Positions 1 through 64,000 of a stretch of DNA of 64,000 nucleotides are shown piece by piece; position 1 is the first letter of the stretch, and each line of letters begins with the position of its first letter. A model generated the notes under the pieces. It was not told the DNA's origin and did no database searches. It saw nothing but the letters and a program-made list of their open reading frames with translations. The DNA lies in the NCBI GenBank assembly GCA_900315095.1, contig OMXS01000002.1, forward strand, positions 124,001 to 188,000. The letters run 5' to 3'. This DNA is from an uncultured Prevotellaceae bacterium (GTDB lineage: Bacteria; Bacteroidota; Bacteroidia; Bacteroidales; Bacteroidaceae). Position numbers and translations under genes: made by a program.

Positions 1-59
1 TTGACAGGGGAATCTCTGGTTATGATTAGAATCTCTGGTGTACTTTTGTAAGTCGAGGA

Positions 60-1223
60 TTAATCTGAGATCTTGCGCGAACCGTCGCCGATTACCACAT
101 CAATTACCTTTGGCTCTTTGCCATACTTTGCAGAATATTTAGCCTTGGCATCTGCAATGAACTGATCATAGAGTTCGTCCTTCACAAGGTTGATAGTGCA
201 ACCGCCGAAGCCGCCACCCATGATACGGCTTCCGGTAACGCCGTTCTCGCGGGCGATGTCGTTGAGGAAGTCGAGTTCTTCGCATGAAACCTCATATTCT
301 TTTGAAAGACCTTCGTGAGTCTCATACATCTTCTTTCCAACGGTCTCATAGTCACCTGCAACGAGAGCGTCGCAAACTGCAAGTACGCGGTCTTTCTCGC
401 CGAGCACGAAATGAGCGCGCTTGAAGTCCTCTTCGCCAACCTCTTCGCGTACCTCGTCAAGTTGTTCCCATGTGCAGTCGCGCAATGTCTCAAACTTACC
501 TTCCGGATGCTTGGCTGCAATATGCTTAACAACGTTCTCACATGAGTTGCGGCGGTCATTATACGGTGAACCGGCAAGTTCGTGCTTAACGCAAGAATTG
601 AGAAGCACAAGTTTGTAGCCCTTCGGGTCAAATGGGAAATACTCGAACTCGCGAGAGCGGCAGTCGAGGCGCATCAGCTTACCTGCCTGTCCGAAAACGC
701 TTGCAAACTGGTCCATGATACCGCAGTTAACGCCGCAGTAGTTGTGTTCGGTTGCCTGTCCTGCAAGCACCATATCCCACTTAGATACTTTGTTGTCGCC
801 GAAAAGGTCGTTAATGGCGAAAGCGAAACAACTCTCGAGCGCTGCCGATGATGACATGCCTGCTCCGAGAGGAACATCGCCAGAGAATGCAGTATTGAAA
901 CCCTTCACGTCAACGCCGCGTTTCTTCATCTCCTGAATGATTCCATAGATGTAACGTGCCCAACTGGTCTTCGGGCCTTTGGGGTCGTCAACCTTGAACT
1001 CAACGCGGTCTTTGAGGTCAATGGCATAGCACATTACTGTGTCGGTGCCGTTAGGCCTTACCTCTGCCATGATGCCACAATCCACAGCTCCCGGGAATAC
1101 GAAACCACCGTTATAATCGGTGTGCTCGCCGATGAGGTTAATGCGGCCTGGAGATGCGTATATCTTACCTGTTTTACCGTCAAAATGCTTAATGAAGCGA
1201 CTTCTTACATGATTTATATCCAT
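60..1223 (-). CDS. galK: Galactokinase
   Basis: Cytoplasmic enzyme that phosphorylates alpha-D-galactose to galactose-1-phosphate with ATP, the first committed Leloir step. Seen: the galactokinase signature PGRINLIGEHTDYNGG at about residues 25-40, the GHMP-kinase ATP loop PLGAGMSSSAALE at about 118-130, the catalytic-Asp region CGIMDQFAS near 178, and the C-terminal GGGFGGC motif near 340. The 387 aa from the ATG at 1223 are normal for the family. An in-frame ATG at 1256 would add 11 residues and overlap the upstream transporter gene by 8 bp, so 1223 is preferred. It is the last gene of galM-transporter-galK. No galT or galE is visible here. Confidence 0.96.
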   Translation of the reverse strand: MDINHVRSRFIKHFDGKTGKIYASPGRINLIGEHTDYNGGFVFPGAVDCGIMAEVRPNGTDTVMCYAIDLKDRVEFKVDDPKGPKTSWARYIYGIIQEMKKRGVDVKGFNTAFSGDVPLGAGMSSSAALESCFAFAINDLFGDNKVSKWDMVLAGQATEHNYCGVNCGIMDQFASVFGQAGKLMRLDCRSREFEYFPFDPKGYKLVLLNSCVKHELAGSPYNDRRNSCENVVKHIAAKHPEGKFETLRDCTWEQLDEVREEVGEEDFKRAHFVLGEKDRVLAVCDALVAGDYETVGKKMYETHEGLSKEYEVSCEELDFLNDIARENGVTGSRIMGGGFGGCTINLVKDELYDQFIADAKAKYSAKYGKEPKVIDVVIGDGSRKISD

Positions 1224-1248
1224 AATATTATGATAGTTTAGGTTTATA

Positions 1249-2562
1249 TTATTCAACAGGAATGTCTTTGTTTACGTTCTTGCAACCGATGAGGGCATAG
1301 TAGAACATGTAGCCTACAGCAAGGAAGTAAACGAAATAGCTTGGCATATAACCCATGAAGTTGGAGAACCAACCCTGGATGAGTGGCAGAACGCCACCGC
1401 CAACTACCATCATCATGAAGATACCGCTGGCCTGAGCTGTGTATTTTCCAAGTCCTTCAGTAGCAAGGTTAAAGATACTTGCCCACATGATTGAGGTGCA
1501 GAGACCGCACAGAACAAGCAGAAGTGCGCTGAGTGGAACCTCAGCCGACCAGAACTTGAATTCCATAATGTCGAAAAGTGGCATGTTCACGGTGTTTGTC
1601 TTGGGGATAATCATGGCTGCAGCAATGAGAATCATGGCAATGGTTGTCGTTCCCAACATCAGTTGACGTGATGATATCTTGCCAGCAATGAAACCAGATA
1701 CCAATCGACCGCAGAGCATTAACAGCCAATACATAGCAGCAACAGCACCACCTATCTTGGCGGCATTCTCAATTAGTCCCGCTCCTTTGTCGGTGCCGTC
1801 AGACAAATAGAAGTTAAGTGCTCCAGGAATACCAACCTCAACACCAACGTAGAAGAATATTGCGATGACACCTAAGGTGCAATGGCGGAATGACCAAGGA
1901 GAGTGTTCGAACTTTGTGTCGGCAGTTACCTTGCCAAGCTCTGGATCCTGAATAGGGATGAATACCAAAGCGACGAATGCCAAAGCAAATACAGCCATAG
2001 CGATAAACATCACAAGGTTGACGTCTGCCATCTGTGTGGACTTTGTTACTTGACCGATGAGGGCGCCGACAAGCATTGGAGTCAGAGTACCTGTTAATGA
2101 GTTCAGCGTGCCACCAATGAGGTTCAACTGGTTACCACGGTTGCCACCGCCACCAAGAAGGTTAAGCATCGGGTTAACCACGGTGTTCAGAATACACACA
2201 GAGAAACCTGAGATGAATGCGCCGAGCAGATAAACACAGAAACCAGGAATGCCCTCGGGGAAGCTGGAAAGATACTGTATCAGCACGCCAACAAAACCTA
2301 CGGCGATACCGATAAGGGCTGATTTCTTGTAACCTACCTTAGTAAGCATCTTGCCGGCAGGGATACCCATGAACAGATAAGCGAAGAAGTTCATGAAGTT
2401 ACCCATCATGCCTAACATGTTATTGCCGTCAATGCCTGGCTGGTTCTTCCAAATGACGCCGATAGGAGCACCGAGATTTGTCACGAACGCTATCATAGCG
2501 TAGAGGAAGAACATGGTGATAATGGCAATAACGCTGCCATTCATTTTCTTTTGATTACTCAT
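1249..2562 (-). CDS. MFS sugar transporter (FucP/GluP-like glucose/galactose permease)
   Basis: Inner-membrane major facilitator of 437 aa with about twelve hydrophobic segments and a short basic N terminus. It resembles the FucP/GluP branch of sugar-proton symporters common in Bacteroidetes. Lying between galM and galK, it most likely imports galactose (and perhaps glucose); the substrate is inferred from context. Seen: alternating hydrophobic helices from residue 8 onward, glycine-rich helices such as the one with GGGGNRGNQLNLIGG near residue 137, and a central hydrophilic loop near 210-225 separating the two six-helix halves. It ends 25 bp before the preferred galK start, so the two are probably co-transcribed and translationally close. 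Confidence 0.88.
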   Translation of the reverse strand: MSNQKKMNGSVIAIITMFFLYAMIAFVTNLGAPIGVIWKNQPGIDGNNMLGMMGNFMNFFAYLFMGIPAGKMLTKVGYKKSALIGIAVGFVGVLIQYLSSFPEGIPGFCVYLLGAFISGFSVCILNTVVNPMLNLLGGGGNRGNQLNLIGGTLNSLTGTLTPMLVGALIGQVTKSTQMADVNLVMFIAMAVFALAFVALVFIPIQDPELGKVTADTKFEHSPWSFRHCTLGVIAIFFYVGVEVGIPGALNFYLSDGTDKGAGLIENAAKIGGAVAAMYWLLMLCGRLVSGFIAGKISSRQLMLGTTTIAMILIAAAMIIPKTNTVNMPLFDIMEFKFWSAEVPLSALLLVLCGLCTSIMWASIFNLATEGLGKYTAQASGIFMMMVVGGGVLPLIQGWFSNFMGYMPSYFVYFLAVGYMFYYALIGCKNVNKDIPVE

Positions 2563-2605
2563 AATAGTATTGCAGTTTTTTTAATTGTTTGAGGATTTTA
2601 GTGGT

Positions 2606-3697
2606 TTATTTCTCTACTCCAAATTTATAAATAGTCTTCTGCTTGTATTGCTGTCCAGGACGGAGCACTACTGACGGGAAGTAAGGACGGTTAGGAGAGT
2701 CGGGGAAGTGCTGTGCCTCGAAGCATATTGCCGAGCGGCGTGGGAATGTGGCACCGTGCTGTCCCTTGTAACCGTCTGCCCAGTTGTCTGAATAAACCTG
2801 AACGCCAGGCTCTGTTGTGTAGAACTCCATTGTGCGTCCGCTCTTCGGGTCTTTGATACGGGCGCCAAAACTCAGTTCGCCTTCTTCTTTCTTGTTAAGC
2901 ACGAAGCAATGGTCGTAGCCGTTGCCGTTGCGTATCTGTTCGTTATCAGCATTGATGTCGCGACCAACGGGCTTTGCGGTGCGGAAGTCGAAAGGAGTGC
3001 CCTCCACCTTCAGAATCTCTCCTGTAGGAATGCATGTGTCGTCGATAGGCAGGTAGAAGTCGGCATTGATTTCGCACTCAAGGTCGTCAATGGTAGGAGT
3101 AGGGTTGGCTATTCCTGCGAGTGAGAAGAAAGCGTGGTTTGTAAGATTGATTATGGTCTTCTTGTTTGTGGTTGCCATGTATCCGATAATCAATTCGTTA
3201 TCGTCGCTGAAATTATAGACAACCGTTGTTTTCACTTCTCCTGTGAATCCTTCCTCAAGGTAAGGAGAGGTATAGTTAAGTACCAGAGTGTTGTCGCTCA
3301 TCTGGAAAGCGTCCCATACTTGGGCGTGGAATCCTGTAGGTCCACCGTGCAGGGCGTTAGGTCCGTTGTTAATGGCTAACTGGTATTGTTTTCCGTTCAG
3401 TTGGAACTTGCCTTCCTTAATTCGGTTTCCAAAGCGTCCGATTAGGGTAGAGAGATAAGGCTCTGGACTGTTGATGACATCCTGGATGTTGTCGTGCCCC
3501 TGCACAACGTTTGCGATGTTACCGTCCTTGTCAGGAACCATTATCGCTACCAAGGCACCGCCATAGTTTGTTATGGCCACCTCGTTCCCTGCACTATTTT
3601 TAAGGATATACAAATCGGTATTCTTACCGTTTACCGTGGTCTGAAAGTCTGAGCGTTTCAGACCACACAAAGATTGTGTCTCGTTTGTGTTCATCAT
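2606..3697 (-). CDS. galM: Aldose 1-epimerase (mutarotase)
   Basis: Interconverts the beta and alpha anomers of galactose, supplying galactokinase with the alpha form. The 363 aa are typical. Seen: substrate-binding GGPTGFHAQVWDAF near residue 117, the catalytic-His region LTNHAFFSLAG near 185, and the C-terminal FEAQHFPDSPNRP segment holding the catalytic Glu near 327. There is no signal peptide, so it should be cytoplasmic. Two consecutive ATG codons (3697 and 3694) make the exact start ambiguous by one residue. First gene of the galM-transporter-galK operon, with a recognisable Bacteroidetes promoter about 35 bp upstream; the transporter start is 43 bp downstream. Confidence 0.94.
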   Translation of the reverse strand: MMNTNETQSLCGLKRSDFQTTVNGKNTDLYILKNSAGNEVAITNYGGALVAIMVPDKDGNIANVVQGHDNIQDVINSPEPYLSTLIGRFGNRIKEGKFQLNGKQYQLAINNGPNALHGGPTGFHAQVWDAFQMSDNTLVLNYTSPYLEEGFTGEVKTTVVYNFSDDNELIIGYMATTNKKTIINLTNHAFFSLAGIANPTPTIDDLECEINADFYLPIDDTCIPTGEILKVEGTPFDFRTAKPVGRDINADNEQIRNGNGYDHCFVLNKKEEGELSFGARIKDPKSGRTMEFYTTEPGVQVYSDNWADGYKGQHGATFPRRSAICFEAQHFPDSPNRPYFPSVVLRPGQQYKQKTIYKFGVEK

Positions 3698-3729
3698 TCA
3701 AAAAGTTTGATTGTTAGTAAACTTAGTTG

Positions 3730-3761
3730 CAAAGTAAGCAAAAATAATTGAGAACAGCAAA
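3730..3761 (-). promoter_or_regulatory. Promoter of the galM operon
   Basis: Read on the minus strand, TTTG (3761-3758), a 20-nt spacer, then TTACTTTG (3737-3730). This matches the Bacteroidetes -33/-7 consensus TTTG-N19/20-TAnnTTTG with one mismatch at the second base of the -7 element. It would start transcription roughly 25-30 nt upstream of galM. Confidence 0.65.
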
Positions 3762-3790
3762 CGAAATGACAAAAAATACGTTAAAAACGA

Positions 3791-5014
3791 CTAAATGTTT
3801 TCAGAAAGCAAGTCTGCAACGACATAACTGCTGCCGCCCACAAACACGAAATCTGTAGGTACAGAGTCGGATAAGGCGGCGCGGTATGCTTCGATGACGG
3901 TAGGGTAGGAGTTGCCCGTTAGCCCGTGACTCTTGCCTGTCTCCTTTACTTTTTCATGACTAATGGCCCGTTTTGTTTCTGCTTGTGTCCAGTAATACGT
4001 GGCATCTTTGGGCAACATGGTCATCACGGTGTTGATGTCTTTGTCGTCAACCATTCCGAAAACGATGCGTCGGGCGGTGCACGGTACTTGCTTTATCTGC
4101 TCCGAAAGATATTGCCATCCTCCCACGTTGTGGCCTGTGTCGCATATTACAAGCGGTTCTTTGCTGAGCGTTTGCCATCTTCCGATGAGACCAGTCGTCT
4201 CGCATACGTTAGCCATTCCGTTCTTTATGGCTTCGCGTGAAATGCCAAGTTGTTTTGCGGCGCATAATATTGTTGCCCTGTTCTTTTGCTGGTAACTGCC
4301 TTTCAGTTCAAATTCTATGTCGTCGAATTCCTGAAGATTCACTTCTTCTGCAAAGAGAATGGGTGCGTTGTTCTGCTTGGCAATGTTTTCAAACACAGGT
4401 TTTGTTTCCTCGTTCGTTTCTCCGATGACAACGGGCGTTTCGGGTTTTATGATGCCAGCCTTCTCCGTTGCAATCTTGGCAAGTGTGTCGCCAAGGAATG
4501 CGGTATGGTCGAAGGATATGTTTGTTATGATGCTCAACTCTGGCTTTATTATGTTGGTGCAGTCGAGGCGACCGCCCAGTCCCACTTCAATCACCGCCCA
4601 GTCAACCTTCTGTTCGGCAAAGTACTTGAACGCAAGGGCTGTGGTAAGTTCGAAAAAAGATGGGTGTAGCGGTTCAAAGAACTTGCGCTCTTTCTTTACG
4701 AAATTGATGACATACTGCTTGCTGATGCACTTTCCGTTGATGCGTATGCGCTCGCGGAAATCCACAAGATGAGGAGATGTGTAAAGCCCCACCTTGTATC
4801 CCTCGCTCTGAAGCATCGCCGCAATGGTATGCGAGCATGAACCCTTGCCGTTGGTCCCGGCAACATGAACAGCGCGGAACGAGCGGTGCGGATGGTTGAA
4901 ATGCTCATCGAGAGTCAGGGTGTTCTGTAGTCCCTCTTTATATCCAGCTGCTCCAACGTTCTGAAACATCGGAACGGAGTTGTAAAGATACTGTATGGTC
5001 TCCTCGTATGTCAT
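3791..5014 (-). CDS. folC: Bifunctional folylpolyglutamate synthase / dihydrofolate synthase
   Basis: Mur-ligase-family enzyme of 407 aa that adds L-glutamate to dihydropteroate (dihydrofolate synthase) and to tetrahydrofolates (polyglutamylation), in the cytoplasm. Seen: the P-loop HVAGTNGKGSCSH near residue 50, the family segment FFELTTALAFKYFAEQKVDWAVIEVGLGGRLDCTN broken across residues about 119-153, the ITNISFDHTAFLGDTLAKIATEKAGI region near 165-190, and the C-terminal ligase domain with VICDTGHNVGGW near 290. A single copy in Bacteroidetes normally does both reactions (family knowledge). It stands 157 bp downstream of dnaJ across an inverted-repeat intergenic region, so it is probably transcribed independently. 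Confidence 0.94.
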   Translation of the reverse strand: MTYEETIQYLYNSVPMFQNVGAAGYKEGLQNTLTLDEHFNHPHRSFRAVHVAGTNGKGSCSHTIAAMLQSEGYKVGLYTSPHLVDFRERIRINGKCISKQYVINFVKKERKFFEPLHPSFFELTTALAFKYFAEQKVDWAVIEVGLGGRLDCTNIIKPELSIITNISFDHTAFLGDTLAKIATEKAGIIKPETPVVIGETNEETKPVFENIAKQNNAPILFAEEVNLQEFDDIEFELKGSYQQKNRATILCAAKQLGISREAIKNGMANVCETTGLIGRWQTLSKEPLVICDTGHNVGGWQYLSEQIKQVPCTARRIVFGMVDDKDINTVMTMLPKDATYYWTQAETKRAISHEKVKETGKSHGLTGNSYPTVIEAYRAALSDSVPTDFVFVGGSSYVVADLLSENI

Positions 5015-5052
5015 CTTTTTCTATGATTGTATGTGTGTTCGGGAGTTAAGGA

Positions 5053-5145
5053 GTAAAGAAGTTATGGAGTTAAGACATATGTCTTGTTCATCCCATTAAT
5101 TGGAACTAAATCAAAAACCATTGTCTTAACTCCATAACTCTTTAC
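5053..5145. repeat. Inverted repeat built from degenerate octamers, between dnaJ and folC
   Basis: A perfect 17-bp inverted repeat, 5061-5077 against 5122-5138 (GTTATGGAGTTAAGACA and its complement), extends outward about 7 more bp with one bulge and encloses 44 bp. The left arm and its flank (about 5042-5077) are themselves built of four 8-bp units resembling AGTTAAGG, and the right arm carries the complementary octamers. It could act as a dnaJ terminator, but there is no U-run directly after it; it also looks like a dispersed palindromic element. Confidence 0.7.
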
Positions 5146-5171
5146 ATCATAACTTCTTTATTACTATTGTT

Positions 5172-6338
5172 TTACGAGAAATAGTTCCTGAATTTCTCGA
5201 AGATGCTCTTCTTCGTGGAGTTATCTCCTTTGAAGTTGCCGCTCTGTTGCAGTTCTTCAAGAGTCTCTTTCTCTTCACGACTCAATGTCTTTGGCACATA
5301 AACGCTGATGTTGACCACAACATCGCCCGTTCCGCTTCCATATCTTTGTACAGCAGGAAGTCCTTTTCCGCGCAGTCGAAGTGTCTTTCCTGGCTGGGTG
5401 CCTGGGTCAATCTTTATCTTTACCTTTGAGCCGTCGATGGTCGGAATCTCAACATTACCGCCAAGTGCAGCGGTAGGGAAGTCGAGCAGAAGGTTATAAA
5501 TAAGGTCGTTTCCGTCTCTAACGAATGTGTCGTTAGGCTCTTCGCTGATGAACACCTGAATGTTTCCAGGTATTCCGTTGTGCCTTCCGGCGTTGCCCTT
5601 GTTAGGAACATTCACTACCATTCCTTCTGCAACACCTGCAGGTATTGATATTTCGACAACTTCCTCGCCTTTGACAACGCCGGTACCAGCGCACTCATGG
5701 CACTTGTACTTTATCACTTTGCCTTCGCCTCCACAGGTATGACAGACGGTTTGCGTCTGCATCATGCCGAAGATGCTTTGTTGCGTGCGTATCTCAACGC
5801 CCGAGCCGTGACATGTAGGACATGTTTCGCTGGCGCTGCCGTTCTCTGCTCCTGTTCCGTGGCAATGCGGACAGGTGATATCTTTCTTTACCTTGAACTT
5901 CTTGGTGACGCCACTTGCGACCTCCTGAAGCGACAACTTAACCTTCAGACGAAGGTCGCTGCCGCGATGTTGGGCAGGTTGACGATAGCCGCCTCCACCA
6001 AAACCGCCGAAACCGCCAAATCCTCCGCGCCCGCCAAATACATCGCCGAACATAGAGAAAATGTCGTCCATTGAGAACTCTCCGCCGTTGAAACCTCCAA
6101 AACCGCCCGCACCTGCAGGTCCGTTGAAGCCAAACTGGTCGTACTGCTGGCGCTTTTGCGCGTCGTGCAGCACGTCGTAGGCCTCTGCCGCTTCTTTGAA
6201 TTTCTCCTCGGCTTCCTTGTCGCCTGGGTTACGGTCAGGGTGATACTTGATGGCAATCTTTCGATACGCCTTCTTTATTTCTTCCTCTGAGGCATTCTTG
6301 TCAACACCAAGTACCTCGTAGTAGTCTCTCTTTGCCAT
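5172..6338 (-). CDS. dnaJ: Chaperone protein DnaJ (Hsp40)
   Basis: Co-chaperone that delivers substrates to DnaK and stimulates its ATPase, in the cytoplasm. 388 aa, typical for a type I DnaJ. Seen in order: J domain at residues 4-70 with the HPD tripeptide (KYHPDRNPG), a Gly/Phe-rich linker at about 75-125 with repeated GGFGGF segments, four CxxCxGxG zinc-binding motifs between about 150 and 215 ([32 protein letters not shown]), and the C-terminal substrate-binding domain. It starts 7 bp after grpE stops, so the two form an operon. No dnaK is in the window. Confidence 0.98.
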
Positions 6339-6345
6339 TTTCTAT

Positions 6346-6957
6346 TTAGCGTTGTCCAACTGCCACTTTGGCATGTCTGATAACCTTATCGTTAAGTGTG
6401 TAACCTGTCTGTACGCAGTCGAGCACCTTGCCACTCTTCTCGTCGCCCATGCCTGGAACCATTGCTATAGCCTCGTGGAAGTCAACATCGAAGTCGGCGT
6501 CGGTGGTGTCAATCTTCTTAACACCAAGACTTTCGAGAGCCTTCATGAACTTCTGATAGATGAGTTCCATGCCCTCTCTCAGCACCTCTGGGTCGTCGGT
6601 CTTCTCGCCGTTCTCAAGTGCGCGCTCCATGTCGTCGGCAACGGGCAGCACAGCCTGCACAGCCTTCTCCGAACCGTTGAGAATCAGTTCTGCCTTCTCT
6701 TTGATTGTGCGGCGGCGGAAGTTATCAAACTCAGCAGCCTTGTAAAGCAGTTGCTCCTTCAGTTCTTTAATCTCCTCGAGAGCCTTGTCCAGAGGGTCGG
6801 TCTCTTCTTCGGCTGTTGCCTCTGCCTTCTCCTCGCTTTCTTCGGCGTTTTCGGCATTATCAACAACCTCGTTTTCCTGCTTTTCCTCCTCCTTGTTGAG
6901 TCCGTCGTCCTGCTGGTCGCCGTCCTCTATGTTTATCTTTCTTTCTTCGTTGTCCAT
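6346..6957 (-). CDS. grpE: Nucleotide exchange factor GrpE
   Basis: Releases ADP from DnaK to complete the Hsp70 cycle. 203 aa. Seen: a very acidic, Glu-rich disordered N terminus (residues 1-60), a long coiled coil (about 60-110, with KELKEQLLYKAAEFDNFRRRT), and the beta-domain end VLDCVQTGYTLNDKVIRHAKVAVG characteristic of GrpE. It is followed 7 bp later by dnaJ. The ABC-F gene ends 69 bp upstream on the same strand; in that gap CACTTTT and AAAAGTG can form a weak hairpin, but I see no convincing separate promoter, so partial read-through from the ABC-F gene is possible. Confidence 0.97.
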   Translation of the reverse strand: MDNEERKINIEDGDQQDDGLNKEEEKQENEVVDNAENAEESEEKAEATAEEETDPLDKALEEIKELKEQLLYKAAEFDNFRRRTIKEKAELILNGSEKAVQAVLPVADDMERALENGEKTDDPEVLREGMELIYQKFMKALESLGVKKIDTTDADFDVDFHEAIAMVPGMGDEKSGKVLDCVQTGYTLNDKVIRHAKVAVGQR

Positions 6958-7026
6958 GATAATTATTTGATTAATACGTTTGGCACCATTGCCTGCACTT
7001 TTAGTGAGTGCAAAAAGTGTGCCACC

Positions 7027-8655
<1,629 letters not shown>

Positions 8656-8671
8656 TTATTAATTGCGGGTG

Positions 8672-8679
8672 CAAAGGTA
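8672..8679 (-). promoter_or_regulatory. -7 promoter element of the ABC-F gene
   Basis: On the minus strand the sequence reads TACCTTTG, a perfect TAnnTTTG element, 32 bp before the ATG at 8640. No good TTTG is present at the expected -33 position. Confidence 0.5.
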
Positions 8680-8738
8680 CAACTTTTTTCCGTCATTCTT
8701 TACTCCTTCGCTTCTTTTTTCATATTACGTATTTTCTC

Positions 8739-8870
8739 AAAGCATACCTTTCATGTTCCAAAAGCATGTCTTTCGCATCTCAAAGGTATACCTTTCGGGT
8801 TGCAAGAGATGGCTTATGACGGAACAAAGTTAATAACATTGTTGAACAAAGTTAATAAGATTGTTAGCTC
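8739..8870. repeat. 22-bp-period intergenic array, array 1 (about six units)
   Basis: AAAG cores begin at 8739, 8761, 8782, (8804 as AAGAG), 8826 and 8848, spacings of 21-22 bp. The first units are of the AAAGGTATACCTTT type (a 14-bp palindrome at 8782-8796 region); the last two are of a different type, AACAAAGTTAATAA followed by an ATTGTT tail. Both types share the same phase. The array occupies most of the 370-bp gap between the ABC-F promoter and the htpG terminator; the rest (8871-8940) shows nothing recognisable. Confidence 0.8.
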
Positions 8871-8940
8871 AAATGTATGCTTCTTGTAAGTCGTTGAAAA
8901 TCAGTTGCGTTTCAAAAGCGTATTATTGGGAAAGTAAAAA

Positions 8941-8964
8941 GGCATCGGAGTGGATTCCGATGCC
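8941..8964 (-). terminator. Terminator of htpG
   Basis: GGCATCGGA (8941-8949) pairs perfectly with TCCGATGCC (8956-8964) around a 6-nt loop. On the minus strand it is followed by TTTTTAC, so it fits a factor-independent terminator 47 bp after the htpG stop. Confidence 0.85.
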
Positions 8965-9010
8965 CTTGTTTGTATGTATGTTTTCCGTCTTTTTGCGAGA
9001 CGAGAACATG

Positions 9011-11065
9011 TTACTTGATGAGGTCGATGCTGCGCTTTAGGAACTTGTCGAGTGCTGCACCCTTAAGCATTCCGTTCTGAAGCAGAGCGAGGTCGATGAG
9101 CTGGTGAAGCACATCATTGCCCTTTGCGTAGTCGGCAATCACTTGTTGCTTCTTCGTGCGCTGCTCGTCGATAGCCTTCTGAGTGTTGCTCACGTCGTCT
9201 TTTTCCTCTTGCGAGATTTCCTCGGGTTTCTTCTTGTCCTGTGCCTGGCGAAGAGCGGCGAGGCGAGCCTCCTGGCCTTTAATCTCGCTAAGTATCGGCT
9301 TCAGCGTCTCGGCGGTCTTTTCCTTCTCGTCGTCGAGCACCTTCTTTATAAGCGGATGGTCGCTGTTGAGCACCAAACTATATGTGTCGGGCATCTCGGC
9401 ATAGAACGCCATACCTTGCTGATAGCGCGAAATGTCCTTCATGCGGCGCATATACTCGCTCTGAGTGATGAGCACAGGCTGCGCGTTCTCGCCCAGAGAC
9501 TGAACTTCAACGTAGAACTCTGTCTTCTCAATGCTTGGCATCTGCGAGCGGAAAGCCTGTGACAAATTGTCAGCGGTGTCAGCATCAAGCGTCTGCTTGG
9601 GCGCATCTTCTTTTACGATAAGGCGCTCTATGATGTCTGCATCGACGCGGGTGAAGCGGCTCTTCTCGAACTTCTGCTCCAGCATAGATACGGCAGGAGT
9701 GTCAAGTTGTCCGTCCATCAGCAGCACGCTATAACCCTTCTGGCGGGCAGCCTCTATGTAGCTGTATTGCTCCTCCTTGTTGTTTGCGTAGAGATATATG
9801 AGATTTCCGTCCTTGTCTGTTTGCGTGTCCTTGATAAGGGTGCGGTATTCCTCAAACGTAAAGTACTTTCCGTCAACATCTTTCAACAAGGCAAAGTCCT
9901 TTGCGCGGTCGTAGAAATCGTCCTGAGAGAGCATTCCGTAGTTGATGAAAATCTTCAGGTCGTCCCACTTCTCCTCATAATCCTTGCGGTCGTTCTTGAA
10001 GATTGAAGCGAGACGGTCGGCAACTTTCTTCGTGATATATGTTGAAATCTTCTTCACGTCGCGGTCGCTCTGCAGATAACTGCGGCTTACGTTCAGCGGG
10101 ATGTCTGGTGAGTCGATGACGCCGTGCAAAAGTGTAAGGAACTCAGGCACAATGCCTTCCACCTGGTCTGTTACGAAAACCTGGTTGCAGTAGAGCTGAA
10201 TCTTGTTGCGTTGAATCTCGATGTTGCTCTTGATTCTTGGGAAGTAGAGTATTCCGGTGAGGTGGAACGGATAGTCAACGTTGAGGTGTATCCAGAACAA
10301 AGGCTCGTCCTGCATAGGGTAGAGGGTGCGATAGAAACTCTTATAGTCCTCGTCCTTCAGCGTGCTTGGCGTCTTTGTCCACAACGGTTCCACATTATTT
10401 ATTATATGGTCCTTGTCGGTGTCCACCTGTTTTCCGTCCTTCCATTCGGTCTCTTTGCCAAAAGCGATTGTTACAGGCATGAACTTACAGTACTTCTGGA
10501 GCAACTGTTCTATCTGCGTTTTCTCAAGATATTCCTTGCAATCGTCGTCGATGTAAAGCACGATGTCTGTGCCGCGCTCCGCCTTCTCTGCGTCCTCGAT
10601 GGTGAATTCAGGCGAACCGTCGCACGACCACTTAACAGCCTTTGCGTCATCCTTATAACTCTTGGTTATAATCTCAACTTTCTTAGATACCATGAAAGCA
10701 GAGTAGAAACCAAGTCCGAAGTGGCCTATGATGGCGTTTGCAGAGTCCTTGTATTTGTCTAGGAAGTCGGTTACTCCTGAGAAGGCTATCTGGTTGATGT
10801 ACTTGTCAATCTCCTCCTCAGTCATTCCAATGCCTCGGTCGCTTATGGTGAGTGTGCCCTTGTCTTTGTCGAGGCTTACTCTAACGGTGATGTCACCCAT
10901 CTCACCCTTGAAGTCGCCCTTGTCGGCAAGTGTCTTCAACTTCTGCGTGGCGTCAACAGCGTTACTTACCATCTCGCGCAAGAATATCTCATGGTCTGAG
11001 TACAAGAACTTTTTGATTACGGGGAATATGTTCTCGGTTGTCACCCCAATGTTTCCTTTTTGCAT
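9011..11065 (-). CDS. htpG: Molecular chaperone HtpG (Hsp90)
   Basis: ATP-dependent dimeric chaperone of the cytoplasm. 684 aa. Seen: N-terminal GHKL ATPase with the helix LREMVSNAVDATQKLK (residues about 30-45, catalytic Glu and Mg-binding Asn), ISDRGIGMTEEEI near 75-87 and the lid segment IGHFGLGFYSAFMVS near 113-127; the middle domain with LNVSRSYLQSD near 330; then the C-terminal dimerisation domain. It is about 60 residues longer than the E. coli protein, mainly because of a Lys/Glu-rich insertion near residues 615-650 (KKKPEEISQEEKDD), a plausible surface extension. It stands alone; the 298 bp upstream contain no clear consensus promoter for it, only a weak GACTTTTG near 11108. Confidence 0.97.
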   Translation of the reverse strand: MQKGNIGVTTENIFPVIKKFLYSDHEIFLREMVSNAVDATQKLKTLADKGDFKGEMGDITVRVSLDKDKGTLTISDRGIGMTEEEIDKYINQIAFSGVTDFLDKYKDSANAIIGHFGLGFYSAFMVSKKVEIITKSYKDDAKAVKWSCDGSPEFTIEDAEKAERGTDIVLYIDDDCKEYLEKTQIEQLLQKYCKFMPVTIAFGKETEWKDGKQVDTDKDHIINNVEPLWTKTPSTLKDEDYKSFYRTLYPMQDEPLFWIHLNVDYPFHLTGILYFPRIKSNIEIQRNKIQLYCNQVFVTDQVEGIVPEFLTLLHGVIDSPDIPLNVSRSYLQSDRDVKKISTYITKKVADRLASIFKNDRKDYEEKWDDLKIFINYGMLSQDDFYDRAKDFALLKDVDGKYFTFEEYRTLIKDTQTDKDGNLIYLYANNKEEQYSYIEAARQKGYSVLLMDGQLDTPAVSMLEQKFEKSRFTRVDADIIERLIVKEDAPKQTLDADTADNLSQAFRSQMPSIEKTEFYVEVQSLGENAQPVLITQSEYMRRMKDISRYQQGMAFYAEMPDTYSLVLNSDHPLIKKVLDDEKEKTAETLKPILSEIKGQEARLAALRQAQDKKKPEEISQEEKDDVSNTQKAIDEQRTKKQQVIADYAKGNDVLHQLIDLALLQNGMLKGAALDKFLKRSIDLIK

Positions 11066-11345
11066 GATATTTCTATTTTAAATTAAATTTCTATTATTCC
11101 CTTTTGCAAAAGTCGTGCCAAATGTCCTGCTTTCATATAAACGGAAAGTTAAAAAGGCAGTTTCCTGCAGAGTTCTTCAGTTCTTTGCTTGTATAAAATG
11201 ATAAAATTCGTCATTCCGTTTCTTTGCCTTGATATTCGGGGATACTCCGCTTCTCTTAGTCACATTAAACGTTGCAATTATTATTGATTTTGTTTCATTT
11301 AAAAATATTTATATCTATTTTAATGTAACATATTGGAAATTTTCT

Positions 11346-11353
11346 TATCTTTG
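11346..11353 (+). promoter_or_regulatory. -7 promoter element of the ECF sigma gene, very short leader
   Basis: TATCTTTG lies only 10 bp before the ATG at 11364. If transcription begins about 5-8 nt after the element, as usual in Bacteroidetes, the mRNA would carry just a few untranslated bases. The -33 region (TTTTA near 11318) is weak. The rest of 11066-11345 is AT-rich with nothing else I recognise. Confidence 0.5.
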
Positions 11354-11363
11354 CACAGAAATC

Positions 11364-11879
11364 ATGAAAAAACAAGATAACACGTATCGTTACATTGCCG
11401 AATACTATAGCATGCATCATGATGAACTGTGTGCTTTTGCGGCAAAACGGCTGAAGTTTGCTTATGAAGCAGAAGACATTGTGCATAATGTCTTCCTAAA
11501 ACTTTTGACCGTCGACAAGATGATTACGCCCGTTACGCTTCCATGTCTTGTTTATACCATGATGAGAAATCTCATTTTCGATAACTGGCGCCATCATAAG
11601 TCGATTGGCGAATACGAGCATGTGCTGGCTGCTACAGAAAGAGTTGACCGTCAAGATGCAGCAAGTGTGTATTCTGCTTCCGAACTCAACCAACTTCTCG
11701 AGCGTGGCATCGCCCGTCTAAGTGACCGTCAACGTGAGGTATATCGCATGAATGTTATCGACGGAATGAAAGTTTCTGAGATTTCAATGACTTTGAAAAT
11801 TGGTTATAAGAGCACAGAACATCGTTTGGGTGAAGCGCGCAAAGAAGTGCGTGGATACCTTGCACGTATGCTTGCTTGA
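11364..11879 (+). CDS. ECF-type RNA polymerase sigma-70 factor
   Basis: 171 aa extracytoplasmic-function sigma factor. Seen: region 2 with HHDELCAFAAKRLKFAYEAEDIVHNVFLKLL at about residues 17-47 and MMRNLIFDNWRHHKS near 65-80 (-10 recognition), then region 4 with LSDRQREVYRMNVIDGMKVSEISMTLKIGYKSTEHRL near 120-157 (helix-turn-helix). The ATG at 11364 was chosen because it follows directly on a promoter element and starts at the conserved domain; longer in-frame starts run through the promoter. No FecR-type anti-sigma or TonB receptor is adjacent, so its regulator and regulon are not evident. Its 3' region (11880-12030) holds a small hairpin (TGGGCGA/TCGCCCA, 11966-11983) and then a strong terminator. 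Confidence 0.9.
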   Translation: MKKQDNTYRYIAEYYSMHHDELCAFAAKRLKFAYEAEDIVHNVFLKLLTVDKMITPVTLPCLVYTMMRNLIFDNWRHHKSIGEYEHVLAATERVDRQDAASVYSASELNQLLERGIARLSDRQREVYRMNVIDGMKVSEISMTLKIGYKSTEHRLGEARKEVRGYLARMLA

Positions 11880-12031
11880 TTAACTTTCCCTATATATTTT
11901 ATCCATTCTTCCCTATACATTATTTATATATGGGGAACGGATTATAATAAAGTACAAAGTAGATGTGGGCGAGTTATCGCCCATGTACTGAAAGCTGAAA
12001 TTCTTTCAATAGGTAGTTTTTTATAGGTTTT

Positions 12032-12066
12032 GCCCCAGTTTACGTAGTGATACCATAAACTGGGGC
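12032..12066. terminator. Bidirectional terminator between the sigma gene and pepD
   Basis: GCCCCAGTTTA (12032-12042) pairs perfectly with TAAACTGGGGC (12056-12066) around a 13-nt loop. ATTTCTTTT follows on the plus strand and AAAACC-complement T-rich sequence on the minus strand, so it can end both convergent transcripts. Confidence 0.85.
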
Positions 12067-12092
12067 ATTTCTTTTGTAAGTATTCAACAAAA

Positions 12093-13541
12093 CTAAATAC
12101 TCTTCAATATTGCGAGGAGATGATCCCATACCATCTTAACAGTCGGGATATGCAAGCACTCGTCGGGTGAGTGAACTCCGCGAAGGGTAGGACCGAAGGA
12201 CACCATATCAAGGTTCGGGTATTTCTCAGAGAAGAGTCCGCACTCCAAACCAGCATGAATGCCAAGTACCTTTGGCTCTTTGCCGAAGAGTTCCTTGTAT
12301 TTCTCAACTGCTATTGCTGTCAGTTTGCTGTCTGGGTTCATGTTCCATGCTGGATAGCCGTCACCCTGAACAACTTCAGCACCTGCAAGTTGGAATACTG
12401 CCTTGATAGTGGCCGCCTGATTGTCGAGCGCACTCATAACGTTGCTTCGTTGTGATGCAACAATCTTTACCTCGTTGTCAAATGTTTCGATGCTTGCCAC
12501 ATTGTTTGACGTCTCTACCAACCAGGATATCGCTTCGTCCTGACACATGGCGAATACGCCGTTGTCAACAGCCTGAAGTGCCTGAATCAACTTCGTAGAA
12601 ACCTCCAAAGGAAGCACTTTCTCGCTCTCGCAACTCTCAAGGTTGAATTGCATCGACTTCTCGGTTACATGGTATTCTTCCTGTACTTCGCATGCAAATA
12701 CATTCCAGTCGGCCTTTACGTTCTCTTTCACTTCTTTGTCAACACCAAAGATTGCGACGCCATCGCGTGGGATAGCATTATGCAGTTTTCCAGCATTATA
12801 GCTTGCAAGACGAAGTCCGTATTTCTCTTGTACCATGTAAAGGAAGCGGGCGAGAGTCTTCAGGGCATTGGCGCGTTTCTTGTTTATGTCATCACCAGAG
12901 TGACCGCCGATAAGTCCTTTCAGAGAAGCTTTCATGAAGAAGAGGCCTTCTGGGGCTTCTTCTTTCTCGAAACGGAAAGTAGCGGTGGTGTTTCTTCCAC
13001 CTGCACAAGACACAAAAATCTGTCCCTCGTCTTCAGAATCGAGGTTTATAAGCATGTCGCCAGTCATGAAACCTGGTTTCATTCCTTCTGCGCCAGTAAG
13101 TCCTGTCTCCTCGTCACGTGTGAAAACACATTCTATTGGGCCGTGCTCAATGTCATTACTTTCAAGAATAGCCAGCTCGATGGCACAGCCAATACCGTCG
13201 TCTGCACCCAACGTTGTGCCTTTAGCTCTGAGCCATTCGCCGTCAATATATGTTTGGATAGCATCTTTTTTGAAGTCGAAATCAATGTCAACAAGTTTCT
13301 CGCACACCATGTCCATGTGGCTTTGCAGGATAACTGTCTTCTTGTTTTCAAAGCCTGGAGTGGCTCCTTTACGAATGATTACGTTGCCAGTCTCGTCGAC
13401 TTTAGTTTCAAGACCATGGTCTTCACCAAATTTCTTCAAATACTCAATCATCTTTTCCTCATGCTTTGAAGGACGAGGAATTTGGTTGATTTTTGCGAAT
13501 TGTTCGAATACGCAAGCGGGGATTAACTCACTTTTGTTCAT
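12093..13541 (-). CDS. pepD: Aminoacyl-histidine dipeptidase (peptidase D, M20 family)
   Basis: Zinc dipeptidase of 482-483 aa that cleaves Xaa-His dipeptides such as carnosine. Seen: VILQSHMDMV near residue 77 (metal His and Asp), GTTLGADDGIGCA near 113 (bridging Asp), FTRDEETGLTGAEG near 143 (catalytic Glu pair), CAGGRNTTA near 172, GLIGGHSGDDI near 205 in the lid domain, and HAGLECGLF near 448. The ATG at 13541 is preferred; an open frame extends to 13646 but that extension crosses the promoter region and has no similarity to the family. No signal peptide, so cytoplasmic. Transcribed divergently from the small membrane protein gene. Confidence 0.95.
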   Translation of the reverse strand: MNKSELIPACVFEQFAKINQIPRPSKHEEKMIEYLKKFGEDHGLETKVDETGNVIIRKGATPGFENKKTVILQSHMDMVCEKLVDIDFDFKKDAIQTYIDGEWLRAKGTTLGADDGIGCAIELAILESNDIEHGPIECVFTRDEETGLTGAEGMKPGFMTGDMLINLDSEDEGQIFVSCAGGRNTTATFRFEKEEAPEGLFFMKASLKGLIGGHSGDDINKKRANALKTLARFLYMVQEKYGLRLASYNAGKLHNAIPRDGVAIFGVDKEVKENVKADWNVFACEVQEEYHVTEKSMQFNLESCESEKVLPLEVSTKLIQALQAVDNGVFAMCQDEAISWLVETSNNVASIETFDNEVKIVASQRSNVMSALDNQAATIKAVFQLAGAEVVQGDGYPAWNMNPDSKLTAIAVEKYKELFGKEPKVLGIHAGLECGLFSEKYPNLDMVSFGPTLRGVHSPDECLHIPTVKMVWDHLLAILKSI

Positions 13542-13553
13542 TATTAACTCTAT

Positions 13554-13627
13554 TTTGTGTGTTTTACAAAAAAAATCATTATCTTTGCAAGCGCAAACTA
13601 AATTGCGTGCTTTCATGCGCAAAGTTA
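13554..13627. promoter_or_regulatory. Divergent, interlocked promoters of pepD and the small membrane protein gene
   Basis: Plus strand: TTTG (13554-13557) and TATCTTTG (13580-13587), giving a start near 13593. Minus strand: TAACTTTG (13627-13620), giving a start near 13614. The predicted start points face each other, so the two 5' leaders would overlap by about 20 nt, and the segment between them contains inverted GCGCAA/TTGCGT copies. Confidence 0.55.
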
Positions 13628-13633
13628 CTAAAA

Positions 13634-13855
13634 ATGGTTGAAACAATAATATTAACAGTGTTAATAATTGCTATTTGTTTAGCATTATTAAGTGTTAAGG
13701 TGCTTTTCAAGAAGAAAGGGGAGTTCACATCACAGCACATTCATGATAGTGCTGCGATGCGAAAACTTGGCATACATTGTGTAATCGACCAGGACCGCGA
13801 AGCACGCCAGAATGCAGATAAAGCAGAAGAAATAAAAAACAAAATAAACAATTAA
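13634..13855 (+). CDS. Small single-span membrane protein, function unknown
   Basis: 73 aa. A strongly hydrophobic helix at residues 4-22 (TIILTVLIIAICLALLSVKVLF) is followed by a basic KKK cluster, which by the positive-inside rule puts the C terminus in the cytoplasm. The tail is hydrophilic with a Cys at about 48 and a Lys/Glu/Asn-rich end. The ATG at 13634 starts just before the helix and follows the TATCTTTG promoter; the open frame reaches further upstream but through the promoter. It sits 6 bp before the OmpH-like lipoprotein gene, so the two are probably one operon. I do not recognise a named family. Confidence 0.75.
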   Translation: MVETIILTVLIIAICLALLSVKVLFKKKGEFTSQHIHDSAAMRKLGIHCVIDQDREARQNADKAEEIKNKINN

Positions 13856-13861
13856 ATCACA

Positions 13862-14464
13862 ATGAAGAAAACATTTTTCCTTGCCATGGCAGCAGCGCTT
13901 GTCATGACATCATGCAACAACGGGGGTAACACCGCTGAACAGAAGTCGGATGCTCCTCAGAGTTCAGATCTTAAGATCGCTTATGTAGACATCGAAGAAC
14001 TCGATTCTACATACAAGTTCTGTACAGATTTCAAGGCGGAGTTCGAGAAGAAAACTAAGAATGCAGACAACACCCTGAATCAGAAGGGACAGGCATTGCA
14101 GAATCAGGCAGCTCAGTTCCAGCAGAACCTCCAGAACAACAAATATACTCAGCAGCAGGCACAGTCGGTTAATGCAAGTCTGCAGAAGCAGCAGGCTGAC
14201 CTTCAGCAGTTGCAGCAGCGTCTGGCTGCTGAACTTCAGGCAGAGTCAGAGAAGTACAGCAAGGCTCTTCGTGACAGCATCCAGCATTTCCTTGCTCAGT
14301 ATAACAAGGACAAGAAATATTCAATGATTCTTAGTAAGGCAGGCGATAATGTCCTCTATAGTGACAAGTCCCTGGATATCACTAAGGAGGTCGTTGCAGG
14401 TCTGAACAAGGCTTATAAGCCAGCTGCAAAAGCAGAACCTGCAAAGGCTGAGGAGAAGAAGTAA
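13862..14464 (+). CDS. OmpH/Skp-like periplasmic lipoprotein
   Basis: 200 aa. The N terminus MKKTFFLAMAAALVMTSCNN is a lipoprotein signal with Cys at residue 18, so the mature protein is membrane-anchored, unlike soluble Skp. Residues about 35-175 match the OmpH/Skp pattern: a short beta segment (KIAYVDIEELDSTY) followed by a long Gln-rich coiled coil (NQKGQALQNQAAQFQQNL through QQLQQRLAAELQAE) and a returning strand MILSKAGDNVLYSDKSLDIT. Skp-type trimers hold outer-membrane proteins in the periplasm; that role here is inferred. The Ala/Lys-rich C terminus (AAKAEPAKAEEKK) is low complexity. Operonic with the preceding small membrane protein gene. Confidence 0.85.
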   Translation: MKKTFFLAMAAALVMTSCNNGGNTAEQKSDAPQSSDLKIAYVDIEELDSTYKFCTDFKAEFEKKTKNADNTLNQKGQALQNQAAQFQQNLQNNKYTQQQAQSVNASLQKQQADLQQLQQRLAAELQAESEKYSKALRDSIQHFLAQYNKDKKYSMILSKAGDNVLYSDKSLDITKEVVAGLNKAYKPAAKAEPAKAEEKK

Positions 14465-14474
14465 TTTTATTATT

Positions 14475-14574
14475 AGTTGGCGAGTAAACAAATCGACGAG
14501 TTCTTTACTGAGCAATGCGTCGAAAGGACAAGTAATTAGTAGTCTTGTCTTTGAAATATGTTTACTCGTCAACT
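14475..14574 (+). ncRNA. Candidate structured RNA: 100-nt three-way junction
   Basis: By eye the segment folds into a closing stem of 16 bp with one G-U pair (14475-14490 with 14559-14574) enclosing two hairpins: TCGACG/CGTCGA (14493-14498 with 14518-14523) and AAGGACAAG/CTTGTCTTT (14524-14532 with 14544-14552). TTGTTTTC follows the closing stem. The only gene-free gap between the OmpH-like gene and nth is almost entirely this structure. It could be a terminator-like 3' UTR, a processed small RNA, or a palindromic repeat; strand is chosen from the neighbouring genes and the T-rich tail. Confidence 0.5.
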
Positions 14575-14598
14575 TGTTTTCATGTTAACTAAAAATCT

Positions 14599-15231
14599 AT
14601 GACTCGGGCAGAACGATATAAGTTTCTTCTTGACTATTATTCCAAGAAGATGCCGCATGTTTCTACAGAACTGGAGTTCGGAAGCGTGTTCCAGTTGCTT
14701 GTGGCAACGGTGCTCAGCGCCCAATGCACAGACAAACGTATCAATCAAGTAACACCTGAGTTGTTCTCTCATTATCCTGATGCAAAATCCATGGCACAGG
14801 CAGAAATGGAGGATGTGCTTGAACTGATAAAGAGCGTCAGTTATCCTAACTCAAAGGCGCAACATCTCGTTGACTTGTCTCGCATGTTGGTTCGTGACTT
14901 TGGCGGAGATGTGCCTTCCGAGATGTCCGACCTTGTGAAGTTGCCTGGCGTTGGTCGAAAGACTGCCAACGTGGTGCAGGCGGTGGGTTTCGGTCGTTCG
15001 GCTATTGCTGTTGATACCCATGTGTTTCGTGTGAGCCATCGTTTGGGTCTTGTTCCAAAGACAGCAAACACTCCGTTGAAAGTGGAACTGACTCTTAAGA
15101 AATACATTCCTTCTGATATGCAGGCAGATGCCCATCATTGGATTCTTCTTCATGGCAGGTATATATGCCAAAGCAGGAAGCCCAAATGTGATGAGTGTCC
15201 ATTTGTAAAGTTCTGTCCCAAAGTGGATTAG
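14599..15231 (+). CDS. nth: Endonuclease III
   Basis: Base-excision-repair DNA glycosylase/AP lyase that removes oxidised pyrimidines; 210 aa, the usual size. Seen: the helix-hairpin-helix LPGVGRKTANVVQAV near residues 115-129 with the catalytic Lys in GRKTAN, the catalytic Asp in AVDTHVFRV near 137-145, and the C-terminal [4Fe-4S] ligands C-x6-C-x2-C-x5-C (CQSRKPKCDECPFVKFC) near 191-207. All catalytic and cluster residues are present. It is separated from the preceding gene by the candidate structured RNA and followed 34 bp later by the DUF2461 gene. Confidence 0.97.
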   Translation: MTRAERYKFLLDYYSKKMPHVSTELEFGSVFQLLVATVLSAQCTDKRINQVTPELFSHYPDAKSMAQAEMEDVLELIKSVSYPNSKAQHLVDLSRMLVRDFGGDVPSEMSDLVKLPGVGRKTANVVQAVGFGRSAIAVDTHVFRVSHRLGLVPKTANTPLKVELTLKKYIPSDMQADAHHWILLHGRYICQSRKPKCDECPFVKFCPKVD

Positions 15232-15265
15232 AATTAACCCCAACTACGAACTAATAACTAATAAC

Positions 15266-15976
15266 ATGCAGTCACAAAGAATAATTCAGTTTTTAAAGGA
15301 TGTTGCAGCAAACAACAACCGTCCTTGGTTTCAGGAGCATCGTCCAGAGTATGATGCCGTAAGGGCTGATTTCGAGGATGGTATCTCTATGGCTATTGCT
15401 CGTATTGCGGAGTTCGACTCTTCCATATCACATGTAACTGTAAAGGATGCCGTTTATCGTTTCTATCGAGACACACGATTCTCGCCAGACAAGTCTCCTT
15501 ATAAACGTCATTTGGGCGCATATATTAATGCTCATGGTAAGAAAGCCCTTCGTGGTGGTTATTATATACACCTGGAACCAGGCAATAGTCTTCTTGCTTG
15601 TGGTAATTACTGGTTGCCTACGAACATTCTAACTGCATGTCGCAATGAGATAATGTCAGATATTAATCGCTGGCTTGGTATTGTTGAGAGTCGGAAGTTC
15701 ATCAACTTCTTTGGGAAGCCTGGCTTGGGAGAGTGGAGTGATGAAGGTGCTGCTCCAAAAGGTTTCGGGTTGTCTGTGCTTGCCACAGCCCCAAAGGGTT
15801 TCCCTCGCGATTATGAGCATGTGGAATACTTGAAACTGAAAGACTACTGCTGTTGGAAACGGGTGCCAGACACTTTCTTCGATGGGGACGGATGGCTCGA
15901 TGAGATGGCAAAGGTTTTTCAGGTGGCAAAGCCAATGATGGACTTCGTCAATGCCGTTATAGATGATTATGAGTAA
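15266..15976 (+). CDS. DUF2461 (TIGR02453) family protein
   Basis: 236 aa cytoplasmic protein. Seen: family hallmarks near the N terminus, FLKDVAANNNRPWFQEHRPEY at about residues 8-30, RFYRDTRFSPDKSPYKRHLGAYI near 68-92, and a GGYYIHLEPGNSLLACGNY segment near 103-122. The family is widespread and its biochemical function is not established, so none is assigned. It lies between nth and a lipoprotein gene on the same strand with short gaps; co-transcription is plausible but no functional link is evident. Confidence 0.88.
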   Translation: MQSQRIIQFLKDVAANNNRPWFQEHRPEYDAVRADFEDGISMAIARIAEFDSSISHVTVKDAVYRFYRDTRFSPDKSPYKRHLGAYINAHGKKALRGGYYIHLEPGNSLLACGNYWLPTNILTACRNEIMSDINRWLGIVESRKFINFFGKPGLGEWSDEGAAPKGFGLSVLATAPKGFPRDYEHVEYLKLKDYCCWKRVPDTFFDGDGWLDEMAKVFQVAKPMMDFVNAVIDDYE

Positions 15977-16012
15977 ATAAAGAATACAGTTAAAACTTAC
16001 AATTAACATAAC

Positions 16013-16900
16013 ATGAAAAATCTAAAGACTTATTTTTACATTGTACTTCTGAGCATTGGTGTGACATTGCCGTTGTGCTCATGTCAGAGAGTGCTGCAGA
16101 AGATTGGTGATCTTGCAGCAGAGAAAAGTGAAGCAGAGACCGAGCAGACCAATGAGGTTGCGGCGGTTGCTGAAGTGAAAGGACCTATTACTTTGAAGAA
16201 CCGTACCTATGAAGGCGAGTGTTTCTTCAAGGCAAACATGTCTAGGGCACTTTATGCTGACCAGACATGGCATGTGCAATGGCCAGAGAGTGCCGAGAAT
16301 TGTGACTTGATGAAGTTCCAAAAAGAACTTCTTAAGTTTTTTGTTGGTGACAGATTTGATGATATCGACTCGTTCCTGACTCATCTAAGTAAGGAGTTCG
16401 ACGGTGATGGTGACTGGAAGAAGGTTGAAAAAATGGGTGAGTCAGATACGCAATATATTGAAGACGACGAGTATAACCCTTATCCTCAATCTATGCATTA
16501 CGAATTGTCTATGGTTTCACTCACCGAAGATGGATATGTAACTTACTCAAATAAAGTAATTTATGACATGGGTTCTGGTACAGGGGCAGGTGTCTTGTTT
16601 GGTGTTGAATATATGATGTATGACCTGAAGTTCGGTCGACGTCTTTTATATAACGATATCTTCACCCCTGGTTCAGAGGCTCCTATCGGGAAACTGCTAA
16701 AGACAAAGGCTACAAATATTGATGACTACAGCACCCTGATAGATGCTGACTTTCCACCAGTACACAACGACAACTTTTATGTTGACTTCAAGAATGAGGA
16801 GGCCCATTTCATATATGGCAAGTATGAGGTTGCTGCAGGAGCCGACGGAGTGGTCGACCTCAGCATTCCTTTCACCGCTATAAAACAATATATAAAATAG
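16013..16900 (+). CDS. Lipoprotein with DUF3298/RsiV-like domain
   Basis: 295 aa. The N terminus MKNLKTYFYIVLLSIGVTLP ends at LCSC, a lipobox with lipidation Cys at about residue 24, so it is predicted to be an envelope lipoprotein. Residues about 110-290 carry the DUF3298-type pattern (YELSMVSLTEDGYVTYSNKVIYDMGSGTGAGV, then RRLLYNDIFTPGSE and FTAIKQYIK at the end), the fold found in RsiV-like proteins and many Bacteroidetes lipoproteins. An acidic linker (about 27-50) precedes it. Role unknown; lysozyme or peptidoglycan binding, known for RsiV, should not be assumed. Confidence 0.75.
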   Translation: MKNLKTYFYIVLLSIGVTLPLCSCQRVLQKIGDLAAEKSEAETEQTNEVAAVAEVKGPITLKNRTYEGECFFKANMSRALYADQTWHVQWPESAENCDLMKFQKELLKFFVGDRFDDIDSFLTHLSKEFDGDGDWKKVEKMGESDTQYIEDDEYNPYPQSMHYELSMVSLTEDGYVTYSNKVIYDMGSGTGAGVLFGVEYMMYDLKFGRRLLYNDIFTPGSEAPIGKLLKTKATNIDDYSTLIDADFPPVHNDNFYVDFKNEEAHFIYGKYEVAAGADGVVDLSIPFTAIKQYIK

Positions 16901-16955
16901 TTGTTGCCGTTTTGCTCCTCATTTTATACATGATATATGGGCTTAGTATGAATTA

Positions 16956-18293
16956 TTATCTGCTGTAGAATTTGAGCATTTCAATGTTCATGATAGTAAG
17001 ATACTTGCTTTGCAGCTCGTTCTGCTTTGCAGTCAGCAGGTTGTCTTTGCCGTTCATTAGTTCGATGATGTTCTTCAGACCTAGACGGAACTGTTCTTGA
17101 AGAAGGTCGAAACTTGCTTGTGCACTTTCTGTGCTTGCCTTTGCGGCTTTAAAGCGGCTTTGATTCGTCTCTGCTTGCAGCCAGTAGTTCTCTATTGTGC
17201 TGTACAGGTTGGTGCGCTCGTTTTCAAGGTCGAGTAGATAACTTTGTTTCTGCAGTATCGCCTTATTGACAGCTGTCTTTGTCTGTCTGTTGTCCAGTAT
17301 GGGAACACTAACAGATACACCGGCTCCAAGATTAAAATTGTTCTTCAACTGCGTTCCCCACGCGTTGTCGCTCATTGATGTCGTGTTTGTCACAGCACTC
17401 GCGTTAAGTCCGACGGTCGGCATACGTTGTGATTTGGCAAGGCTGATGCTGACATCACTACTTTCTATGCCAAGCATGGCGTTTCTTATCTCAGGGCGGT
17501 TGGCAAGTGCTTGCTGGTAAACGGTATTAAGTGCAGGGATCTCTTGCAATGCCATCTCGTCAGTTGCTTCAGGTATTGCTACATCGAAGGAAACATCGGT
17601 AAGCTGGAGCAACTGTTTAAGTTGTCTCTTGTAGTTCTTGACGTTTGTCTCTGCCTCTACAACATTATATTCTGCCTGTGCTCGTTGTGCAGAAAGTTGT
17701 GCGAGATCTGCCTTGCTCATCTTTCCCACTTCAACCATTATCTTTCCTCTTTCCTCGTTTGTCTTGCATGTCTCAAGGTTTTCCTTGTTCACTTCGATGG
17801 TCTCGTTGCTATAAATAATCTGCACATAGAGTTGAACAATCTGCTCTTGAATGTTATTAGCTGTAATGGCAGAGTCAAGTTCTGCCAACTCCTCATTCAT
17901 CTTGTTCAGTTTGATGGTGTTTGTGTTACGTCCTCCGTTCCAAACGGTCCAGTTTGCATTCACGCCATAAGAGCCGTTATAGAACACCCTGTCAATAGAA
18001 GTCTGCACATATCCGTTAGTAACTGTTGCACTTCCCGTTTCTGGCCACGGGCGATAGGTCACACTTTGTGATGTCGAAGCACTTAGCGATGGCAGAAGGT
18101 CAGCTTGCGACTGTAGCACGTCTTCGTGAGAACTTTGTTTCTTTATGCTGTTTTTCTTTAACTGTATGTTGTTCTCCAGAGCATAGTCTATGCATTCTTG
18201 AAGAGTCCATTGCTTTGTTTCTTGTGCCCATGTGGTGACGAAGGTGCCACAACAGCATATTAATAGAGCAAAAAGATTAATTTTCAGTTTCAT
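16956..18293 (-). CDS. TolC-family outer-membrane channel protein
   Basis: 445 aa with a cleavable signal peptide (MKLKINLFALLICCCGTFVTTWAQ). It contains two TolC/OEP repeats of long amphipathic helices: WTLQECIDYALENNIQLKKNSIKKQ near residues 28-55, a helical hairpin near 140-220 (AQLSAQRAQAEYNVVEAETNVKN), and the second repeat with RPEIRNAMLGIESSDVSISLAKSQRMPTVGLNAS near 268-300 and LLQEQFRLGLKNIIELMNGKDNLLTAKQNELQSKY near the C terminus. Such proteins form trimeric export tunnels for RND, MFP or type I systems. No inner-membrane partner is adjacent, so the substrate is unknown. It has its own perfect promoter and appears monocistronic. Confidence 0.93.
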   Translation of the reverse strand: MKLKINLFALLICCCGTFVTTWAQETKQWTLQECIDYALENNIQLKKNSIKKQSSHEDVLQSQADLLPSLSASTSQSVTYRPWPETGSATVTNGYVQTSIDRVFYNGSYGVNANWTVWNGGRNTNTIKLNKMNEELAELDSAITANNIQEQIVQLYVQIIYSNETIEVNKENLETCKTNEERGKIMVEVGKMSKADLAQLSAQRAQAEYNVVEAETNVKNYKRQLKQLLQLTDVSFDVAIPEATDEMALQEIPALNTVYQQALANRPEIRNAMLGIESSDVSISLAKSQRMPTVGLNASAVTNTTSMSDNAWGTQLKNNFNLGAGVSVSVPILDNRQTKTAVNKAILQKQSYLLDLENERTNLYSTIENYWLQAETNQSRFKAAKASTESAQASFDLLQEQFRLGLKNIIELMNGKDNLLTAKQNELQSKYLTIMNIEMLKFYSR

Positions 18294-18320
18294 TTTGTTT
18301 TATTTACTATAAACCGTTTA

Positions 18321-18352
18321 CAAAGGTAGCAAAAAAACTTGTGGAATCCAAA
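18321..18352 (-). promoter_or_regulatory. Promoter of the tolC-like gene
   Basis: On the minus strand TTTG (18352-18349), 20-nt spacer, TACCTTTG (18328-18321): an exact Bacteroidetes promoter, giving a leader of roughly 20 nt before the ATG at 18293. Confidence 0.8.
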
Positions 18353-18440
18353 TTAAATAGATAACCTTCTTTTGTTAACATAGACGAAAAGCGAATTGTC
18401 GATAAAAATCATTTGTTTTTACAAATAATTATACATTATA

Positions 18441-18465
18441 AAAGGTCGAACAAAGTTCAACCTTT
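18441..18465 (-). terminator. Terminator of ribE
   Basis: AAAGGTCGAAC (18441-18451) pairs with GTTCAACCTTT (18455-18465) with one G-U pair and a tight 3-nt loop, 32 bp after the ribE stop. On the minus strand it is followed by TATAATG rather than a pure U-run, so efficiency is uncertain. Confidence 0.65.
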
Positions 18466-18496
18466 ATTATTCATTGATGCTCTATGCCATTTCGTT

Positions 18497-19102
18497 TTAT
18501 TGCTCCAATGACCTCATTCTTGCAATGTATTTTCCTAAGATGTCAAATTCCAAATTAACTACCGTGCCAACTTTTATGTCACAGAAGTTCGTGTGCTCCA
18601 TTGTGTATGGAATAATCGCCACTTGGAATGTGTCTTCCGTGGGGTTGCATACTGTGAGAGAAACTCCGTTAACAGTAACGCTTCCTTTATCAACAGTAAA
18701 ATAACCTCTGCTTACCATCTCCTTGGAACTTTCATGGCGGAATGTGAAATAGGTGCTTCCCTGAGCATCTTCCATGCTGATACATGTTGCCGTGGTATCT
18801 ACATGTCCCTGTACGATATGCCCATCAAGCCTGCCGTTAATCATCATTGAACGTTCCACGTTTACTTTGTCTCCCACTTTCAAGAGTCCGAGGTTAGAGC
18901 GGTCGAGGGTTTCTTTCATGGCAGTCACAACATAGTTGTCGCCTTCAATTTCAACTACAGTAAGACAAACTCCGTTGTGGGCAACGCTTTGGTCTATTTT
19001 CAGTTCGCTGACGAAAGGGCAAGTTAGTGTCAGATTGACATTCTCCTTGTCCTTTTCTATTGCCACAACGGTGGCGAATGCTTCAATTATTCCACTAAAC
19101 AT
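18497..19102 (-). CDS. ribE: Riboflavin synthase, alpha subunit
   Basis: Catalyses dismutation of two 6,7-dimethyl-8-ribityllumazines to riboflavin plus a pyrimidine, the last step of riboflavin synthesis. 201 aa. Seen: the N-terminal signature MFSGIIEAFATV and two lumazine-binding repeats, each with the conserved segments NGVCLTVVEI (residues about 43-52) and VNGVSLTVCNP (about 140-150), and the GHIVQGHVDTTATC motif near 95-108. The C-terminal helix after NLEFDILGKYIARM mediates trimerisation in the family. No promoter is seen in the 30 bp upstream; transcription may come through the adjacent structured RNA. No FMN riboswitch consensus is visible. Confidence 0.96.
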   Translation of the reverse strand: MFSGIIEAFATVVAIEKDKENVNLTLTCPFVSELKIDQSVAHNGVCLTVVEIEGDNYVVTAMKETLDRSNLGLLKVGDKVNVERSMMINGRLDGHIVQGHVDTTATCISMEDAQGSTYFTFRHESSKEMVSRGYFTVDKGSVTVNGVSLTVCNPTEDTFQVAIIPYTMEHTNFCDIKVGTVVNLEFDILGKYIARMRSLEQ

Positions 19103-19131
19103 AATGATATTCTTATGGTCACAAAAAAAGG

Positions 19132-19335
19132 AAAAAAGGCCGTACCGATGATGTGATGAAACTCCGAGCTGAAATGATTTGAGAACTCTCCGTCTTTGTA
19201 ATCCACCGGCTTTACAGCTTAGGTTCTTTAAAACTTTATATGGCCCGCCATCAACAAGAGAAGTCTTCTCGGTTTTCTGTATTATTTGATGAGTATCCCG
19301 ATCTATACGATACGGCCACCATTTTTCCCTTATTC
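19132..19335 (-). ncRNA. ssrS: Candidate 6S RNA (ssrS-like), rod-shaped structured RNA
   Basis: Between thrC and ribE, with no open frame. On the minus strand it starts about 8 nt after a perfect promoter. A 10-bp closing stem joins 19317-19308 (GGCCGTATCG) to 19147-19138 (CGGTACGGCC), a span of 180 nt. Inside, GATACTC (19297-19291) pairs 6/7 with GAGTTTC (19164-19158), and GAGAA, CT and CTCT (19270-19257) pair with GGAGAG/TTCTC (19191-19181), continuing as an irregular rod with internal loops and a terminal loop near 19235-19215. TTTTTTCCTTTTTTT follows the closing stem, as in a terminator. Length (about 200 nt), single-rod shape and strong own promoter fit 6S RNA. A ribE leader is the main alternative. 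Fold made by eye. Confidence 0.55.
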
Positions 19336-19340
19336 TTTTG

Positions 19341-19372
19341 CAAAAATAGTTCTTTATCCCTTAACTTCCAAA
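19341..19372 (-). promoter_or_regulatory. Promoter of the 6S-like RNA
   Basis: On the minus strand TTTG (19372-19369), 20-nt spacer, TATTTTTG (19348-19341): a full match to the Bacteroidetes consensus. It points into the structured RNA and lies in the 76 bp between thrC and that RNA; no open reading frame follows directly. Confidence 0.75.
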
Positions 19373-19418
19373 TAATTTAAGAATTATTTTGTTTGTTGAT
19401 ATTAACTTGACTGCCCGT

Positions 19419-20723
19419 TTACTTTTCAATTAAATAACTCTTGAAATCAGCAAAATCTTTCGTCATGCTGACACTCTGCTTCTTACCTTTCATGAAAGCA
19501 GCCAAACGAGCGGGAATTTCCACTTCCGCATTAATTGCTGATTCTACAGTTTCCTTGAACTTAGCAGGATGGGCTGTCTCACAGAACACACCTGACTCTC
19601 CTTCTTGGAGCAAGTCTTTGAGTGCCTGATATCCGCATGCACCATGTGGGTCGAGAATGTAGTTGTTCTCCTCATAGCATTGTTTCATGGTGTTACGAAT
19701 CTCATCGTCGGTGTACGTTGCTCCTGACATGTGGGCGGAGATACGTTCATGACTGTTGCCATACAAGTCAAGGATTCGTGCGAAGTTAGACGGGTCACCC
19801 ACATCCATGGCATTAGCAATTGTCTGTATGCTTGGTCTTGGATTATAGTCGCCAGTCTTCAAGTAGTTATAGACGATGTCATTGGCATTGTTTGCAGCAA
19901 TGAAACGCTTTACTGGTAATCCCATTCGGGCGCCGAACAAGGCTGCTGTGATGTTGCCGAAATTGCCGCTTGGAACACATATAACAAAGTTGTCTGCCTT
20001 GCCTATGGCTTTCATTCGTGCGTATGCGTTGAAGTAGTAGAATGCCTGCGGGAGGAATCTTGCTACGTTAATGCTGTTGGCAGACGTTAATTTCATCTTG
20101 CTATTGAGTTCTTTGTCCATGAAAGCACTCTTTACTAATGCCTGGCAGTCGTCAAACACTCCGTCAACCTCGATGGCGGTAATATTCTTCCCGAGGGTAG
20201 TGAATTGACTTTCCTGTATCTTGCTTACCTTTCCCTTTGGGTAGAGCACGTATACATGTATTCCGTCAACGCCGAGGAAACCATTGGCAACAGCTGATCC
20301 TGTATCTCCGCTAGTAGCGACAAGAACGTTAACCTCTTTTGTTGTATTCTCCTTCTTAAGGAAATACTGCAACAGACGAGCCATGAATCTTGCGCCTACA
20401 TCCTTGAATGCAAGAGTTGGACCATGAAAGAGTTCGAGAGAGTAGATGTTTTCTGTTACATTAACTACGGGACAGTCAAATGCCAAGGTGTCATAAACAA
20501 TCTTGCGAAGTGACTCCGCCTCAACATCTTCTCCGAAGAATGCATCAGCAACTGCATATGCTATTTCTTGGAATGACATCTTGTCGATGTTGTCAAAAAA
20601 CTCTTGTGGCAGTTGTTTTATGCGCTCGGGCATATAGAGTCCTCGGTCTTCTGCCAGTCCTTTTACCACAGCTTTCTCTAATGTTGCAAGTGGCGCTTTC
20701 TTATTTGTACTGTAATATTTCAT
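19419..20723 (-). CDS. thrC: Threonine synthase
   Basis: PLP enzyme converting O-phosphohomoserine to L-threonine, the last pathway step. 434 aa. Seen: the N-terminal MKYYSTNKKAPLATLEKAV with GLAEDRGLYMP near 24-35 typical of the longer thrC class, the PLP-lysine motif GPTLAFKDVGARFM near 105-118, the phosphate-binding VATSGDTGSAVANGF near 138-152, and PSGNFGNITAA near 250-260. Last gene of thrA-homoserine kinase-thrC; the gap to the preceding gene is 19 bp. A weak AAATAATT/AATTATTT palindrome lies after it (near 19370-19390). Confidence 0.96.
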   Translation of the reverse strand: MKYYSTNKKAPLATLEKAVVKGLAEDRGLYMPERIKQLPQEFFDNIDKMSFQEIAYAVADAFFGEDVEAESLRKIVYDTLAFDCPVVNVTENIYSLELFHGPTLAFKDVGARFMARLLQYFLKKENTTKEVNVLVATSGDTGSAVANGFLGVDGIHVYVLYPKGKVSKIQESQFTTLGKNITAIEVDGVFDDCQALVKSAFMDKELNSKMKLTSANSINVARFLPQAFYYFNAYARMKAIGKADNFVICVPSGNFGNITAALFGARMGLPVKRFIAANNANDIVYNYLKTGDYNPRPSIQTIANAMDVGDPSNFARILDLYGNSHERISAHMSGATYTDDEIRNTMKQCYEENNYILDPHGACGYQALKDLLQEGESGVFCETAHPAKFKETVESAINAEVEIPARLAAFMKGKKQSVSMTKDFADFKSYLIEK

Positions 20724-20742
20724 GTCTTTTGGATGTTAGGTG

Positions 20743-21993
20743 TTAGTTTATGCCCATAAGGGTTTCCATAAATTGGTTGAGGCGTAACAAACCGTATTCT
20801 CCGCCTACGGCACTCACCTCATCGTAACTCTGAACATTGTCCGGTTCTATACCTTTATAATATATAATAAAAGGTACAGGCTCATTAACGTGAATGCGCA
20901 TCTCCACAGGTGTGGGGTGGTCGGGCAGTATTGCTATGCAAACTGGTTCGTCCCATGTACGCACTTCATTATAAATAGGTTCTATGAGTCTGTGGTCGAG
21001 ATAATTGATGGCACGGAGTTTCAGTTCAAGGTCTCCGTCGTGACCTGCCTCGTCGGTTGCTTCAACATGAACAAAAACAAAGTCTTGTTTCTTCAATGCT
21101 TCGATGGCTGCCGCAGCCTTGCCTTCATAGTTGGTGTTAGCAAGTCCTGTTGCACCTTCCACCTCGATAATATCAAGTCCTGCATAGTGTCCTATGCCAC
21201 GAATGAGGTCAACAGCTGATATTACAGAACCGGTCTTTACCTGTGGATATAACTGCATTAGCGTTTGCATGGATGGGCGATAGCCGCCGCTCCAAGGCCA
21301 TATGCTGTTGGCCTGGCGTTTTCCCTCAGCTGCTTTTTTCAGGTTATATGGATGTTTCGCCAGCAGTTCTTGTGATTTCAGAATGAGGTCGTTGATAAGG
21401 TCGGCAGTCTCCTGTCCTGTCATTCTGTTGGTGCCTTCTTCACTCTTGTTCTCCCATCCTGGCTCGGCCGTAACGAGCAATGGTCTCCATTCCTCGTTGG
21501 GATGGTCGTGAGGGGGATTGCAAACGATATGCTTGTTTCCACCTTTAATTACAAGCAGATGACGGTATTGTATTCCTGTAATGAACTTCACCTTGTCAGA
21601 ACCGAGATGTTCGTCAAGATACTTGATAAGCACATCGGCATCGGCAGTTTCCAGATTGCCTCCGTTATGCGTGATTATCTTTCCGTCCTCGAGAGTTATT
21701 ATATTGCATCGAATGGCAAAGTCGTCCTCTGTCATCTCATATCCTATGCTGGCAGCTTCTAATGGACCTCGTCCCTCGTAAACTTTGTTGAGGTCATAGC
21801 CCATGATAGCGGTGTTGGCAACTTCGCTTCCAGGAGGAAATCCTTCAGGAACGGTGATTAGTCGTCCTGTCTTTCCCTTGCGCGCAAGCATATCCATGTA
21901 AGGCTTGTCTGCATATTGCAACAAGGTCTTGCCACCAATCCTCTCTACAGGGTGGTCAGCCATTCCGTCACCTAATATTATAATGTGTTTCAT
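20743..21993 (-). CDS. Alkaline-phosphatase-superfamily kinase of the apgM family, proposed homoserine kinase
   Basis: 416 aa member of the cofactor-independent phosphoglycerate mutase (ApgM-like) family. Seen: metal-binding IILGDGMADHP at residues 4-14, SEVANTAIMGYDL near 55-67 (phosphoryl-acceptor region), EGRGPLEAASIGYEM near 72-86, VHVEATDEAGHDGD near 313-326 and ILPDHPTPVEMRIH near 357-370 (metal ligands). Its position exactly between thrA and thrC, with 3 and 19 bp gaps, and the absence of a GHMP-type thrB here support the TIGR02535-type proposal that it phosphorylates homoserine. That activity is inference from context and family annotation; phosphoglycerate mutase remains the alternative. 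Confidence 0.82.
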   Translation of the reverse strand: MKHIIILGDGMADHPVERIGGKTLLQYADKPYMDMLARKGKTGRLITVPEGFPPGSEVANTAIMGYDLNKVYEGRGPLEAASIGYEMTEDDFAIRCNIITLEDGKIITHNGGNLETADADVLIKYLDEHLGSDKVKFITGIQYRHLLVIKGGNKHIVCNPPHDHPNEEWRPLLVTAEPGWENKSEEGTNRMTGQETADLINDLILKSQELLAKHPYNLKKAAEGKRQANSIWPWSGGYRPSMQTLMQLYPQVKTGSVISAVDLIRGIGHYAGLDIIEVEGATGLANTNYEGKAAAAIEALKKQDFVFVHVEATDEAGHDGDLELKLRAINYLDHRLIEPIYNEVRTWDEPVCIAILPDHPTPVEMRIHVNEPVPFIIYYKGIEPDNVQSYDEVSAVGGEYGLLRLNQFMETLMGIN

Positions 21994-21996
21994 ATT

Positions 21997-24429
21997 CTAA
22001 ATATTGGCAATCGACATAATATTAGCGAACACGCCAGCAGCAGTTACACTTGCGCCAGCTCCATAACCCTGAATGAGCATGGGGTACTCACGATATCGCT
22101 CGGTAGTAAGCATCACTATGTTGTTTGAACCCTCGAGACCATAGAAAGGATGCTGCCGTTCAATCTCCTGAAGTTCAACACGTGCCTTGCCGTTTTCCAT
22201 CGTCGCAACGAAGCGCCAGCGCTTGCCTTCTGACTCAAGCTTTGCACGACGCTTCTCGAAATCTGCGTCAAGTTCTGGCAGGTGTGTCCAGAAACTCTCT
22301 ATGCTTCCTTCGAAGTATTTGTCGGGAACAAAGAGATGCTTCTCTACATCGTCCTGCTCTATCTTATATCCTGCTTCACGCGTTAGGATAACCAGTTTTC
22401 TAACTACATCCATACCGCTGAGGTCTATTCTTGGGTCTGGTTCAGAGTAACCTTCCTCTTTCGCCTTGCGTACAGTTTCAGAGAAAGGCACATCCTTAGA
22501 TATTGTATTGAAGATGAAGTTGAGTGTTCCACTCAGCACAGCCTCAATCTTCAGAATCTTATCACCAGAATTGCGCAAGTCGTTGATGGTTCCTATGATA
22601 GGAAGTCCGGCGCCGACATTCGTCTCGAAGCGGAACTTCACTCCGCGTTGGAGTGCCGTTGCCTTAAGCCTTTCATAGTTTTCATATTCCGAAGAGGCCG
22701 CAATCTTGTTGGCTGCGATGACACTTATGTTGTGCTCAAGGAATGTCTGATAGAGTGAAGCAACCTCGCGGCTTGCTGTACAGTCAACAAATACCGAGTT
22801 GAAGATGTTCATTCCAAGGACCTCTTCTCTTATTTGCTCCATCGTCGCAGGGTGTTTCTTTAGTTCTTCGCGGTAGTTCTCAAGGTCGATGCCGTCGCGG
22901 GTAAACATTCCGTATTTAGAACTCATAATGCCAACAACGTTCAGTTTCAAGCGTCTCGTGCGCTTCAGTTCTTCTTGTTGCAGACGTATCTGCTCAAGCA
23001 GTTTGCCTCCTACAGTTCCTGTTCCGCAAATAAAGAGGTTGAGCACCGTATATTCTGAAAGGAAGAAGGAGTCGTGCAGCACGTTAAGACTCTTGCGAAG
23101 GAATCGTCCATCCACAACAAACGAGATGTTTGTCTCAGATGCACCTTGCGCACAAGCAATAACTGAGATACCGCTACGTCCGAGTGTGCCGAACAGTTTT
23201 CCTGCAATACCTGGCGTGTGCTTCATGTTCTCGCCCACGATTGCTATTGTCGCAAGCCCGCTTTCGGCGTGCATTGGGAACATCGCGCCAGTTGCAATCT
23301 CCTTAGCGAACTCCTCGTTGAGTACGTTAACTGCCGAGTCAACATCATCGTCACGAACACCGATGCTCGTAGAGTTTTCTGATGAAGCCTGTGAAACGAT
23401 GAACACAGAGATTCCGTTGTCTGCAAGGGCGGTGAAGATGCGGCGGTTCACGCCGATAACACCCACCATCGAGAGACCAGATACCGTAATCAGCGATGTG
23501 CCTGATATACTCGAAATACCTTTAATCGGCTTTCGGTCGTTCTCTATCTTGTCTTTTATCAGAGTGCCTGCAAACGAGGGGTTGAATGTGTTCTTTACCC
23601 TGATAGGTATATTCTTAACACATACAGGATAAATAGTAGGAGGATAGATTACCTTTGCACCGAAGTTGCAAAGCTCCATTGCCTCGGTATAACTCAGTTC
23701 GTTTATGGTGTAAGCGGTTTTTATGACTCTCGGGTCGGCAGTCATAAAGCCGTCAACGTCCGTCCATATCTCAAGTATCTCGGCATCCATCGCTGCTGCT
23801 ATGATGGCAGCGGTATAGTCGCTTCCTCCTCTGCCGAGATTGGTGGTCTCGCCTGTTGCTATGTCACTACTGATGAAGCCTGGAACGACAGCCACTCGCG
23901 GCATGTCTTCAAGAGTCGTCTTAACAAGTTGCTCAGTCTTTTGTGCCATCAGCGTGTGGCGTCCATTCTTATGCTCGGTAAGAATGAACTTACGCGAGTT
24001 GTAACGCTTTGCCCCTTTTATGAGTGCTGCAACGATGTGAGAACTCAACCGCTCGCCATAAGACACGATAGCGTTCTGAGTCTTCTCGCTCAGGTCGCGT
24101 ATCAGGAACACACCTTTATAAATAGACTCCAGCTGCTCGAGCAGCGAGTCAACGGTGTTGAATAAGTCTTCGCGGGTCTTAGGGTCGTTGATAATTGTAT
24201 CAATCATCTGGTGATGCCGGTCAGCAATAGCCTTCATCTCGCTCTTATAGCGCTCGTCACCATCGAGGGCCATCTGGGCTGTTTGCAACAACTTGTCGGT
24301 AATGCCGCCAAGCGCGCTAACTACAACAACTACTGGCTGACGCCTTGCCTCTCTTTCCACAATATTCCGGAGGCTCAGAATGCTTTTCACGGAACCTACA
24401 GACGTTCCGCCAAATTTCATTACTTTCAT
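21997..24429 (-). CDS. thrA: Bifunctional aspartate kinase / homoserine dehydrogenase
   Basis: 810 aa fusion catalysing the first and third steps of threonine and methionine synthesis. Seen in order: aspartokinase domain starting MKVMKFGGTSVGSV with FILTEHKNGRHTL and FISSDIATGETTNLGRGGSDYTAA near 190-215; two ACT regulatory domains at about 315-460 (VSGLSMVGVIGVNRRIFTALADNGIS, and IAIVGENMKHTPGIAGKLFGTLGRSGIS), the likely threonine-feedback site; homoserine dehydrogenase from about 465 with the NAD(P) loop NLFICGTGTVGGKLLEQI, then VIAANKIAAS and GAGLPIIGTINDLRNSGDKI near 635-655. First gene of the thr operon. The 55-nt leader can form a CCCTC/GAGGG hairpin (24457-24474), but no leader peptide rich in Thr or Met codons is evident. 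Confidence 0.97.
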   Translation of the reverse strand: MKVMKFGGTSVGSVKSILSLRNIVEREARRQPVVVVVSALGGITDKLLQTAQMALDGDERYKSEMKAIADRHHQMIDTIINDPKTREDLFNTVDSLLEQLESIYKGVFLIRDLSEKTQNAIVSYGERLSSHIVAALIKGAKRYNSRKFILTEHKNGRHTLMAQKTEQLVKTTLEDMPRVAVVPGFISSDIATGETTNLGRGGSDYTAAIIAAAMDAEILEIWTDVDGFMTADPRVIKTAYTINELSYTEAMELCNFGAKVIYPPTIYPVCVKNIPIRVKNTFNPSFAGTLIKDKIENDRKPIKGISSISGTSLITVSGLSMVGVIGVNRRIFTALADNGISVFIVSQASSENSTSIGVRDDDVDSAVNVLNEEFAKEIATGAMFPMHAESGLATIAIVGENMKHTPGIAGKLFGTLGRSGISVIACAQGASETNISFVVDGRFLRKSLNVLHDSFFLSEYTVLNLFICGTGTVGGKLLEQIRLQQEELKRTRRLKLNVVGIMSSKYGMFTRDGIDLENYREELKKHPATMEQIREEVLGMNIFNSVFVDCTASREVASLYQTFLEHNISVIAANKIAASSEYENYERLKATALQRGVKFRFETNVGAGLPIIGTINDLRNSGDKILKIEAVLSGTLNFIFNTISKDVPFSETVRKAKEEGYSEPDPRIDLSGMDVVRKLVILTREAGYKIEQDDVEKHLFVPDKYFEGSIESFWTHLPELDADFEKRRAKLESEGKRWRFVATMENGKARVELQEIERQHPFYGLEGSNNIVMLTTERYREYPMLIQGYGAGASVTAAGVFANIMSIANI

Positions 24430-24496
24430 TTCTTTGTTTACTCCATTAAGTCGGGGCCCTCTAACGGATGAGGGTTCTCCACAGTTAAATCGCCGA

Positions 24497-24527
24497 CAAA
24501 GTTACGTAAAAACGAGTGAATAACAAA
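24497..24527 (-). promoter_or_regulatory. Promoter of the thr operon
   Basis: On the minus strand TTTG (24527-24524), 19-nt spacer, TAACTTTG (24504-24497), an exact consensus. A second, weaker copy (ATTG-N19-TAACTTTG, -7 element at 24589-24582) lies 85 bp further upstream and may be a tandem promoter. Confidence 0.75.
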
Positions 24528-24635
24528 ACAAACTCGAATGTTTTTTATTCCGAGTGCAAGTAACTTCGGCATCTATGATGTCAAAGTTACATCTTTTCTT
24601 TCACATTACAATGTTTTTAGCAGAAAAGTTTAGGT

Positions 24636-24884
24636 CTATTTACATATATTACCCACCTTTCCGCCCAATACCAATGCAATAGTAAATGACATTCTACCTA
24701 ACTCAGTTACATACTCTAAGCCCAGACTGGGATGTATTTCATATATCTCTATAATCTGACGAACAAAAAACAAGGCTTTGTCTGCATTGCCAGAGCACTT
24801 GTCTATAATATACCGATGATGTCCCCAGGGCACCATGAATAATTCTGCCGCAACTTGTGGCAAATTCTCAATTAATCCGAAGAA
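24636..24884 (-). pseudogene. Remnant of a DUF1016/YhcG-type PDDEXK nuclease gene
   Basis: The open frame downstream of a TAA at 24887-24885 encodes a segment reading GLIENLPQVAAELFMVPWGHHRYII followed by DKCSGNADKALFFVRQIIE. The PWGHH tryptophan-glycine-histidine motif and the aromatic FFVRQ stretch match the N-terminal domain of DUF1016 proteins. There is no good ATG; the first M would be a TTG at 24863. After about residue 45 the similarity ends, and the frame stops at 24636, far short of the normal 330-380 aa. No intact nuclease domain is present. This is a decayed fragment in the AT-rich accessory stretch. Confidence 0.55.
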
Positions 24885-25042
24885 TTAACATAATAAAAGG
24901 ATGAGAATGATTCTCTTTTATGATATTCTTTATATTGGAGAACATCATGATTTAAAATCTCCTCTGTTCTAACATCTTTGGGAAGAAGCGCCTGTACCGC
25001 AAAGCTCCCCCACCGTTTTATCTCTGTATCAGGTTTGTTCAT
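24872..25042 (-). CDS. Short unrecognised open frame, possible gene remnant
   Basis: 56 codons from the ATG at 25042 (another ATG at 25081 overlaps the LRR gene end by 32 bp). The product begins MNKPDTEIKRWGSFAVQALL and is hydrophilic. I recognise no domain. It overlaps the start of the nuclease fragment in another frame, so it may be part of the same decayed locus with a frameshift near 24885. Probably not a functional gene. Confidence 0.25.
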   Translation of the reverse strand: MNKPDTEIKRWGSFAVQALLPKDVRTEEILNHDVLQYKEYHKRESFSSFYYVNSSD

Positions 25043-25049
25043 TGCAAAA

Positions 25050-27662
25050 CTACCATTTGAAAAATAGGAATTGATGGTCATATATCTTCTTAACCTTTAT
25101 TTTTTGTTCTTTCGGTATTAATGGAAGGATTTGTTCATAGGCATTTACATGTATTCTAATTCTTCGTAGGCGTTTACAGGCTCTTATCCATCCTTCTTCA
25201 ATCACTATGTCTTTTGATACTATTGTGATTTCTTTCAAGTTTATACAATTTACGATGCATTCTTTTTCAATACGTTGTACGTTATTAGGTATAACTAAAG
25301 TTTCTATTACAGAATTATTGCACAGAAAGTTCTTGGGTAACACCTTAACGTAGGAGCCAATTGTTAATTTATTAATGCCCTGAGGCAAGCCTGTTATTTC
25401 TGCTTCTCTTGCATCGTAGATAACATCTTTTAGATTCTTGCAATCTTTAAAACAATAGCCATAACCATCTCCAATTTTCTCTATTGACTCAGGAATGCTC
25501 AATGATACTAAATTTGTACATTCCTCAAATGCTCGATTCTCAATAATCTTAAGCCCTTTGTTTAAATTAATTGTATGAAGGCTTGTGCATTTATAAAATG
25601 CACCTGACTCAATAACTTTTATGCACTCAGGTACATTGAATGATGTAAGAGATGAGCAGCATGCGAAAATAGAATTAGGTAGTCTCTCTATTGTACAATC
25701 AAGTTGAACACTTGATAAGACCTTGCAATTCCAGAATACCCCACTACCCATTTCTTTTACAGAAGAAGGAATCGTTATTGATTCAATGTCTGTATGTATA
25801 AAAGCATTATCCCTTACCTTGGTTATGCATTCTGGTATAGAAACGTCTTTAACAGTAGAATCAACGAGTTGAATTAACTCGTTAGTTACAGAATCGATTA
25901 ATAATGAATTTATAATAACAAAACGAGAGGATTCCGAAGTTATATTATTTGAATTCTTGGAGAAAGGATCTTTCCCGATTTCTTTTATACACTTTGGGAT
26001 TTTTATACTATTAATTATACACCACTGAAACGCAGAATCTCCAATATGAGAAAGATTCTTTGGCAAATGATTTATGTGAAGAGCTTTGCAATTGAAGAAT
26101 GCACTTGCTGAAATAGTTTCAATAGAATCAGGTAGGTTTATGCTACATAGCATTTCACAATGACGAAATGCGTTTTCTCCAATTCTCCGCATTGACTTCG
26201 GCAAAGAAACGCTTTGCAATACGCTACAGTTGACAAAGGCATATTCTCCAATTTCTTCAATAGGTTCATATATTTCGATTTTTTGAATATAACGATTAAG
26301 ACACTTAACCACACACTTCTTTCTTGTATCAATGAGCAGTTCGTTAATTATACTATAATTGGGACTCAAAGATTCCATCGCACAACCTTCAGAAACAGCT
26401 GATGTCGGAAAATATAGAAGTGTTGATGGAAGAATAATTTTTTCAAGCGTTTTCTTTTTTTTGTTAAATAAGCCTTCCCATAATCCTGTGCTAAATGCAC
26501 CATTACATACGAACTCGGTTCCTTCCTTAATTTTGTAAGTTTTGCAATCACAATGACTCCCTTCTAAAAGCCTTTTCCCATCCAAACTATAAATAACGCC
26601 ATGTTCGTCTCTATGAATCTTATCTTCATCAAAACAAATGCCACCAAATAGAGGAATTCTGTTCTGTTTCTTCTCTTCTTCGCGTATTACACATTGATCC
26701 TGATAGTATTTATAATCAAATTCTGTGTCTGCAAGGAGAGATTCTTCTTCCAAAATTTGGTCATATGCATTCTTTGTCTCTGCTATTTTCTGCATATCGG
26801 ACATTGCTCTTGTAACTGTTGTATAAATAGGTCTTATACCGAACAAACAGCGACAAGCCGTTGCACACCATATTTCAGCAGGTAGTTTGCAATTCTCTCC
26901 AAATCTCAAATCATTTGCGCTTTCACTCCCATGATGTGGAGTTGATGTCCAGTAATGTCCTGATAAGTATTTCCCTGATGTGAAACTCTTTTGGTTAAAA
27001 GGAAGGAATATACTATTCCCATTAGGCCCTGTAACTAATCTGCCCTCAATGCCATCAATAACTTTTGTCTCCCATTTACACCTATTTAAGAGTTCCTGAC
27101 ATTCTCCATCTGTTGGTAAACGCCAATTTCTACCCAGCATGTTTGTAGCTGCATCATATTTATCATCGCCTGCTATATCACCAATCACATCAACCTTAAC
27201 TTTACTATATTTTGGATACCCTTTAGTCGAAGGCTGATTTTCTGCCCAGTAAAACATACTTCCCATATCAGATGGTTTATAAGCACCCAAATTGAATGAT
27301 GCCCACTTTACAGATAGACCTAGATCAACAGCATTAGGAGAAGCATTTTCTCTTTGCTCTTTTACATATTCTTCATGTTTCCTTTCCTGCTCTTGTTTTG
27401 CCAAAAGCCTCTTATAGTCTGGGTCTGCCTTTGGGTAAAACCAATAATAGACATTTAATAGACCACCTACAACAAATAATAACACAATCGCTGCAATCAC
27501 AAGGACAGCAATAATTATTATGCCATTTAGTGCTCTATTCGCACCTCCGGCTACTGTGTCATCATCATAATAATCATATTGAGTTTGAGCAAACAAAAGC
27601 GTTTGAACAAATATGGTTAAAATAATAGCGCAAAATCGCTTAACAAAAGTCTTTGTTTTCAT
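25050..27662 (-). CDS. Large BspA-type leucine-rich-repeat protein with signal peptide, TM segment and FISUMP-like domain
   Basis: 870 aa. Layout seen: signal-like N terminus (residues 1-26, ending LLFAQ), a strong transmembrane helix at about 46-72 (IIIIAVLVIAAIVLLFVVGG) followed by FYPKAD and a charged stalk; a FISUMP-like domain at about 112-285 (VDLGLSVKWASFNLGA, NMLGRNWRLPTDGECQELL, YWTSTPHHGSES); a Glu/Lys-rich connector; then many LRR_5 repeats from about 385 to 840 with the pattern I-x-x-x-AF-x-x-C-x-x-L-x-x-I-x-[LI]P-x-x[ILV]. BspA repeats usually mediate binding or adhesion; in this membrane-tethered form the role is unknown. Its ATG overlaps the stop of the upstream gene as ATGA, so the two are translationally coupled. 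Low GC relative to neighbours. Confidence 0.8.
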   Translation of the reverse strand: MKTKTFVKRFCAIILTIFVQTLLFAQTQYDYYDDDTVAGGANRALNGIIIIAVLVIAAIVLLFVVGGLLNVYYWFYPKADPDYKRLLAKQEQERKHEEYVKEQRENASPNAVDLGLSVKWASFNLGAYKPSDMGSMFYWAENQPSTKGYPKYSKVKVDVIGDIAGDDKYDAATNMLGRNWRLPTDGECQELLNRCKWETKVIDGIEGRLVTGPNGNSIFLPFNQKSFTSGKYLSGHYWTSTPHHGSESANDLRFGENCKLPAEIWCATACRCLFGIRPIYTTVTRAMSDMQKIAETKNAYDQILEEESLLADTEFDYKYYQDQCVIREEEKKQNRIPLFGGICFDEDKIHRDEHGVIYSLDGKRLLEGSHCDCKTYKIKEGTEFVCNGAFSTGLWEGLFNKKKKTLEKIILPSTLLYFPTSAVSEGCAMESLSPNYSIINELLIDTRKKCVVKCLNRYIQKIEIYEPIEEIGEYAFVNCSVLQSVSLPKSMRRIGENAFRHCEMLCSINLPDSIETISASAFFNCKALHINHLPKNLSHIGDSAFQWCIINSIKIPKCIKEIGKDPFSKNSNNITSESSRFVIINSLLIDSVTNELIQLVDSTVKDVSIPECITKVRDNAFIHTDIESITIPSSVKEMGSGVFWNCKVLSSVQLDCTIERLPNSIFACCSSLTSFNVPECIKVIESGAFYKCTSLHTINLNKGLKIIENRAFEECTNLVSLSIPESIEKIGDGYGYCFKDCKNLKDVIYDAREAEITGLPQGINKLTIGSYVKVLPKNFLCNNSVIETLVIPNNVQRIEKECIVNCINLKEITIVSKDIVIEEGWIRACKRLRRIRIHVNAYEQILPLIPKEQKIKVKKIYDHQFLFFKW

Positions 27663-28453
27663 TCTTTATTCTCTTTTTTATTTAATCTTAAATAAGTTTC
27701 TGAAAAAAGTTCATATTGATAGTCTTCCAAAAATATGTCTTCAACATTTATCTCCTGTACGGGTCTGTCGGGTGGACATTTTGTAGTACAAACATAGGTG
27801 ATTATGTCCTCTAAAAAACTGTAGTTATTATCATTGAGTGAAAATATACCATATGGATAAAATTCTTTCAAATCTGTTCTACTATTTTGGGTTAACCAAA
27901 AGAAAAGGATAATTCTTACAGATTCTGGAATGATACAGGTCAATTCCGTCAACCTAAGATGTTTGCTCTCGTTTGATAATGACTTATCATGAATGATAAA
28001 ATCTATGCTAAGATGCGTATATTGAATAAGATATTTTAAGTTATCGATATCTTCTTCAGCAATGGTCGAGTAATAATATATACAGACTTTTACGATACTT
28101 TCATACTGGTAATCGCTTATACTAGGAAATGGTTCCTTAAAATGTTCACATATTTTTGTGTAAATAGACTCGAGTTGTGTTCGTTTGCCTTCGGATAATG
28201 AAAGTATTGTATTTACCATTATAGCAACATGCTGCTCGGTTCTGGCTATCTCATTTGTGTTTCTTTGCTCACGATACGTTACATAAATGAAAGCAATAGA
28301 TAGTATGCTCACACATATGGCAGCATAATTGCCAAATGCTCCCCAGTCAGCAGATTCTTTTGAAACATCTGTTCCCCAAAAACAAGCAAAATAGAATAGT
28401 AAAAGAATAATTACTATCCCAACGGCTGTAAATATTATTTTTCTATCAGACAT
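27659..28453 (-). CDS. Two-span membrane protein resembling phage-abortive-infection (putAbiC-type) proteins
   Basis: 264 aa from the ATG at 28453 (MSDRK); an upstream TTG at 28474 is less likely. Seen: TM1 at about 5-24 (IIFTAVGIVIILLLFYFACF), a short outside loop with SADWGAFGNYAAICVSILSIAF forming TM2 at about 40-58, then a basic YREQRNTNEIAR segment and a helical cytoplasmic domain of about 200 residues. WGAFGN before TM2 followed by a long soluble helical domain is the layout of the putative phage abortive infection family (PF16872); residue-level similarity was judged by eye only. Stop and next start overlap by 4 bp with the LRR gene. A defence role is inference from architecture and from the accessory setting. 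Confidence 0.6.
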   Translation of the reverse strand: MSDRKIIFTAVGIVIILLLFYFACFWGTDVSKESADWGAFGNYAAICVSILSIAFIYVTYREQRNTNEIARTEQHVAIMVNTILSLSEGKRTQLESIYTKICEHFKEPFPSISDYQYESIVKVCIYYYSTIAEEDIDNLKYLIQYTHLSIDFIIHDKSLSNESKHLRLTELTCIIPESVRIILFFWLTQNSRTDLKEFYPYGIFSLNDNNYSFLEDIITYVCTTKCPPDRPVQEINVEDIFLEDYQYELFSETYLRLNKKENKE

Positions 28454-28870
28454 ATTGTTACTTACTTTGTGCAAAATATTGATGTTACACTTTTAACTCT
28501 CATACACAATTATAGACTCAAAACCTCACCATTTCTGAACTCAAACTGGAATATGATGATTATCTATCCAACATCCTTTGACTCTTGCTGTTGAAATGTA
28601 GGGCATAATCTGCATCAGTATCCCCTCTTAGTTCCATCTAGGAATACATTCTTCAGATTTATGCAGTTCTTTATGTAAATTGCCATATTCTGACCACAAA
28701 GATAACAAAATAGTTTCAAACAACAATAAGTTTGTGCCAACAACTACAACATTTTATGATAATTTCAGGATGCGTTTTTATTATTCCGAGGCACAGGTTC
28801 TATGGTTTCTCGTGATAAGGAATGCTGACAAGGAGGGCGTTTTGTATCTTGTTGGTTTTCAGGGATATAT
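28454..28870. other. Long AT-rich upstream region of the two-gene membrane operon
   Basis: About 400 bp with no convincing gene. A minus-strand TATCTTTG (-7 element, 28704-28697) is the best promoter candidate for the operon and would give a leader of more than 200 nt. An 85-codon plus-strand frame at 28680-28937 runs into the repeat array and is judged spurious. Nothing else recognisable. Confidence 0.45.
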
Positions 28871-28879
28871 ATATGGTGG

Positions 28880-29015
28880 AACAAAGTTAATAACTTTGTT
28901 AGACAATGTTATTAACTTTGTTGAACAATCTTATTAACTTTGTTCGACTATCTTATTAACTTTGTTCCGTCACTTGATATGTTTGGGAAGGTCACTTGAT
29001 ATAAGTGAGGCTACA
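28880..29015. repeat. 22-bp-period intergenic array, array 2
   Basis: It opens with the 21-bp palindrome AACAAAGTTA-A-TAACTTTGTT (28880-28900 region). CTTTG cores then recur at 28894, 28916, 28938 and 28960, exactly 22 bp apart, each preceded by TTATTAA or TAATAA. Two CACTTGATAT units follow at 28971 and 28993, again 22 bp apart. The array lies between the DUF4861 gene end and the upstream region of the membrane operon. Confidence 0.85.
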
Positions 29016-29056
29016 AGAAGTGGCTTTTGAGGGTGCGGAAAGACGTTAGTGGTGCG

Positions 29057-30307
29057 TTATCTTACGGTCTTTTTCCACTCCTCAAGATAGCGGTACCACT
29101 CTTCATCGGACTTAAAGCCCCAACTTTCGTTGGCACTACAGAAGGTGATGAAGTAGCGGAGGCGGTTCTTGACGGGCTTAACGACGATGGGGTAGTTGTC
29201 CTTGTTGGCTGGCAGTTGGCGCACCACGTATTCCTCGGGGATATATATGCCAAGACCAACTGTCTCGCGTTTGTGTCCTACAGAGTCTTTTGCAGATACA
29301 GGCCAGTCGGTTCCCCAGCAGGCACGAAGCCCTTTGCCGTCGCTATGTTCTGTGGAGTTCTTCACGTTGATGAGGCCTGTTACGAACTCACGGCTATCGG
29401 CATTGCCCTCGAATGTTACGTCGACGGTGCAATGGCGGTCGCCAGCGTTAAGGGTATAAAGGGCAATCATAGTTATACCCCCTCTCTTATCCCCCCGTGG
29501 GGGGAAGATTTTATTGGCAGAACTAGTGTTGTTTGCGTTATCTGTGGTTGTTGTTGGTATTACGGTCCATCCCTCATCTTTCACTTCGACGATAGTGCGG
29601 AGAGGTCCACGGGCAACTATTCGTTGCGAGCGATGTGCCACATCGGTAAGCATGAGGGGTTTGCTGCCGTCCCAGCCGCGAAGAGTTCCGAGGCCAAGTG
29701 TTTGTCCCACCCACAGCACATCGTCGCCGAAGCCGTTTGCCTTCTGCTCGGCATCGGGATAGAATTGCGTTTGTTGTAGTTCCAGACCTTTGTTATATTT
29801 TCCGTAGATGTCAACTGTTTGGCGATGGTCGAAGTAGATGCGGTAGGCCACTTGCTCGTTCTCGAACGCCGTGCCGTGATGATGCAGCATCCAGTAGGGG
29901 TTCGTTCCGTTGTCAACAGTTAGTTGCGAGATGTACAAGTCCTGCTTGTTCTCCTCCTTAATCTTTTTGTTTGTAAGCATCAGTTCGGCATAAACCTGTG
30001 GCTCGTAGGTGTCTTGCGGTAAGTCCTTGCTTAGCGTAATTGTGTGCTTCTTTCCTGCTTCGCCAAAGAAAAAGACCACATCAGGTGTGCCGTCACCATT
30101 GAAGTCGTCGAGTTGGCAGGGCACTATCTGACCGTCAGGTGTGGTCACTCGTGCCGAGCGCCATCCGCTTTTGATGCTTACTTCGGTAGCAACCTTTGTC
30201 TCTGTGCCTTTCGCCTTCGGCGTAATCTCTATTCTGTTGCCTCGCTTCTGGGCGTTCAAGCCTAATGCGAAAAGGCAAATGGCTGCAATTATAGATACTC
30301 TTTTCAT
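29057..30307 (-). CDS. DUF4861-domain secreted protein
   Basis: 416 aa with a signal peptide (MKRVSIIAAICLFALGLNAQ), so periplasmic or surface. Most of the mature protein matches the DUF4861 layout: an N-terminal beta domain with FNGDGTPDVVFFFGEAGKKH near residue 68-88, then GTAFENEQVAYRIYFDHRQTVDIYGKYNKG near 145-175 and the FGDDVLWVGQTLGLGTLRGWDG segment near 193-215, followed by a beta-rich C-terminal half. DUF4861 proteins occur with polysaccharide-utilisation genes and resemble lyase or epimerase accessory folds, but activity is not established. No SusC/SusD pair or glycosidase is adjacent. Confidence 0.8.
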   Translation of the reverse strand: MKRVSIIAAICLFALGLNAQKRGNRIEITPKAKGTETKVATEVSIKSGWRSARVTTPDGQIVPCQLDDFNGDGTPDVVFFFGEAGKKHTITLSKDLPQDTYEPQVYAELMLTNKKIKEENKQDLYISQLTVDNGTNPYWMLHHHGTAFENEQVAYRIYFDHRQTVDIYGKYNKGLELQQTQFYPDAEQKANGFGDDVLWVGQTLGLGTLRGWDGSKPLMLTDVAHRSQRIVARGPLRTIVEVKDEGWTVIPTTTTDNANNTSSANKIFPPRGDKRGGITMIALYTLNAGDRHCTVDVTFEGNADSREFVTGLINVKNSTEHSDGKGLRACWGTDWPVSAKDSVGHKRETVGLGIYIPEEYVVRQLPANKDNYPIVVKPVKNRLRYFITFCSANESWGFKSDEEWYRYLEEWKKTVR

Positions 30308-30392
30308 TATTAGTTAGTTTTTAGTAGTTTGCGGTTAGTGCTTTTTGGGGGAGCCGCGACGGCGTCGCGACATACGGGGCGGGGAGGTCTGG

Positions 30393-31046
30393 TTAAGCGT
30401 TCTCCTTCTTCTCTCCGCCTTCCTCTTTCTTCTTTACAACATATTTCTTTATGATGAAATAGGCAATAGCGATGAGGACGAGGGCGATGATGCCCCATTT
30501 GATGTAGTCGCCATATTCTATTATCTTGTCGTGGAGTTGGTCTTCAGGAACGATAGTGTGCAGATACCATCCGAGGGCGGCAAGAATGCAGTTCCAAGCG
30601 CCAGCACCTATCGTGGTGTAAAGCAAGAACTTCCAGTAGTTCATCTTTGCAAGTCCTGCGGGGATTGATATCAAGTGGCGGATGCCTGGTATCAGACGGC
30701 CGGTTATAGTGGCAACCATACCGTGGTCATAGAAATACTTCTCGCTTTTCTCCACCTTCTGCTGGTTGAGCAGGCATAGATGTCCCAACTTGCTGTTGGC
30801 GAACTTATATATAATAGGTCTGCCGAGATAATAACCTGCAACATAGTTGATTGTAGCACCAAGGTCGGCACCTAAGGTAGCGAAAAGTATCACCAGAATC
30901 ATGTTGAGGTTGCCTCCTGCGGCATGATAAGCGGCAGGCGACACCACCAGTTCTGATGGAACAGGCACCACGGTGCTCTCCAGCATCATCAGGAAGAAGA
31001 TGGTGGGGTAGTTGAGGTTGTTAAGTAACGATGTAATCCAAGTCAT
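30393..31046 (-). CDS. DedA/SNARE-associated family membrane protein
   Basis: 217 aa polytopic inner-membrane protein. Seen: the N-terminal re-entrant segment NLNYPTIFFLMMLESTVVPVPSELVVSPAAY (residues about 12-42) with the conserved E-x-P-P/V-PSE pattern, a GADLGATINYVAGYYLGRPI helix near 60-80, the arginine/glycine motif TGRLIPGIRHLISIPAGLAKMN near 115-136, and a C-terminal helix followed by a Lys/Glu-rich tail. DedA proteins are implicated in undecaprenyl-phosphate or lipid translocation and membrane homeostasis; the specific substrate is not deducible. The TPR gene ends 25 bp upstream on the same strand. Confidence 0.9.
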   Translation of the reverse strand: MTWITSLLNNLNYPTIFFLMMLESTVVPVPSELVVSPAAYHAAGGNLNMILVILFATLGADLGATINYVAGYYLGRPIIYKFANSKLGHLCLLNQQKVEKSEKYFYDHGMVATITGRLIPGIRHLISIPAGLAKMNYWKFLLYTTIGAGAWNCILAALGWYLHTIVPEDQLHDKIIEYGDYIKWGIIALVLIAIAYFIIKKYVVKKKEEGGEKKENA

Positions 31047-31071
31047 TATGTAATGTTGTTTTTTGTCTTTG

Positions 31072-32433
31072 TTATAGTGTTATCTCCCCGAGCACCATCT
31101 CGGCAAGCTTCGGGTCTTTCTCGTATGCAATCTTTCTGTACTCCAAATACTCGTCATCCTTCCTGACATAATAGCAGAACAGAGCGTGATATGCATAGGC
31201 CTCAACCATCTCTTCGGGGCATATTTCGAGGAGAGATTTCGTAGTCATATATGCTGCTGTATATAAGCGGTTCTCGTAGAGAGCCATACCTATCTTCAGA
31301 TATATCATCGGCGCGTATCCCGAATCGCTGAGTGCTTGCTGGTAACACTCCCTTCCGCCTTCGAAATCGCCTTTATTCATGAGCACATATCCTTGCAAAA
31401 CCTTCATCTCGTTGTGCTCGCAATCAGCGCTTTCGCTTCTCTTTATATACATCAAAGCTTCGTCGAAGCGGTTCAGTTTGCAAAGAGCAATCACCAGCTC
31501 TTGATAGATTTCGTTGTTGTGAGTGGAGTCAATGGAAATGTTCTTCTCTGCTTTCTTCAGGTATTCCACGCCTTCCTGCACTCTGTTTTGCGCAATCAAA
31601 CTCACTCCAATCATCATGTCGCCGCTCTCTTCGTCGGGTCTTAGGCGCATGAAACGCTTGTAGTAGTCGATGGCATCTTCATAATTCCCCAACTTATAGA
31701 GTCCGTTTGCTTTGTTGAGAATAGCCTCTTCATCGTTAGGATTGATAGCGAGGCTATATTCACTACTTGTTATCGCGTCCTCGATGTTGTCGCTCATGTA
31801 TTGCGTTGTGGAAAGAAGGTTCCAGTATAACGTGTTGTATGGGTCGTCGTCAATTAGTTCGTTGAGAATTTTCTGACTCTCTTCGATGTTGCCTTCGCTT
31901 ATGAGTATCCTCACCTCCAGTTCCTTCTTTGACGTAAAATCATCGTTGCCGCTACGCTCGAACCATTTCTTTGCCAAAGCCATGTTGTTGTAGTCGATAT
32001 ATATCTTCGATATTTCTTCGGCAATCTCTTCTGGCTCTTCGTCGTCTGCTTCATCATAAACCTTCTGGAGAAGTGCCTCCGCTTCCTCTCCCATACCGCG
32101 TGAAAGCAGGATCTCGGCTTTAAGATATGCATAGTCGACATCATGCTTGTCGCTCACCATTTCGGCAACATTGTCAGCCTTATCGGGGTCGTGGTCGTAG
32201 GTGAGAAACATTCTCGACTTCATCAGCAGGGCGTCATTTGAGTCGGGAAACATCTCTAGCACCTTGTCCACTATTGCTCTTGCTTGTGGCACTTTGCCGT
32301 GAAGGCAGTAGTAGTCGGCAATGTTCAACAAGTCGTCAGAGTCGAAGAAGCGGTTCTCGCCTGCCTTCTCCGACTCTTCATATGACTTGAGGATGTTCCT
32401 GAAATCCTCACTATCATAATAGTTGTCTGCCAT
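31072..32433 (-). CDS. Tetratricopeptide-repeat protein
   Basis: 453 aa, acidic, without signal peptide or membrane helix, so cytoplasmic. It is built almost entirely of TPR-like helix pairs, recognisable as repeated A-x3-[YF]-x11-A-x-P patterns, for example SSEYSLAINPNDEEAILNKANGLYKLGNYEDAIDYYKRFMRLRPDEE near residues 215-265 and FDEALMYIKRSESADCEHNEMKVLQGYVLMNKGDFEGGRECYQQAL near 325-370. TPR solenoids are protein-binding scaffolds; no partner is evident. It lies between glnS and dedA on the same strand with short gaps (59 and 25 bp), suggesting co-transcription without a clear functional link. Confidence 0.88.
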   Translation of the reverse strand: MADNYYDSEDFRNILKSYEESEKAGENRFFDSDDLLNIADYYCLHGKVPQARAIVDKVLEMFPDSNDALLMKSRMFLTYDHDPDKADNVAEMVSDKHDVDYAYLKAEILLSRGMGEEAEALLQKVYDEADDEEPEEIAEEISKIYIDYNNMALAKKWFERSGNDDFTSKKELEVRILISEGNIEESQKILNELIDDDPYNTLYWNLLSTTQYMSDNIEDAITSSEYSLAINPNDEEAILNKANGLYKLGNYEDAIDYYKRFMRLRPDEESGDMMIGVSLIAQNRVQEGVEYLKKAEKNISIDSTHNNEIYQELVIALCKLNRFDEALMYIKRSESADCEHNEMKVLQGYVLMNKGDFEGGRECYQQALSDSGYAPMIYLKIGMALYENRLYTAAYMTTKSLLEICPEEMVEAYAYHALFCYYVRKDDEYLEYRKIAYEKDPKLAEMVLGEITL

Positions 32434-32492
32434 TTATCGACTTTAAGTTGTGTAATAATGTGCCTTCGGAGGGCAATTATGAATTGCTGCCT

Positions 32493-34199
32493 TTAGGCTT
32501 TTGCAATCTTCGCCCAGTTGTCTTTCAATCCCACGGTCTTGTTGAACACAATGTGATCGGGCGTGGAGTCGAGGTCGGCCATGAAGTAACCGATGCGCTG
32601 GAACTGCAGGTACTCGCCTGGCTTGCGCTCTGCTGCGAATGGCTCTACATAGCATTCGGTGAGCACATTGAGTGATGTGGGGTTCAGCAGTTCGCGGAAG
32701 TCACGTTCGTCTGCGCTTGGATTCTCCACGTTGAACAAACGGTCATATTGGCGCACCTCTGCTTTCACGCAATGGTCGGCGCTAACCCAATGGAGCGTTC
32801 CTTTCACCTTGCGGTTGGCTCCCTCCATTCCGCTCTTGCTCTGTGGGTCGTATTCTGCCTGAATCTCTATGATGTTGCCGTCAGCATCCTTAGTGCAGCC
32901 GGTACACATCACGATGTATGCATTCTTCAGACGTACCTCCTTACCTGGTGTCATGCGGAAGAACTTCTTCGGAGCATCCTCCATGAAGTCGTCGCGTTCT
33001 ATCCAAAGGTTGCGGCTGAAGGTAATTGTGTGTGTGCCGTCTGCCTCGTTCTCGGGGTTGTTAACAGCCACCATCTCTTCTGTTTCGCCTTCGGGATAGT
33101 TGGTAATGACAAGTTTAACGGGGTTGACTACTGCGCTCACTCTCAATGCTTTAGCATTAAGGTCTTCGCGAACGGCGGCCTCCAGCAAAGCCATATCGTT
33201 GAGGGCATCGAACTTGGTGTAACCAATGGAGTCGATGAACTTACGGATGCTCTCTGGCGAATAGCCTCGACGGCGCATTCCGCACACAGTAGGCATTCGC
33301 GGATCGTCCCATCCTGCGACGAGATGTTCATCTACCAGCGCCTTCAGTTTTCGCTTCGACATTACCGTATAGGTAAGGTTGAGACGGTTAAACTCTATCT
33401 GGCGCGGGCGATAGTCGTGCTGGTTCTCCATCGACTGCAGTTCATCCACGAAGTGATCGTAGAGCGGACGGTGAGGAACAAACTCGAGAGTACAGATGGA
33501 ATGGGTAACACCCTCGAAGTAATCGCTTTGTCCATGAGCGAAGTCATACATCGGGTAAGCGTGCCACTTGGTACCTGTACGATGATGAGGCGTATGAATT
33601 ATGCGGTAGATAATAGGGTCGCGGAAGTGCATGTTGGGGTTGCTCATATCGAGTTTTGCCCTCAACACCATAGAGCCCTCTACTGCTTCAGGGGTGTTCA
33701 TCATGCGGAACAGGCGCAGGTTTTCTTCTATTGGACGGTCGCGATAGGGTGAGGGAGTGCCCGGTTGTGTGGGAGTTCCCTTCTGCTCTGCTATCTGTTC
33801 GCTTGTCTGTTCATCAACATACGCCTTGCCTTGCTCTATCATCCATATTGCAAAGTCCCACAGTTTCTCGAAGTAATCGGAGGCATAATAGACATTGCCC
33901 CACTTGAATCCGAGCCACTTGATGTCCTGGAGTATAGAGTCAACGTATTCTGTATCTTCTTTTGAAGGGTTGGTATCGTCGAATCGGAGGTTGCAAACGC
34001 CATTATAGTTCTCTGCCACTCCGAAGTCCATGCAGATTGCTTTCGCATGCCCGATGTGCAGATATCCGTTAGGCTCTGGCGGGAAGCGAGTCTGTATTCT
34101 GCCTCCGTTCTTGCCTTCGGCGAGGTCTTGTTCCACCATTTGTTCTACGAAACTAAGGCTCTTTTTCTCTTCGTTAGAGTTCTCTTGTAGCGTTGTCAT
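32493..34199 (-). CDS. glnS: Glutaminyl-tRNA synthetase
   Basis: Class I aminoacyl-tRNA synthetase charging tRNA-Gln directly, 568 aa, typical length. Seen: the HIGH-type motif RFPPEPNGYLHIGHAKAIC near residues 38-56, FDDTNPSKEDTEYVDSI near 73-90, the KMSKS-type motif TVMSKRKLKALV near 277-288, WDDPRMPTVCGMRRRGYSPESIRKF near 293-317 typical of GlnRS, and the C-terminal anticodon-binding beta barrels. It has its own promoter (-7 element TAACTTTG at 34264-34257). Presence of GlnRS means this organism need not use the Glu-tRNA(Gln) amidotransferase route for glutamine. Confidence 0.97.
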   Translation of the reverse strand: MTTLQENSNEEKKSLSFVEQMVEQDLAEGKNGGRIQTRFPPEPNGYLHIGHAKAICMDFGVAENYNGVCNLRFDDTNPSKEDTEYVDSILQDIKWLGFKWGNVYYASDYFEKLWDFAIWMIEQGKAYVDEQTSEQIAEQKGTPTQPGTPSPYRDRPIEENLRLFRMMNTPEAVEGSMVLRAKLDMSNPNMHFRDPIIYRIIHTPHHRTGTKWHAYPMYDFAHGQSDYFEGVTHSICTLEFVPHRPLYDHFVDELQSMENQHDYRPRQIEFNRLNLTYTVMSKRKLKALVDEHLVAGWDDPRMPTVCGMRRRGYSPESIRKFIDSIGYTKFDALNDMALLEAAVREDLNAKALRVSAVVNPVKLVITNYPEGETEEMVAVNNPENEADGTHTITFSRNLWIERDDFMEDAPKKFFRMTPGKEVRLKNAYIVMCTGCTKDADGNIIEIQAEYDPQSKSGMEGANRKVKGTLHWVSADHCVKAEVRQYDRLFNVENPSADERDFRELLNPTSLNVLTECYVEPFAAERKPGEYLQFQRIGYFMADLDSTPDHIVFNKTVGLKDNWAKIAKA

Positions 34200-34256
34200 A
34201 TAATCTGTATGTTTTGGTTTTCGTTCCTGTTATTGCACTTTGTGCTAAAATCGACG

Positions 34257-34264
34257 CAAAGTTA
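34257..34264 (-). promoter_or_regulatory. -7 promoter element of glnS
   Basis: TAACTTTG on the minus strand, 58 bp before the glnS ATG; the -33 region is weak (CGAA complement near 34285). Confidence 0.5.
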
Positions 34265-34367
34265 CATATTTTATTTTTAATAATCGAAAGATTTGAATTT
34301 AAATCGCTCATTATTAACTCATCTTTATGATGCTTTTAGATTTATGTTTTAGAAACATCAGGAAAAA

Positions 34368-34399
34368 TTTGTTTATAAAATAAAAAATCCTTATCTTTG
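34368..34399 (+). promoter_or_regulatory. Strong orphan promoter on the plus strand
   Basis: TTTG (34368-34371), 20-nt spacer, TATCTTTG (34392-34399): an exact consensus promoter in the gap between two minus-strand genes, with no plus-strand gene after it. It points at the hairpin at 34457-34486. Confidence 0.75.
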
Positions 34400-34404
34400 C
34401 ACTC

Positions 34405-34495
34405 GTTATCCTAAATACAATCTTTTTACCTTAAAAAACTTAAACCTATTGAGATTAGTGCTCCCCTCTGAGAAGAGCGGAGCGCTTGTTATTTT
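34405..34495 (+). ncRNA. Candidate small RNA of about 90 nt
   Basis: Predicted from the orphan promoter to a terminator-like hairpin: AGTGCTCC (34457-34464) pairs with GGAGCGCT (34479-34486) and, inside a C-C mismatch, CTCT pairs with AGAG around a GAGA tetraloop. TGTTATTTT follows. The 50 nt before the hairpin are unstructured and A/T-rich (CTTTTTACC, CTTAAAAAACTT), as expected for a seed region. No start codon opens a plausible ORF inside it. Antisense to no annotated gene. Judged by eye only. Confidence 0.5.
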
Positions 34496-34556
34496 ATAAT
34501 GACTGAATGTACGAATGATATGCTTCGGAGTGCGATTGATGTCCTTTCGCCTTCCC

Positions 34557-34667
34557 AAAGATGCCTTTTGACACCCTCAAAGGTATACAACTGAGAGCCG
34601 AAAGGTATACAACTGAGGGCTTCAAAGGTATACAATCGGGAGCCGAAAGGTGTGCTTCTGATTACTT
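34557..34667. repeat. 22-bp-period intergenic array, array 3 (five units)
   Basis: AAAG cores start at 34557, 34579, 34601, 34624 and 34646 (spacings 22, 22, 23, 22). Three units carry AAAGGTATACAA followed by a CTGAGAGCC-like linker. The last unit overlaps the mltG stop codon at 34662. The array lies 60-70 bp after the candidate small RNA. Confidence 0.88.
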
Positions 34668-35687
34668 GATGCCTCTCATGTTCAGCGCATCGGCATATTT
34701 CTTGGCATTTTGCATATGCTCTTCGTATGTCTTTGCGAAGTTATGCGTGCCGCTGAAGTCTTCCTTTGCGCACATGTAGAGATAATCGTGGTTGGCATGA
34801 TTGAGCACAGCATCGATTCCGGCAACGGTCGGAATGCGGATAGGACCTGGAGGAAGGCCCTTGTTGCGGTATGTGTTGAACGGGCTGTTCACCGATAAAT
34901 GCTCGTGATATATGCGCTTAAGTTCAAAGCGTTTCAGGGCGAACTTCACCGTAGGGTCTGCCTGCAGGGGCATGTCTTTGGCAAGTCTGTTAAGATACAT
35001 CTCCGCTATCATGGGTTTCTCCGCATTGTTTGAGGTCTCCTCGTCGATAATGCTTGCAAGCGTGATAATCTGTTCTTTAGTCATTCCCAATGCTTCGGCT
35101 TTCTGCTGGCGTTCGTTGTTCCAGAACGCGCGGCTCTCCTTTTGCATGCGGTCGAGCAGTTCTTTGGTCGTGATTGTCCAATAAACATCGTATGTGTTAG
35201 GAATAAACATGCAACCAATGGTGAGCGTGTCAAGTCCGTAGCGCGAGCAAGTGGCGGGATCGGAGAATGCTTTCTGAAGTTCAAGAGAGTCAACTAGCAA
35301 CTTCTTTCCCAACACCTCAGCCATCTTGTCCATAGTCCTAACCGATGGAATGGTGAGGTGTAAAGGTGTCTCTGCTCCTTTCTTCAGGTTCCTAAGGAAT
35401 CTAAAGGCTCCCATTCCCGACTCCAGCGCATATCTTCCAGGTATGATGTTGTCGGCATAGTCGCTATGTCTTGCAAGCATAGAGAATGCCGCCATTCCCG
35501 AGGAAGTTGTGATGGTGTCGAGTTTCTCGTAAATGGAGTCGATGTTATCATCGTTGTCTATATAAAGACAATGTGTCTTCCCGCCTTTCGCAATAGATGA
35601 GAAAAGATAGAAATAGCCCACACCCAGGATGAGCGCTACACATATAATAAAAGGTATAATGAACCTTTTGGATGTTATCTTCTTCAT
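34662..35687 (-). CDS. mltG: Endolytic murein transglycosylase MltG (YceG-like)
   Basis: 341 aa. One N-terminal transmembrane helix (residues about 11-30, FIIPFIICVALILGVGYFYLF) anchors it in the inner membrane; the rest is periplasmic. Seen: a LysM-like region near 35-120 and the YceG catalytic core with ASIIDEETSNNAEKPMIAEMYLNRL near 215-240 (catalytic Glu), MPLQADPTVKFAL near 245-257 and NSPFNTYRNKGLPPGPI near 272-288. It cuts nascent glycan strands and is thought to set their length. Its promoter is probably the minus-strand TAATTTTG at 35729-35722. The stop codon lies inside repeat array 3. Confidence 0.95.
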   Translation of the reverse strand: MKKITSKRFIIPFIICVALILGVGYFYLFSSIAKGGKTHCLYIDNDDNIDSIYEKLDTITTSSGMAAFSMLARHSDYADNIIPGRYALESGMGAFRFLRNLKKGAETPLHLTIPSVRTMDKMAEVLGKKLLVDSLELQKAFSDPATCSRYGLDTLTIGCMFIPNTYDVYWTITTKELLDRMQKESRAFWNNERQQKAEALGMTKEQIITLASIIDEETSNNAEKPMIAEMYLNRLAKDMPLQADPTVKFALKRFELKRIYHEHLSVNSPFNTYRNKGLPPGPIRIPTVAGIDAVLNHANHDYLYMCAKEDFSGTHNFAKTYEEHMQNAKKYADALNMRGIK

Positions 35688-35769
35688 AAGTATATTCTTA
35701 AGTTGTAATCATTTTCGTCTGCAAAATTACTAAATACAAGTGTCAATTCTTTAAAAATCGTTAGTTTTT

Positions 35770-35801
35770 TTTGTAAATATGCTTTTTATTTTCTAACTTT
35801 G
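35770..35801 (+). promoter_or_regulatory. Promoter of the wcaJ-like gene
   Basis: TTTG (35770-35773), 20-nt spacer, TAACTTTG (35794-35801): exact consensus, with the ATG at 35837 giving a leader of about 28 nt. Confidence 0.8.
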
Positions 35802-35836
35802 CAAAAATTATGTCGATATAATTTCAAGAGAAAACC

Positions 35837-37222
35837 ATGAAGTCTGCATATAATAGAGTATTCTTGCTGACGAGCATCGTGACGCTTGTTGACTGGCTTA
35901 TGTTCAATGCTGTGCTTTTGCTGTGCTATGTGCTGGACATTTGGCCTTATGTAGACACTCACATAATTGTATTTTCCGACTGGCTTATAGCTAATATATC
36001 ATATGTTGTCGCACAGGCGTTTGCAAGGATTACGCTTCACAAACGTACTTCAACACCAGCTTCGGTGCTTCGCAATGCATCAAGAGCGGCGGTGCTCTTT
36101 GTAATTGTCAATGCCGCAATTCTTGGTATGGCCCACATGACGGTGCCTGGTTTCTGGCGTTCGTTGTTGGTTGCTGCGATGGTCTTTGCGTTCACGAGTG
36201 TTGAGCGTTTGACAATGAGAAACGTGATAAAGAAGTTCAGAAGTACTGGCCGTAACAACATGCGAACCATCATTATCGGATATGGATATATGGTGAGGAA
36301 GGTGGCCAATGTGATGCTCGACCCTTGGAACGGATATAAACTCCTTGGAATTTTCGCTATGGACGGCATAGACGAGAAATACAAGAGACTCGGTGATTAC
36401 GGGGATGTTATGAAGTGGTTGTCCAAGAACCGTGTTGACGAAATATATATTGCTATAAACACCGACGATGACGATGAACTGAAGCCGTTGCTGAAGTTAT
36501 GTCAGCAGAGGATGATAAGGGTTTATTACGTTCCTAGAAGTCACTCTACGGCAAAACACAAGACCAAAATTGTGGAGATGGGCGACACTTATGTGATGGC
36601 GCAATATAACGAGCCGTTGATGAGTGCTACGCAACGACTGAAGAAAAGGGTTTTTGACGTTCTTGTGTCGGGAACATTCCTGCTGTTCTTCTTCCCTTGG
36701 ATATACTTCATCGTTGCCATCATAACGAAGATAACTATGCCTGGGCCGGTATTCTTCAAGCAGAAGAGAACAGGATATGACGGTAAGGACTTCTATTGCT
36801 ATAAGTTCCGCTCGATGAAGGTCAACGAAGACTCCGACAAAGTGCAGGCAACGAAGGACGATCCGAGAGTTACAAAGTGGGGACGGTTTATGCGCCATAC
36901 TAATATTGATGAGCTTCCGCAGTTCATCAATGTGTTCTTCGGAGATATGAGCGTCGTAGGACCGCGTCCGCACATGCTCGCACATACTGAGTATTACTCA
37001 GAGAAGATAGGCGACTATATGATTCGCCACTTCGTTAAGCCAGGAATCACAGGATGGGCTCAGACACATGGCGAGCGTGGAGAGACAAAAACTGTTGATG
37101 ATATGGCACGAAGAGTGGAGAAAGACATCTGGTATATCGAGCATTGGAGTTTCTGGCTTGACATTCAGATTCTATTCAAGACCATACGTGACGTCATCAT
37201 TGGCGACGCCAAGGCTTATTAA
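35837..37222 (+). CDS. Exopolysaccharide polyprenyl glycosylphosphotransferase (WcaJ-type)
   Basis: Transfers a sugar-1-phosphate, probably glucose or a related hexose, to undecaprenyl phosphate to start an exopolysaccharide repeat unit. 461 aa. Seen: four N-terminal membrane helices (residues about 8-120), a Rossmann-like CoA-binding-3 domain at about 145-240 (NNMRTIIIGYGYMVRKVANVML), another helix near 285-305, and the C-terminal transferase domain with FFKQKRTGYDGKDFYCYKFRSMK near 311-333, DELPQFINVFFGDMSVVGPRPH near 361-382 and GITGWAQTHGERGET near 404-418. The small HAD gene follows 33 bp downstream. It converges on wzc and rfbA. Confidence 0.93.
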   Translation: MKSAYNRVFLLTSIVTLVDWLMFNAVLLLCYVLDIWPYVDTHIIVFSDWLIANISYVVAQAFARITLHKRTSTPASVLRNASRAAVLFVIVNAAILGMAHMTVPGFWRSLLVAAMVFAFTSVERLTMRNVIKKFRSTGRNNMRTIIIGYGYMVRKVANVMLDPWNGYKLLGIFAMDGIDEKYKRLGDYGDVMKWLSKNRVDEIYIAINTDDDDELKPLLKLCQQRMIRVYYVPRSHSTAKHKTKIVEMGDTYVMAQYNEPLMSATQRLKKRVFDVLVSGTFLLFFFPWIYFIVAIITKITMPGPVFFKQKRTGYDGKDFYCYKFRSMKVNEDSDKVQATKDDPRVTKWGRFMRHTNIDELPQFINVFFGDMSVVGPRPHMLAHTEYYSEKIGDYMIRHFVKPGITGWAQTHGERGETKTVDDMARRVEKDIWYIEHWSFWLDIQILFKTIRDVIIGDAKAY

Positions 37223-37255
37223 TAAAAGGTACATCATATTTAATTATTTATAATA

Positions 37256-37687
37256 ATGACAATAGCAGTTGATTTTGACGGCACTATAGTGGAGCACAGA
37301 TATCCTGAAATAGGACCTGAAATTCCATTTGCCACCGAGACGTTGAAGATGTTGATAAAGGAACAGCATAAGTTGATATTATGGAGTGTGCGTGAAGGCA
37401 AGCTTCTTGATGACGCAGTAGAGTGGTGCAGGCAAAGGGGCGTAGAGTTCTATGCTATTAACCGCGACTATCCCGAGGAAAGTTTAGAGAACAACAACCA
37501 TTTCAGTAGAAAACTGAAGGCGGATTTGTTCATTGACGACCGCAACATTGGAGGACTCCCTGACTGGGGAACAATGTACCAGATGATAAAATACAACAAG
37601 TCGCTTACTGATATTCTGAGGGAGCGTCTTGGTCATATATCAGAGGATGACAAACCAAAGAAAAAGCATTGGTGGCAGATAGGCTAG
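37256..37687 (+). CDS. Small HAD-superfamily hydrolase (BT0820-like)
   Basis: 143 aa. The N terminus MTIAVDFDGTIVEH carries HAD motif I (Asp6 nucleophile, Asp8 acid); motif II is likely LILWSVREG near residue 40-48 and the acidic motif IV is DLFIDDRNIGG near 89-99. Length and sequence resemble a family of small cap-less phosphatases found in Bacteroides; substrate unknown. The C-terminal tail (KPKKKHWWQIG) is basic. Co-directional with the WcaJ-type gene; a phosphosugar substrate is possible but not shown. Confidence 0.85.
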   Translation: MTIAVDFDGTIVEHRYPEIGPEIPFATETLKMLIKEQHKLILWSVREGKLLDDAVEWCRQRGVEFYAINRDYPEESLENNNHFSRKLKADLFIDDRNIGGLPDWGTMYQMIKYNKSLTDILRERLGHISEDDKPKKKHWWQIG

Positions 37688-37709
37688 TACTATAATGTAA
37701 ATCATAATA

Positions 37710-37740
37710 AAAGGGCACGCTGTTGATGAGCGTGCCCTTT
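37710..37740. terminator. Bidirectional terminator between the HAD gene and wzc
   Basis: AAAGGGCACGCT (37710-37721) pairs perfectly with AGCGTGCCCTTT (37729-37740) around a 7-nt loop, in the gap between converging genes. T-runs are formed by the stem ends in both directions. Confidence 0.88.
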
Positions 37741-37759
37741 GTTATTTGACAATCAACTG

Positions 37760-40264
37760 TTATTTCTTCAGTTTGATTGAAGTATCGTTCTTGTTTGCAT
37801 AATGGCTGTTGCCATACTGGCCATAACCATAACTGCCATAGTGACCGTAATGTCCGTAAGAACCATAACGTCCGTACTTGCCATAACTTCCATAGCGTCC
37901 GTAACGACCATACTTGCCGTACTTGCCATATCCGTAGTAGTAACCATACTTCTTCTTGGACATGTCAATACCGTTAATAACGATGGCCATGTTAGGCAGT
38001 TTGCCTTCGTTTGCAAGACCGTTGATGAGGTCGAAACTTGCCTTCGGTGTGTAATCGGCACGGCACATGTATACAGTTGCGTCAGAAACGCGGCCAATTT
38101 GCAATGTATCAGTAACAAGTCCTACAGGCGCGGTATCGATGATAACAAAGTCATATTTCTCACGCAGCAGGTTAATAACCTTGTCCAAAGAGTCACGGGT
38201 AAGCAACTCTGCAGGGTTTGGAGGGATAGGTCCTGCAAGCAGAAGTTCAAGATTGTCATTAACTCCAGAAGGAAGAATCTGTTCTTTTACCATATCCCAC
38301 GTTGGGTCATCGTGCGTCAGCAATGGTGTGATACCGTGATGGTGGTCTTTCAACTCGAACAACTCAGCCAAACGAGGCTTACGAATATCAAGACCAACCA
38401 ATATTACCTTCTTGCCCAGAAGAGCGAAACTAACAGCGAGGTTGGCGGCGTTGAATGTCTTACCCTCACCAGATGTAGATGATGTAAACATTACAACCTT
38501 CTGACCTTCCTTCAGCATGAATTGCAAGTTAGTACGCATCGAGCGGAAGATTTCCTCCATCTGGTTGTTCTGGTTCTCATGCACAACGATGTCGGCCTTG
38601 GTCTTGGCTGTTTCACTTGCAACAGCAACATCTGCGATGATTGGCAGTTTGGTGAGCTTGGCAACATCATCGTGACCTTCAATCTTATAGCGGAAGATGC
38701 TGATGAGGAAGAGAATCAACGCAGGAAGACCAATGGCAATGGCAAGTGCGATAAGGAAAATCATGTTAGACTTCGGGCTTATCATGCCTGCAAATGCTGG
38801 GTCGTCAATCAGTTTACCCTTGTCGGCAGTAGCTGCAAGAGAAATAGAGTTCTCCTCGCGCTTCTGCAAAAGCATCAGGTAAAGACCTGACTTAACCTCT
38901 TGCTGACGTCCGATTTGAGTAAGCATGCGTTCCTGCTCAGGTGTCTGCTGTATCTGACCTGTGTAACGGCTGAACTGAGATGCAATAGAGTTGCGCTGTA
39001 TTTCCAAAGAGCGGCGTTGCTGGTTAAGTGCCTGTTGGATGCTCGTTGAAAGTCCGTCGAGTTCCTCGGTAAGTGGAGTTACTGCAGGGCTTGACTCGCT
39101 AGCAGTCTTAAGCAGTCGGTTGCGTTCCATTGCCACTTGGTTATATCTGCTGATGAGCTGTGTAGAAGCACCGTCGGCAAGACCTATGTTAGACGGAATA
39201 ACTTGATACTTGTTAACCGGCTCTCTTACATAAGAACTGAGCTCGTTAAGCAGTTGTACTTGTGTGTTTGCTGATGCAAGTTTCTGCTCAAACTCGTTGC
39301 TGTTACCAAAAGCAGTAGAACCGCTCATGCTCAGATTGACCATGTTGTTGCGCTTCTTGTATGCTTCCAGTTCACCTTCGGTGTTGTTTAGCTCGGCATT
39401 GATTTTCTCAAGACGACTGTTGATGAACTCTTCAGTTCTGTTTGCAACTTCGTTCTTGTCGTCGTTTGCTTGTCTGTTATAGCAAACTACAATTTGTCTT
39501 AGGTAGTCGGCAGCGCGGCTTGGACTTTCGTCTTGAAGAGAAAGTATAGCAATTGACGTTCCCTCCATTGTTGAAGTTCCTAACGAACCAGCATATTTTG
39601 CGCAGGCGTTCTTAGGAGAACTGATGGTAACGGTCATCGTGTTGCCGTCTTTCAGAGATGCATTAGGGTTGGCGGTGAACGAAAGTGTGCCGACACTTGT
39701 CTTGATTGATGCTGGCAACGACTTCAAAGTCTGGTTGATAGTTGTCCTACCTGCCACGCCTTCCACCTTAAACGCGTTCTTCTCTCTTGACACTTCAAGA
39801 ACAACGGTGCCTGGGAGGTTGTTAAGACTTGCAGGGTCGATGTCAACATTAAGGTAATTATCCTTATACATCATCACGTCGTTCACACGTCCGTGCTTAA
39901 CATAGTTGACGTATAACTTCAAATCCTTAACGGCCTCCTCTGCAAGTTTCTTGGAACGGAGGATCTGAATCTCGTTAGAAAGTCCTTCGTTCTGATTGAT
40001 GACACCGGTAGTAAGCGAACTTCTAAGACTCGCGTTAGAACTGTAACCCTTATCCGAACCTTTTATAAGAAGTTTAGCATTAGTTTGGTAGATAGGTGTA
40101 GTGTATCTCAGATATATGGCTGCCAATCCGAGGCAAATAATCAGAGACAACACGAACCATTTCCAGTTTAGAATGAAAGCGGCATAAATAGAGGCAAAAC
40201 TAAACGAAGACTGCTCCTCTTCCTCTATAGCATTAGCTACTTCGTAATTCTTTTTCTCTTCCAT
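37760..40264 (-). CDS. wzc: Wzc-type polysaccharide co-polymerase and tyrosine autokinase
   Basis: 834 aa inner-membrane protein controlling polymerisation and export of capsule or exopolysaccharide. Seen: TM1 near residues 33-51 (WFVLSLIICLGLAAIYLRY), a Wzz periplasmic domain, long coiled coils about 270-480 with the GNVR-type segment, TM2 near 512-532 (MIFLIALAIAIGLPALILFLI), then a BY-kinase domain with Walker A TSSTSGEGKTFNAANLA near 603-619, Walker A' ILVGLDIRKPRL near 633-644 and Walker B FVIIDTAPVG near 714-723. The C-terminal tail (about 770-823) is a run of Tyr-Gly-X triplets with 19 tyrosines, the autophosphorylation cluster. It is 30 bp downstream of rfbA. Confidence 0.95.
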   Translation of the reverse strand: MEEKKNYEVANAIEEEEQSSFSFASIYAAFILNWKWFVLSLIICLGLAAIYLRYTTPIYQTNAKLLIKGSDKGYSSNASLRSSLTTGVINQNEGLSNEIQILRSKKLAEEAVKDLKLYVNYVKHGRVNDVMMYKDNYLNVDIDPASLNNLPGTVVLEVSREKNAFKVEGVAGRTTINQTLKSLPASIKTSVGTLSFTANPNASLKDGNTMTVTISSPKNACAKYAGSLGTSTMEGTSIAILSLQDESPSRAADYLRQIVVCYNRQANDDKNEVANRTEEFINSRLEKINAELNNTEGELEAYKKRNNMVNLSMSGSTAFGNSNEFEQKLASANTQVQLLNELSSYVREPVNKYQVIPSNIGLADGASTQLISRYNQVAMERNRLLKTASESSPAVTPLTEELDGLSTSIQQALNQQRRSLEIQRNSIASQFSRYTGQIQQTPEQERMLTQIGRQQEVKSGLYLMLLQKREENSISLAATADKGKLIDDPAFAGMISPKSNMIFLIALAIAIGLPALILFLISIFRYKIEGHDDVAKLTKLPIIADVAVASETAKTKADIVVHENQNNQMEEIFRSMRTNLQFMLKEGQKVVMFTSSTSGEGKTFNAANLAVSFALLGKKVILVGLDIRKPRLAELFELKDHHHGITPLLTHDDPTWDMVKEQILPSGVNDNLELLLAGPIPPNPAELLTRDSLDKVINLLREKYDFVIIDTAPVGLVTDTLQIGRVSDATVYMCRADYTPKASFDLINGLANEGKLPNMAIVINGIDMSKKKYGYYYGYGKYGKYGRYGRYGSYGKYGRYGSYGHYGHYGSYGYGQYGNSHYANKNDTSIKLKK

Positions 40265-40294
40265 ATTTCGTTTCCTTATTTATTATCTTATAAC

Positions 40295-41173
40295 TTATTT
40301 TTCGTTTACAAGACGTGTCAGATACTGACCATAGTCGTTTTTTAGCATTGGTTGGGCAAGTTTAAGTACTTGTTCAGCGTTTATCCACCCGTTAATGTAA
40401 GCTATCTCCTCAAGACAAGCAATCTTAAGTCCTTGACGTTTCTCGATAACTTCGATGAAAGTGCTTGCTTCAGAGAGACTGTCATGTGTTCCGGTGTCAA
40501 GCCATGCAAAACCACGCTGAAGCGTCTGTACCTTAAGACTCTTCTGCTTCAAGTACTCTTGGTTAACGGTGGTGATTTCAAGTTCTCCACGAGCACTCGG
40601 TTTAATATTCTTAGCAATTTCCACAACACTATTGGGGTAGAAATACAATCCCACAACAGCATAATTACTCTTTGGGTTCTGCGGCTTCTCCTCAATAGAA
40701 AGGCAGTTGCCCTCGGAGTCAAATTCAGCTACGCCATACCTTTCAGGGTCGTTGACATAATAACCGAACACCGTGGCGTTACCATTCTTCTCAGCATCAA
40801 TAACGCTCTGCTTAAGCAAATCGGTAAAACCGACTCCGTGGAAGATGTTGTCTCCAAGTACGAGGCATACACAATCATCTCCAATAAACTCCTCCCCGAT
40901 GATAAATGCTTGTGCCAATCCGTCAGGAGAAGGCTGTTCTGCATATTCGAAATGCACACCGATGTCGCTTCCATCGCCAAACAAACGACGGAAACCAGGC
41001 AGGTCATGTGGGGTAGAGATGATAAGTATATCTCTGATTCCTGCCTGCATCAATGCCGATATTGGATAATAAATCATCGGCTTGTCAAAGATAGGAATCA
41101 ACTGTTTACTTATGCCTTTCGTGATGGGGTAAAGGCGTGTACCGCTACCACCTGCAAGAACTATTCCTTTCAT
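40295..41173 (-). CDS. rfbA: Glucose-1-phosphate thymidylyltransferase
   Basis: Makes dTDP-glucose from glucose-1-phosphate and dTTP, the first step to dTDP-rhamnose and other deoxysugars of surface polysaccharides. 292 aa. Seen: the nucleotide-binding signature [24 protein letters not shown] at residues 5-28, the PMIYYPIS segment near 32-39, [23 protein letters not shown] near 78-100, [10 protein letters not shown] near 105-114 (metal Asp), and [22 protein letters not shown] near 158-178. rfbB, C and D are not in the window. Probably co-transcribed with wzc (30 bp gap). Confidence 0.96.
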
Positions 41174-41217
41174 TTAATAATTGTTGTTATCTAAAACTCT
41201 TTTTGCAAAAATCGCTG

Positions 41218-41307
41218 CAAAGGTAATAATTAAATTGTTAGATAGCAACTGTAAATCGAGAAATATGAAAAAATATTTTGATTTTTCACAAATATGGAGT
41301 ACTTTTG
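41218..41307. promoter_or_regulatory. Divergent promoters of rfbA-wzc (minus) and the unknown 208-aa protein gene (plus)
   Basis: Minus strand: -7 element TACCTTTG (41225-41218), 45 bp before rfbA. Plus strand: TTTG (41277-41280), 19-nt spacer, TACTTTTG (41300-41307), exact consensus, 20 bp before the ATG at 41328. The AT-rich segment between the two is shared upstream DNA. Confidence 0.65.
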
Positions 41308-41327
41308 CACAAAAATTTGTAAATATT

Positions 41328-41954
41328 ATGAGCTTTTTCAGTAAAATATTTGGCCGAAAGAAAAGTGACGAGACAAAAATAGGTGGCATGGAAGACTATA
41401 TGACTCTCGTGCGAGTTTACTTCCAGGCATCTATGGCCTCAAGTTTAGGCATCACTAATCTTGCATGGCTTCCGGACCTTCGTACTTTCAAGACAACGTT
41501 GAAGGTACCCACAGTAAATAACAAATTAGGAGTGGGGGAGAAGAACCAATGCCGCAAGATGATGAAGGAGATGTATGGTACAAGCGATGACTTTTTCAAG
41601 GAGATAGATGCAAGCTTGAAAAAGAACTGCCGTAAGTTGCAGGATGTACAGGTGTATATGGTGCAGTTCCAGGGATTCTCGCAGGACCTTATGATGCTCA
41701 TGGGTAACCTTATGAAGTTCAAACTTCGTGTTCCCTCTTTCTTCAAGAAGGCCATCTATGGCATGACAGAAAAGACTGTCAATGACATTTTCACGAAGAA
41801 TGATTATAAAGATGCAGGTGTCGTTAAGGCAGTAATGGCAGTTCGTCAGTACAACAAGCGACTTGGTTTCTCCCAGAAATGGGTTACAGATTTCGTTTAT
41901 CAGGTGGTTATGCTTGCAAAGAAAGAACCCGCTAAGAAAGACGACAATCAGTAA
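41328..41954 (+). CDS. Conserved-looking protein of unknown function
   Basis: 208 aa from the ATG at 41328, chosen because a perfect promoter ends 20 bp upstream; the open frame extends further but through that promoter. N terminus MSFFSKIFGRKKSDETK is amphipathic and basic, which could touch the membrane. The rest is predicted mostly helical, Lys- and Met-rich, with FQASMASSLGITNLAWLPDL near 34-53 and FGFSQ-like aromatic patches, and no membrane helix or known catalytic motif. I do not recognise a family. It lies between the polysaccharide genes and the cell-division/RNase Y cluster and ends 118 bp before the ZapB-like gene, which has its own promoter. Confidence 0.75.
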   Translation: MSFFSKIFGRKKSDETKIGGMEDYMTLVRVYFQASMASSLGITNLAWLPDLRTFKTTLKVPTVNNKLGVGEKNQCRKMMKEMYGTSDDFFKEIDASLKKNCRKLQDVQVYMVQFQGFSQDLMMLMGNLMKFKLRVPSFFKKAIYGMTEKTVNDIFTKNDYKDAGVVKAVMAVRQYNKRLGFSQKWVTDFVYQVVMLAKKEPAKKDDNQ

Positions 41955-42024
41955 TTATCTATACTTTCAGAAAGTCTCTTAATCATCAGAAATATAAAAA
42001 AATACGAAATTTCGTTCTAGAAAT

Positions 42025-42055
42025 TTTGTAATATGATAAAAAAATGCTACTTTTG
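42025..42055 (+). promoter_or_regulatory. Promoter of the zapB-like/zapA/rny cluster
   Basis: TTTG (42025-42028), 19-nt spacer, TACTTTTG (42048-42055): exact consensus, 17 bp before the ATG at 42073. Confidence 0.8.
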
Positions 42056-42072
42056 TCGAAAATTGTAGATAC

Positions 42073-42372
42073 ATGGCTGCAAATGAGAAAACCATAACGC
42101 TCTTCACCACGCGTGTAAGACAGATGATTCTCCAGTTCAAGCAATTGAAAAAGGAGAATGAAGAACTGTATGCAATGGTGGACGATCGTGATGCCAAAAT
42201 ACGTAAGTTGGAGGCGCAGGTTCAACAGGCGCAGCGTGACTATAATTCGCTGAAGATGGCAAAGATGCTTGAAGTTACAGACGGCGACCTTGAAGGTGCC
42301 AAGAAGCGCGTGGCTAGTCTCATCAGAGACGTCAACAGTTGCATAACGTTGCTTAGTGGCAGCGAGGAATGA
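42073..42372 (+). CDS. Small coiled-coil protein, ZapB-like by size and context
   Basis: 99 aa. A short N-terminal part is followed by a continuous heptad-rich helix at about residues 15-75 (VRQMILQFKQLKKENEELY, then DDRDAKIRKLEAQVQQAQRDYN) and a C-terminal SLIRDVNSCITLLSGSEE. This resembles the Bacteroidetes coiled-coil proteins encoded directly before zapA; similarity to E. coli ZapB is in architecture only. A role at the division septum is inferred from the neighbour zapA, 16 bp downstream. No membrane segment. Confidence 0.65.
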   Translation: MAANEKTITLFTTRVRQMILQFKQLKKENEELYAMVDDRDAKIRKLEAQVQQAQRDYNSLKMAKMLEVTDGDLEGAKKRVASLIRDVNSCITLLSGSEE

Positions 42373-42388
42373 CCTAAAACCGAAGCAA

Positions 42389-42694
42389 ATGGCAGAAGAC
42401 AATAATAAATTACACATAAGATTGCACGTTTACGACACGGAACTTCCCGTTACTATTGTTCGCGAGGAAGAAGAGTTCTATCGTAATGCTGCAAAACTTA
42501 TAACGGAGACGGTAAACAATTACGCACAGTATTTCAAGGGGCGTAAAAGCGACAAAGAGCTGTTGTATATGGCTCTTATTGATATTGCTTTGCGCTATGT
42601 GAAAAACAAAGACCGTAATGATACCACTCCTTATGATGATATTCTCGCCAAGATTACTTCGGAATTGGAAGAAGCCCTTGGAGAAAAGAAATGA
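42389..42694 (+). CDS. zapA: Cell division protein ZapA
   Basis: 101 aa from the ATG at 42389; an upstream in-frame ATG at 42356 overlaps the preceding gene and is less likely. Seen: N-terminal beta domain KLHIRLHVYDTELPVTIVREEEEFYRNAAKLI and a C-terminal helical/coiled-coil half with DKELLYMALIDIALRYVKNK, the ZapA layout. ZapA bundles FtsZ protofilaments at midcell. It follows the coiled-coil gene by 16 bp and precedes rny by 42 bp, suggesting one operon. In gamma-proteobacteria the RNA after zapA is 6S; here the gap is too short for it. Confidence 0.85.
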   Translation: MAEDNNKLHIRLHVYDTELPVTIVREEEEFYRNAAKLITETVNNYAQYFKGRKSDKELLYMALIDIALRYVKNKDRNDTTPYDDILAKITSELEEALGEKK

Positions 42695-42736
42695 CGAGAA
42701 TATTAACATAGTAATTTAACAACAAACTTATAATTT

Positions 42737-44269
42737 ATGATTTACGCAATAATAGCCGTGGCCGCCCTCGTAGTGGGAGGTGTCATTGGATATTTCGTTT
42801 TCCGATATGTCATAAAAGGAAAATACAATGAGATGGTGGCAACGGCAGAGAAAGAGGCTGAAGTGCTCAAAGAGAAAAAACTTTTAGAGGTCAAGGAGAC
42901 ATTCCTCAATAAGAAAAACGAACTTGAGAAAGAGGTTCGTACTCGTACACAGCGCATTCAGCAGAGTGAGAACAAACTGAAACAAAGAGAGATAGGGCTT
43001 AACCAAAGACAAGAAGAAATCGCTAAGCGTAGGCAGGATATAGAACAGCAGCAGCAGCGTCTCGACAACGAGAAGAAACTCCTTGCCGTTAAGCAGGAAG
43101 ACCTGGAGAAGATGAAACTTCAGGAGCGCGAGAAACTCGAGGAACTTTCCGGGCTAAGTGCTGAAGAGGCGAAGAACCGCCTTGTCGAGAGTCTTAAGGA
43201 CGAGGCTCGTACCGATGCAGCTTCTTACATCAACGAGATAATGGATGAGGCAAAACTCAACGCCAACCAACAAGCTAAGAAGATAGTAATTCAGACCATT
43301 CAGAGAACAGCTACAGAAACGGCAATAGAGAATTCTGTCAGCGTGTTCCATATTGATAACGATGAAGTGAAAGGCCGCATCATCGGTCGTGAAGGACGAA
43401 ACATCCGTGCACTTGAGGCTGCATGCGGAGTGGAAATCGTTGTTGACGACACCCCAGAGGCAATCGTAATTTCTGCTTTCGACCCAATACGCCGCGAGGT
43501 GTGCCGCTTGGCACTCCACCAATTGGTGAGTGACGGACGTATCCATCCTGCACGCATTGAGGAGGTTGTGGCAAAGGTAAAGAAACAGCTCGACAATGAA
43601 ATCATTGAGACGGGAAAACGTACAGCCATAGACCTCGGTATTCATGGCTTGCACCCAGAGTTGATTAGAATAGTGGGTAAGATGAAATATCGTTCATCTT
43701 ATGGACAAAACCTCCTGCAGCATGCACGCGAGACTGCAAACCTTTGTGCTGTGATGGCAAGTGAGCTAGGACTGAACCCTAAGAAGGCAAAGCGTGCCGG
43801 ACTGCTTCATGACATCGGAAAGGTGCCTGACGAGGAGAGTGAATTGCCACACGCACTCTATGGAGCGAAAATAGCAGAGAAATATAAGGAGAAACCTGAC
43901 ATCTGTAATGCCATCGGTGCTCACCACGACGAGATGGAGATGCAGACATTGCTTGCGCCGATTGTTCAGGTGTGTGATGCCATCAGCGGTGCACGTCCAG
44001 GTGCACGTCGTGAGATTGTAGAGGCTTACATCAAGCGACTCAACGACCTTGAGGCAATAGCAATGAGTTATCCAGGTGTCACAAAGACCTATGCAATTCA
44101 GGCTGGTCGCGAACTGCGTGTAATCGTAGGTGCAGACAAGATGGACGATAAGGACACCGAGAAACTCTCTGGCGAGATAGCAACAAAGATACAGAACGAG
44201 ATGACCTACCCAGGACAGGTTAAGATAACGGTTATCCGCGAGACACGTTCTGTAGCATATGCGAAATAA
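42737..44269 (+). CDS. rny: Ribonuclease Y
   Basis: Membrane-anchored endoribonuclease that starts mRNA decay; 510 aa. Seen: N-terminal transmembrane helix (residues 2-24, [23 protein letters not shown]), a long coiled coil (about 28-150) rich in Glu, Lys and Gln, a KH domain with [41 protein letters not shown] split over about 215-256, and an HD domain with [17 protein letters not shown] near 331-347, [14 protein letters not shown] near 355-368 and GAHHDEMEM near 393-401. All HD metal ligands appear present. It ends the zapB-like/zapA/rny operon with a strong terminator. Confidence 0.96.
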
Positions 44270-44279
44270 AAACCCATTG

Positions 44280-44313
44280 AGCATGGATTGCTGACAAGCA
44301 GTCCATGCTTTTT
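44280..44313 (+). terminator. Terminator of rny
   Basis: AGCATGGATTGCT pairs with AGCAGTCCATGCT (44280-44309, one mismatch or G-U) around a short GACA loop, followed by TTTTTATT. It begins 10 bp after the rny stop. Confidence 0.9.
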
Positions 44314-44336
44314 ATTAATATTAAGAATGTAGTATC

Positions 44337-45293
44337 ATGCGTAATCAGAAAATGTACGAAGCCGACGATAAGATGATTACACTCATCGCCGACAATTACA
44401 ACATCCTTGAGAGTCTGGGACGCTTTGGCATTAACCTGGGCTTTGGAGACAAAACGGTGAAGGAGGTGTGTGAGGACCAGAACGTGGACACCTACACATT
44501 CCTTGCTATAGTGAATTTCTCTATCAACGGTTATCGAGAGAGCGATGAGAACGGGCGTATATCTGTGCCCACGTTGCTGCATTATCTTAAGGCTTCGCAC
44601 GAGTATTTTCTCGATTACCAGCTGCCGTCTATCAGGAAGGAACTTTTAGAGGCACTCGACGAGAATGATAATCTCGCCCGTCTCATCATGAAACTATACG
44701 ATTCTTATTCGCGCGAAATAAGGATGCACATGAAGTATGAGGAGCAGAACGTCTTCCCGTACGTCGACAAACTGCTGAAGGGCGAACCAGAGGATGACTA
44801 TGATATTGAAACATTCTCCAAGCATCACGGACAAACAACCCTCAAACTTCGAGAACTGAAGAACATCATCATCAAGTATCTGCCCTCCGATTCCATGCAC
44901 AACAACAAGTTGATGGCAGTTCTTACCGACTTATATAAGTGTGAGTTATGGCTCGGGCAGCATGCTGAGGTTGAGGACTATATCTTTGTGCCTGCTATTC
45001 GTCGTCTGGAGAGACTGCAGAAGCAGAGCGACGTAAGCGTTAAAATCTCACGCATGATAAGCCAGAACCCAGACAATGGTGAGGCTTTAAGTGAGCGTGA
45101 GCGCGATGTCATCATCAGCGTGGTGCAAGGGATGTCGAATAAGGAGATTGCCGACCATCTCTGCATCTCTATCAACACCGTGATAACCCATCGCCGCAAC
45201 ATCGCCCGTAAACTGCAGATACATAGTGCAGCGGGCCTTACCATCTATGCTATCGTCAACAACCTCGTTGACATAAGTGCCGTGAAACTCTAA
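44337..45293 (+). CDS. LuxR-type regulator with N-terminal DUF542-like and hemerythrin domains
   Basis: 318 aa. Three parts seen: residues about 10-55 resemble the ScdA/RIC N-terminal domain (ESLGRFGINLGFGDKTVKEVC); about 80-230 form a hemerythrin-like four-helix bundle with metal-ligand candidates LHYLKASHEYF, RMHMKYEEQNVFPYV (HxxxE), SKHHGQT and GQHAEVEDYIFVP (HxxxE); about 250-312 are a LuxR/GerE helix-turn-helix with LSERERDVIISVVQGMSNKEIADHL and TVITHRRNIARKL. RIC/ScdA proteins repair iron centres after NO or oxidative damage; here the di-iron module is fused to DNA binding, so an O2-, NO- or redox-sensing transcription factor is inferred. A related HTH protein lies 1.4 kb downstream. 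Confidence 0.85.
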   Translation: MRNQKMYEADDKMITLIADNYNILESLGRFGINLGFGDKTVKEVCEDQNVDTYTFLAIVNFSINGYRESDENGRISVPTLLHYLKASHEYFLDYQLPSIRKELLEALDENDNLARLIMKLYDSYSREIRMHMKYEEQNVFPYVDKLLKGEPEDDYDIETFSKHHGQTTLKLRELKNIIIKYLPSDSMHNNKLMAVLTDLYKCELWLGQHAEVEDYIFVPAIRRLERLQKQSDVSVKISRMISQNPDNGEALSERERDVIISVVQGMSNKEIADHLCISINTVITHRRNIARKLQIHSAAGLTIYAIVNNLVDISAVKL

Positions 45294-45319
45294 GTCGTGT
45301 TTATGAAGAAATAAACATA

Positions 45320-45376
45320 AATAACCATGCGCTCGACATCCCGAAGTGATGCAAGAAAGTTGAGCGCATGGTTATT
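45320..45376. terminator. Bidirectional hairpin between the hemerythrin regulator and the methyltransferase
   Basis: A perfect 15-bp stem, AATAACCATGCGCTC (45320-45334) with GAGCGCATGGTTATT (45362-45376), encloses 27 nt between converging genes. TGTG rather than a long U-run follows on the plus strand. Confidence 0.8.
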
Positions 45377-45441
45377 TGTGTAGAGTCCATTGAATGACGT
45401 GAATGAAACCTTAGACCTTTGATTCCCTGTTCTGTTTATTT

Positions 45442-46104
45442 CTATTTCTTCTTTGCCCTGTAGTAAAGCATGGCTCCCTCTACGTGGAAGTCGAGGATGT
45501 CGTAGTATGGCTCCAGCCGCTGGCGGACGTCGCTGACTGTATCGAATGGCGGCGTAAACCATCCCATGCGTGTCATCACGGTCTTGGCAAGCCAGTCTGC
45601 CGTCTTCTGCTCACCGGCCACATAGAAACAAGCAAGCAGTTCGCCACTAGGTTTCAATGTGCGCAAAATCTCTGCGTATGCCTTGTCTTTGTCAGGAAAC
45701 ACATGAAGACCATTCATGCAGAGTATGTAGTCAAAGTGCTGGTCCTCGAAGGGCATGCTGCCTACATCGCCTTGCAGGGTGCGGCAATTGGTAATGCCTG
45801 CCTCGCGGAATCTGTATTCGGCACGGTCCAGCATGTCCTGGCTATAGTCCAGACAGGTGATGTCAGCCTGCTTCATCCGTTTGTATTTCTCTGTTGTAAA
45901 CACGGCGGTGCCCACGGGAACGTCGAGCAACTTGCCGTTGAAATCATCTGGAATCCAATCAAGCACTCTGCGGGCAATCTCGTTGTCGTCCACTCCGCCC
46001 CAAAGTAATTTGAAATACACCCGGCTCCACCACTTGCCCTGCGTGATAGCATCGTCATAAAAACTTTTACTAAATCTGTACGATCTTTTAATTCTGTCTG
46101 CCAT
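45442..46104 (-). CDS. Class I SAM-dependent methyltransferase
   Basis: 220 aa Rossmann-fold methyltransferase of the UbiE/Methyltransf_11 type. Seen: motif I GKLLDVPVGTAVFTTEKY near residues 57-74 (GxxxG-type SAM loop with VPVGTA), motif II ITCLDYSQDMLDRAEYR near 82-98, LQGDVGSMPFEDQHFDYILCMNGLHVF near 109-135 and the post-motif LRTLKPSGELLACFYVAGE near 147-165. Substrate not deducible; similar proteins act on quinones or small molecules. It has a minus-strand TAATTTTG element (46154-46147) about 45 bp upstream. The two LuxR-type genes flank it. Confidence 0.85.
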   Translation of the reverse strand: MADRIKRSYRFSKSFYDDAITQGKWWSRVYFKLLWGGVDDNEIARRVLDWIPDDFNGKLLDVPVGTAVFTTEKYKRMKQADITCLDYSQDMLDRAEYRFREAGITNCRTLQGDVGSMPFEDQHFDYILCMNGLHVFPDKDKAYAEILRTLKPSGELLACFYVAGEQKTADWLAKTVMTRMGWFTPPFDTVSDVRQRLEPYYDILDFHVEGAMLYYRAKKK

Positions 46105-46730
46105 AATTGCTTTTCTTTACCTGTGAAATCCTAATTCGCCTGCAAAATTACTGAAAGAGTAGCGCAACTGGGTTGCAAAGTAATATTTGCTGATTCTAAA
46201 TCAGTCGAATACATAGTATTTGTAATCAAAATACAAGAATTTCACATAGGTTAAATTGGCGGAAAGTGCAGGGATTTACATCGGAATAAGCGTCTCAAGC
46301 ATGTCTTTTGAGGCCTTTTAGGGAAGAAAAATGCAGCTATTTGTGACCTTAGAAGACTTAGGTGTTACCACAAATAATGTTGTAATGTGTTGATTTACAA
46401 TGTTTTGCATCATTACTTATTGTTTCTAAGCGTCTCCGTCTCAGCGTCTCAGTTGTTTTTTAAGGTACCCCTTAACTCGTCTCCTATACTATTTATATTA
46501 TATATATTATATATATTATTGATTATCAATAAGTTATAAGTATTATAACAAGAGACTATGATGTAGAATGTACCTTTTTTTTAATTGAGACGCTGAGACG
46601 CTGAGACGGTCGGTTGTTTACTCGCTTTCCTCTACTAGGCCATCAAGTGTCTAGAGAAGTTCGTTGCTCACGGATGGCGTGTCGCTTTTTGCTGACGCAA
46701 GGAAAATGAAAGAGGAATGCAAAAAGCAGT
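46105..46730. other. Gene-free 626-bp region with inverted GAGACG repeats around an AT-rich core
   Basis: No plausible gene. CGTCTCAGCGTCTCAGTT (46437-46454) is inverted with one mismatch as AATTGAGACGCTGAGACG (46583-46600); each arm is itself a tandem of CGTCTC/GAGACG hexamers, and one more copy lies at 46292-46297. The enclosed 128 bp are AT-rich (TATATTATATATATTATAT near 46495-46515) with two palindromes, TTATTGATTATCAATAA (46516-46532) and TTATAAGTATTATAA (46534-46548). The promoter of the methyltransferase is at its left end. It may be a relic of a mobile element or a regulatory/replication-like site. Confidence 0.6.
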
Positions 46731-47315
46731 TTAGATGTCGTTGATGTCAACGTATCCGTGCATGACGGCATAGATGGTGAGGGCAGAAACGCTCTTCATG
46801 CCGAGTTTATCCATGATGTTGCGACGGTGGGTGATGACTGTTGCAAGCCCTATGTTCAGTTTGTCTGCAATCTCCTTGTTGATATTTCCCTGCACGATAA
46901 GTGAAAGCACCTCGAGTTCGCGGTTGCTAAGTATCTGCCTGTTCAGCGTTTCTGGCAATGGCGGGAGATTGCGGCCGTGGGGGTGACCGCCTTGTTGCAT
47001 CATGAGAATGGAGCGCACGAGGTCTTTCTCCGGCACGTTGATGCACAGGCACTTGAAGCCTCCCATCTGCGTGTCCTGCGATGTGGTGAGCACGATGGTC
47101 TTTCGCACGTGGTCAAGGAAGAACTGGCGATTGTCGAGAACGACACTCATGGCTGCGAAGTAATGCACATATTGCTTGGGATTGCTTGCCTGCAGTTCAT
47201 CGAAGGAGCCAAAGGCATGCACGTCGATGATAGGCATCACGTTTTGCAGTATCTGCTTCAGTCCGAGCACCGACAAGGTGTTGGGGTCGATTATCGCAAT
47301 TTTGGGTCGTTCCAT
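46731..47315 (-). CDS. LuxR-type regulator with atypical receiver-like N terminus
   Basis: 194 aa. The N-terminal 115 residues look like a diverged response-regulator receiver (KIAIIDPNTLSVLGLKQIL), but the phospho-acceptor Asp and the usual acidic pair are not clearly conserved, so it may be a pseudo-receiver. The C terminus (about 128-190) is a GerE helix-turn-helix with LSNRELEVLSLIVQGNINKEIADKL and ATVITHRRNIMDKLGMKS. From NKEIAD to VDIND it closely resembles the end of the hemerythrin regulator, which suggests shared or related DNA sites. The Na+-pump decarboxylase genes end just upstream on the same strand, separated by a terminator. Confidence 0.82.
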   Translation of the reverse strand: MERPKIAIIDPNTLSVLGLKQILQNVMPIIDVHAFGSFDELQASNPKQYVHYFAAMSVVLDNRQFFLDHVRKTIVLTTSQDTQMGGFKCLCINVPEKDLVRSILMMQQGGHPHGRNLPPLPETLNRQILSNRELEVLSLIVQGNINKEIADKLNIGLATVITHRRNIMDKLGMKSVSALTIYAVMHGYVDINDI

Positions 47316-47328
47316 ACTTTATAAAAAG

Positions 47329-47374
47329 AGTTTAGGAATGCAGGAGTTTATCCATACTCCAACATTCCTAAACT
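47329..47374 (-). terminator. Terminator after the decarboxylase beta-subunit gene
   Basis: AGTTTAGGAATG (47329-47340) pairs perfectly with CATTCCTAAACT (47363-47374); inside, GGAGT pairs with ACTCC. On the minus strand it is followed by CTTTTTATA. It lies 11 bp after the stop of the beta-subunit gene. Confidence 0.88.
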
Positions 47375-47384
47375 ATGAGATAAT

Positions 47385-48542
47385 TTACTGTAAGAATCCA
47401 AGAAGGGCACCTGCGGCAACGGCAGAGCCGATGACACCGGCTACATTCGGGCCCATAGCATGCATGAGCAGGAAGTTGTGACGGTCGTACTCCAGTCCCA
47501 TGTTGTTGGAGATACGGGCTGCCATAGGCACGGCAGACACTCCGGCGTTACCGATGAGCGGGTTAATCTTCTTGTCTTTCGGCAGGAATAGGTTCAACAG
47601 TTTCACGAATCCCACACCGCTGGCGGTAGCAACGACGAATGCGCATGCGCCGATGAAGAAGATGAAGATAGTGTTCATAGTGAGGAACTCGCTTGCCTGT
47701 GTAGAGCAACCCACGGTGAGACCGAGGAGCATCACAACGATGTCGTTGAGTGCCGAGCCTGCAGTCTTTGCCAGACGTGTGGTCTTTCCTGACTCTTTCA
47801 GCAAGTTACCGAAGAACAGCATGCCGAGCAACGGAAGACCAGAAGGCACGATGAACGTGGTGAGGAGCAGTCCGATGATAGGGAAGAGGATACGCTCAGT
47901 CTGCGAGACGTGGCGTGGTGTCTTCATCCTTATCAGTCGCTCTTTCTTCGTTGTCATTAACTTCATGATGAAAGGCTGTATCACCGGCACGAGCGCCATG
48001 TATGAGTAGGCGCACACGGCGATTGCTCCCATGAGGTTAGGTGCAGTCTTCGACGAAAGGAAGATAGCCGTAGGACCGTCAGCGCCACCGATGATGGCAA
48101 TACCTGCAGCCTGATTTGGCTCAAAGCCTAGTGCGAGGGCGGTCATGTAAGCGCCGAAGATACCGAACTGAGCTGCGGCTCCGATGAGAATGAGTTTTGG
48201 GTTGGCGATGAGCGACGAGAAGTCGGTCATTGCGCCAATGCCAAGGAACACAAGTGGCGGATACCATCCTTGACGCACACCTTGGTAGAAGATGTTGAGC
48301 ACAGAGTTGTCCTCGTAGAGTCCTATTTCAAGACCTGCGTCACCACGGAAAGGTATATTGCCGAGGATGATGCCCAGTCCGATGGGCACAAGGAGCAGCG
48401 GCTCAAAGTCTTTCTTTATTGCGAGCCAGATAAAGAATGCTCCCACGGCAATCATAATGAGATTAGGTATCGTAGCATTGGCAAAGCCAGTATACGACAG
48501 GAACTCATTAAAGTTGTTTGCTATGAAATCTGTAAATCCCAT
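47385..48542 (-). CDS. Sodium-pumping decarboxylase, beta subunit (OadB/MmdB)
   Basis: 385 aa, about nine to ten membrane helices. It carries out biotin decarboxylation coupled to Na+ export in methylmalonyl-CoA or oxaloacetate decarboxylases. Seen: PPLVFLGIGAMTDFSSLIANPKL near residues 95-117, the Na+-site motif IIGGADGPTAIFLSSK near 155-170 (the conserved Asp), and IGNAGVSAVPMAARISNN near 333-350 with the second conserved Asn/Ser region. Together with the biotin carrier and gamma-subunit genes upstream it forms the membrane part of the pump. Next to mutA/mutB, methylmalonyl-CoA is the more likely substrate than oxaloacetate (inference). Confidence 0.94.
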   Translation of the reverse strand: MGFTDFIANNFNEFLSYTGFANATIPNLIMIAVGAFFIWLAIKKDFEPLLLVPIGLGIILGNIPFRGDAGLEIGLYEDNSVLNIFYQGVRQGWYPPLVFLGIGAMTDFSSLIANPKLILIGAAAQFGIFGAYMTALALGFEPNQAAGIAIIGGADGPTAIFLSSKTAPNLMGAIAVCAYSYMALVPVIQPFIMKLMTTKKERLIRMKTPRHVSQTERILFPIIGLLLTTFIVPSGLPLLGMLFFGNLLKESGKTTRLAKTAGSALNDIVVMLLGLTVGCSTQASEFLTMNTIFIFFIGACAFVVATASGVGFVKLLNLFLPKDKKINPLIGNAGVSAVPMAARISNNMGLEYDRHNFLLMHAMGPNVAGVIGSAVAAGALLGFLQ

Positions 48543-48549
48543 ATTTGGT

Positions 48550-48605
48550 GTTTAGGGTTTAGAGTTTAGTGTTTATAGCTTATTGTTTGATGCTTGATGC
48601 TATCG
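48550..48605. repeat. Degenerate heptamer array between the biotin-carrier and beta-subunit genes
   Basis: Eight consecutive 7-bp units: GTTTAGG, GTTTAGA, GTTTAGT, GTTTATA, GCTTATT, GTTTGAT, GCTTGAT, GCTATCG (48550-48605). The 69-bp gap between the genes is almost entirely this array. Confidence 0.85.
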
Positions 48606-48611
48606 TTTAGA

Positions 48612-49061
48612 TTAACCGATGGTTACGAGAGGTGTGCCTTCCATCACGGTGTCGCCCTTGCCCACGTGAATCTCTGTGATTGTTCCGTCGGCCTCAGCCT
48701 CGATGTTGTTCTGCATCTTCATTGCTTCGAGGATGACAACGGTGTCGCCTGTCTTAACGGTATCGCCAAGGGCAACCTTCACGTCGGTAATTGTTCCAGG
48801 CAGCGGAGCCACTACTTTGGTACCCTTTCCTGAAGGTTTTGCTGCTGGTTTTGGCTCGCTTGCTGGTTTTGGAGCGGCTGCTGCAGGCTTCTGCTCAACC
48901 GGCTTAACCTCTTTCTTCACGGCCACTGGTGTCTTAATTGTCTCAGGCATCTCGATTTCAAACACTTTTCCGTTTACTGAAACATGTGCGATATTGTTCT
49001 CAATATCTTGTATCTCAACGTTATAATCTACTCCGTTTACTTTATACTGATAGTTGCTCAT
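48612..49061 (-). CDS. Biotin carboxyl carrier protein of the decarboxylase (MmdC-like)
   Basis: 149 aa. Seen: N-terminal beta segment (KVNGVDYNVEIQDIENN), a flexible Ala/Pro/Lys hinge at about residues 52-75 (AAAPKPASEPKPAAKPSG), and a biotinyl domain at about 78-149 with the biotinylation motif LEAMKMQNNIEAEADG (Lys near 117). The carrier swings the carboxyl group from the carboxyltransferase to the beta subunit. It lies between the gamma- and beta-subunit genes in one operon. Confidence 0.95.
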   Translation of the reverse strand: MSNYQYKVNGVDYNVEIQDIENNIAHVSVNGKVFEIEMPETIKTPVAVKKEVKPVEQKPAAAAPKPASEPKPAAKPSGKGTKVVAPLPGTITDVKVALGDTVKTGDTVVILEAMKMQNNIEAEADGTITEIHVGKGDTVMEGTPLVTIG

Positions 49062-49091
49062 AATATTATTGTTTTTTAATTGTTATTTCTT

Positions 49092-50048
49092 TTATAAGTT
49101 ATTGAATGTGTTGTGCCACAATGTCTCGTGCGGCTTGATGGTGATGATGTCAGACTCAACATCGTGAACATCGTCTTGATACTGCCTAAGCGCAAGCGCG
49201 ATGACTGCTGCATAGGTCGCCATTTCTTCGTTTAGCGCAAGCGCAGCAACAGCAATGGCGGTCTCGTCGGGAGTAGCCTCGCCTGCAGTCTTGTTTTCCT
49301 TGATGGCAACAGTTGGGTACTCGCTGATCTTTTGTCTTGCTTTCTTCTCTTTCTTGGCTGCGATGACATACCTGCCGAAGAGAGTGAAGAACACATAAAG
49401 CAGAGCAAGACAGGCGAAGACGATACCCATAGAGAGTACGGTGATACCGAATCCGTGTGGGTCTTCTCTCTTTAACTTGTCGATTTTCGACTCATTGATT
49501 TCGATGTAGTTGCCGATGCCTGGAGTAACTGCCTCTGCTGGCTTGATGTCCCACTTGAGCGCGCCGTCTTTAATACGTGCATACGACTTGTTCTCGTCAA
49601 GTGCCGGCACCGAAACCGAGTCGATAAGGTCGATACCGTTACCGTCATAGAGTGCAATCCAGAGGGGTTCTCCGGCATTCACCTTTGCGGTTAGGTGCAA
49701 AGAACTGTTAGAAGGGGATGAGTTGAGGAAGAAGACGAGATGCTGCCTTCCGGACATTTGCGTCCTCTCTTCTCCGCTTGGAATAGGGCTCATCAGCGCT
49801 ATTCGCTCTGGTGCAGAAAGGTTTTTGTCGAGCGCTTTCTTGTTGGTGGTGATGAACATGCCGCGCACATTGTATGTAGAATACGATGTGTTGGCAAGTT
49901 CCACCCAAGGAAGCCTTTGGCCTAATCCGTCCTGCAAACTGGCAGTATTGTTGGTCAGCACCTCGTTTATCTTGATGTTCTTGGCCCCTTGGGCGAACAT
50001 CGTGGTGCTTGCTATCGACACTGCCAGCGTCAAAAGGATTTTTTTCAT
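49092..50048 (-). CDS. OadG-family gamma subunit with an N-terminal lamin-tail-like domain
   Basis: 318 aa from the ATG at 50048, chosen because it opens a signal peptide (MKKILLTLAVSIASTTMFAQ); the longer frame to 50126 overlaps the upstream gene. Residues about 25-155 look like a lamin-tail domain (KINEVLTNNTASLQDGLGQRLPWVELANTS, and RGMFITTNKKAL), presumably periplasmic. One transmembrane helix follows at about 205-232 (GITVLSMGIVFACLALLYVFFTLFGRYV) and a cytoplasmic Lys/Ala-rich tail ends in an OadG-like segment. Gamma subunits are normally about 80-120 aa and assemble the decarboxylase, binding the carboxyltransferase; the large exterior domain is an addition here. Biotin carrier gene follows 30 bp downstream. 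Confidence 0.85.
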   Translation of the reverse strand: MKKILLTLAVSIASTTMFAQGAKNIKINEVLTNNTASLQDGLGQRLPWVELANTSYSTYNVRGMFITTNKKALDKNLSAPERIALMSPIPSGEERTQMSGRQHLVFFLNSSPSNSSLHLTAKVNAGEPLWIALYDGNGIDLIDSVSVPALDENKSYARIKDGALKWDIKPAEAVTPGIGNYIEINESKIDKLKREDPHGFGITVLSMGIVFACLALLYVFFTLFGRYVIAAKKEKKARQKISEYPTVAIKENKTAGEATPDETAIAVAALALNEEMATYAAVIALALRQYQDDVHDVESDIITIKPHETLWHNTFNNL

Positions 50049-50118
50049 TGCGTTAATATTGTTATATAAGTTTTTACTATCGTCGAAAGGATTGTTGTTT
50101 TCATTGCTTTGGCTCTTC

Positions 50119-51807
50119 CTATGCACTACAACAGAACAGCACTATGGTTTGTGCGGTGAATATTCTGAGGAACATGCTCAGCGGGTAGACCGTGGAGTAA
50201 CCCACCGCAGGAGCCTCCTTTGAGCACACGGAGTTGGCGTATGCTAGAGCTGGAGGGTCGGTGTAGAATCCCGCAATCATACCCATTATAGTGAAATAGT
50301 TGAACTTGAAGCGCATTCGTGCTATAGGTCCCACTATTAATATAGGTATAACGGTTATCAAGAAACCGGTGAGCACATAGAGCAAACCGTCGCCTTGCAC
50401 CACGGTATTCCAGAAACCGTCACCCGCCTTTATGCCGACGCTGGCGAGGAACAGCACGAGTCCGATTTCTCGTAGCATCATGTTGGCTGATGTTGTGGTG
50501 TAGGTAACGAGGTGAATTTTATATCCGTAGCGTCCTATAAGTATTGCCATAATCAGCGGACCGCCGGCGATACCAAGTTTCAGGGGCACAGGCATGCCTG
50601 GTATTGCTATTGGAATTGAGCCGAACACTATACCTATTATAATACCAATGAATATAGTGGCGATGTTTGGAGCGTTGAGTCGACGGATGGAATTGCCCAT
50701 CATGTCTGACACGCGGTTGACTGCATCCTCTGGACCTACCACCATCAAGCGGTCGCCCACACGCAGATGGAGCGATGCGCTGGCAAAGATGTCCATTCCC
50801 TGACGTGTAACTCGGGTAACGTTAACGCCGTGAACTCTTGAGAGGTGCAGGCCTCCGAGCGTCTTTCCATTGATGCTTGGACGAGTGACAAGTATTCTCT
50901 TGCTCACCATTGGCTGGTCTTGTTTCTCCCAGTTCACCTTTATCTCGGGTCCTATGAATGCGATAATCGCCTCGGCATCAGCCTCAGAGCACACCACAAG
51001 CAGTTGGTCGCCAAGATGGAAAATGGTGTTTCGGTTAGGTATGCTTACATGCCCGTCGTGCAGTATACGTGAGCAAACGAAGTCGCGGTTAAGGAAATCG
51101 TGCACTTGAAGCAGCGTCTTACCTTCCAAGTAGGCGTTGGACACCTGTATGTGCATCTTGTGCGGCTTCACGTTTGCATTCTCGTTGGCCTGTCGTTCAA
51201 GGTCTTCCTCCTCCTTGTTCAGCTTTATCTTGCACAGATACCTAACGAGAATGGTTGCTCCGATGATGCCAATCACGCCGAGAGGGTAGGCACATGCATA
51301 ACCGCTGGCTATCTGCGGCATGTCGCCATTGCGGAAGACATTGCTCATAGCCTCGTTGGCGGCACCAAGACCTGGTGTGTTTGTGACGGCTCCATATAGT
51401 GTTCCCACCATCATTGGCAGGTTGTGTGAGTTGCTGGTGTCGAAAAATATATAGTAGCATGCAAACATCACGGCGATGTTAAGCACGATTCCTGTTGTTG
51501 CCAGAGCGTTGAGCTTCACTCCCGCAGCCCCAAAACTCTCAAAGAATCCAGGTCCCACCTGCATACCAATCATGAAGACAAAGAGCACAAGACCGAAATC
51601 CTGAATGAATGTTAGCACGTTGGTGGGGGCGGTGAATCCAATATGTCCGGCAAGGATTCCTGCAAAAAGCACGAATGTGACACCAAGAGAGATGCCGCCA
51701 ATCTTTATCTTTCCGAGCAAGACTCCAACAGCAATGACAATAGAGTAGAGCAACACGATGTGTGCTACCGAATCAGTTTTGGTAAATAATTCTATCAACC
51801 AGTCCAT
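50119..51807 (-). CDS. YidE/YbjL-type putative transporter (aspartate-alanine exchanger family) with two RCK_C domains
   Basis: 562 aa inner-membrane protein. Seen: five N-terminal helices (residues about 12-185, with [17 protein letters not shown]), two central TrkA-C/RCK_C domains at about 215-290 and 300-375 ([47 protein letters not shown]), and five C-terminal helices with [29 protein letters not shown] near 450-478, the family hallmark. Members exchange dicarboxylates or amino acids (AspT). Lying directly upstream of the decarboxylase genes and opposite mutA, it may carry succinate or a related acid; this is inference. -7 promoter element TACCTTTG at 51837-51830. Confidence 0.88.
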
Positions 51808-51829
51808 AAATGATTATGAAAATTTGGTG

Positions 51830-51837
51830 CAAAGGTA
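51830..51837 (-). promoter_or_regulatory. -7 promoter element of the yidE-like/decarboxylase operon
   Basis: TACCTTTG on the minus strand, 23 bp before the ATG at 51807; no clear -33 element at the standard spacing. Confidence 0.5.
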
Positions 51838-51982
51838 CTAATAAAGTTGCTCAAAAGATAATTTTTGTGCAAATATTTTTGATTGTCTAATCGCTAAAAA
51901 CGTGTTTTTTATATTTCTTCACATAAAGCGTTTTGAAACGAAGACGAAACATCCATTTGTATTGTGATGCTCTTCTGTCTCC

Positions 51983-52095
51983 CAATGGTATATGTTTGGC
52001 ATTGCGAAAGGGCACCTTTGACAACGCCAAAAGGCACCTTTGACACCTCGAAAGAGCATCTCTGAGGGTGCGAAAGGTCATCTTTCGCTTTTCTT
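51983..52095. repeat. 22-bp-period intergenic array, array 4
   Basis: AAAG cores start at 52007, 52030, 52051 and 52073 (spacings 23, 21, 22), preceded by a related AATGGTATATG unit near 51984. Units read AAAGGGCACCTTTGACA, AAAGGCACCTTTGACA, AAAGAGCATCTCTGA and AAAGGTCATCTTTCG. The array sits in the 426-bp divergent region between the yidE-like gene and mutA, upstream of both promoters. The rest of that region (51838-51980) shows nothing else. Confidence 0.85.
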
Positions 52096-52161
52096 CTTGC
52101 TATAAAACGGCTTATAAGAATTATTTTTCCATTTTCTTGCGGTATATCGGGAAAAAAATAC

Positions 52162-52169
52162 TACCTTTG
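52162..52169 (+). promoter_or_regulatory. -7 promoter element of mutA-mutB
   Basis: TACCTTTG, 64 bp before the mutA ATG. A TTG at 52137-52139 gives a 22-nt spacing, slightly long. No cobalamin riboswitch motif is visible in the 64-nt leader. Confidence 0.5.
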
Positions 52170-52233
52170 CATCGAATAAGAATAATTATAAGAACAATTA
52201 TTTATTTTAAACTTATATTTTAATACAAACACT

Positions 52234-54096
52234 ATGTCAAACATTAAGGAAAAGCTCTTTACCGAGTTTGAAGTGCCTACCACTCAACAGTGGCTCGACA
52301 AGATTGAGGTCGATCTGAAGGGTGCTGACTTTAACAAACGACTGGTATGGAGAACTAATGAAGGTTTCAATGTGCAGCCTTTCTATCGCCGCGAGGACGT
52401 GCTGAAGATGAAAACACCCGACGCATTGCCCGGAGAATTCCCCTTTGTACGCGGTAACAAGAAGAAAGACAATGCATGGTATGTGCGCCAAAACATTCTT
52501 GTAACAGATGCAAAGGAGGCAAATGCAAAGGCGCTTGACATCCTTAACAAGGGTGTCGACTCGCTGGGATTCAAGATTCCACGCGACCTTGTGAGTGCAG
52601 ATTTTATCGAGGCATTGCTCAAGGACATTCGTTGCGACATCGTTGAAGTGAACTTCAAGACTTGTCCTTGCCGTTCTTTAGAGTTGGCAAAGATTCTTGT
52701 TGAATACTTCGAGAAGCAGGGTTATGACAAGAACTTTATTGTTGGTTCCATCGGTTGGGACCCAATTAAGAAGATGGTAATGAAGGGCAAGGACGCCACT
52801 TCAATCCTTGAGATTGCCCCGAAACTTGTTGAAGTGTTCAAGGATTATCCTCATTTCCGTTGCATCTCAGTAAGTACGGTTGCTCTGAACAACGCCGGAG
52901 CATATATCGTTCAGGAGTTGGGATACGCTCTCGCATGGGGTAATGAGTATCTGCAGCAGCTCGTTGACGCTGGCGTTGACGTTGATCTCGCAGCCTCAAA
53001 GATTAAGTTCAACATGGGAGTGAGCGAAAACTACTTCATGGAACTTGCCAAGTTCCGTGCTGCCCGCATGCTTTGGGCGCAGATAGTGAAGCAGTATGAG
53101 CCTAAGAATGATTACTCTTGCATGATGTGCGTAAATGCCATTACATCAAAGTATAACCAAACTTTGTTCGACAGTTACGTAAACATGCTCCGCTCTCAGA
53201 CAGAAGCCATGAGTGCAGCTCTTGGAGGTGTTCATTCAATGGTTGTCACTCCGTTCGATGCTCCGTATGAGAAGCCAACCGATTTCTCTGAGCGTATCGC
53301 CCGCAATCAGCAGCTCCTTATTAAAGAGGAGAGTCATTTCGACAAGGTGGTTGACCCAGGTGCTGGTTCATATTACATCGAGCACCTCACCGACTCACTT
53401 GCAGTTGAAGGCTGGAAGATATTCCTCAAGGTTGAGGAAGAAGGTGGATTCCTCGCTGCTGTCAAAGCTGGAACTATCCAGGATGACATCAATGCAACCA
53501 ACGTTAAGCGTCACGGAGACGCTGCCAAGCGCAAGGAGTTCCTGCTCGGAACCAACCAGTTCCCTAACTTCACAGAGAAGAGCGAAGGTAAGAGGGCAGC
53601 ATCTAAGAAGTGCTGTTGTGCAAAAGATGGTGAGGAACCATGCGAGCCAGCCTTCAAGACAATAGAAAGCACACGTCTTTCTGCCGATTTCGAGGATCTC
53701 CGCATCCATACAGAGGAGACACGAGTGCCTGTTGCATTCATGCTTACTATTGGTAATCTCGCTATGCGTCAGGCTCGTGCGCAGTTCTCTTGTAACTTCT
53801 TAGCCACCGCAGGCTATAAGGTTATTGACAACTTGGGTTTCAAGACGGTCGAGGAAGGTGTTGATGCTGCACTTAAGGCAGGCGCCGACATCGTCGTTCT
53901 TTGTTCTTCTGATGATGAGTATGCAGAATATGCAATACCTGCATTCAAGTATCTTGACGGCCGTGCTATGTTCGTTGTTGCTGGTGCTCCTGCCTGCATG
54001 GAAGACCTGAAGGCAGCAGGCATAGAGAATTTCGTGCATGTTCGTTGCAACGTACTTGAGACTATGAAGGAATATAATGCAAAATTGGGAATCTAA
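52234..54096 (+). CDS. mutA: Methylmalonyl-CoA mutase, small subunit
   Basis: 620 aa non-catalytic partner of MutB. Seen: the TIM-barrel domain (residues about 20-440) with [28 protein letters not shown] near 210-237, [29 protein letters not shown] near 251-279 and [33 protein letters not shown] near 350-382; then a linker; then a C-terminal flavodoxin-like domain (about 500-620) that lacks the DxHxxG cobalamin motif, as usual for this subunit. An unusual Cys-rich insert ([15 protein letters not shown], near residues 457-471) sits in the linker. mutB follows 11 bp downstream. Confidence 0.96.
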
Positions 54097-54107
54097 GTTT
54101 TATCATT

Positions 54108-56270
54108 ATGCGTAAACAATTTAATAATGTAGATATATACGCTGGCATCAAGGCAAAAGATGGTGCACAGTGGATAAAGGACAATAACATCGAGTATAAC
54201 TGGAAGACTCCAGAGCATATAGAAGTTCGTCCTGTATATACTAAGGAAGATCTTGAAGGCATGGAGCATCTGGACTTTACCGCTGGTATTCCTCCTTTCC
54301 TTCGTGGTCCTTATTCAATGATGTATCCTTTCCGTCCGTGGACAATCCGTCAGTATGCCGGATTCTCAACGGCTGAGGAGTCAAATGCGTTCTATCGCCG
54401 TAACCTCGCCAGCGGTCAGAAAGGTCTGTCAGTTGCTTTCGACCTTCCTACTCACCGCGGTTATGACCCAGACAACGCTCGTGTTGTTGGTGATGTGGGT
54501 AAGGCAGGTGTGAGCATCTGTAACGAGGAGAACATGAAGGTGCTCTTCTCAGGCATTCCTCTCAACAAGATGTCTGTGTCAATGACGATGAACGGTGCCG
54601 TGCTTCCTATTCTCGCATTCTATATTGTGGCAGGTTTGGAGCAGGGCGCGAAGCTCGAGGAGATGGCTGGAACTATCCAGAACGATATTCTGAAGGAGTT
54701 CATGGTGCGTAACACATATATTTACCCGCCAGCATTCTCAATGAAGATTATCGCCGACATCTTTGAGTATACATCGCAGAACATGCCTAAGTTCAACTCG
54801 ATTTCTATCTCTGGTTACCACATGCAGGAAGCAGGTGCAACAGCAGACATCGAGCTTGCATACACACTTGCTGACGGTATGGACTATCTGCGTACTGGTG
54901 TAAATGCCGGAATCCCTGTTGATAAGTTCGCGCCTCGCCTCAGTTTCTTCTGGGCTATCGGTATGAACCACTTCATGGAGATTGCAAAGATGCGTGCCGG
55001 TCGTCTGCTTTGGGCAAAGATTGTGAAGAGTTTCGGCGCAAAAGATCCTAAGTCTATGGCTCTGCGTACTCACTCCCAGACATCTGGTTGGTCACTTACA
55101 GAGCAAGATCCGTTCAACAACGTGGGCCGTACATGTATCGAGGCTATGGCTGCTGTGCTTGGTCATACCCAGTCACTCCATACTAACGCCCTCGACGAGG
55201 CAATCGCTCTGCCTACCGACTTCTCTGCTCGTATCGCGCGTAACACGCAGATTTATATCCAGAACGAGACCAAGGTGTGCAAGCAAATCGACCCGTGGGC
55301 AGGTTCATATTATGTGGAGACCCTGACCAATGAGCTTGTTCACAAAGCATGGGAGCATATCCAGGAGATTGAGAAACTTGGCGGTATGGCTAAGGCTATC
55401 GAGACAGGTGTGCCTAAGATGCGCATCGAGGAGGCTGCTGCCCGTACTCAGGCACGCATCGACTCTGGCGTTCAGACCATCGTTGGAACTAACAAGTATC
55501 GTCTTGAGCATGAAGATCCAATCGACATTCTTGAGGTTGACAACACCGCAGTACGCAAGCAGCAGGAAGAAAGTCTTGCACAGGTGCGCTCAACTCGCGA
55601 CGAGGCAGCATGCAAGGCGGCTCTGAAGGAAATCACAGAGTGTGTTCGCGACTTCGCAGAAGGCCGCAAGAGCGAGAACAACTTGCTTGCTCTGGCAGTC
55701 AAGGCAGCACAGTTGCGTTGTACGCTTGGTGAGATAAGTGATGCTTGCGAGGAAATCGTAGGCCGTTATAAAGCTGTAATTAGAACAATTTCTGGCGTGT
55801 ATAGTAGTGAAAGTAAGAACGACTCCGACTTTGAGAAAGCCTGTGAGTTGACAGACGAGTTTGCTAAGAGAGAAGGTCGCCGCCCACGTATCTTTGTTGC
55901 AAAGATGGGTCAGGACGGTCACGACCGTGGTGCTAAGGTTGTAGCAACAGGTTATGCTGACTGTGGTTTCGACGTAGACATGGGCCCATTGTTCCAGACT
56001 CCAGCCGAGGCTGCACGTGAGGCTGTGGAGAACGACGTACATATCGTAGGCGCTTCTTCATTGGCTGCAGGTCATAAGACCCTTATCCCGCAGCTCATTG
56101 AGGAACTCCATAAGCTCGGACGCGATGACATCATGGTGATTGCCGGCGGTGTTATCCCAGCTCAGGACTATGACTTCCTCTACAAGGCAGGCGTTGCAGC
56201 AATCTTCGGTCCTGGTACCTCGGTTGCAAAGGCAGCTTGCGAGATGATGAACCTGTTACTTGAGAAATAA
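54108..56270 (+). CDS. mutB: Methylmalonyl-CoA mutase, large catalytic subunit
   Basis: Adenosylcobalamin enzyme interconverting succinyl-CoA and (R)-methylmalonyl-CoA. 720 aa. Seen: substrate-channel segment [48 protein letters not shown] split over about residues 71-125, [13 protein letters not shown] near 160-172, [23 protein letters not shown] near 227-250, [23 protein letters not shown] near 321-345, and the C-terminal B12-binding domain with [13 protein letters not shown] near 603-615 (cobalamin His) and [17 protein letters not shown] near 650-666. Forms a heterodimer with MutA. It feeds the Na+-pumping decarboxylase encoded on the other side of the divergent promoter region. Confidence 0.97.
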
Positions 56271-56297
56271 TCAAAAGTAAGCAGACATTTCATAAAA

Positions 56298-56330
56298 GAA
56301 GGACATTGGAGTCGTTTCCAATGCCCTTTT
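56298..56330 (+). terminator. Terminator of mutB
   Basis: AAGG-x-CATTGGA pairs with TCCAATG-x-CCTT (56299-56327 region, one mismatch) around a GTCGTT loop, followed by TTTTTC, 30 bp after the mutB stop. Confidence 0.85.
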
Positions 56331-56403
56331 TCATTGTATTAAGCACCAATTATGAGTGCCCCCAATGTCCTGTTATAGTACCACTTGTATCTGTATGGTT
56401 TTC

Positions 56404-56560
56404 AGATGTATACAAATGAGGTAACAAAGTTAATAACATAGTCGAACAAAGTTAATAACTTTGTTGAACAATCTTATTAACTTTGTCTCGGCACTTGATA
56501 CCTCTTGCATCCTCACTTGATGCTTCTTGTATCCTCACTTGACACTTCTTGTACTATAAG
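56404..56560. repeat. 22-bp-period intergenic array, array 5 (about seven units)
   Basis: AAAG cores at 56426 and 56448 belong to AACAAAGTTAATAAC units; CTTTG cores at 56459 and 56481 to the inverted form TTATTAACTTTG; CTTG cores at 56504, 56526 and 56548 belong to CACTTGATACCTCTTG-type units that begin at 56492, 56514 and 56536. All spacings within each class are 22 bp and the classes follow without loss of phase. The array fills much of the 465-bp gap between mutB and pgk; 56561-56680 shows nothing else. Confidence 0.88.
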
Positions 56561-56686
56561 AAGATATTTATTGGTCGGCAAACATCTGAATGGTTGGATA
56601 CATAACATGTCTTTCTCTTCTATACATGATGACTTCTTGCAGATGTTTTTGTGTTTGATTTCATAGTTGCATTTGGTTAAAACAAA

Positions 56687-56719
56687 AATAGCGCAGCCGC
56701 TGTTGCGAACTGCGCTATT
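56687..56719 (-). terminator. Terminator of pgk
   Basis: AATAGCGCAG (56687-56696) pairs perfectly with CTGCGCTATT (56710-56719). On the minus strand it is followed by TTTTTGTTTT, 17 bp after the pgk stop. Confidence 0.9.
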
Positions 56720-56735
56720 ATATAATAAGGTGTTA

Positions 56736-58004
56736 TTAAGCCTCCATAGCAGCCACACCTGGGAGAACTTTGCCCTCGATAGCCTCGAGCAGAGCGCCAC
56801 CACCAGTAGAGATGTAGCTTACTTTGTCAGCAAGACCGAACTTGTTTACACAAGCTACAGAGTCGCCACCGCCGATGAGAGAGAATGCACCCTCAGCAGT
56901 TGCCTCTGCAATAGCCTCACCAATGGCGCGGCTACCTGCTGTGAAGTCGTCGCACTCGAACACACCTGCAGGACCATTCCACAGAATTGTCTTTGCACCC
57001 TTGATTGCCTCAGCAAATGCCTTCTGGCTCTCAACGCCTGCATCAACGCCCTCGAATCCTTCTGGAACCTTGTTTGCAGGGCATGTGATGATTTCAGAAC
57101 CTGGCTTAACAGTCATTGTTCCGAAGTCGAGACCGTTGGTAGCGGTACAGTCAGAACCAAGAACGAGTTGCACGCCGTTCTTCTTTGCCAGTTCCTCAAC
57201 GCCAAGAGCAACGTCCAGTTTGTCGAGCTCAACGATTGAGTTACCAATCTCGCCGTTGTGAGCCTTAGCGAATGTGTAGGTCATACCACCGCAGAGGATG
57301 AGCTTGTCAACCTTACCGAGCAGGTTCTCGATGATACCTATCTTAGAAGATACCTTCGAACCACCCATGATTGCTACGAACGGGCGCTTGATGTTGCCAA
57401 GAACTGCATCAACAGCCTTAACCTCTTTCTCCATCAGATAGCCCAGCATGCGGCTGTCCTTGTCGAAGAATTCATCGATAACAGCTGTAGAAGCGTGCTT
57501 GCGGTGAGCTGTTCCGAATGCGTCCATAACATAAGCGTCAGCATAAGAAGCAAGTTTCTTAGCGAACTCCTTCTGTGAAACCTTCATTGCCTTCTTAGCC
57601 TCGTCATACTCAGGAGTGCCCTTTTCAACGCCTACTGGCTTGCCCTCTTCCTCTGGATAGTAGCGGAGGTTCTCAAGAAGCAGAGCCTCGCCCATCTTCA
57701 GCGCTGCAGCCTCCTCAGATGCATTGGCACAGTCAGCAGCGAACTTAACGTCAACGCCCAGAGCCTTGCTTACTGCAGGAACGATCTGCTTCAGCGAAAG
57801 CTTAGGATTAACTTTGCCCTTTGGCTTGCCCATGTGTGACATCATGATAACGGCACCGCCGTCAGCGAGAATCTTCTTCAATGTGGGAAGAGCGCCGCGG
57901 ATACGGGTGTCGTCAGTTACATTACCATTTTCATCGAGTGGAACGTTGAAGTCCACGCGTACAATTGCCTTCTTACCGGCAAAGTTAAATTGATCGATTG
58001 TCAT
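56736..58004 (-). CDS. pgk: Phosphoglycerate kinase
   Basis: Glycolytic enzyme making ATP and 3-phosphoglycerate from 1,3-bisphosphoglycerate. 422 aa. Seen: substrate-binding [29 protein letters not shown] near residues 13-42, [10 protein letters not shown] near 55-64, [14 protein letters not shown] near 107-120, [12 protein letters not shown] near 162-173, [17 protein letters not shown] near 213-230, and the nucleotide site [18 protein letters not shown] near 343-362 with [13 protein letters not shown] near 385-397. A short insertion near residue 120-135 ([18 protein letters not shown]) is common in Bacteroidetes. Monocistronic, between its own terminator and a TACTTTTG element at 58059-58052. 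Confidence 0.97.
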
Positions 58005-58051
58005 AGTGCTTAATTTATTTATGATTGTTGTAAGAATCTCTTTACCAACTG

Positions 58052-58059
58052 CAAAAGTA
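58052..58059 (-). promoter_or_regulatory. -7 promoter element of pgk
   Basis: TACTTTTG on the minus strand, 48 bp before the pgk ATG; -33 region not clear. Confidence 0.45.
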
Positions 58060-58189
58060 CATAAATAAATTGAAAATACTTGATATAGAAATGATTATTT
58101 TTATCTTTTTTGCAATTGAAGCAATGATATGCAATATGAGCATGACAAAACTAATGGTGAAATAATTATGTTTTCTCGCCGAAAAAGCA

Positions 58190-58197
58190 TAACTTTG
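58190..58197 (+). promoter_or_regulatory. -7 promoter element of queC
   Basis: TAACTTTG, 20 bp before the queC ATG, leaving a leader of about 14 nt that is almost all A. There is no room for a preQ1 riboswitch downstream of this start. Confidence 0.55.
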
Positions 58198-58217
58198 CAG
58201 ACAGAAAAAAAAAACAG

Positions 58218-58868
58218 ATGAAAGACAGCATAATAATTGTGAGCGGAGGCATGGACAGCGTCACTCTGCTTTATGATTTCAAGGACCGCATAGCGCTTGG
58301 AATCTCGTTCGACTATGGCAGCAATCATAACGCGAAGGAGATTCCCTTTGCACGCTGGCATTGTGAGCAACTGGGCATAGAACATATCACTATCGACCTC
58401 GCTTTTATGCCTCAGTATTTCAAGAGTTCGTTACTTGAGGGCGCAGACGCCATCCCCGAAGGTCATTATGCTGACGAGAACATGAAGTCAACGGTTGTTC
58501 CATTCCGTAACGGCATCATGCTTTCCATCGCGGCGGGCATCGCCGAGAGCCGCGGCCTGAAGTATGTGATGATGGCAAATCACGGTGGCGACCATACCAT
58601 CTATCCCGACTGTCGCGCAGAGTTCGTTGAGGCGATGAGCGAGGCGACGAAGGCAGGCACTTTCCCAGGTATCGAAATACTTGCTCCTTACACAAACATC
58701 ACTAAGGCAGACATCGCCCGTAAGGGTAAGGAACTGGGCATCGACTACTCCAAGACGTGGAGTTGCTATAAGGGAGAAGATGTTCATTGCGGCAAGTGCG
58801 GCACCTGTGTGGAACGCAAGGAAGCACTCCGCGATGCCGGAATAGAAGACACTACCATTTACGAATAA
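58218..58868 (+). CDS. queC: 7-cyano-7-deazaguanine synthase
   Basis: Converts 7-carboxy-7-deazaguanine to preQ0 with ATP and ammonia, for queuosine synthesis. 216 aa. Seen: the PP-loop IIVSGGMDSVTLLYDF at residues 6-21, the FDYGSNHNAKEIPFA segment near 33-48, VPFRNGIMLSIAAGIAESRG near 94-113, and the zinc site WSCYKGEDVHCGKCGTC near 181-197 with four Cys. It has an Asn-His variation in the usual YGQRH segment. No other que gene is nearby. Its last 17 bp overlap the end of the convergent YiiX-like gene. Confidence 0.95.
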   Translation: MKDSIIIVSGGMDSVTLLYDFKDRIALGISFDYGSNHNAKEIPFARWHCEQLGIEHITIDLAFMPQYFKSSLLEGADAIPEGHYADENMKSTVVPFRNGIMLSIAAGIAESRGLKYVMMANHGGDHTIYPDCRAEFVEAMSEATKAGTFPGIEILAPYTNITKADIARKGKELGIDYSKTWSCYKGEDVHCGKCGTCVERKEALRDAGIEDTTIYE

Positions 58869-59442
58869 TCCTAACACACTCACGACGGGACAACTCTCCG
58901 GGGTTGCTTCCTGGCCATCCTTCGGGAACCTCCATGCCTCTTTGCTTGTAAAAGTCAATCCAGAATGGCGTGATGGTTCCCGAAGCGTCGTGAAAGGACA
59001 TCGGGATAGGCGTGAAAATTAGCGTTGAGTCAGGCTTCACAAAACTCTTCTGTACCAATTCCGAGCAATACATGGCGCGATCGTCGGGCATGAAGAGCGT
59101 GTCGTATGGCAGTCCTTTATACTTCAACGCATTCTCTATCGACTGCTTAACGTCAGCATTATCCACGCGTCCGATAATCACTCTTCTGCCGTTATTGCTG
59201 ATGAAGGAGTCTATTGGCGTAATGCACACGCCTCGACTCTTGGTCGCTTCTATTACATTTTTATTATAGAAGATGCCCACATGTTCAATCTTCATTCCGT
59301 CAATGCCTTGAGTCACGTCGGTTATTGCATTGTCCTCGTCGGCTATGCAGAAAAGAAGGTCGCCGTCGGCAACAACATCTGCCTGTCTGCAAGACATGAG
59401 CATTGCAGACAGACAGATAATTGCGATTAGATAAATCCTCAT
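58852..59442 (-). CDS. YiiX/YebB-like permuted papain-fold (C92-type) lipoprotein
   Basis: 196 aa. The lipoprotein signal MRIYLIAIICLSAMLMSC puts the lipidation Cys at residue 18. The mature part matches the permuted NlpC/P60-type fold: GDLLFCIADEDNAIT near 27-41, IEHVGIFYNKNVIEATKSRGVCITPIDSF near 53-81 (catalytic His), and AMYCSELVQKSF near 124-135 (catalytic Cys). Relatives are amidases or thioesterases of cell-wall or lipid substrates; the actual substrate is unknown. It starts 3 bp after the TonB receptor gene, so the two are one operon, and overlaps queC tail to tail by 17 bp. Confidence 0.85.
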   Translation of the reverse strand: MRIYLIAIICLSAMLMSCRQADVVADGDLLFCIADEDNAITDVTQGIDGMKIEHVGIFYNKNVIEATKSRGVCITPIDSFISNNGRRVIIGRVDNADVKQSIENALKYKGLPYDTLFMPDDRAMYCSELVQKSFVKPDSTLIFTPIPMSFHDASGTITPFWIDFYKQRGMEVPEGWPGSNPGELSRRECVRIIRKW

Positions 59443-59445
59443 TAT

Positions 59446-61539
59446 TTAATAATTAAGATGCAGTTTCGCTCCCACTACAATCCATGCTCCTGGCTGCTTG
59501 AGGTTGCCGAAATCCACGTAGTTTTTATGGTTCAGCAGGTTGTTCACCTGTGCATAAAGGGTGTAGGAAGACTCTTTCCATGTAAGGCGAGCGTCCAGAA
59601 GAGAGTAGGGATGGTACTTGCTGGTGTTGCCGTCTCTGTCGATGTAGTTACCGTTCCTTTTCTGGAAACGGTAGTTTATGCCAAAATCGAGTTTTGCGAT
59701 GATGTGCGTTTGCAATTCCGCCACTAGTTTATGGCGCAGATACTCTAGTTTGCTCTCTGTCTCAATGCCGTCATCATCGCGCTTGTTTTGGTTGATGTAG
59801 TTGTAGCTGATGTTAAGCGATTTCAGCACGTTCTGATGCGGAAGAAGTTCCTGAAGTGCAAACCTCACGTTGCTTTCCACGCCGATGGTGTTCACGCGAG
59901 TGAAGTTAACGCTGCGCCAAACGTGCTTTCCGTCAACATAATCGCCTATCCAGTCAATCATGTTTTTATAGCGGTTGTGATATACACTCACGCTTCCGTA
60001 AATGCCGTTCGACGTGTATTTCACTCCACCTTCTATCGCGCTGAGTTCCTCGGGATTTAATGCGGGGTTGGCGATGTGACCTCCTACATTATAGTATAGT
60101 TCGGTGAACGAGGGCGTTCTCAATGAAGTGCTCCATGAAGCATAGAGTTTCAGATGGTTGTTCAGGCGGTAACTGGCGTCCACTCCCGGATAGAATCCGA
60201 AGCGGCGCTTGTTCCATGTGTTCTTCAGAACAACGAAGCCAGCCGATAGGGTGAAGTCTTTGAGCAGAATATTGTGCTCCAAGTGGAAACTGATGTCAGA
60301 GCGATTAAGGCCGTACTTGTATCTGTCGGTATCGTTTCCGCTGCCCTTCGGGTGGTCGAGAGGCTCGCCGAGGTTGCCGCTGATGATGTCCTCGTTGCGG
60401 TAGTCGGCGCCAAATGCCGTTCTTCCTAACGAGGTGTCAAAGTAGAAGTTAGCCTTTGCACCGAAAACATTGGTGCGGTGATGGTTGAAGGGAACATACT
60501 CTTCCGAGCCCTTGAAATACTCGAAGCGGTCGTAGGTGTGGTTCCAGTAAACGGCGGGTTTTATGTGCAGCCACAATGTTTTGGTCTCTCCTTGCAGGGC
60601 GGTGAACACCTTTGCTACATGCTCAAACTGCGTGTCGCTACCCGCACCATAGAAAGAGTTGGAGCCAAAGTCCTTCATGCTCATTCCCGCATGCCACTTG
60701 ACGTTGATGTTGCGGTCGTCGTAAACACCTTGATAGAATGCCTTTCCACCTTCGTAGTCGGTGTTCAGCGCACCCGACTTGGCGCGGTTGTAGCCGTCGC
60801 TTCTTTTATAACTTCCGCTTATCTGATTGTTCCAGTTGCCTGTTTTTATGTTGGTGCGGCCGCCGATGGTGAAATATCCGAAACTGCCTCCTTCGGTGTT
60901 GAGGTCGAGGCTGCTCTTGTCGGCGGTCTTCGTCACTATGTTTATCGCTCCCACAAGACTCGATGTGCCGAACAGTCGACTTGCAGGTCCTTCGATAATC
61001 TCTATTCTTTCAATCTCACTTAGGTCAACAGGATACTCCACCGAGTTATGTCCTGTCTGCGGGTCGGTAATGTCGATGCCGTTCAGCAGCACCGCCACCT
61101 GCTCTTGTGTGCCTCCTCTGATGCCGATGTCTGTCTGTGCTCCTAGTGCCCCTCGTTGTCTGACATCCACGCCAACGGCATATTTCAGCAGGTCGTTAAT
61201 ACTTTGTACCGGCGCCGCTTGAATCTCCTCGCGACTCAGTACAGTTACCATTCTCGCCGCCTTACCTAAGGTAAGCGGCGCAAGGGAGCCCGTCACTTCG
61301 ACGTTTTCAAGCATTACCTCCTTGTCATCGTCCACAGGGTCGATGCTGGTTGTGCGTGTGCTGATGCCGTCGGCTTTGGCGTAAGTGAGCGTGGAGACAC
61401 TAAGCGTGCCCACAATCACCACCTTTCCGAGGCAAGAGAACAACGCATAACCCTTGTTCAAGAAGCGCTTGAACTTGATTGGCTCGCGTTTGTTAAATAA
61501 ATTACTGTACATTATTATATTATTTATGCCTTGCATCAT
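59446..61539 (-). CDS. TonB-dependent outer-membrane receptor (BtuB/FepA-like)
   Basis: 697 aa from the ATG at 61539; ATG 61512 (MYSNLFNKREP) is an equally good start. The long N-terminal region with FKRFLNKGYALFSCLGKVVIVGTLSVSTLTYAKA across about residues 23-56 is the extended signal typical of Bacteroidetes receptors. Seen: TonB box/linker near 75-85 (LENVEVTG), plug domain about 90-200 (INDLLKYAVGVDVRQRG, GTQEQVAVLLNGIDITDPQTG, EIIEGPASRLFGTSSLVGAINIVTK), and a 22-strand barrel ending in VVGAKLHLNY. Plug features resemble vitamin B12 receptors, but no cobalamin riboswitch or BtuF gene is adjacent, so the ligand is uncertain. Operon with the YiiX-like gene. Confidence 0.9.
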   Translation of the reverse strand: MMQGINNIIMYSNLFNKREPIKFKRFLNKGYALFSCLGKVVIVGTLSVSTLTYAKADGISTRTTSIDPVDDDKEVMLENVEVTGSLAPLTLGKAARMVTVLSREEIQAAPVQSINDLLKYAVGVDVRQRGALGAQTDIGIRGGTQEQVAVLLNGIDITDPQTGHNSVEYPVDLSEIERIEIIEGPASRLFGTSSLVGAINIVTKTADKSSLDLNTEGGSFGYFTIGGRTNIKTGNWNNQISGSYKRSDGYNRAKSGALNTDYEGGKAFYQGVYDDRNINVKWHAGMSMKDFGSNSFYGAGSDTQFEHVAKVFTALQGETKTLWLHIKPAVYWNHTYDRFEYFKGSEEYVPFNHHRTNVFGAKANFYFDTSLGRTAFGADYRNEDIISGNLGEPLDHPKGSGNDTDRYKYGLNRSDISFHLEHNILLKDFTLSAGFVVLKNTWNKRRFGFYPGVDASYRLNNHLKLYASWSTSLRTPSFTELYYNVGGHIANPALNPEELSAIEGGVKYTSNGIYGSVSVYHNRYKNMIDWIGDYVDGKHVWRSVNFTRVNTIGVESNVRFALQELLPHQNVLKSLNISYNYINQNKRDDDGIETESKLEYLRHKLVAELQTHIIAKLDFGINYRFQKRNGNYIDRDGNTSKYHPYSLLDARLTWKESSYTLYAQVNNLLNHKNYVDFGNLKQPGAWIVVGAKLHLNY

Positions 61540-61552
61540 GGCAAAGCGACTG

Positions 61553-61611
61553 CAAAGGTAGCAAAAAAAAGTAATATTCGCTCCTTAATTGGAAATAAAA
61601 GCGTACCTTTG
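61553..61611. promoter_or_regulatory. Symmetric divergent promoters of the TonB receptor gene and panE
   Basis: Minus strand TACCTTTG at 61560-61553 and plus strand TACCTTTG at 61604-61611, 43 bp apart. Their -33 positions fall on the same few bases near 61580-61584, so both polymerases would compete for one site. The panE ATG (61620) comes 8 nt after its -7 element, predicting a leaderless or nearly leaderless mRNA. Confidence 0.6.
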
Positions 61612-61619
61612 CCCGTGTT

Positions 61620-62537
61620 ATGACATATTCAATTATTGGTACTGGGGCAATTGGCGGATATTATGGAGGCCGCTTGATGAAGGCAGGAAGACAGGTGCGT
61701 TTCCTGCTTCACAGCGATTATGACTATGTAAAGCAGAACGGACTTCAGATAGATTCTTGCGACGGTTCGTTCCATCTGGATAATGTCGAGGCATATTGCG
61801 ACACGCAAGAGATGCCCAAGTCAGATGTGGTTATAGTGTGTTTGAAGACAACAAACAATCACTTGCTGAAGCAGATGCTTGCGCCTATTGTCGGCAAAGA
61901 CACTATAGTGGTGTTGATTCAGAACGGAATAGGGGTGGAGGCTGACCTGCAAGAGCAGTTCCCCGCGTTGCATATTGTGGCAGGACTCGCGTTCATTTGC
62001 TCGGGAAAGGTAGGTCCTGGCCATGTGTCTCATCAATGCTACGGTAGCATAAACTTAGGAAACTTCTCCTGTCCAGATGCAGATTTCAAGGCATTGCTCG
62101 GCGATATGCAACAGGCGGGCATTGAGGCGGCTGCCGTTCCGTATGCCGAAGCACGATGGAAAAAGGCCGTTTGGAACATGCCGTTCAACGGAATGACCGT
62201 GGCGCTGAACACGTCCACCGACCTTCTGCTTAAGAATCCCGCCACCCGTCAACTCATTTACGACCAAATGATGGAGGTTATTGGTGCGGCACAGGCGCTT
62301 GGAGTGACAGGCCTCGATGCTTCTTTTGCCGACAAGATGATGATAACCACCGATGCGATGGTACCCTATAGTCCTTCGATGAAGCTCGATTTCGACTTTC
62401 ATAGGCCGATGGAGATAGAGTATCTTTACCTTCGTCCGATAAGAGAAGCGGCAAAGGCAGGTTTCAGCATGCCTAAACTCACGATGCTCGCTGCTCAGTT
62501 GCAGTTCATTCAAGAGAGGAATGTCAAGAGCAAGTGA
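61620..62537 (+). CDS. panE: 2-dehydropantoate 2-reductase (ketopantoate reductase)
   Basis: NADPH-dependent reductase making pantoate for coenzyme A. 305 aa. Seen: the Rossmann loop YSIIGTGAIGGYYGGRLMKAG at residues 3-23, VVIVCLKTTNNHLLKQML near 70-87, VVLIQNGIGVEADLQEQF near 98-115, the catalytic-Lys region EARWKKAVWNMPFNGM near 176-191, and YSPSMKLDFDFHRPMEIEYL near 243-262 (the conserved Ser/Asp/Glu substrate residues of the family). All key residues are present. Start codon set by its position 8 nt after a TACCTTTG element. Family members sometimes act on other 2-keto acids. Confidence 0.93.
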   Translation: MTYSIIGTGAIGGYYGGRLMKAGRQVRFLLHSDYDYVKQNGLQIDSCDGSFHLDNVEAYCDTQEMPKSDVVIVCLKTTNNHLLKQMLAPIVGKDTIVVLIQNGIGVEADLQEQFPALHIVAGLAFICSGKVGPGHVSHQCYGSINLGNFSCPDADFKALLGDMQQAGIEAAAVPYAEARWKKAVWNMPFNGMTVALNTSTDLLLKNPATRQLIYDQMMEVIGAAQALGVTGLDASFADKMMITTDAMVPYSPSMKLDFDFHRPMEIEYLYLRPIREAAKAGFSMPKLTMLAAQLQFIQERNVKSK

Positions 62538-62576
62538 TATGTCTTGAACTCCCGTTTATATACCTTTTAGATACTC

Positions 62577-62665
62577 AAAGACCCTTTTTCATCATGCGAA
62601 AAAGGGTCTTTGGGCATGTCAAACATGCTCTTTGGGAAGCCGAAGCATAATGTTTGGCATTATGA
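62577..62665. repeat. 22-bp-period intergenic array, array 6 (four units)
   Basis: Units begin at 62577 (AAAGACCCTTTTTC), 62599 (AAAAAGGGTCTTTGGGC), 62621 (AAACATGCTCTTTGGG) and 62643 (AAGCATAATGTTTGGC), each 22 bp apart. The first two units are mutually complementary (AAAGACCC with GGGTCTTT) and could form a terminator hairpin for panE. The array ends 3 bp before the stop codon of the convergent channel gene. Confidence 0.85.
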
Positions 62666-62667
62666 TG

Positions 62668-63483
62668 TTATAACTTCTCTCCGCAATGTGAGCAGTAACG
62701 GTCCTTGCTCCGCACCTTTCCGCCGCATCGTGGACATAGTCCTTTCTCCACTTTCTTGTTTGTTTCGTCTATGAATGTTGCAGAAACGATGCCCGTGGGT
62801 ACGGCGATGATAGTGTAACCGAGCAGCATGATGAATGCTGAAAGGATTCTTCCGAGAGGCGTGACAGGCGTGATGTCGCCATATCCCACGGTGGTCATAG
62901 TCACTATTGCCCAATAGACGCTGGTGCCTATGTCGGTGAACTCTGTGCCAGGCTGTCCGTTCTCAATCATATACATCAACGTTCCGAGACAGGTGACGAG
63001 GATGAGCACGAACATGAAATACACCATTATCTTGTTGAGGCTCTTGCGGAGCGAGTGCATGAGCAGGTAACCCTCGTTGAGAAAGCTGAACAGTTTGAAG
63101 ATGCGGAACACGCGGATGAAACGGAACGAACGCAACAGTATCATGTAGCGCGCGCTCGGGAAGAAGAACGAGAGGTAGGGTGGCAGGGTGGCGAGAAGGT
63201 CGATGACACCGAAGAAACTCAATGCATAGTCGCGAGGACGTGGCGAGCAGTAGAGTCGTGCGATATATTCTATCGTGAAGAAACCTGTGAGTATGTATTC
63301 AAGAATTTCGAGAATGGTCTTGAATGTGCGTGCCATAGTCGGCACACTCTCGATGAACGAGACAATGAGACTGAGGGAAATGGCAATGATGAGCACGATG
63401 TCGAACATCTTGCCTGCCGGGGTGTCAGCCTCGAAGATGATGTTGTAGAGATTCTCTTTCTCTAACCAAGACGGTTTCTTCAT
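62668..63483 (-). CDS. Voltage-gated-type potassium channel with C-terminal zinc ribbon
   Basis: 271 aa ion channel of the Kv/KvAP type. Seen: S1-S3 within residues about 22-110, an S4-like basic helix RYMILLRSFRFIRVFRIFKL near 129-148 with Arg spaced every third or fourth residue, S5 near 165-187, the pore helix and selectivity filter WAIVTMTTVGYGDITP near 206-221, and S6 near 228-250 (FIMLLGYTIIAVPTGIVSATF). The C terminus is a four-Cys zinc-ribbon pattern CPRCGGKVRSKDRYCSHCG at about 250-268. Such ribbons may bind protein or stabilise the tetramer; function here is unknown. Converges on panE across repeat array 6. Confidence 0.93.
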   Translation of the reverse strand: MKKPSWLEKENLYNIIFEADTPAGKMFDIVLIIAISLSLIVSFIESVPTMARTFKTILEILEYILTGFFTIEYIARLYCSPRPRDYALSFFGVIDLLATLPPYLSFFFPSARYMILLRSFRFIRVFRIFKLFSFLNEGYLLMHSLRKSLNKIMVYFMFVLILVTCLGTLMYMIENGQPGTEFTDIGTSVYWAIVTMTTVGYGDITPVTPLGRILSAFIMLLGYTIIAVPTGIVSATFIDETNKKVEKGLCPRCGGKVRSKDRYCSHCGEKL

Positions 63484-63612
63484 AATTATACCTCCTCTTT
63501 AACTTTCTTTCTTTTAAAGTATTGCTTCACTCGCTTGTCTTCCAGTTATTTCTCTGTTCCCAGTTTTCTTTTTCTTTCTCTGAATATAACCTATAGAATA
63601 ATCATTCGGCGC

Positions 63613-64000
63613 TTATTCTGCCACGAGGCGATATATGCAACTGTAATAGTCTTTGTCCAACGGCAGTTCAAGTCCGTTCTCCATGAGCAGTCGTCCGCTC
63701 ATTGTCTTGCCATTAAGTGTCGTAGGCTGTTGTCCGACGCGCACGTTCAGTTCGGTGATGCGGTAGTTGGTGTCGGGGTTAAGCCCTGCCAATCGTACTC
63801 GCGGAACAGGCTGATTGTAAAGGAATTGCAGACGATAGCCAAAAAGCACAGCCTCGTTCTTTTGGTCGTTTGTGTACATCAGCGATGCGATTCCCTTGTT
63901 ATCGTATGGCGACACCAGGCGATAGAGATTGCCGAGTTGCACGATGTCGCGAACGCCCTTGTAGTCGTTGATGGCACGGCGGCATTGTTCGCGCTCTTCG
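63613..64000 (-). CDS. Alpha-galactosidase (GH36-like), 3' part; gene continues past the window edge
   Basis: Only the last 128 codons are present; the frame is open to the window end at 64000 (the coding strand there reads EERE-QCRRAINDYKGVRDIV). Seen: VQLGNLYRLVSPYDNKGIASLMYTN, then AVLFGYRLQF, PRVRLAGLNPDTNYRI and GRLLMENGLELPL before the stop, the pattern of the C-terminal beta domain of GH36 alpha-galactosidases (QYGDLYRL-type and L-x-G-L-x-P-x-x-x-Y). It would release galactose from alpha-galactosides, consistent with, but 60 kb away from, the gal operon. The catalytic domain and signal peptide lie outside the window. Downstream (63484-63612) is T-rich on the minus strand, with no clear terminator. 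Confidence 0.75.
   Translation of the reverse strand, partial: EEREQCRRAINDYKGVRDIVQLGNLYRLVSPYDNKGIASLMYTNDQKNEAVLFGYRLQFLYNQPVPRVRLAGLNPDTNYRITELNVRVGQQPTTLNGKTMSGRLLMENGLELPLDKDYYSCIYRLVAE

Follow-up and report, generated by a model that had tools for sequence, protein, structure and literature searches.

Half-sites set one or two helical turns apart and bound cooperatively on one face of the DNA are the basis of ParR iterons, Arc/MetJ operators and plasmid iterons, which sit at one or a few loci near their gene. Among dispersed intergenic repeats, the nearest described systems that we found include the REP/BIME elements and their RAYT transposases (PMC2817692, PMC3733652, PMC6006769, PMC12306157, each available in part); BIMEs have regularly spaced REPs of alternating orientation (PMC2817692). 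The BrickBuilt MITE minisatellite of Porphyromonas gingivalis consists of dispersed 23-nt tandem repeats whose number varies among strains at shared places; in the available part of that article it has one repeat sequence with a leader and a tail, and is strong in Porphyromonas only, with weak tail hits in two Prevotella species (PMC4596501). A literature search, weak in that its coverage of subscription papers was partial, returned no description of a family-wide 22-bp array.

The arrays that we describe here resemble REP/BIME elements in their short palindromic units, which lie in gene spacers, occur in many copies per genome, are species-specific and change fast. They differ from them in a fixed 22-bp period kept with unlike units across a family, in needing no RAYT gene, in unit arms of weak complementarity, and in the absence (by eye) of a terminal tag common to the genomes compared. 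With BrickBuilt they share dispersed tandem repeats of similar length in related Bacteroidales species, but, as far as the available part of that article goes, they are set apart by the period of 22, many unit sequences, no fixed leader or tail, and an extent over a whole family. Unlike protein-ruled operator and partition arrays, they occupy tens of spacers per genome and have no known protein. REP/BIME and BrickBuilt are the nearest systems that we found in print. In the available text both are defined by sequence, and neither shows a period that is kept throughout a family while the sequence is free to vary; we therefore class the arrays as a variant of dispersed intergenic palindromic repeats.

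The window, i.e. the whole stretch of 64 kb analysed (C13:124001-188000), belongs to a genome of 3.24 Mb in 58 contigs. The preliminary description had reported AAAG cores at 34557, 34579, 34601, 34624 and 34646 with a fixed 22-bp period; on reading the sequence the positions are right, and the period holds at three of the steps (22, 22, 23, 22), the third being 23. A palindrome noted near 8782 is also there, with AAAGGTATACCTTT beginning at 8782. The further proposal that six intergenic loci share a 22-bp register with differing units was confirmed in each part: lag-22 runs were found at all six (8721-8889, 28857-29003, 34575-34641, 51977-52087, 56398-56581 and 62583-62665), the unit sequences differ among them, and they lie between genes. 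Tandem Repeats Finder, which demands high similarity between copies, gave period-22 rows at four of the six (8822, 28887, 34579, and 56423 and 56492).

No strand is assigned to the arrays. The one at 8721..8889 has four AAAG/AAGAG-type units, then two AACAAAGTTAATAA units and one TCA-type unit, and the one at 28857..29046 (run to 29003, remainder by eye) has four AACAAAGTTAATAA-type units together with CACTTGATA-type units. About five units lie between two divergent genes at 51977..52095, AACAAAGTTAATAA units are followed by CACTTGATACTTCTTGTATCCT units at 56398..56581, and the array at 62560..62665 (run from 62583, start by eye) is between convergent genes. The array at 34510..34661 has about seven units (extent by eye), of which the stretch from 34557, singled out earlier, is the best part, and it abuts the stop codon of a YceG-like gene (PF02618) on the minus strand at 34662..35687, which we used for the orthology test. 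On its other side is an sRNA-like gene resembling BTnc060 of Bacteroides (RF04184; 34360..34488, plus strand; 57.6 bits, E 1.5e-8, under the gathering score of 228.9) with a strong hairpin at 34405-34500 (z -3.76), and the array is the meeting point of the 3′ ends of these two genes. The stretch 34420-34500 has matches in many of the listed genus genomes. Elsewhere in the window, a Bacteroidales-1 (suggested 6S) RNA was found on the minus strand at 19132-19317 (146.9 bits). Ten array neighbours scanned in the window have no shared theme (they include HSP90, phosphoglycerate kinase, a tRNA synthetase, methylmalonyl-CoA mutase, an ABC protein and a permease). A CRISPR array was ruled out, as the units are contiguous variants without unique spacers (by eye).

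The preliminary description had named a lag-22 autocorrelation scan against shuffled intergenic DNA as its check; run on one third of the genome and on samples of relatives, the scan left the periodicity standing. The genome sample comprised 61 pieces (1.04 Mb including 75 kb of N, about one third of the genome), five of which (L010-L014) had been picked around matches to paired AAAG-N5-CTTT, and genes were taken as the longest non-overlapping ORFs, with approximate 5′ borders and some wrong calls. Lag-22 runs (at least 26 of 44 matches) occurred in 41 of 413 intergenic segments (111 kb), the maximum among lags 10-60; the runner-up, lag 14, occurred in 22. Five dinucleotide shuffles of the intergenic segments gave 0, 0, 2, 0 and 2 runs, and the coding control gave runs in 3 of 783 ORFs (847 kb). 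With L010-L014 left out and the cut raised to 27 of 44, 34 runs were left in 943 kb. Furthermore, AAAG-N5-CTTT occurs twice with 6 to 10 bases between at six places genome-wide, and the spacing is exactly 9 (period 22) at all six, while its reversed control has no match in the whole genome. Smaller intergenic excesses were seen at lags 14, 21, 44, 16 and 23; we provisionally read lag 44 and part of lag 23 as the same arrays, and the rest as other minisatellites. Intergenic repeats whose periods are multiples of 7 or 8 (lags 14, 16 and 21) are also enriched in the sample of this genome. One long, rather uniform 22-bp minisatellite (L023 5380-5724, unit ACATAAAGACATGTTTTGTTGG, about 15 copies) is unlike the short mixed arrays, and two near-identical TCA-type arrays are present at unlinked places (L023 5815 and L060 18386).

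Spacing of short words in intergenic DNA gave the architecture of the unit. Counts of TCA-to-TCA distances, whose median is 57.5, rise to 152 at 22 and to 99 at 44, and there is a lower peak of 118 at 7; TCA-to-TGA distances peak at 14, 36 and 37, and TGA-to-TCA distances at 8 and 30. These spacings make TCA-N11-TGA-N5 the commonest unit, a dyad whose arms vary (AAAG, GGAG, CTTG, GAAG, TTAG and others). In 136 chained TCA-type units the arms are slightly complementary: the mean is 1.71 of 4 positions within a unit, for which the null is 1.29 (sd 0.08), and 1.81 across the spacer, for which it is 1.34 (sd 0.11). A second, more uniform unit, AACAAAGTTAATAACTTTGTTG, is present in one to four copies in 14 elements of the genome sample. 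Dyad symmetry was tested on 74 arrays from this genome, other family genomes and the close relative G177 by permuting the 22 columns, which retains period and composition. The repeated dyads of the preliminary description were recovered in that 56 of the 74 arrays score above this null (p 2e-9; best dyad score 0.56 against 0.49), and 18 do not exceed it. A second dyad centre 11 bp away is present, but it follows from period and dyad and is no separate evidence. With dyad units in a 22-bp register, symmetry centres and their surrounding half-sites recur every 11 bp, all facing the same side of the helix.

Units flanking the AACAAAGTTAATAA units keep the register and are mirror-imaged. Around the AACAAAGTTAATAA units, information declines outward unit by unit and roughly symmetrically, at about 0.7, 0.45, 0.25, 0.13 and 0.07 bits per base in three species (14, 22 and 15 elements; in the two relatives most were retrieved with the motif). 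Arrays with these units thus have no fixed ends, as the information tapers around them. Units AACAAAGTTAATAACTTTGTT and GTATACCTTTG both contain TAnnTTTG, which we take to be the Bacteroidetes -7 promoter motif; several units of other species do not.

To see how far the period extends, we sampled the family in 29 stretches (580 kb) of eight genomes, away from known matches; the contigs of five of the eight were known beforehand from TCA-pair matches, and the counted stretches exclude those matches. There were 21 lag-22 runs, with at least one in each of the eight genomes, and lag 22 is the strongest intergenic lag in this pooled sample also, lags 21 and 23 giving 3 and 2 runs; at least two of the 21 runs are simple sequence (L096 18398 and L087 636) and a few more look poor, and none was removed. 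The units are unlike those of this genome and many are dyadic (GGTAATCGAATTACC, AAACAATATTGTTT and GTGTATNTAGSCTACATACA); CAACGTGTTG and CACCCGGGTG come from stretches picked around matches. Outside the family, in 20-kb stretches, no lag-22 run was found in 30 stretches (600 kb, 66 kb noncoding) from 12 other families of the order and four of the class, nor in five stretches (100 kb) from other classes, with family being a kinship label of the search tool. A laxer cut (25 of 44) gave three lag-22 runs in other families, no more than at neighbouring lags. Within the sampled family, period and symmetry persist while the sequence turns over. The copy number of HU-HIG was rejected as a correlate: G383 and G390, of other families, have 17 and 21 matches yet no lag-22 run in three 20-kb stretches, and this genome has 7.

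Each unit type that we tested is confined to one or a few species. Tandem pairs of complete TCA units number 41 in this genome, 35 in G177 and 5 in G193, with none in G210 or G156; reversed controls gave none in this genome and G177. In 150 other family genomes the TCA pair has 0 to 3 matches each (25 genomes with a match) and its reversed control also 0 to 4, and a few of the matches (e.g. in G008, G060 and G108) are 22-bp arrays of other units. Pairs of AACAAAGTTAATAA number 21 here, 26 in G177 and 26 in G193, and none was found in G210 or G156. In the named genome collection this pair was found only in Prevotella sp. UBA4330 and Prevotella sp. RGIG7809 (34 stretches; the records of this genome are possibly excluded), and no stretch in viral_contigs had it. 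Tandem pairs of AATAGSCTATT spaced at exactly 22 bp number 13 in G177, with none in the other 119 genus genomes searched, this genome included. The unit types spread as near-identical copies, which counts against a static binding site.

The end of the YceG-like gene shows how an array turns over between relatives. In G177, 84% identical over the region, about six diverged units stand against about seven here. G193 has no array, and its next conserved element begins within about 15 bp of the stop codon; G156 has an array of another unit, CAAAACCATAGGTTTTG, and G210 a lag-22 run of yet another, beneath an ORF drawn by the simple gene caller. The multiple alignment of this locus has a 23-base gap. 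Among 29 more mixed relatives that were fetched, three (L103, L104 and L106) have a lag-22 run there, so the position is not retained over long times.

Seven of eight mapped arrays of this genome have an array in G177, although three of the eight G177 loci had been fetched for holding the motif. Excluding these, four of five window arrays have a G177 counterpart, as does the 28.9-kb array by a separate side-by-side comparison. Reciprocal mapping, under the same motif-fetch bias, gave seven of seven from G177 to this genome, two of three from G193 to this genome, and one of one, two of two and two of two in the remaining directions. Two sites are empty: G177 lacks the 52.0-kb array and has 23 bp between the mapped flanks, and this genome lacks one G193 array (37 bp); no target duplication was seen by eye at either. 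At the 8.7-kb locus G177 has an array of partly different units, and at the 62.6-kb locus an array of an unlike unit, AAAATAGGCTATTTT, in the same place. In ten orthologous pairs, the alignment gaps of at least 15 bp measure 21, 22, 22, 44, 44, 44 and 44 bp (two pairs share a locus). Evidence for constraint on the arrays is mixed. Between this genome and G177, 373 of 761 array positions align with an identity of 0.81, compared to 4118 of 6176 at 0.87 for other intergenic positions and 52749 of 57063 at 0.88 for coding positions. The AACAAAGTTAATAA units are more conserved than the rest of their own loci in five of five comparisons (0.82-1.00 against 0.42-0.86), a result that the motif-based choice favours.

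Several explanations bear on where the arrays lie and how they fold. In this genome, array-bearing spacers are 14 of 66 convergent, 16 of 174 tandem and 6 of 85 divergent ones; in the other genomes and G177 they are 9 of 49, 11 of 135 and 5 of 56. Convergent spacers thus bear arrays most often, and at the YceG 3′ end G191, G225 and G227 have hairpin-like sequences (by eye) in place of an array, both as would be expected of transcription terminators, or of a substitute for them, at converging genes. Having an array, however, makes a 3′ end no less likely to carry a terminator-like hairpin: at the laxest cut 28 of 67 ends with arrays and 122 of 420 without carry one (P 0.045), and at the strictest cut 19 of 67 and 89 of 420 do (P 0.21), so the arrays do not replace such hairpins. 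Since hairpins coexist with arrays at 3′ ends we rejected the arrays as terminators, and consider such a role very unlikely. It is quite unlikely, too, that the units act at the RNA level, forming hairpins at the 3′ ends of mRNAs and so protecting or attenuating the transcripts. In tandem spacers of this genome the arrays are indeed closer to the 3′ end of the upstream gene (mean 0.30 of the way, P 0.002; elsewhere 0.42, P 0.18, no clear 3′ bias), they fold better than column-permuted arrays (sense z -2.32 here and -2.47 in other genomes), and the better folding of the sense strand in 18 of 25 tandem-gene arrays is a weak hint in the same direction. Yet antisense values are nearly equal (-2.06 and -2.40), arrays also lie between the divergent genes counted above, and among the dyad mismatches of tandem-gene arrays, read on the sense strand, G.T and A.C number 73:73 and 103:98; there is no G.U excess, and the equality is as expected of double-stranded DNA. 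Intrinsically curved DNA with A-tracts phased every 11 bp would account for AAA/TTT phasing above the permuted null in 25 of 27 arrays of this genome, but the phasing is not clear in other family genomes (AAA/TTT 10 of 17, p 0.07; AA/TT 9 of 26) and some of their units have no A-tract in the dyad; we rejected curvature as a general rule and regard it as most improbable. The chance that the arrays are ordinary slippage minisatellites, with a period of 22 by accident, is next to negligible: the 22- and 44-bp gaps between species and the other intergenic minisatellites of this genome (lags 14, 16 and 21) fit it, but the same period with unlike units in all eight sampled family genomes and in none of the other families sampled, the dyads, and the register kept across unit types do not. 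Terminators, RNA structure, A-tract curvature and slippage by itself all account for less than the reading that we favour, in which the arrays are half-site arrays at the DNA level, ruled by a putative family-specific DNA-binding protein.

The main and close rival of this protein-ruled reading is a selfish repeat of the REP/BIME kind. A family-specific enzyme other than a Y1/RAYT transposase would insert palindromic pieces, copied or expanded in steps of 22 bp, into spacers poor in genes; this enzyme would itself be the ruler, and the arrays would have no host function. We take this to be a real possibility that falls well short of probable. It would explain the unit types as dispersed copies (13 AATAGSCTATT pairs in one genome and none in the 119 others; 21, 26 and 26 AACAAAGTTAATAA pairs, then none), the near-identical arrays at unlinked places, and the abundance of arrays where insertion is likely tolerated, and decaying mobile copies, too, can show information that falls off outward. 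On the other hand, the ends of the elements are not sharp, the two empty sites have no target duplication (by eye), the arms of the units are weakly complementary, unlike REP hairpins, and positions are mostly shared by this genome and G177, if in only three of 29 mixed relatives at the YceG end. Moreover, the Y1 transposase (PF01797) has no match at E <= 0.001 in nine array-bearing genomes (G005, G033, G092, G150, G008, G009, G032, G060 and G062), and the 15 kb around the single copy in this genome, a RAYT-like gene in a 180-aa open frame at G000:C26:61492-61794 (L148), has no lag-22 run. RAYT, the known REP transposase, is therefore not required, and RAYT/REP mobilisation was rejected as a general cause. 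The RAYT-like gene of this genome may have its own repeats.

The preliminary description, which had expected a bound protein array or nucleoid-organising site, is supported in its period, dyads, intergenic location and unlike units, while its bound protein and nucleoid role stay putative. We prefer the protein-ruled reading, tentatively and at somewhat less than an even chance, judging from patterns in the sequence. In its favour are the 22-bp period, the dyads, a register that holds across unlike unit types, and the restriction to one family among those sampled, together with the information gradient around AACAAAGTTAATAA, the balance of G.T and A.C mismatches, the seven of eight positions shared with G177, and the gaps of 21, 22 and 44 bp. 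Against it, the arrays are less conserved than other intergenic DNA between this genome and G177, and species-limited unit types spread as copies, as expected of a selfish repeat. One array of this genome is absent in G177, one G193 array is absent here and G193 lacks the array at the YceG end; 18 of 74 arrays lie within the dyad null, and the YceG locus has both a 23-bp step and a 23-base gap.

Under the protein-ruled reading, an oligomeric DNA-binding protein of the family would occupy consecutive half-sites along one helical face, side by side. It would start from the best-conserved central units, where these are present, and spread outward, and it is this side-by-side binding that would set the 22-bp ruler. 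The protein may act in the spacers between gene ends, e.g. in chromosome packing or supercoil insulation. Units would be gained and lost in 22-bp steps by slippage and copied between loci, and the unit sequence would change fast, presumably together with the specificity of the protein.

A wider proposal is that all that the family-wide set of arrays conserves is its geometry, a 22-bp register with a dyad at each 11 bp, and that the recognised sequence is repeatedly replaced in step with a fast-evolving putative protein. The arrays would then correspond, in bacteria, to satellite arrays whose binders co-evolve with them, and would form a new class of element that organises or insulates the chromosome; we consider this conceivable but on balance doubtful, and that the arrays form a kind of their own seems likewise rather unlikely at present. 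Dispersed palindromic repeats usually take their definition from a sequence and a transposase, whereas the trait conserved here is a length of 22 bp together with symmetry, and it spans one family, including Prevotella, with neighbouring families negative in our sample. As length and geometry are constant, something must measure 22 bp. Identifying that ruler, whether a protein or an enzyme, would show either how the chromosome is organised at gene ends in this family or a new way of making repeats.
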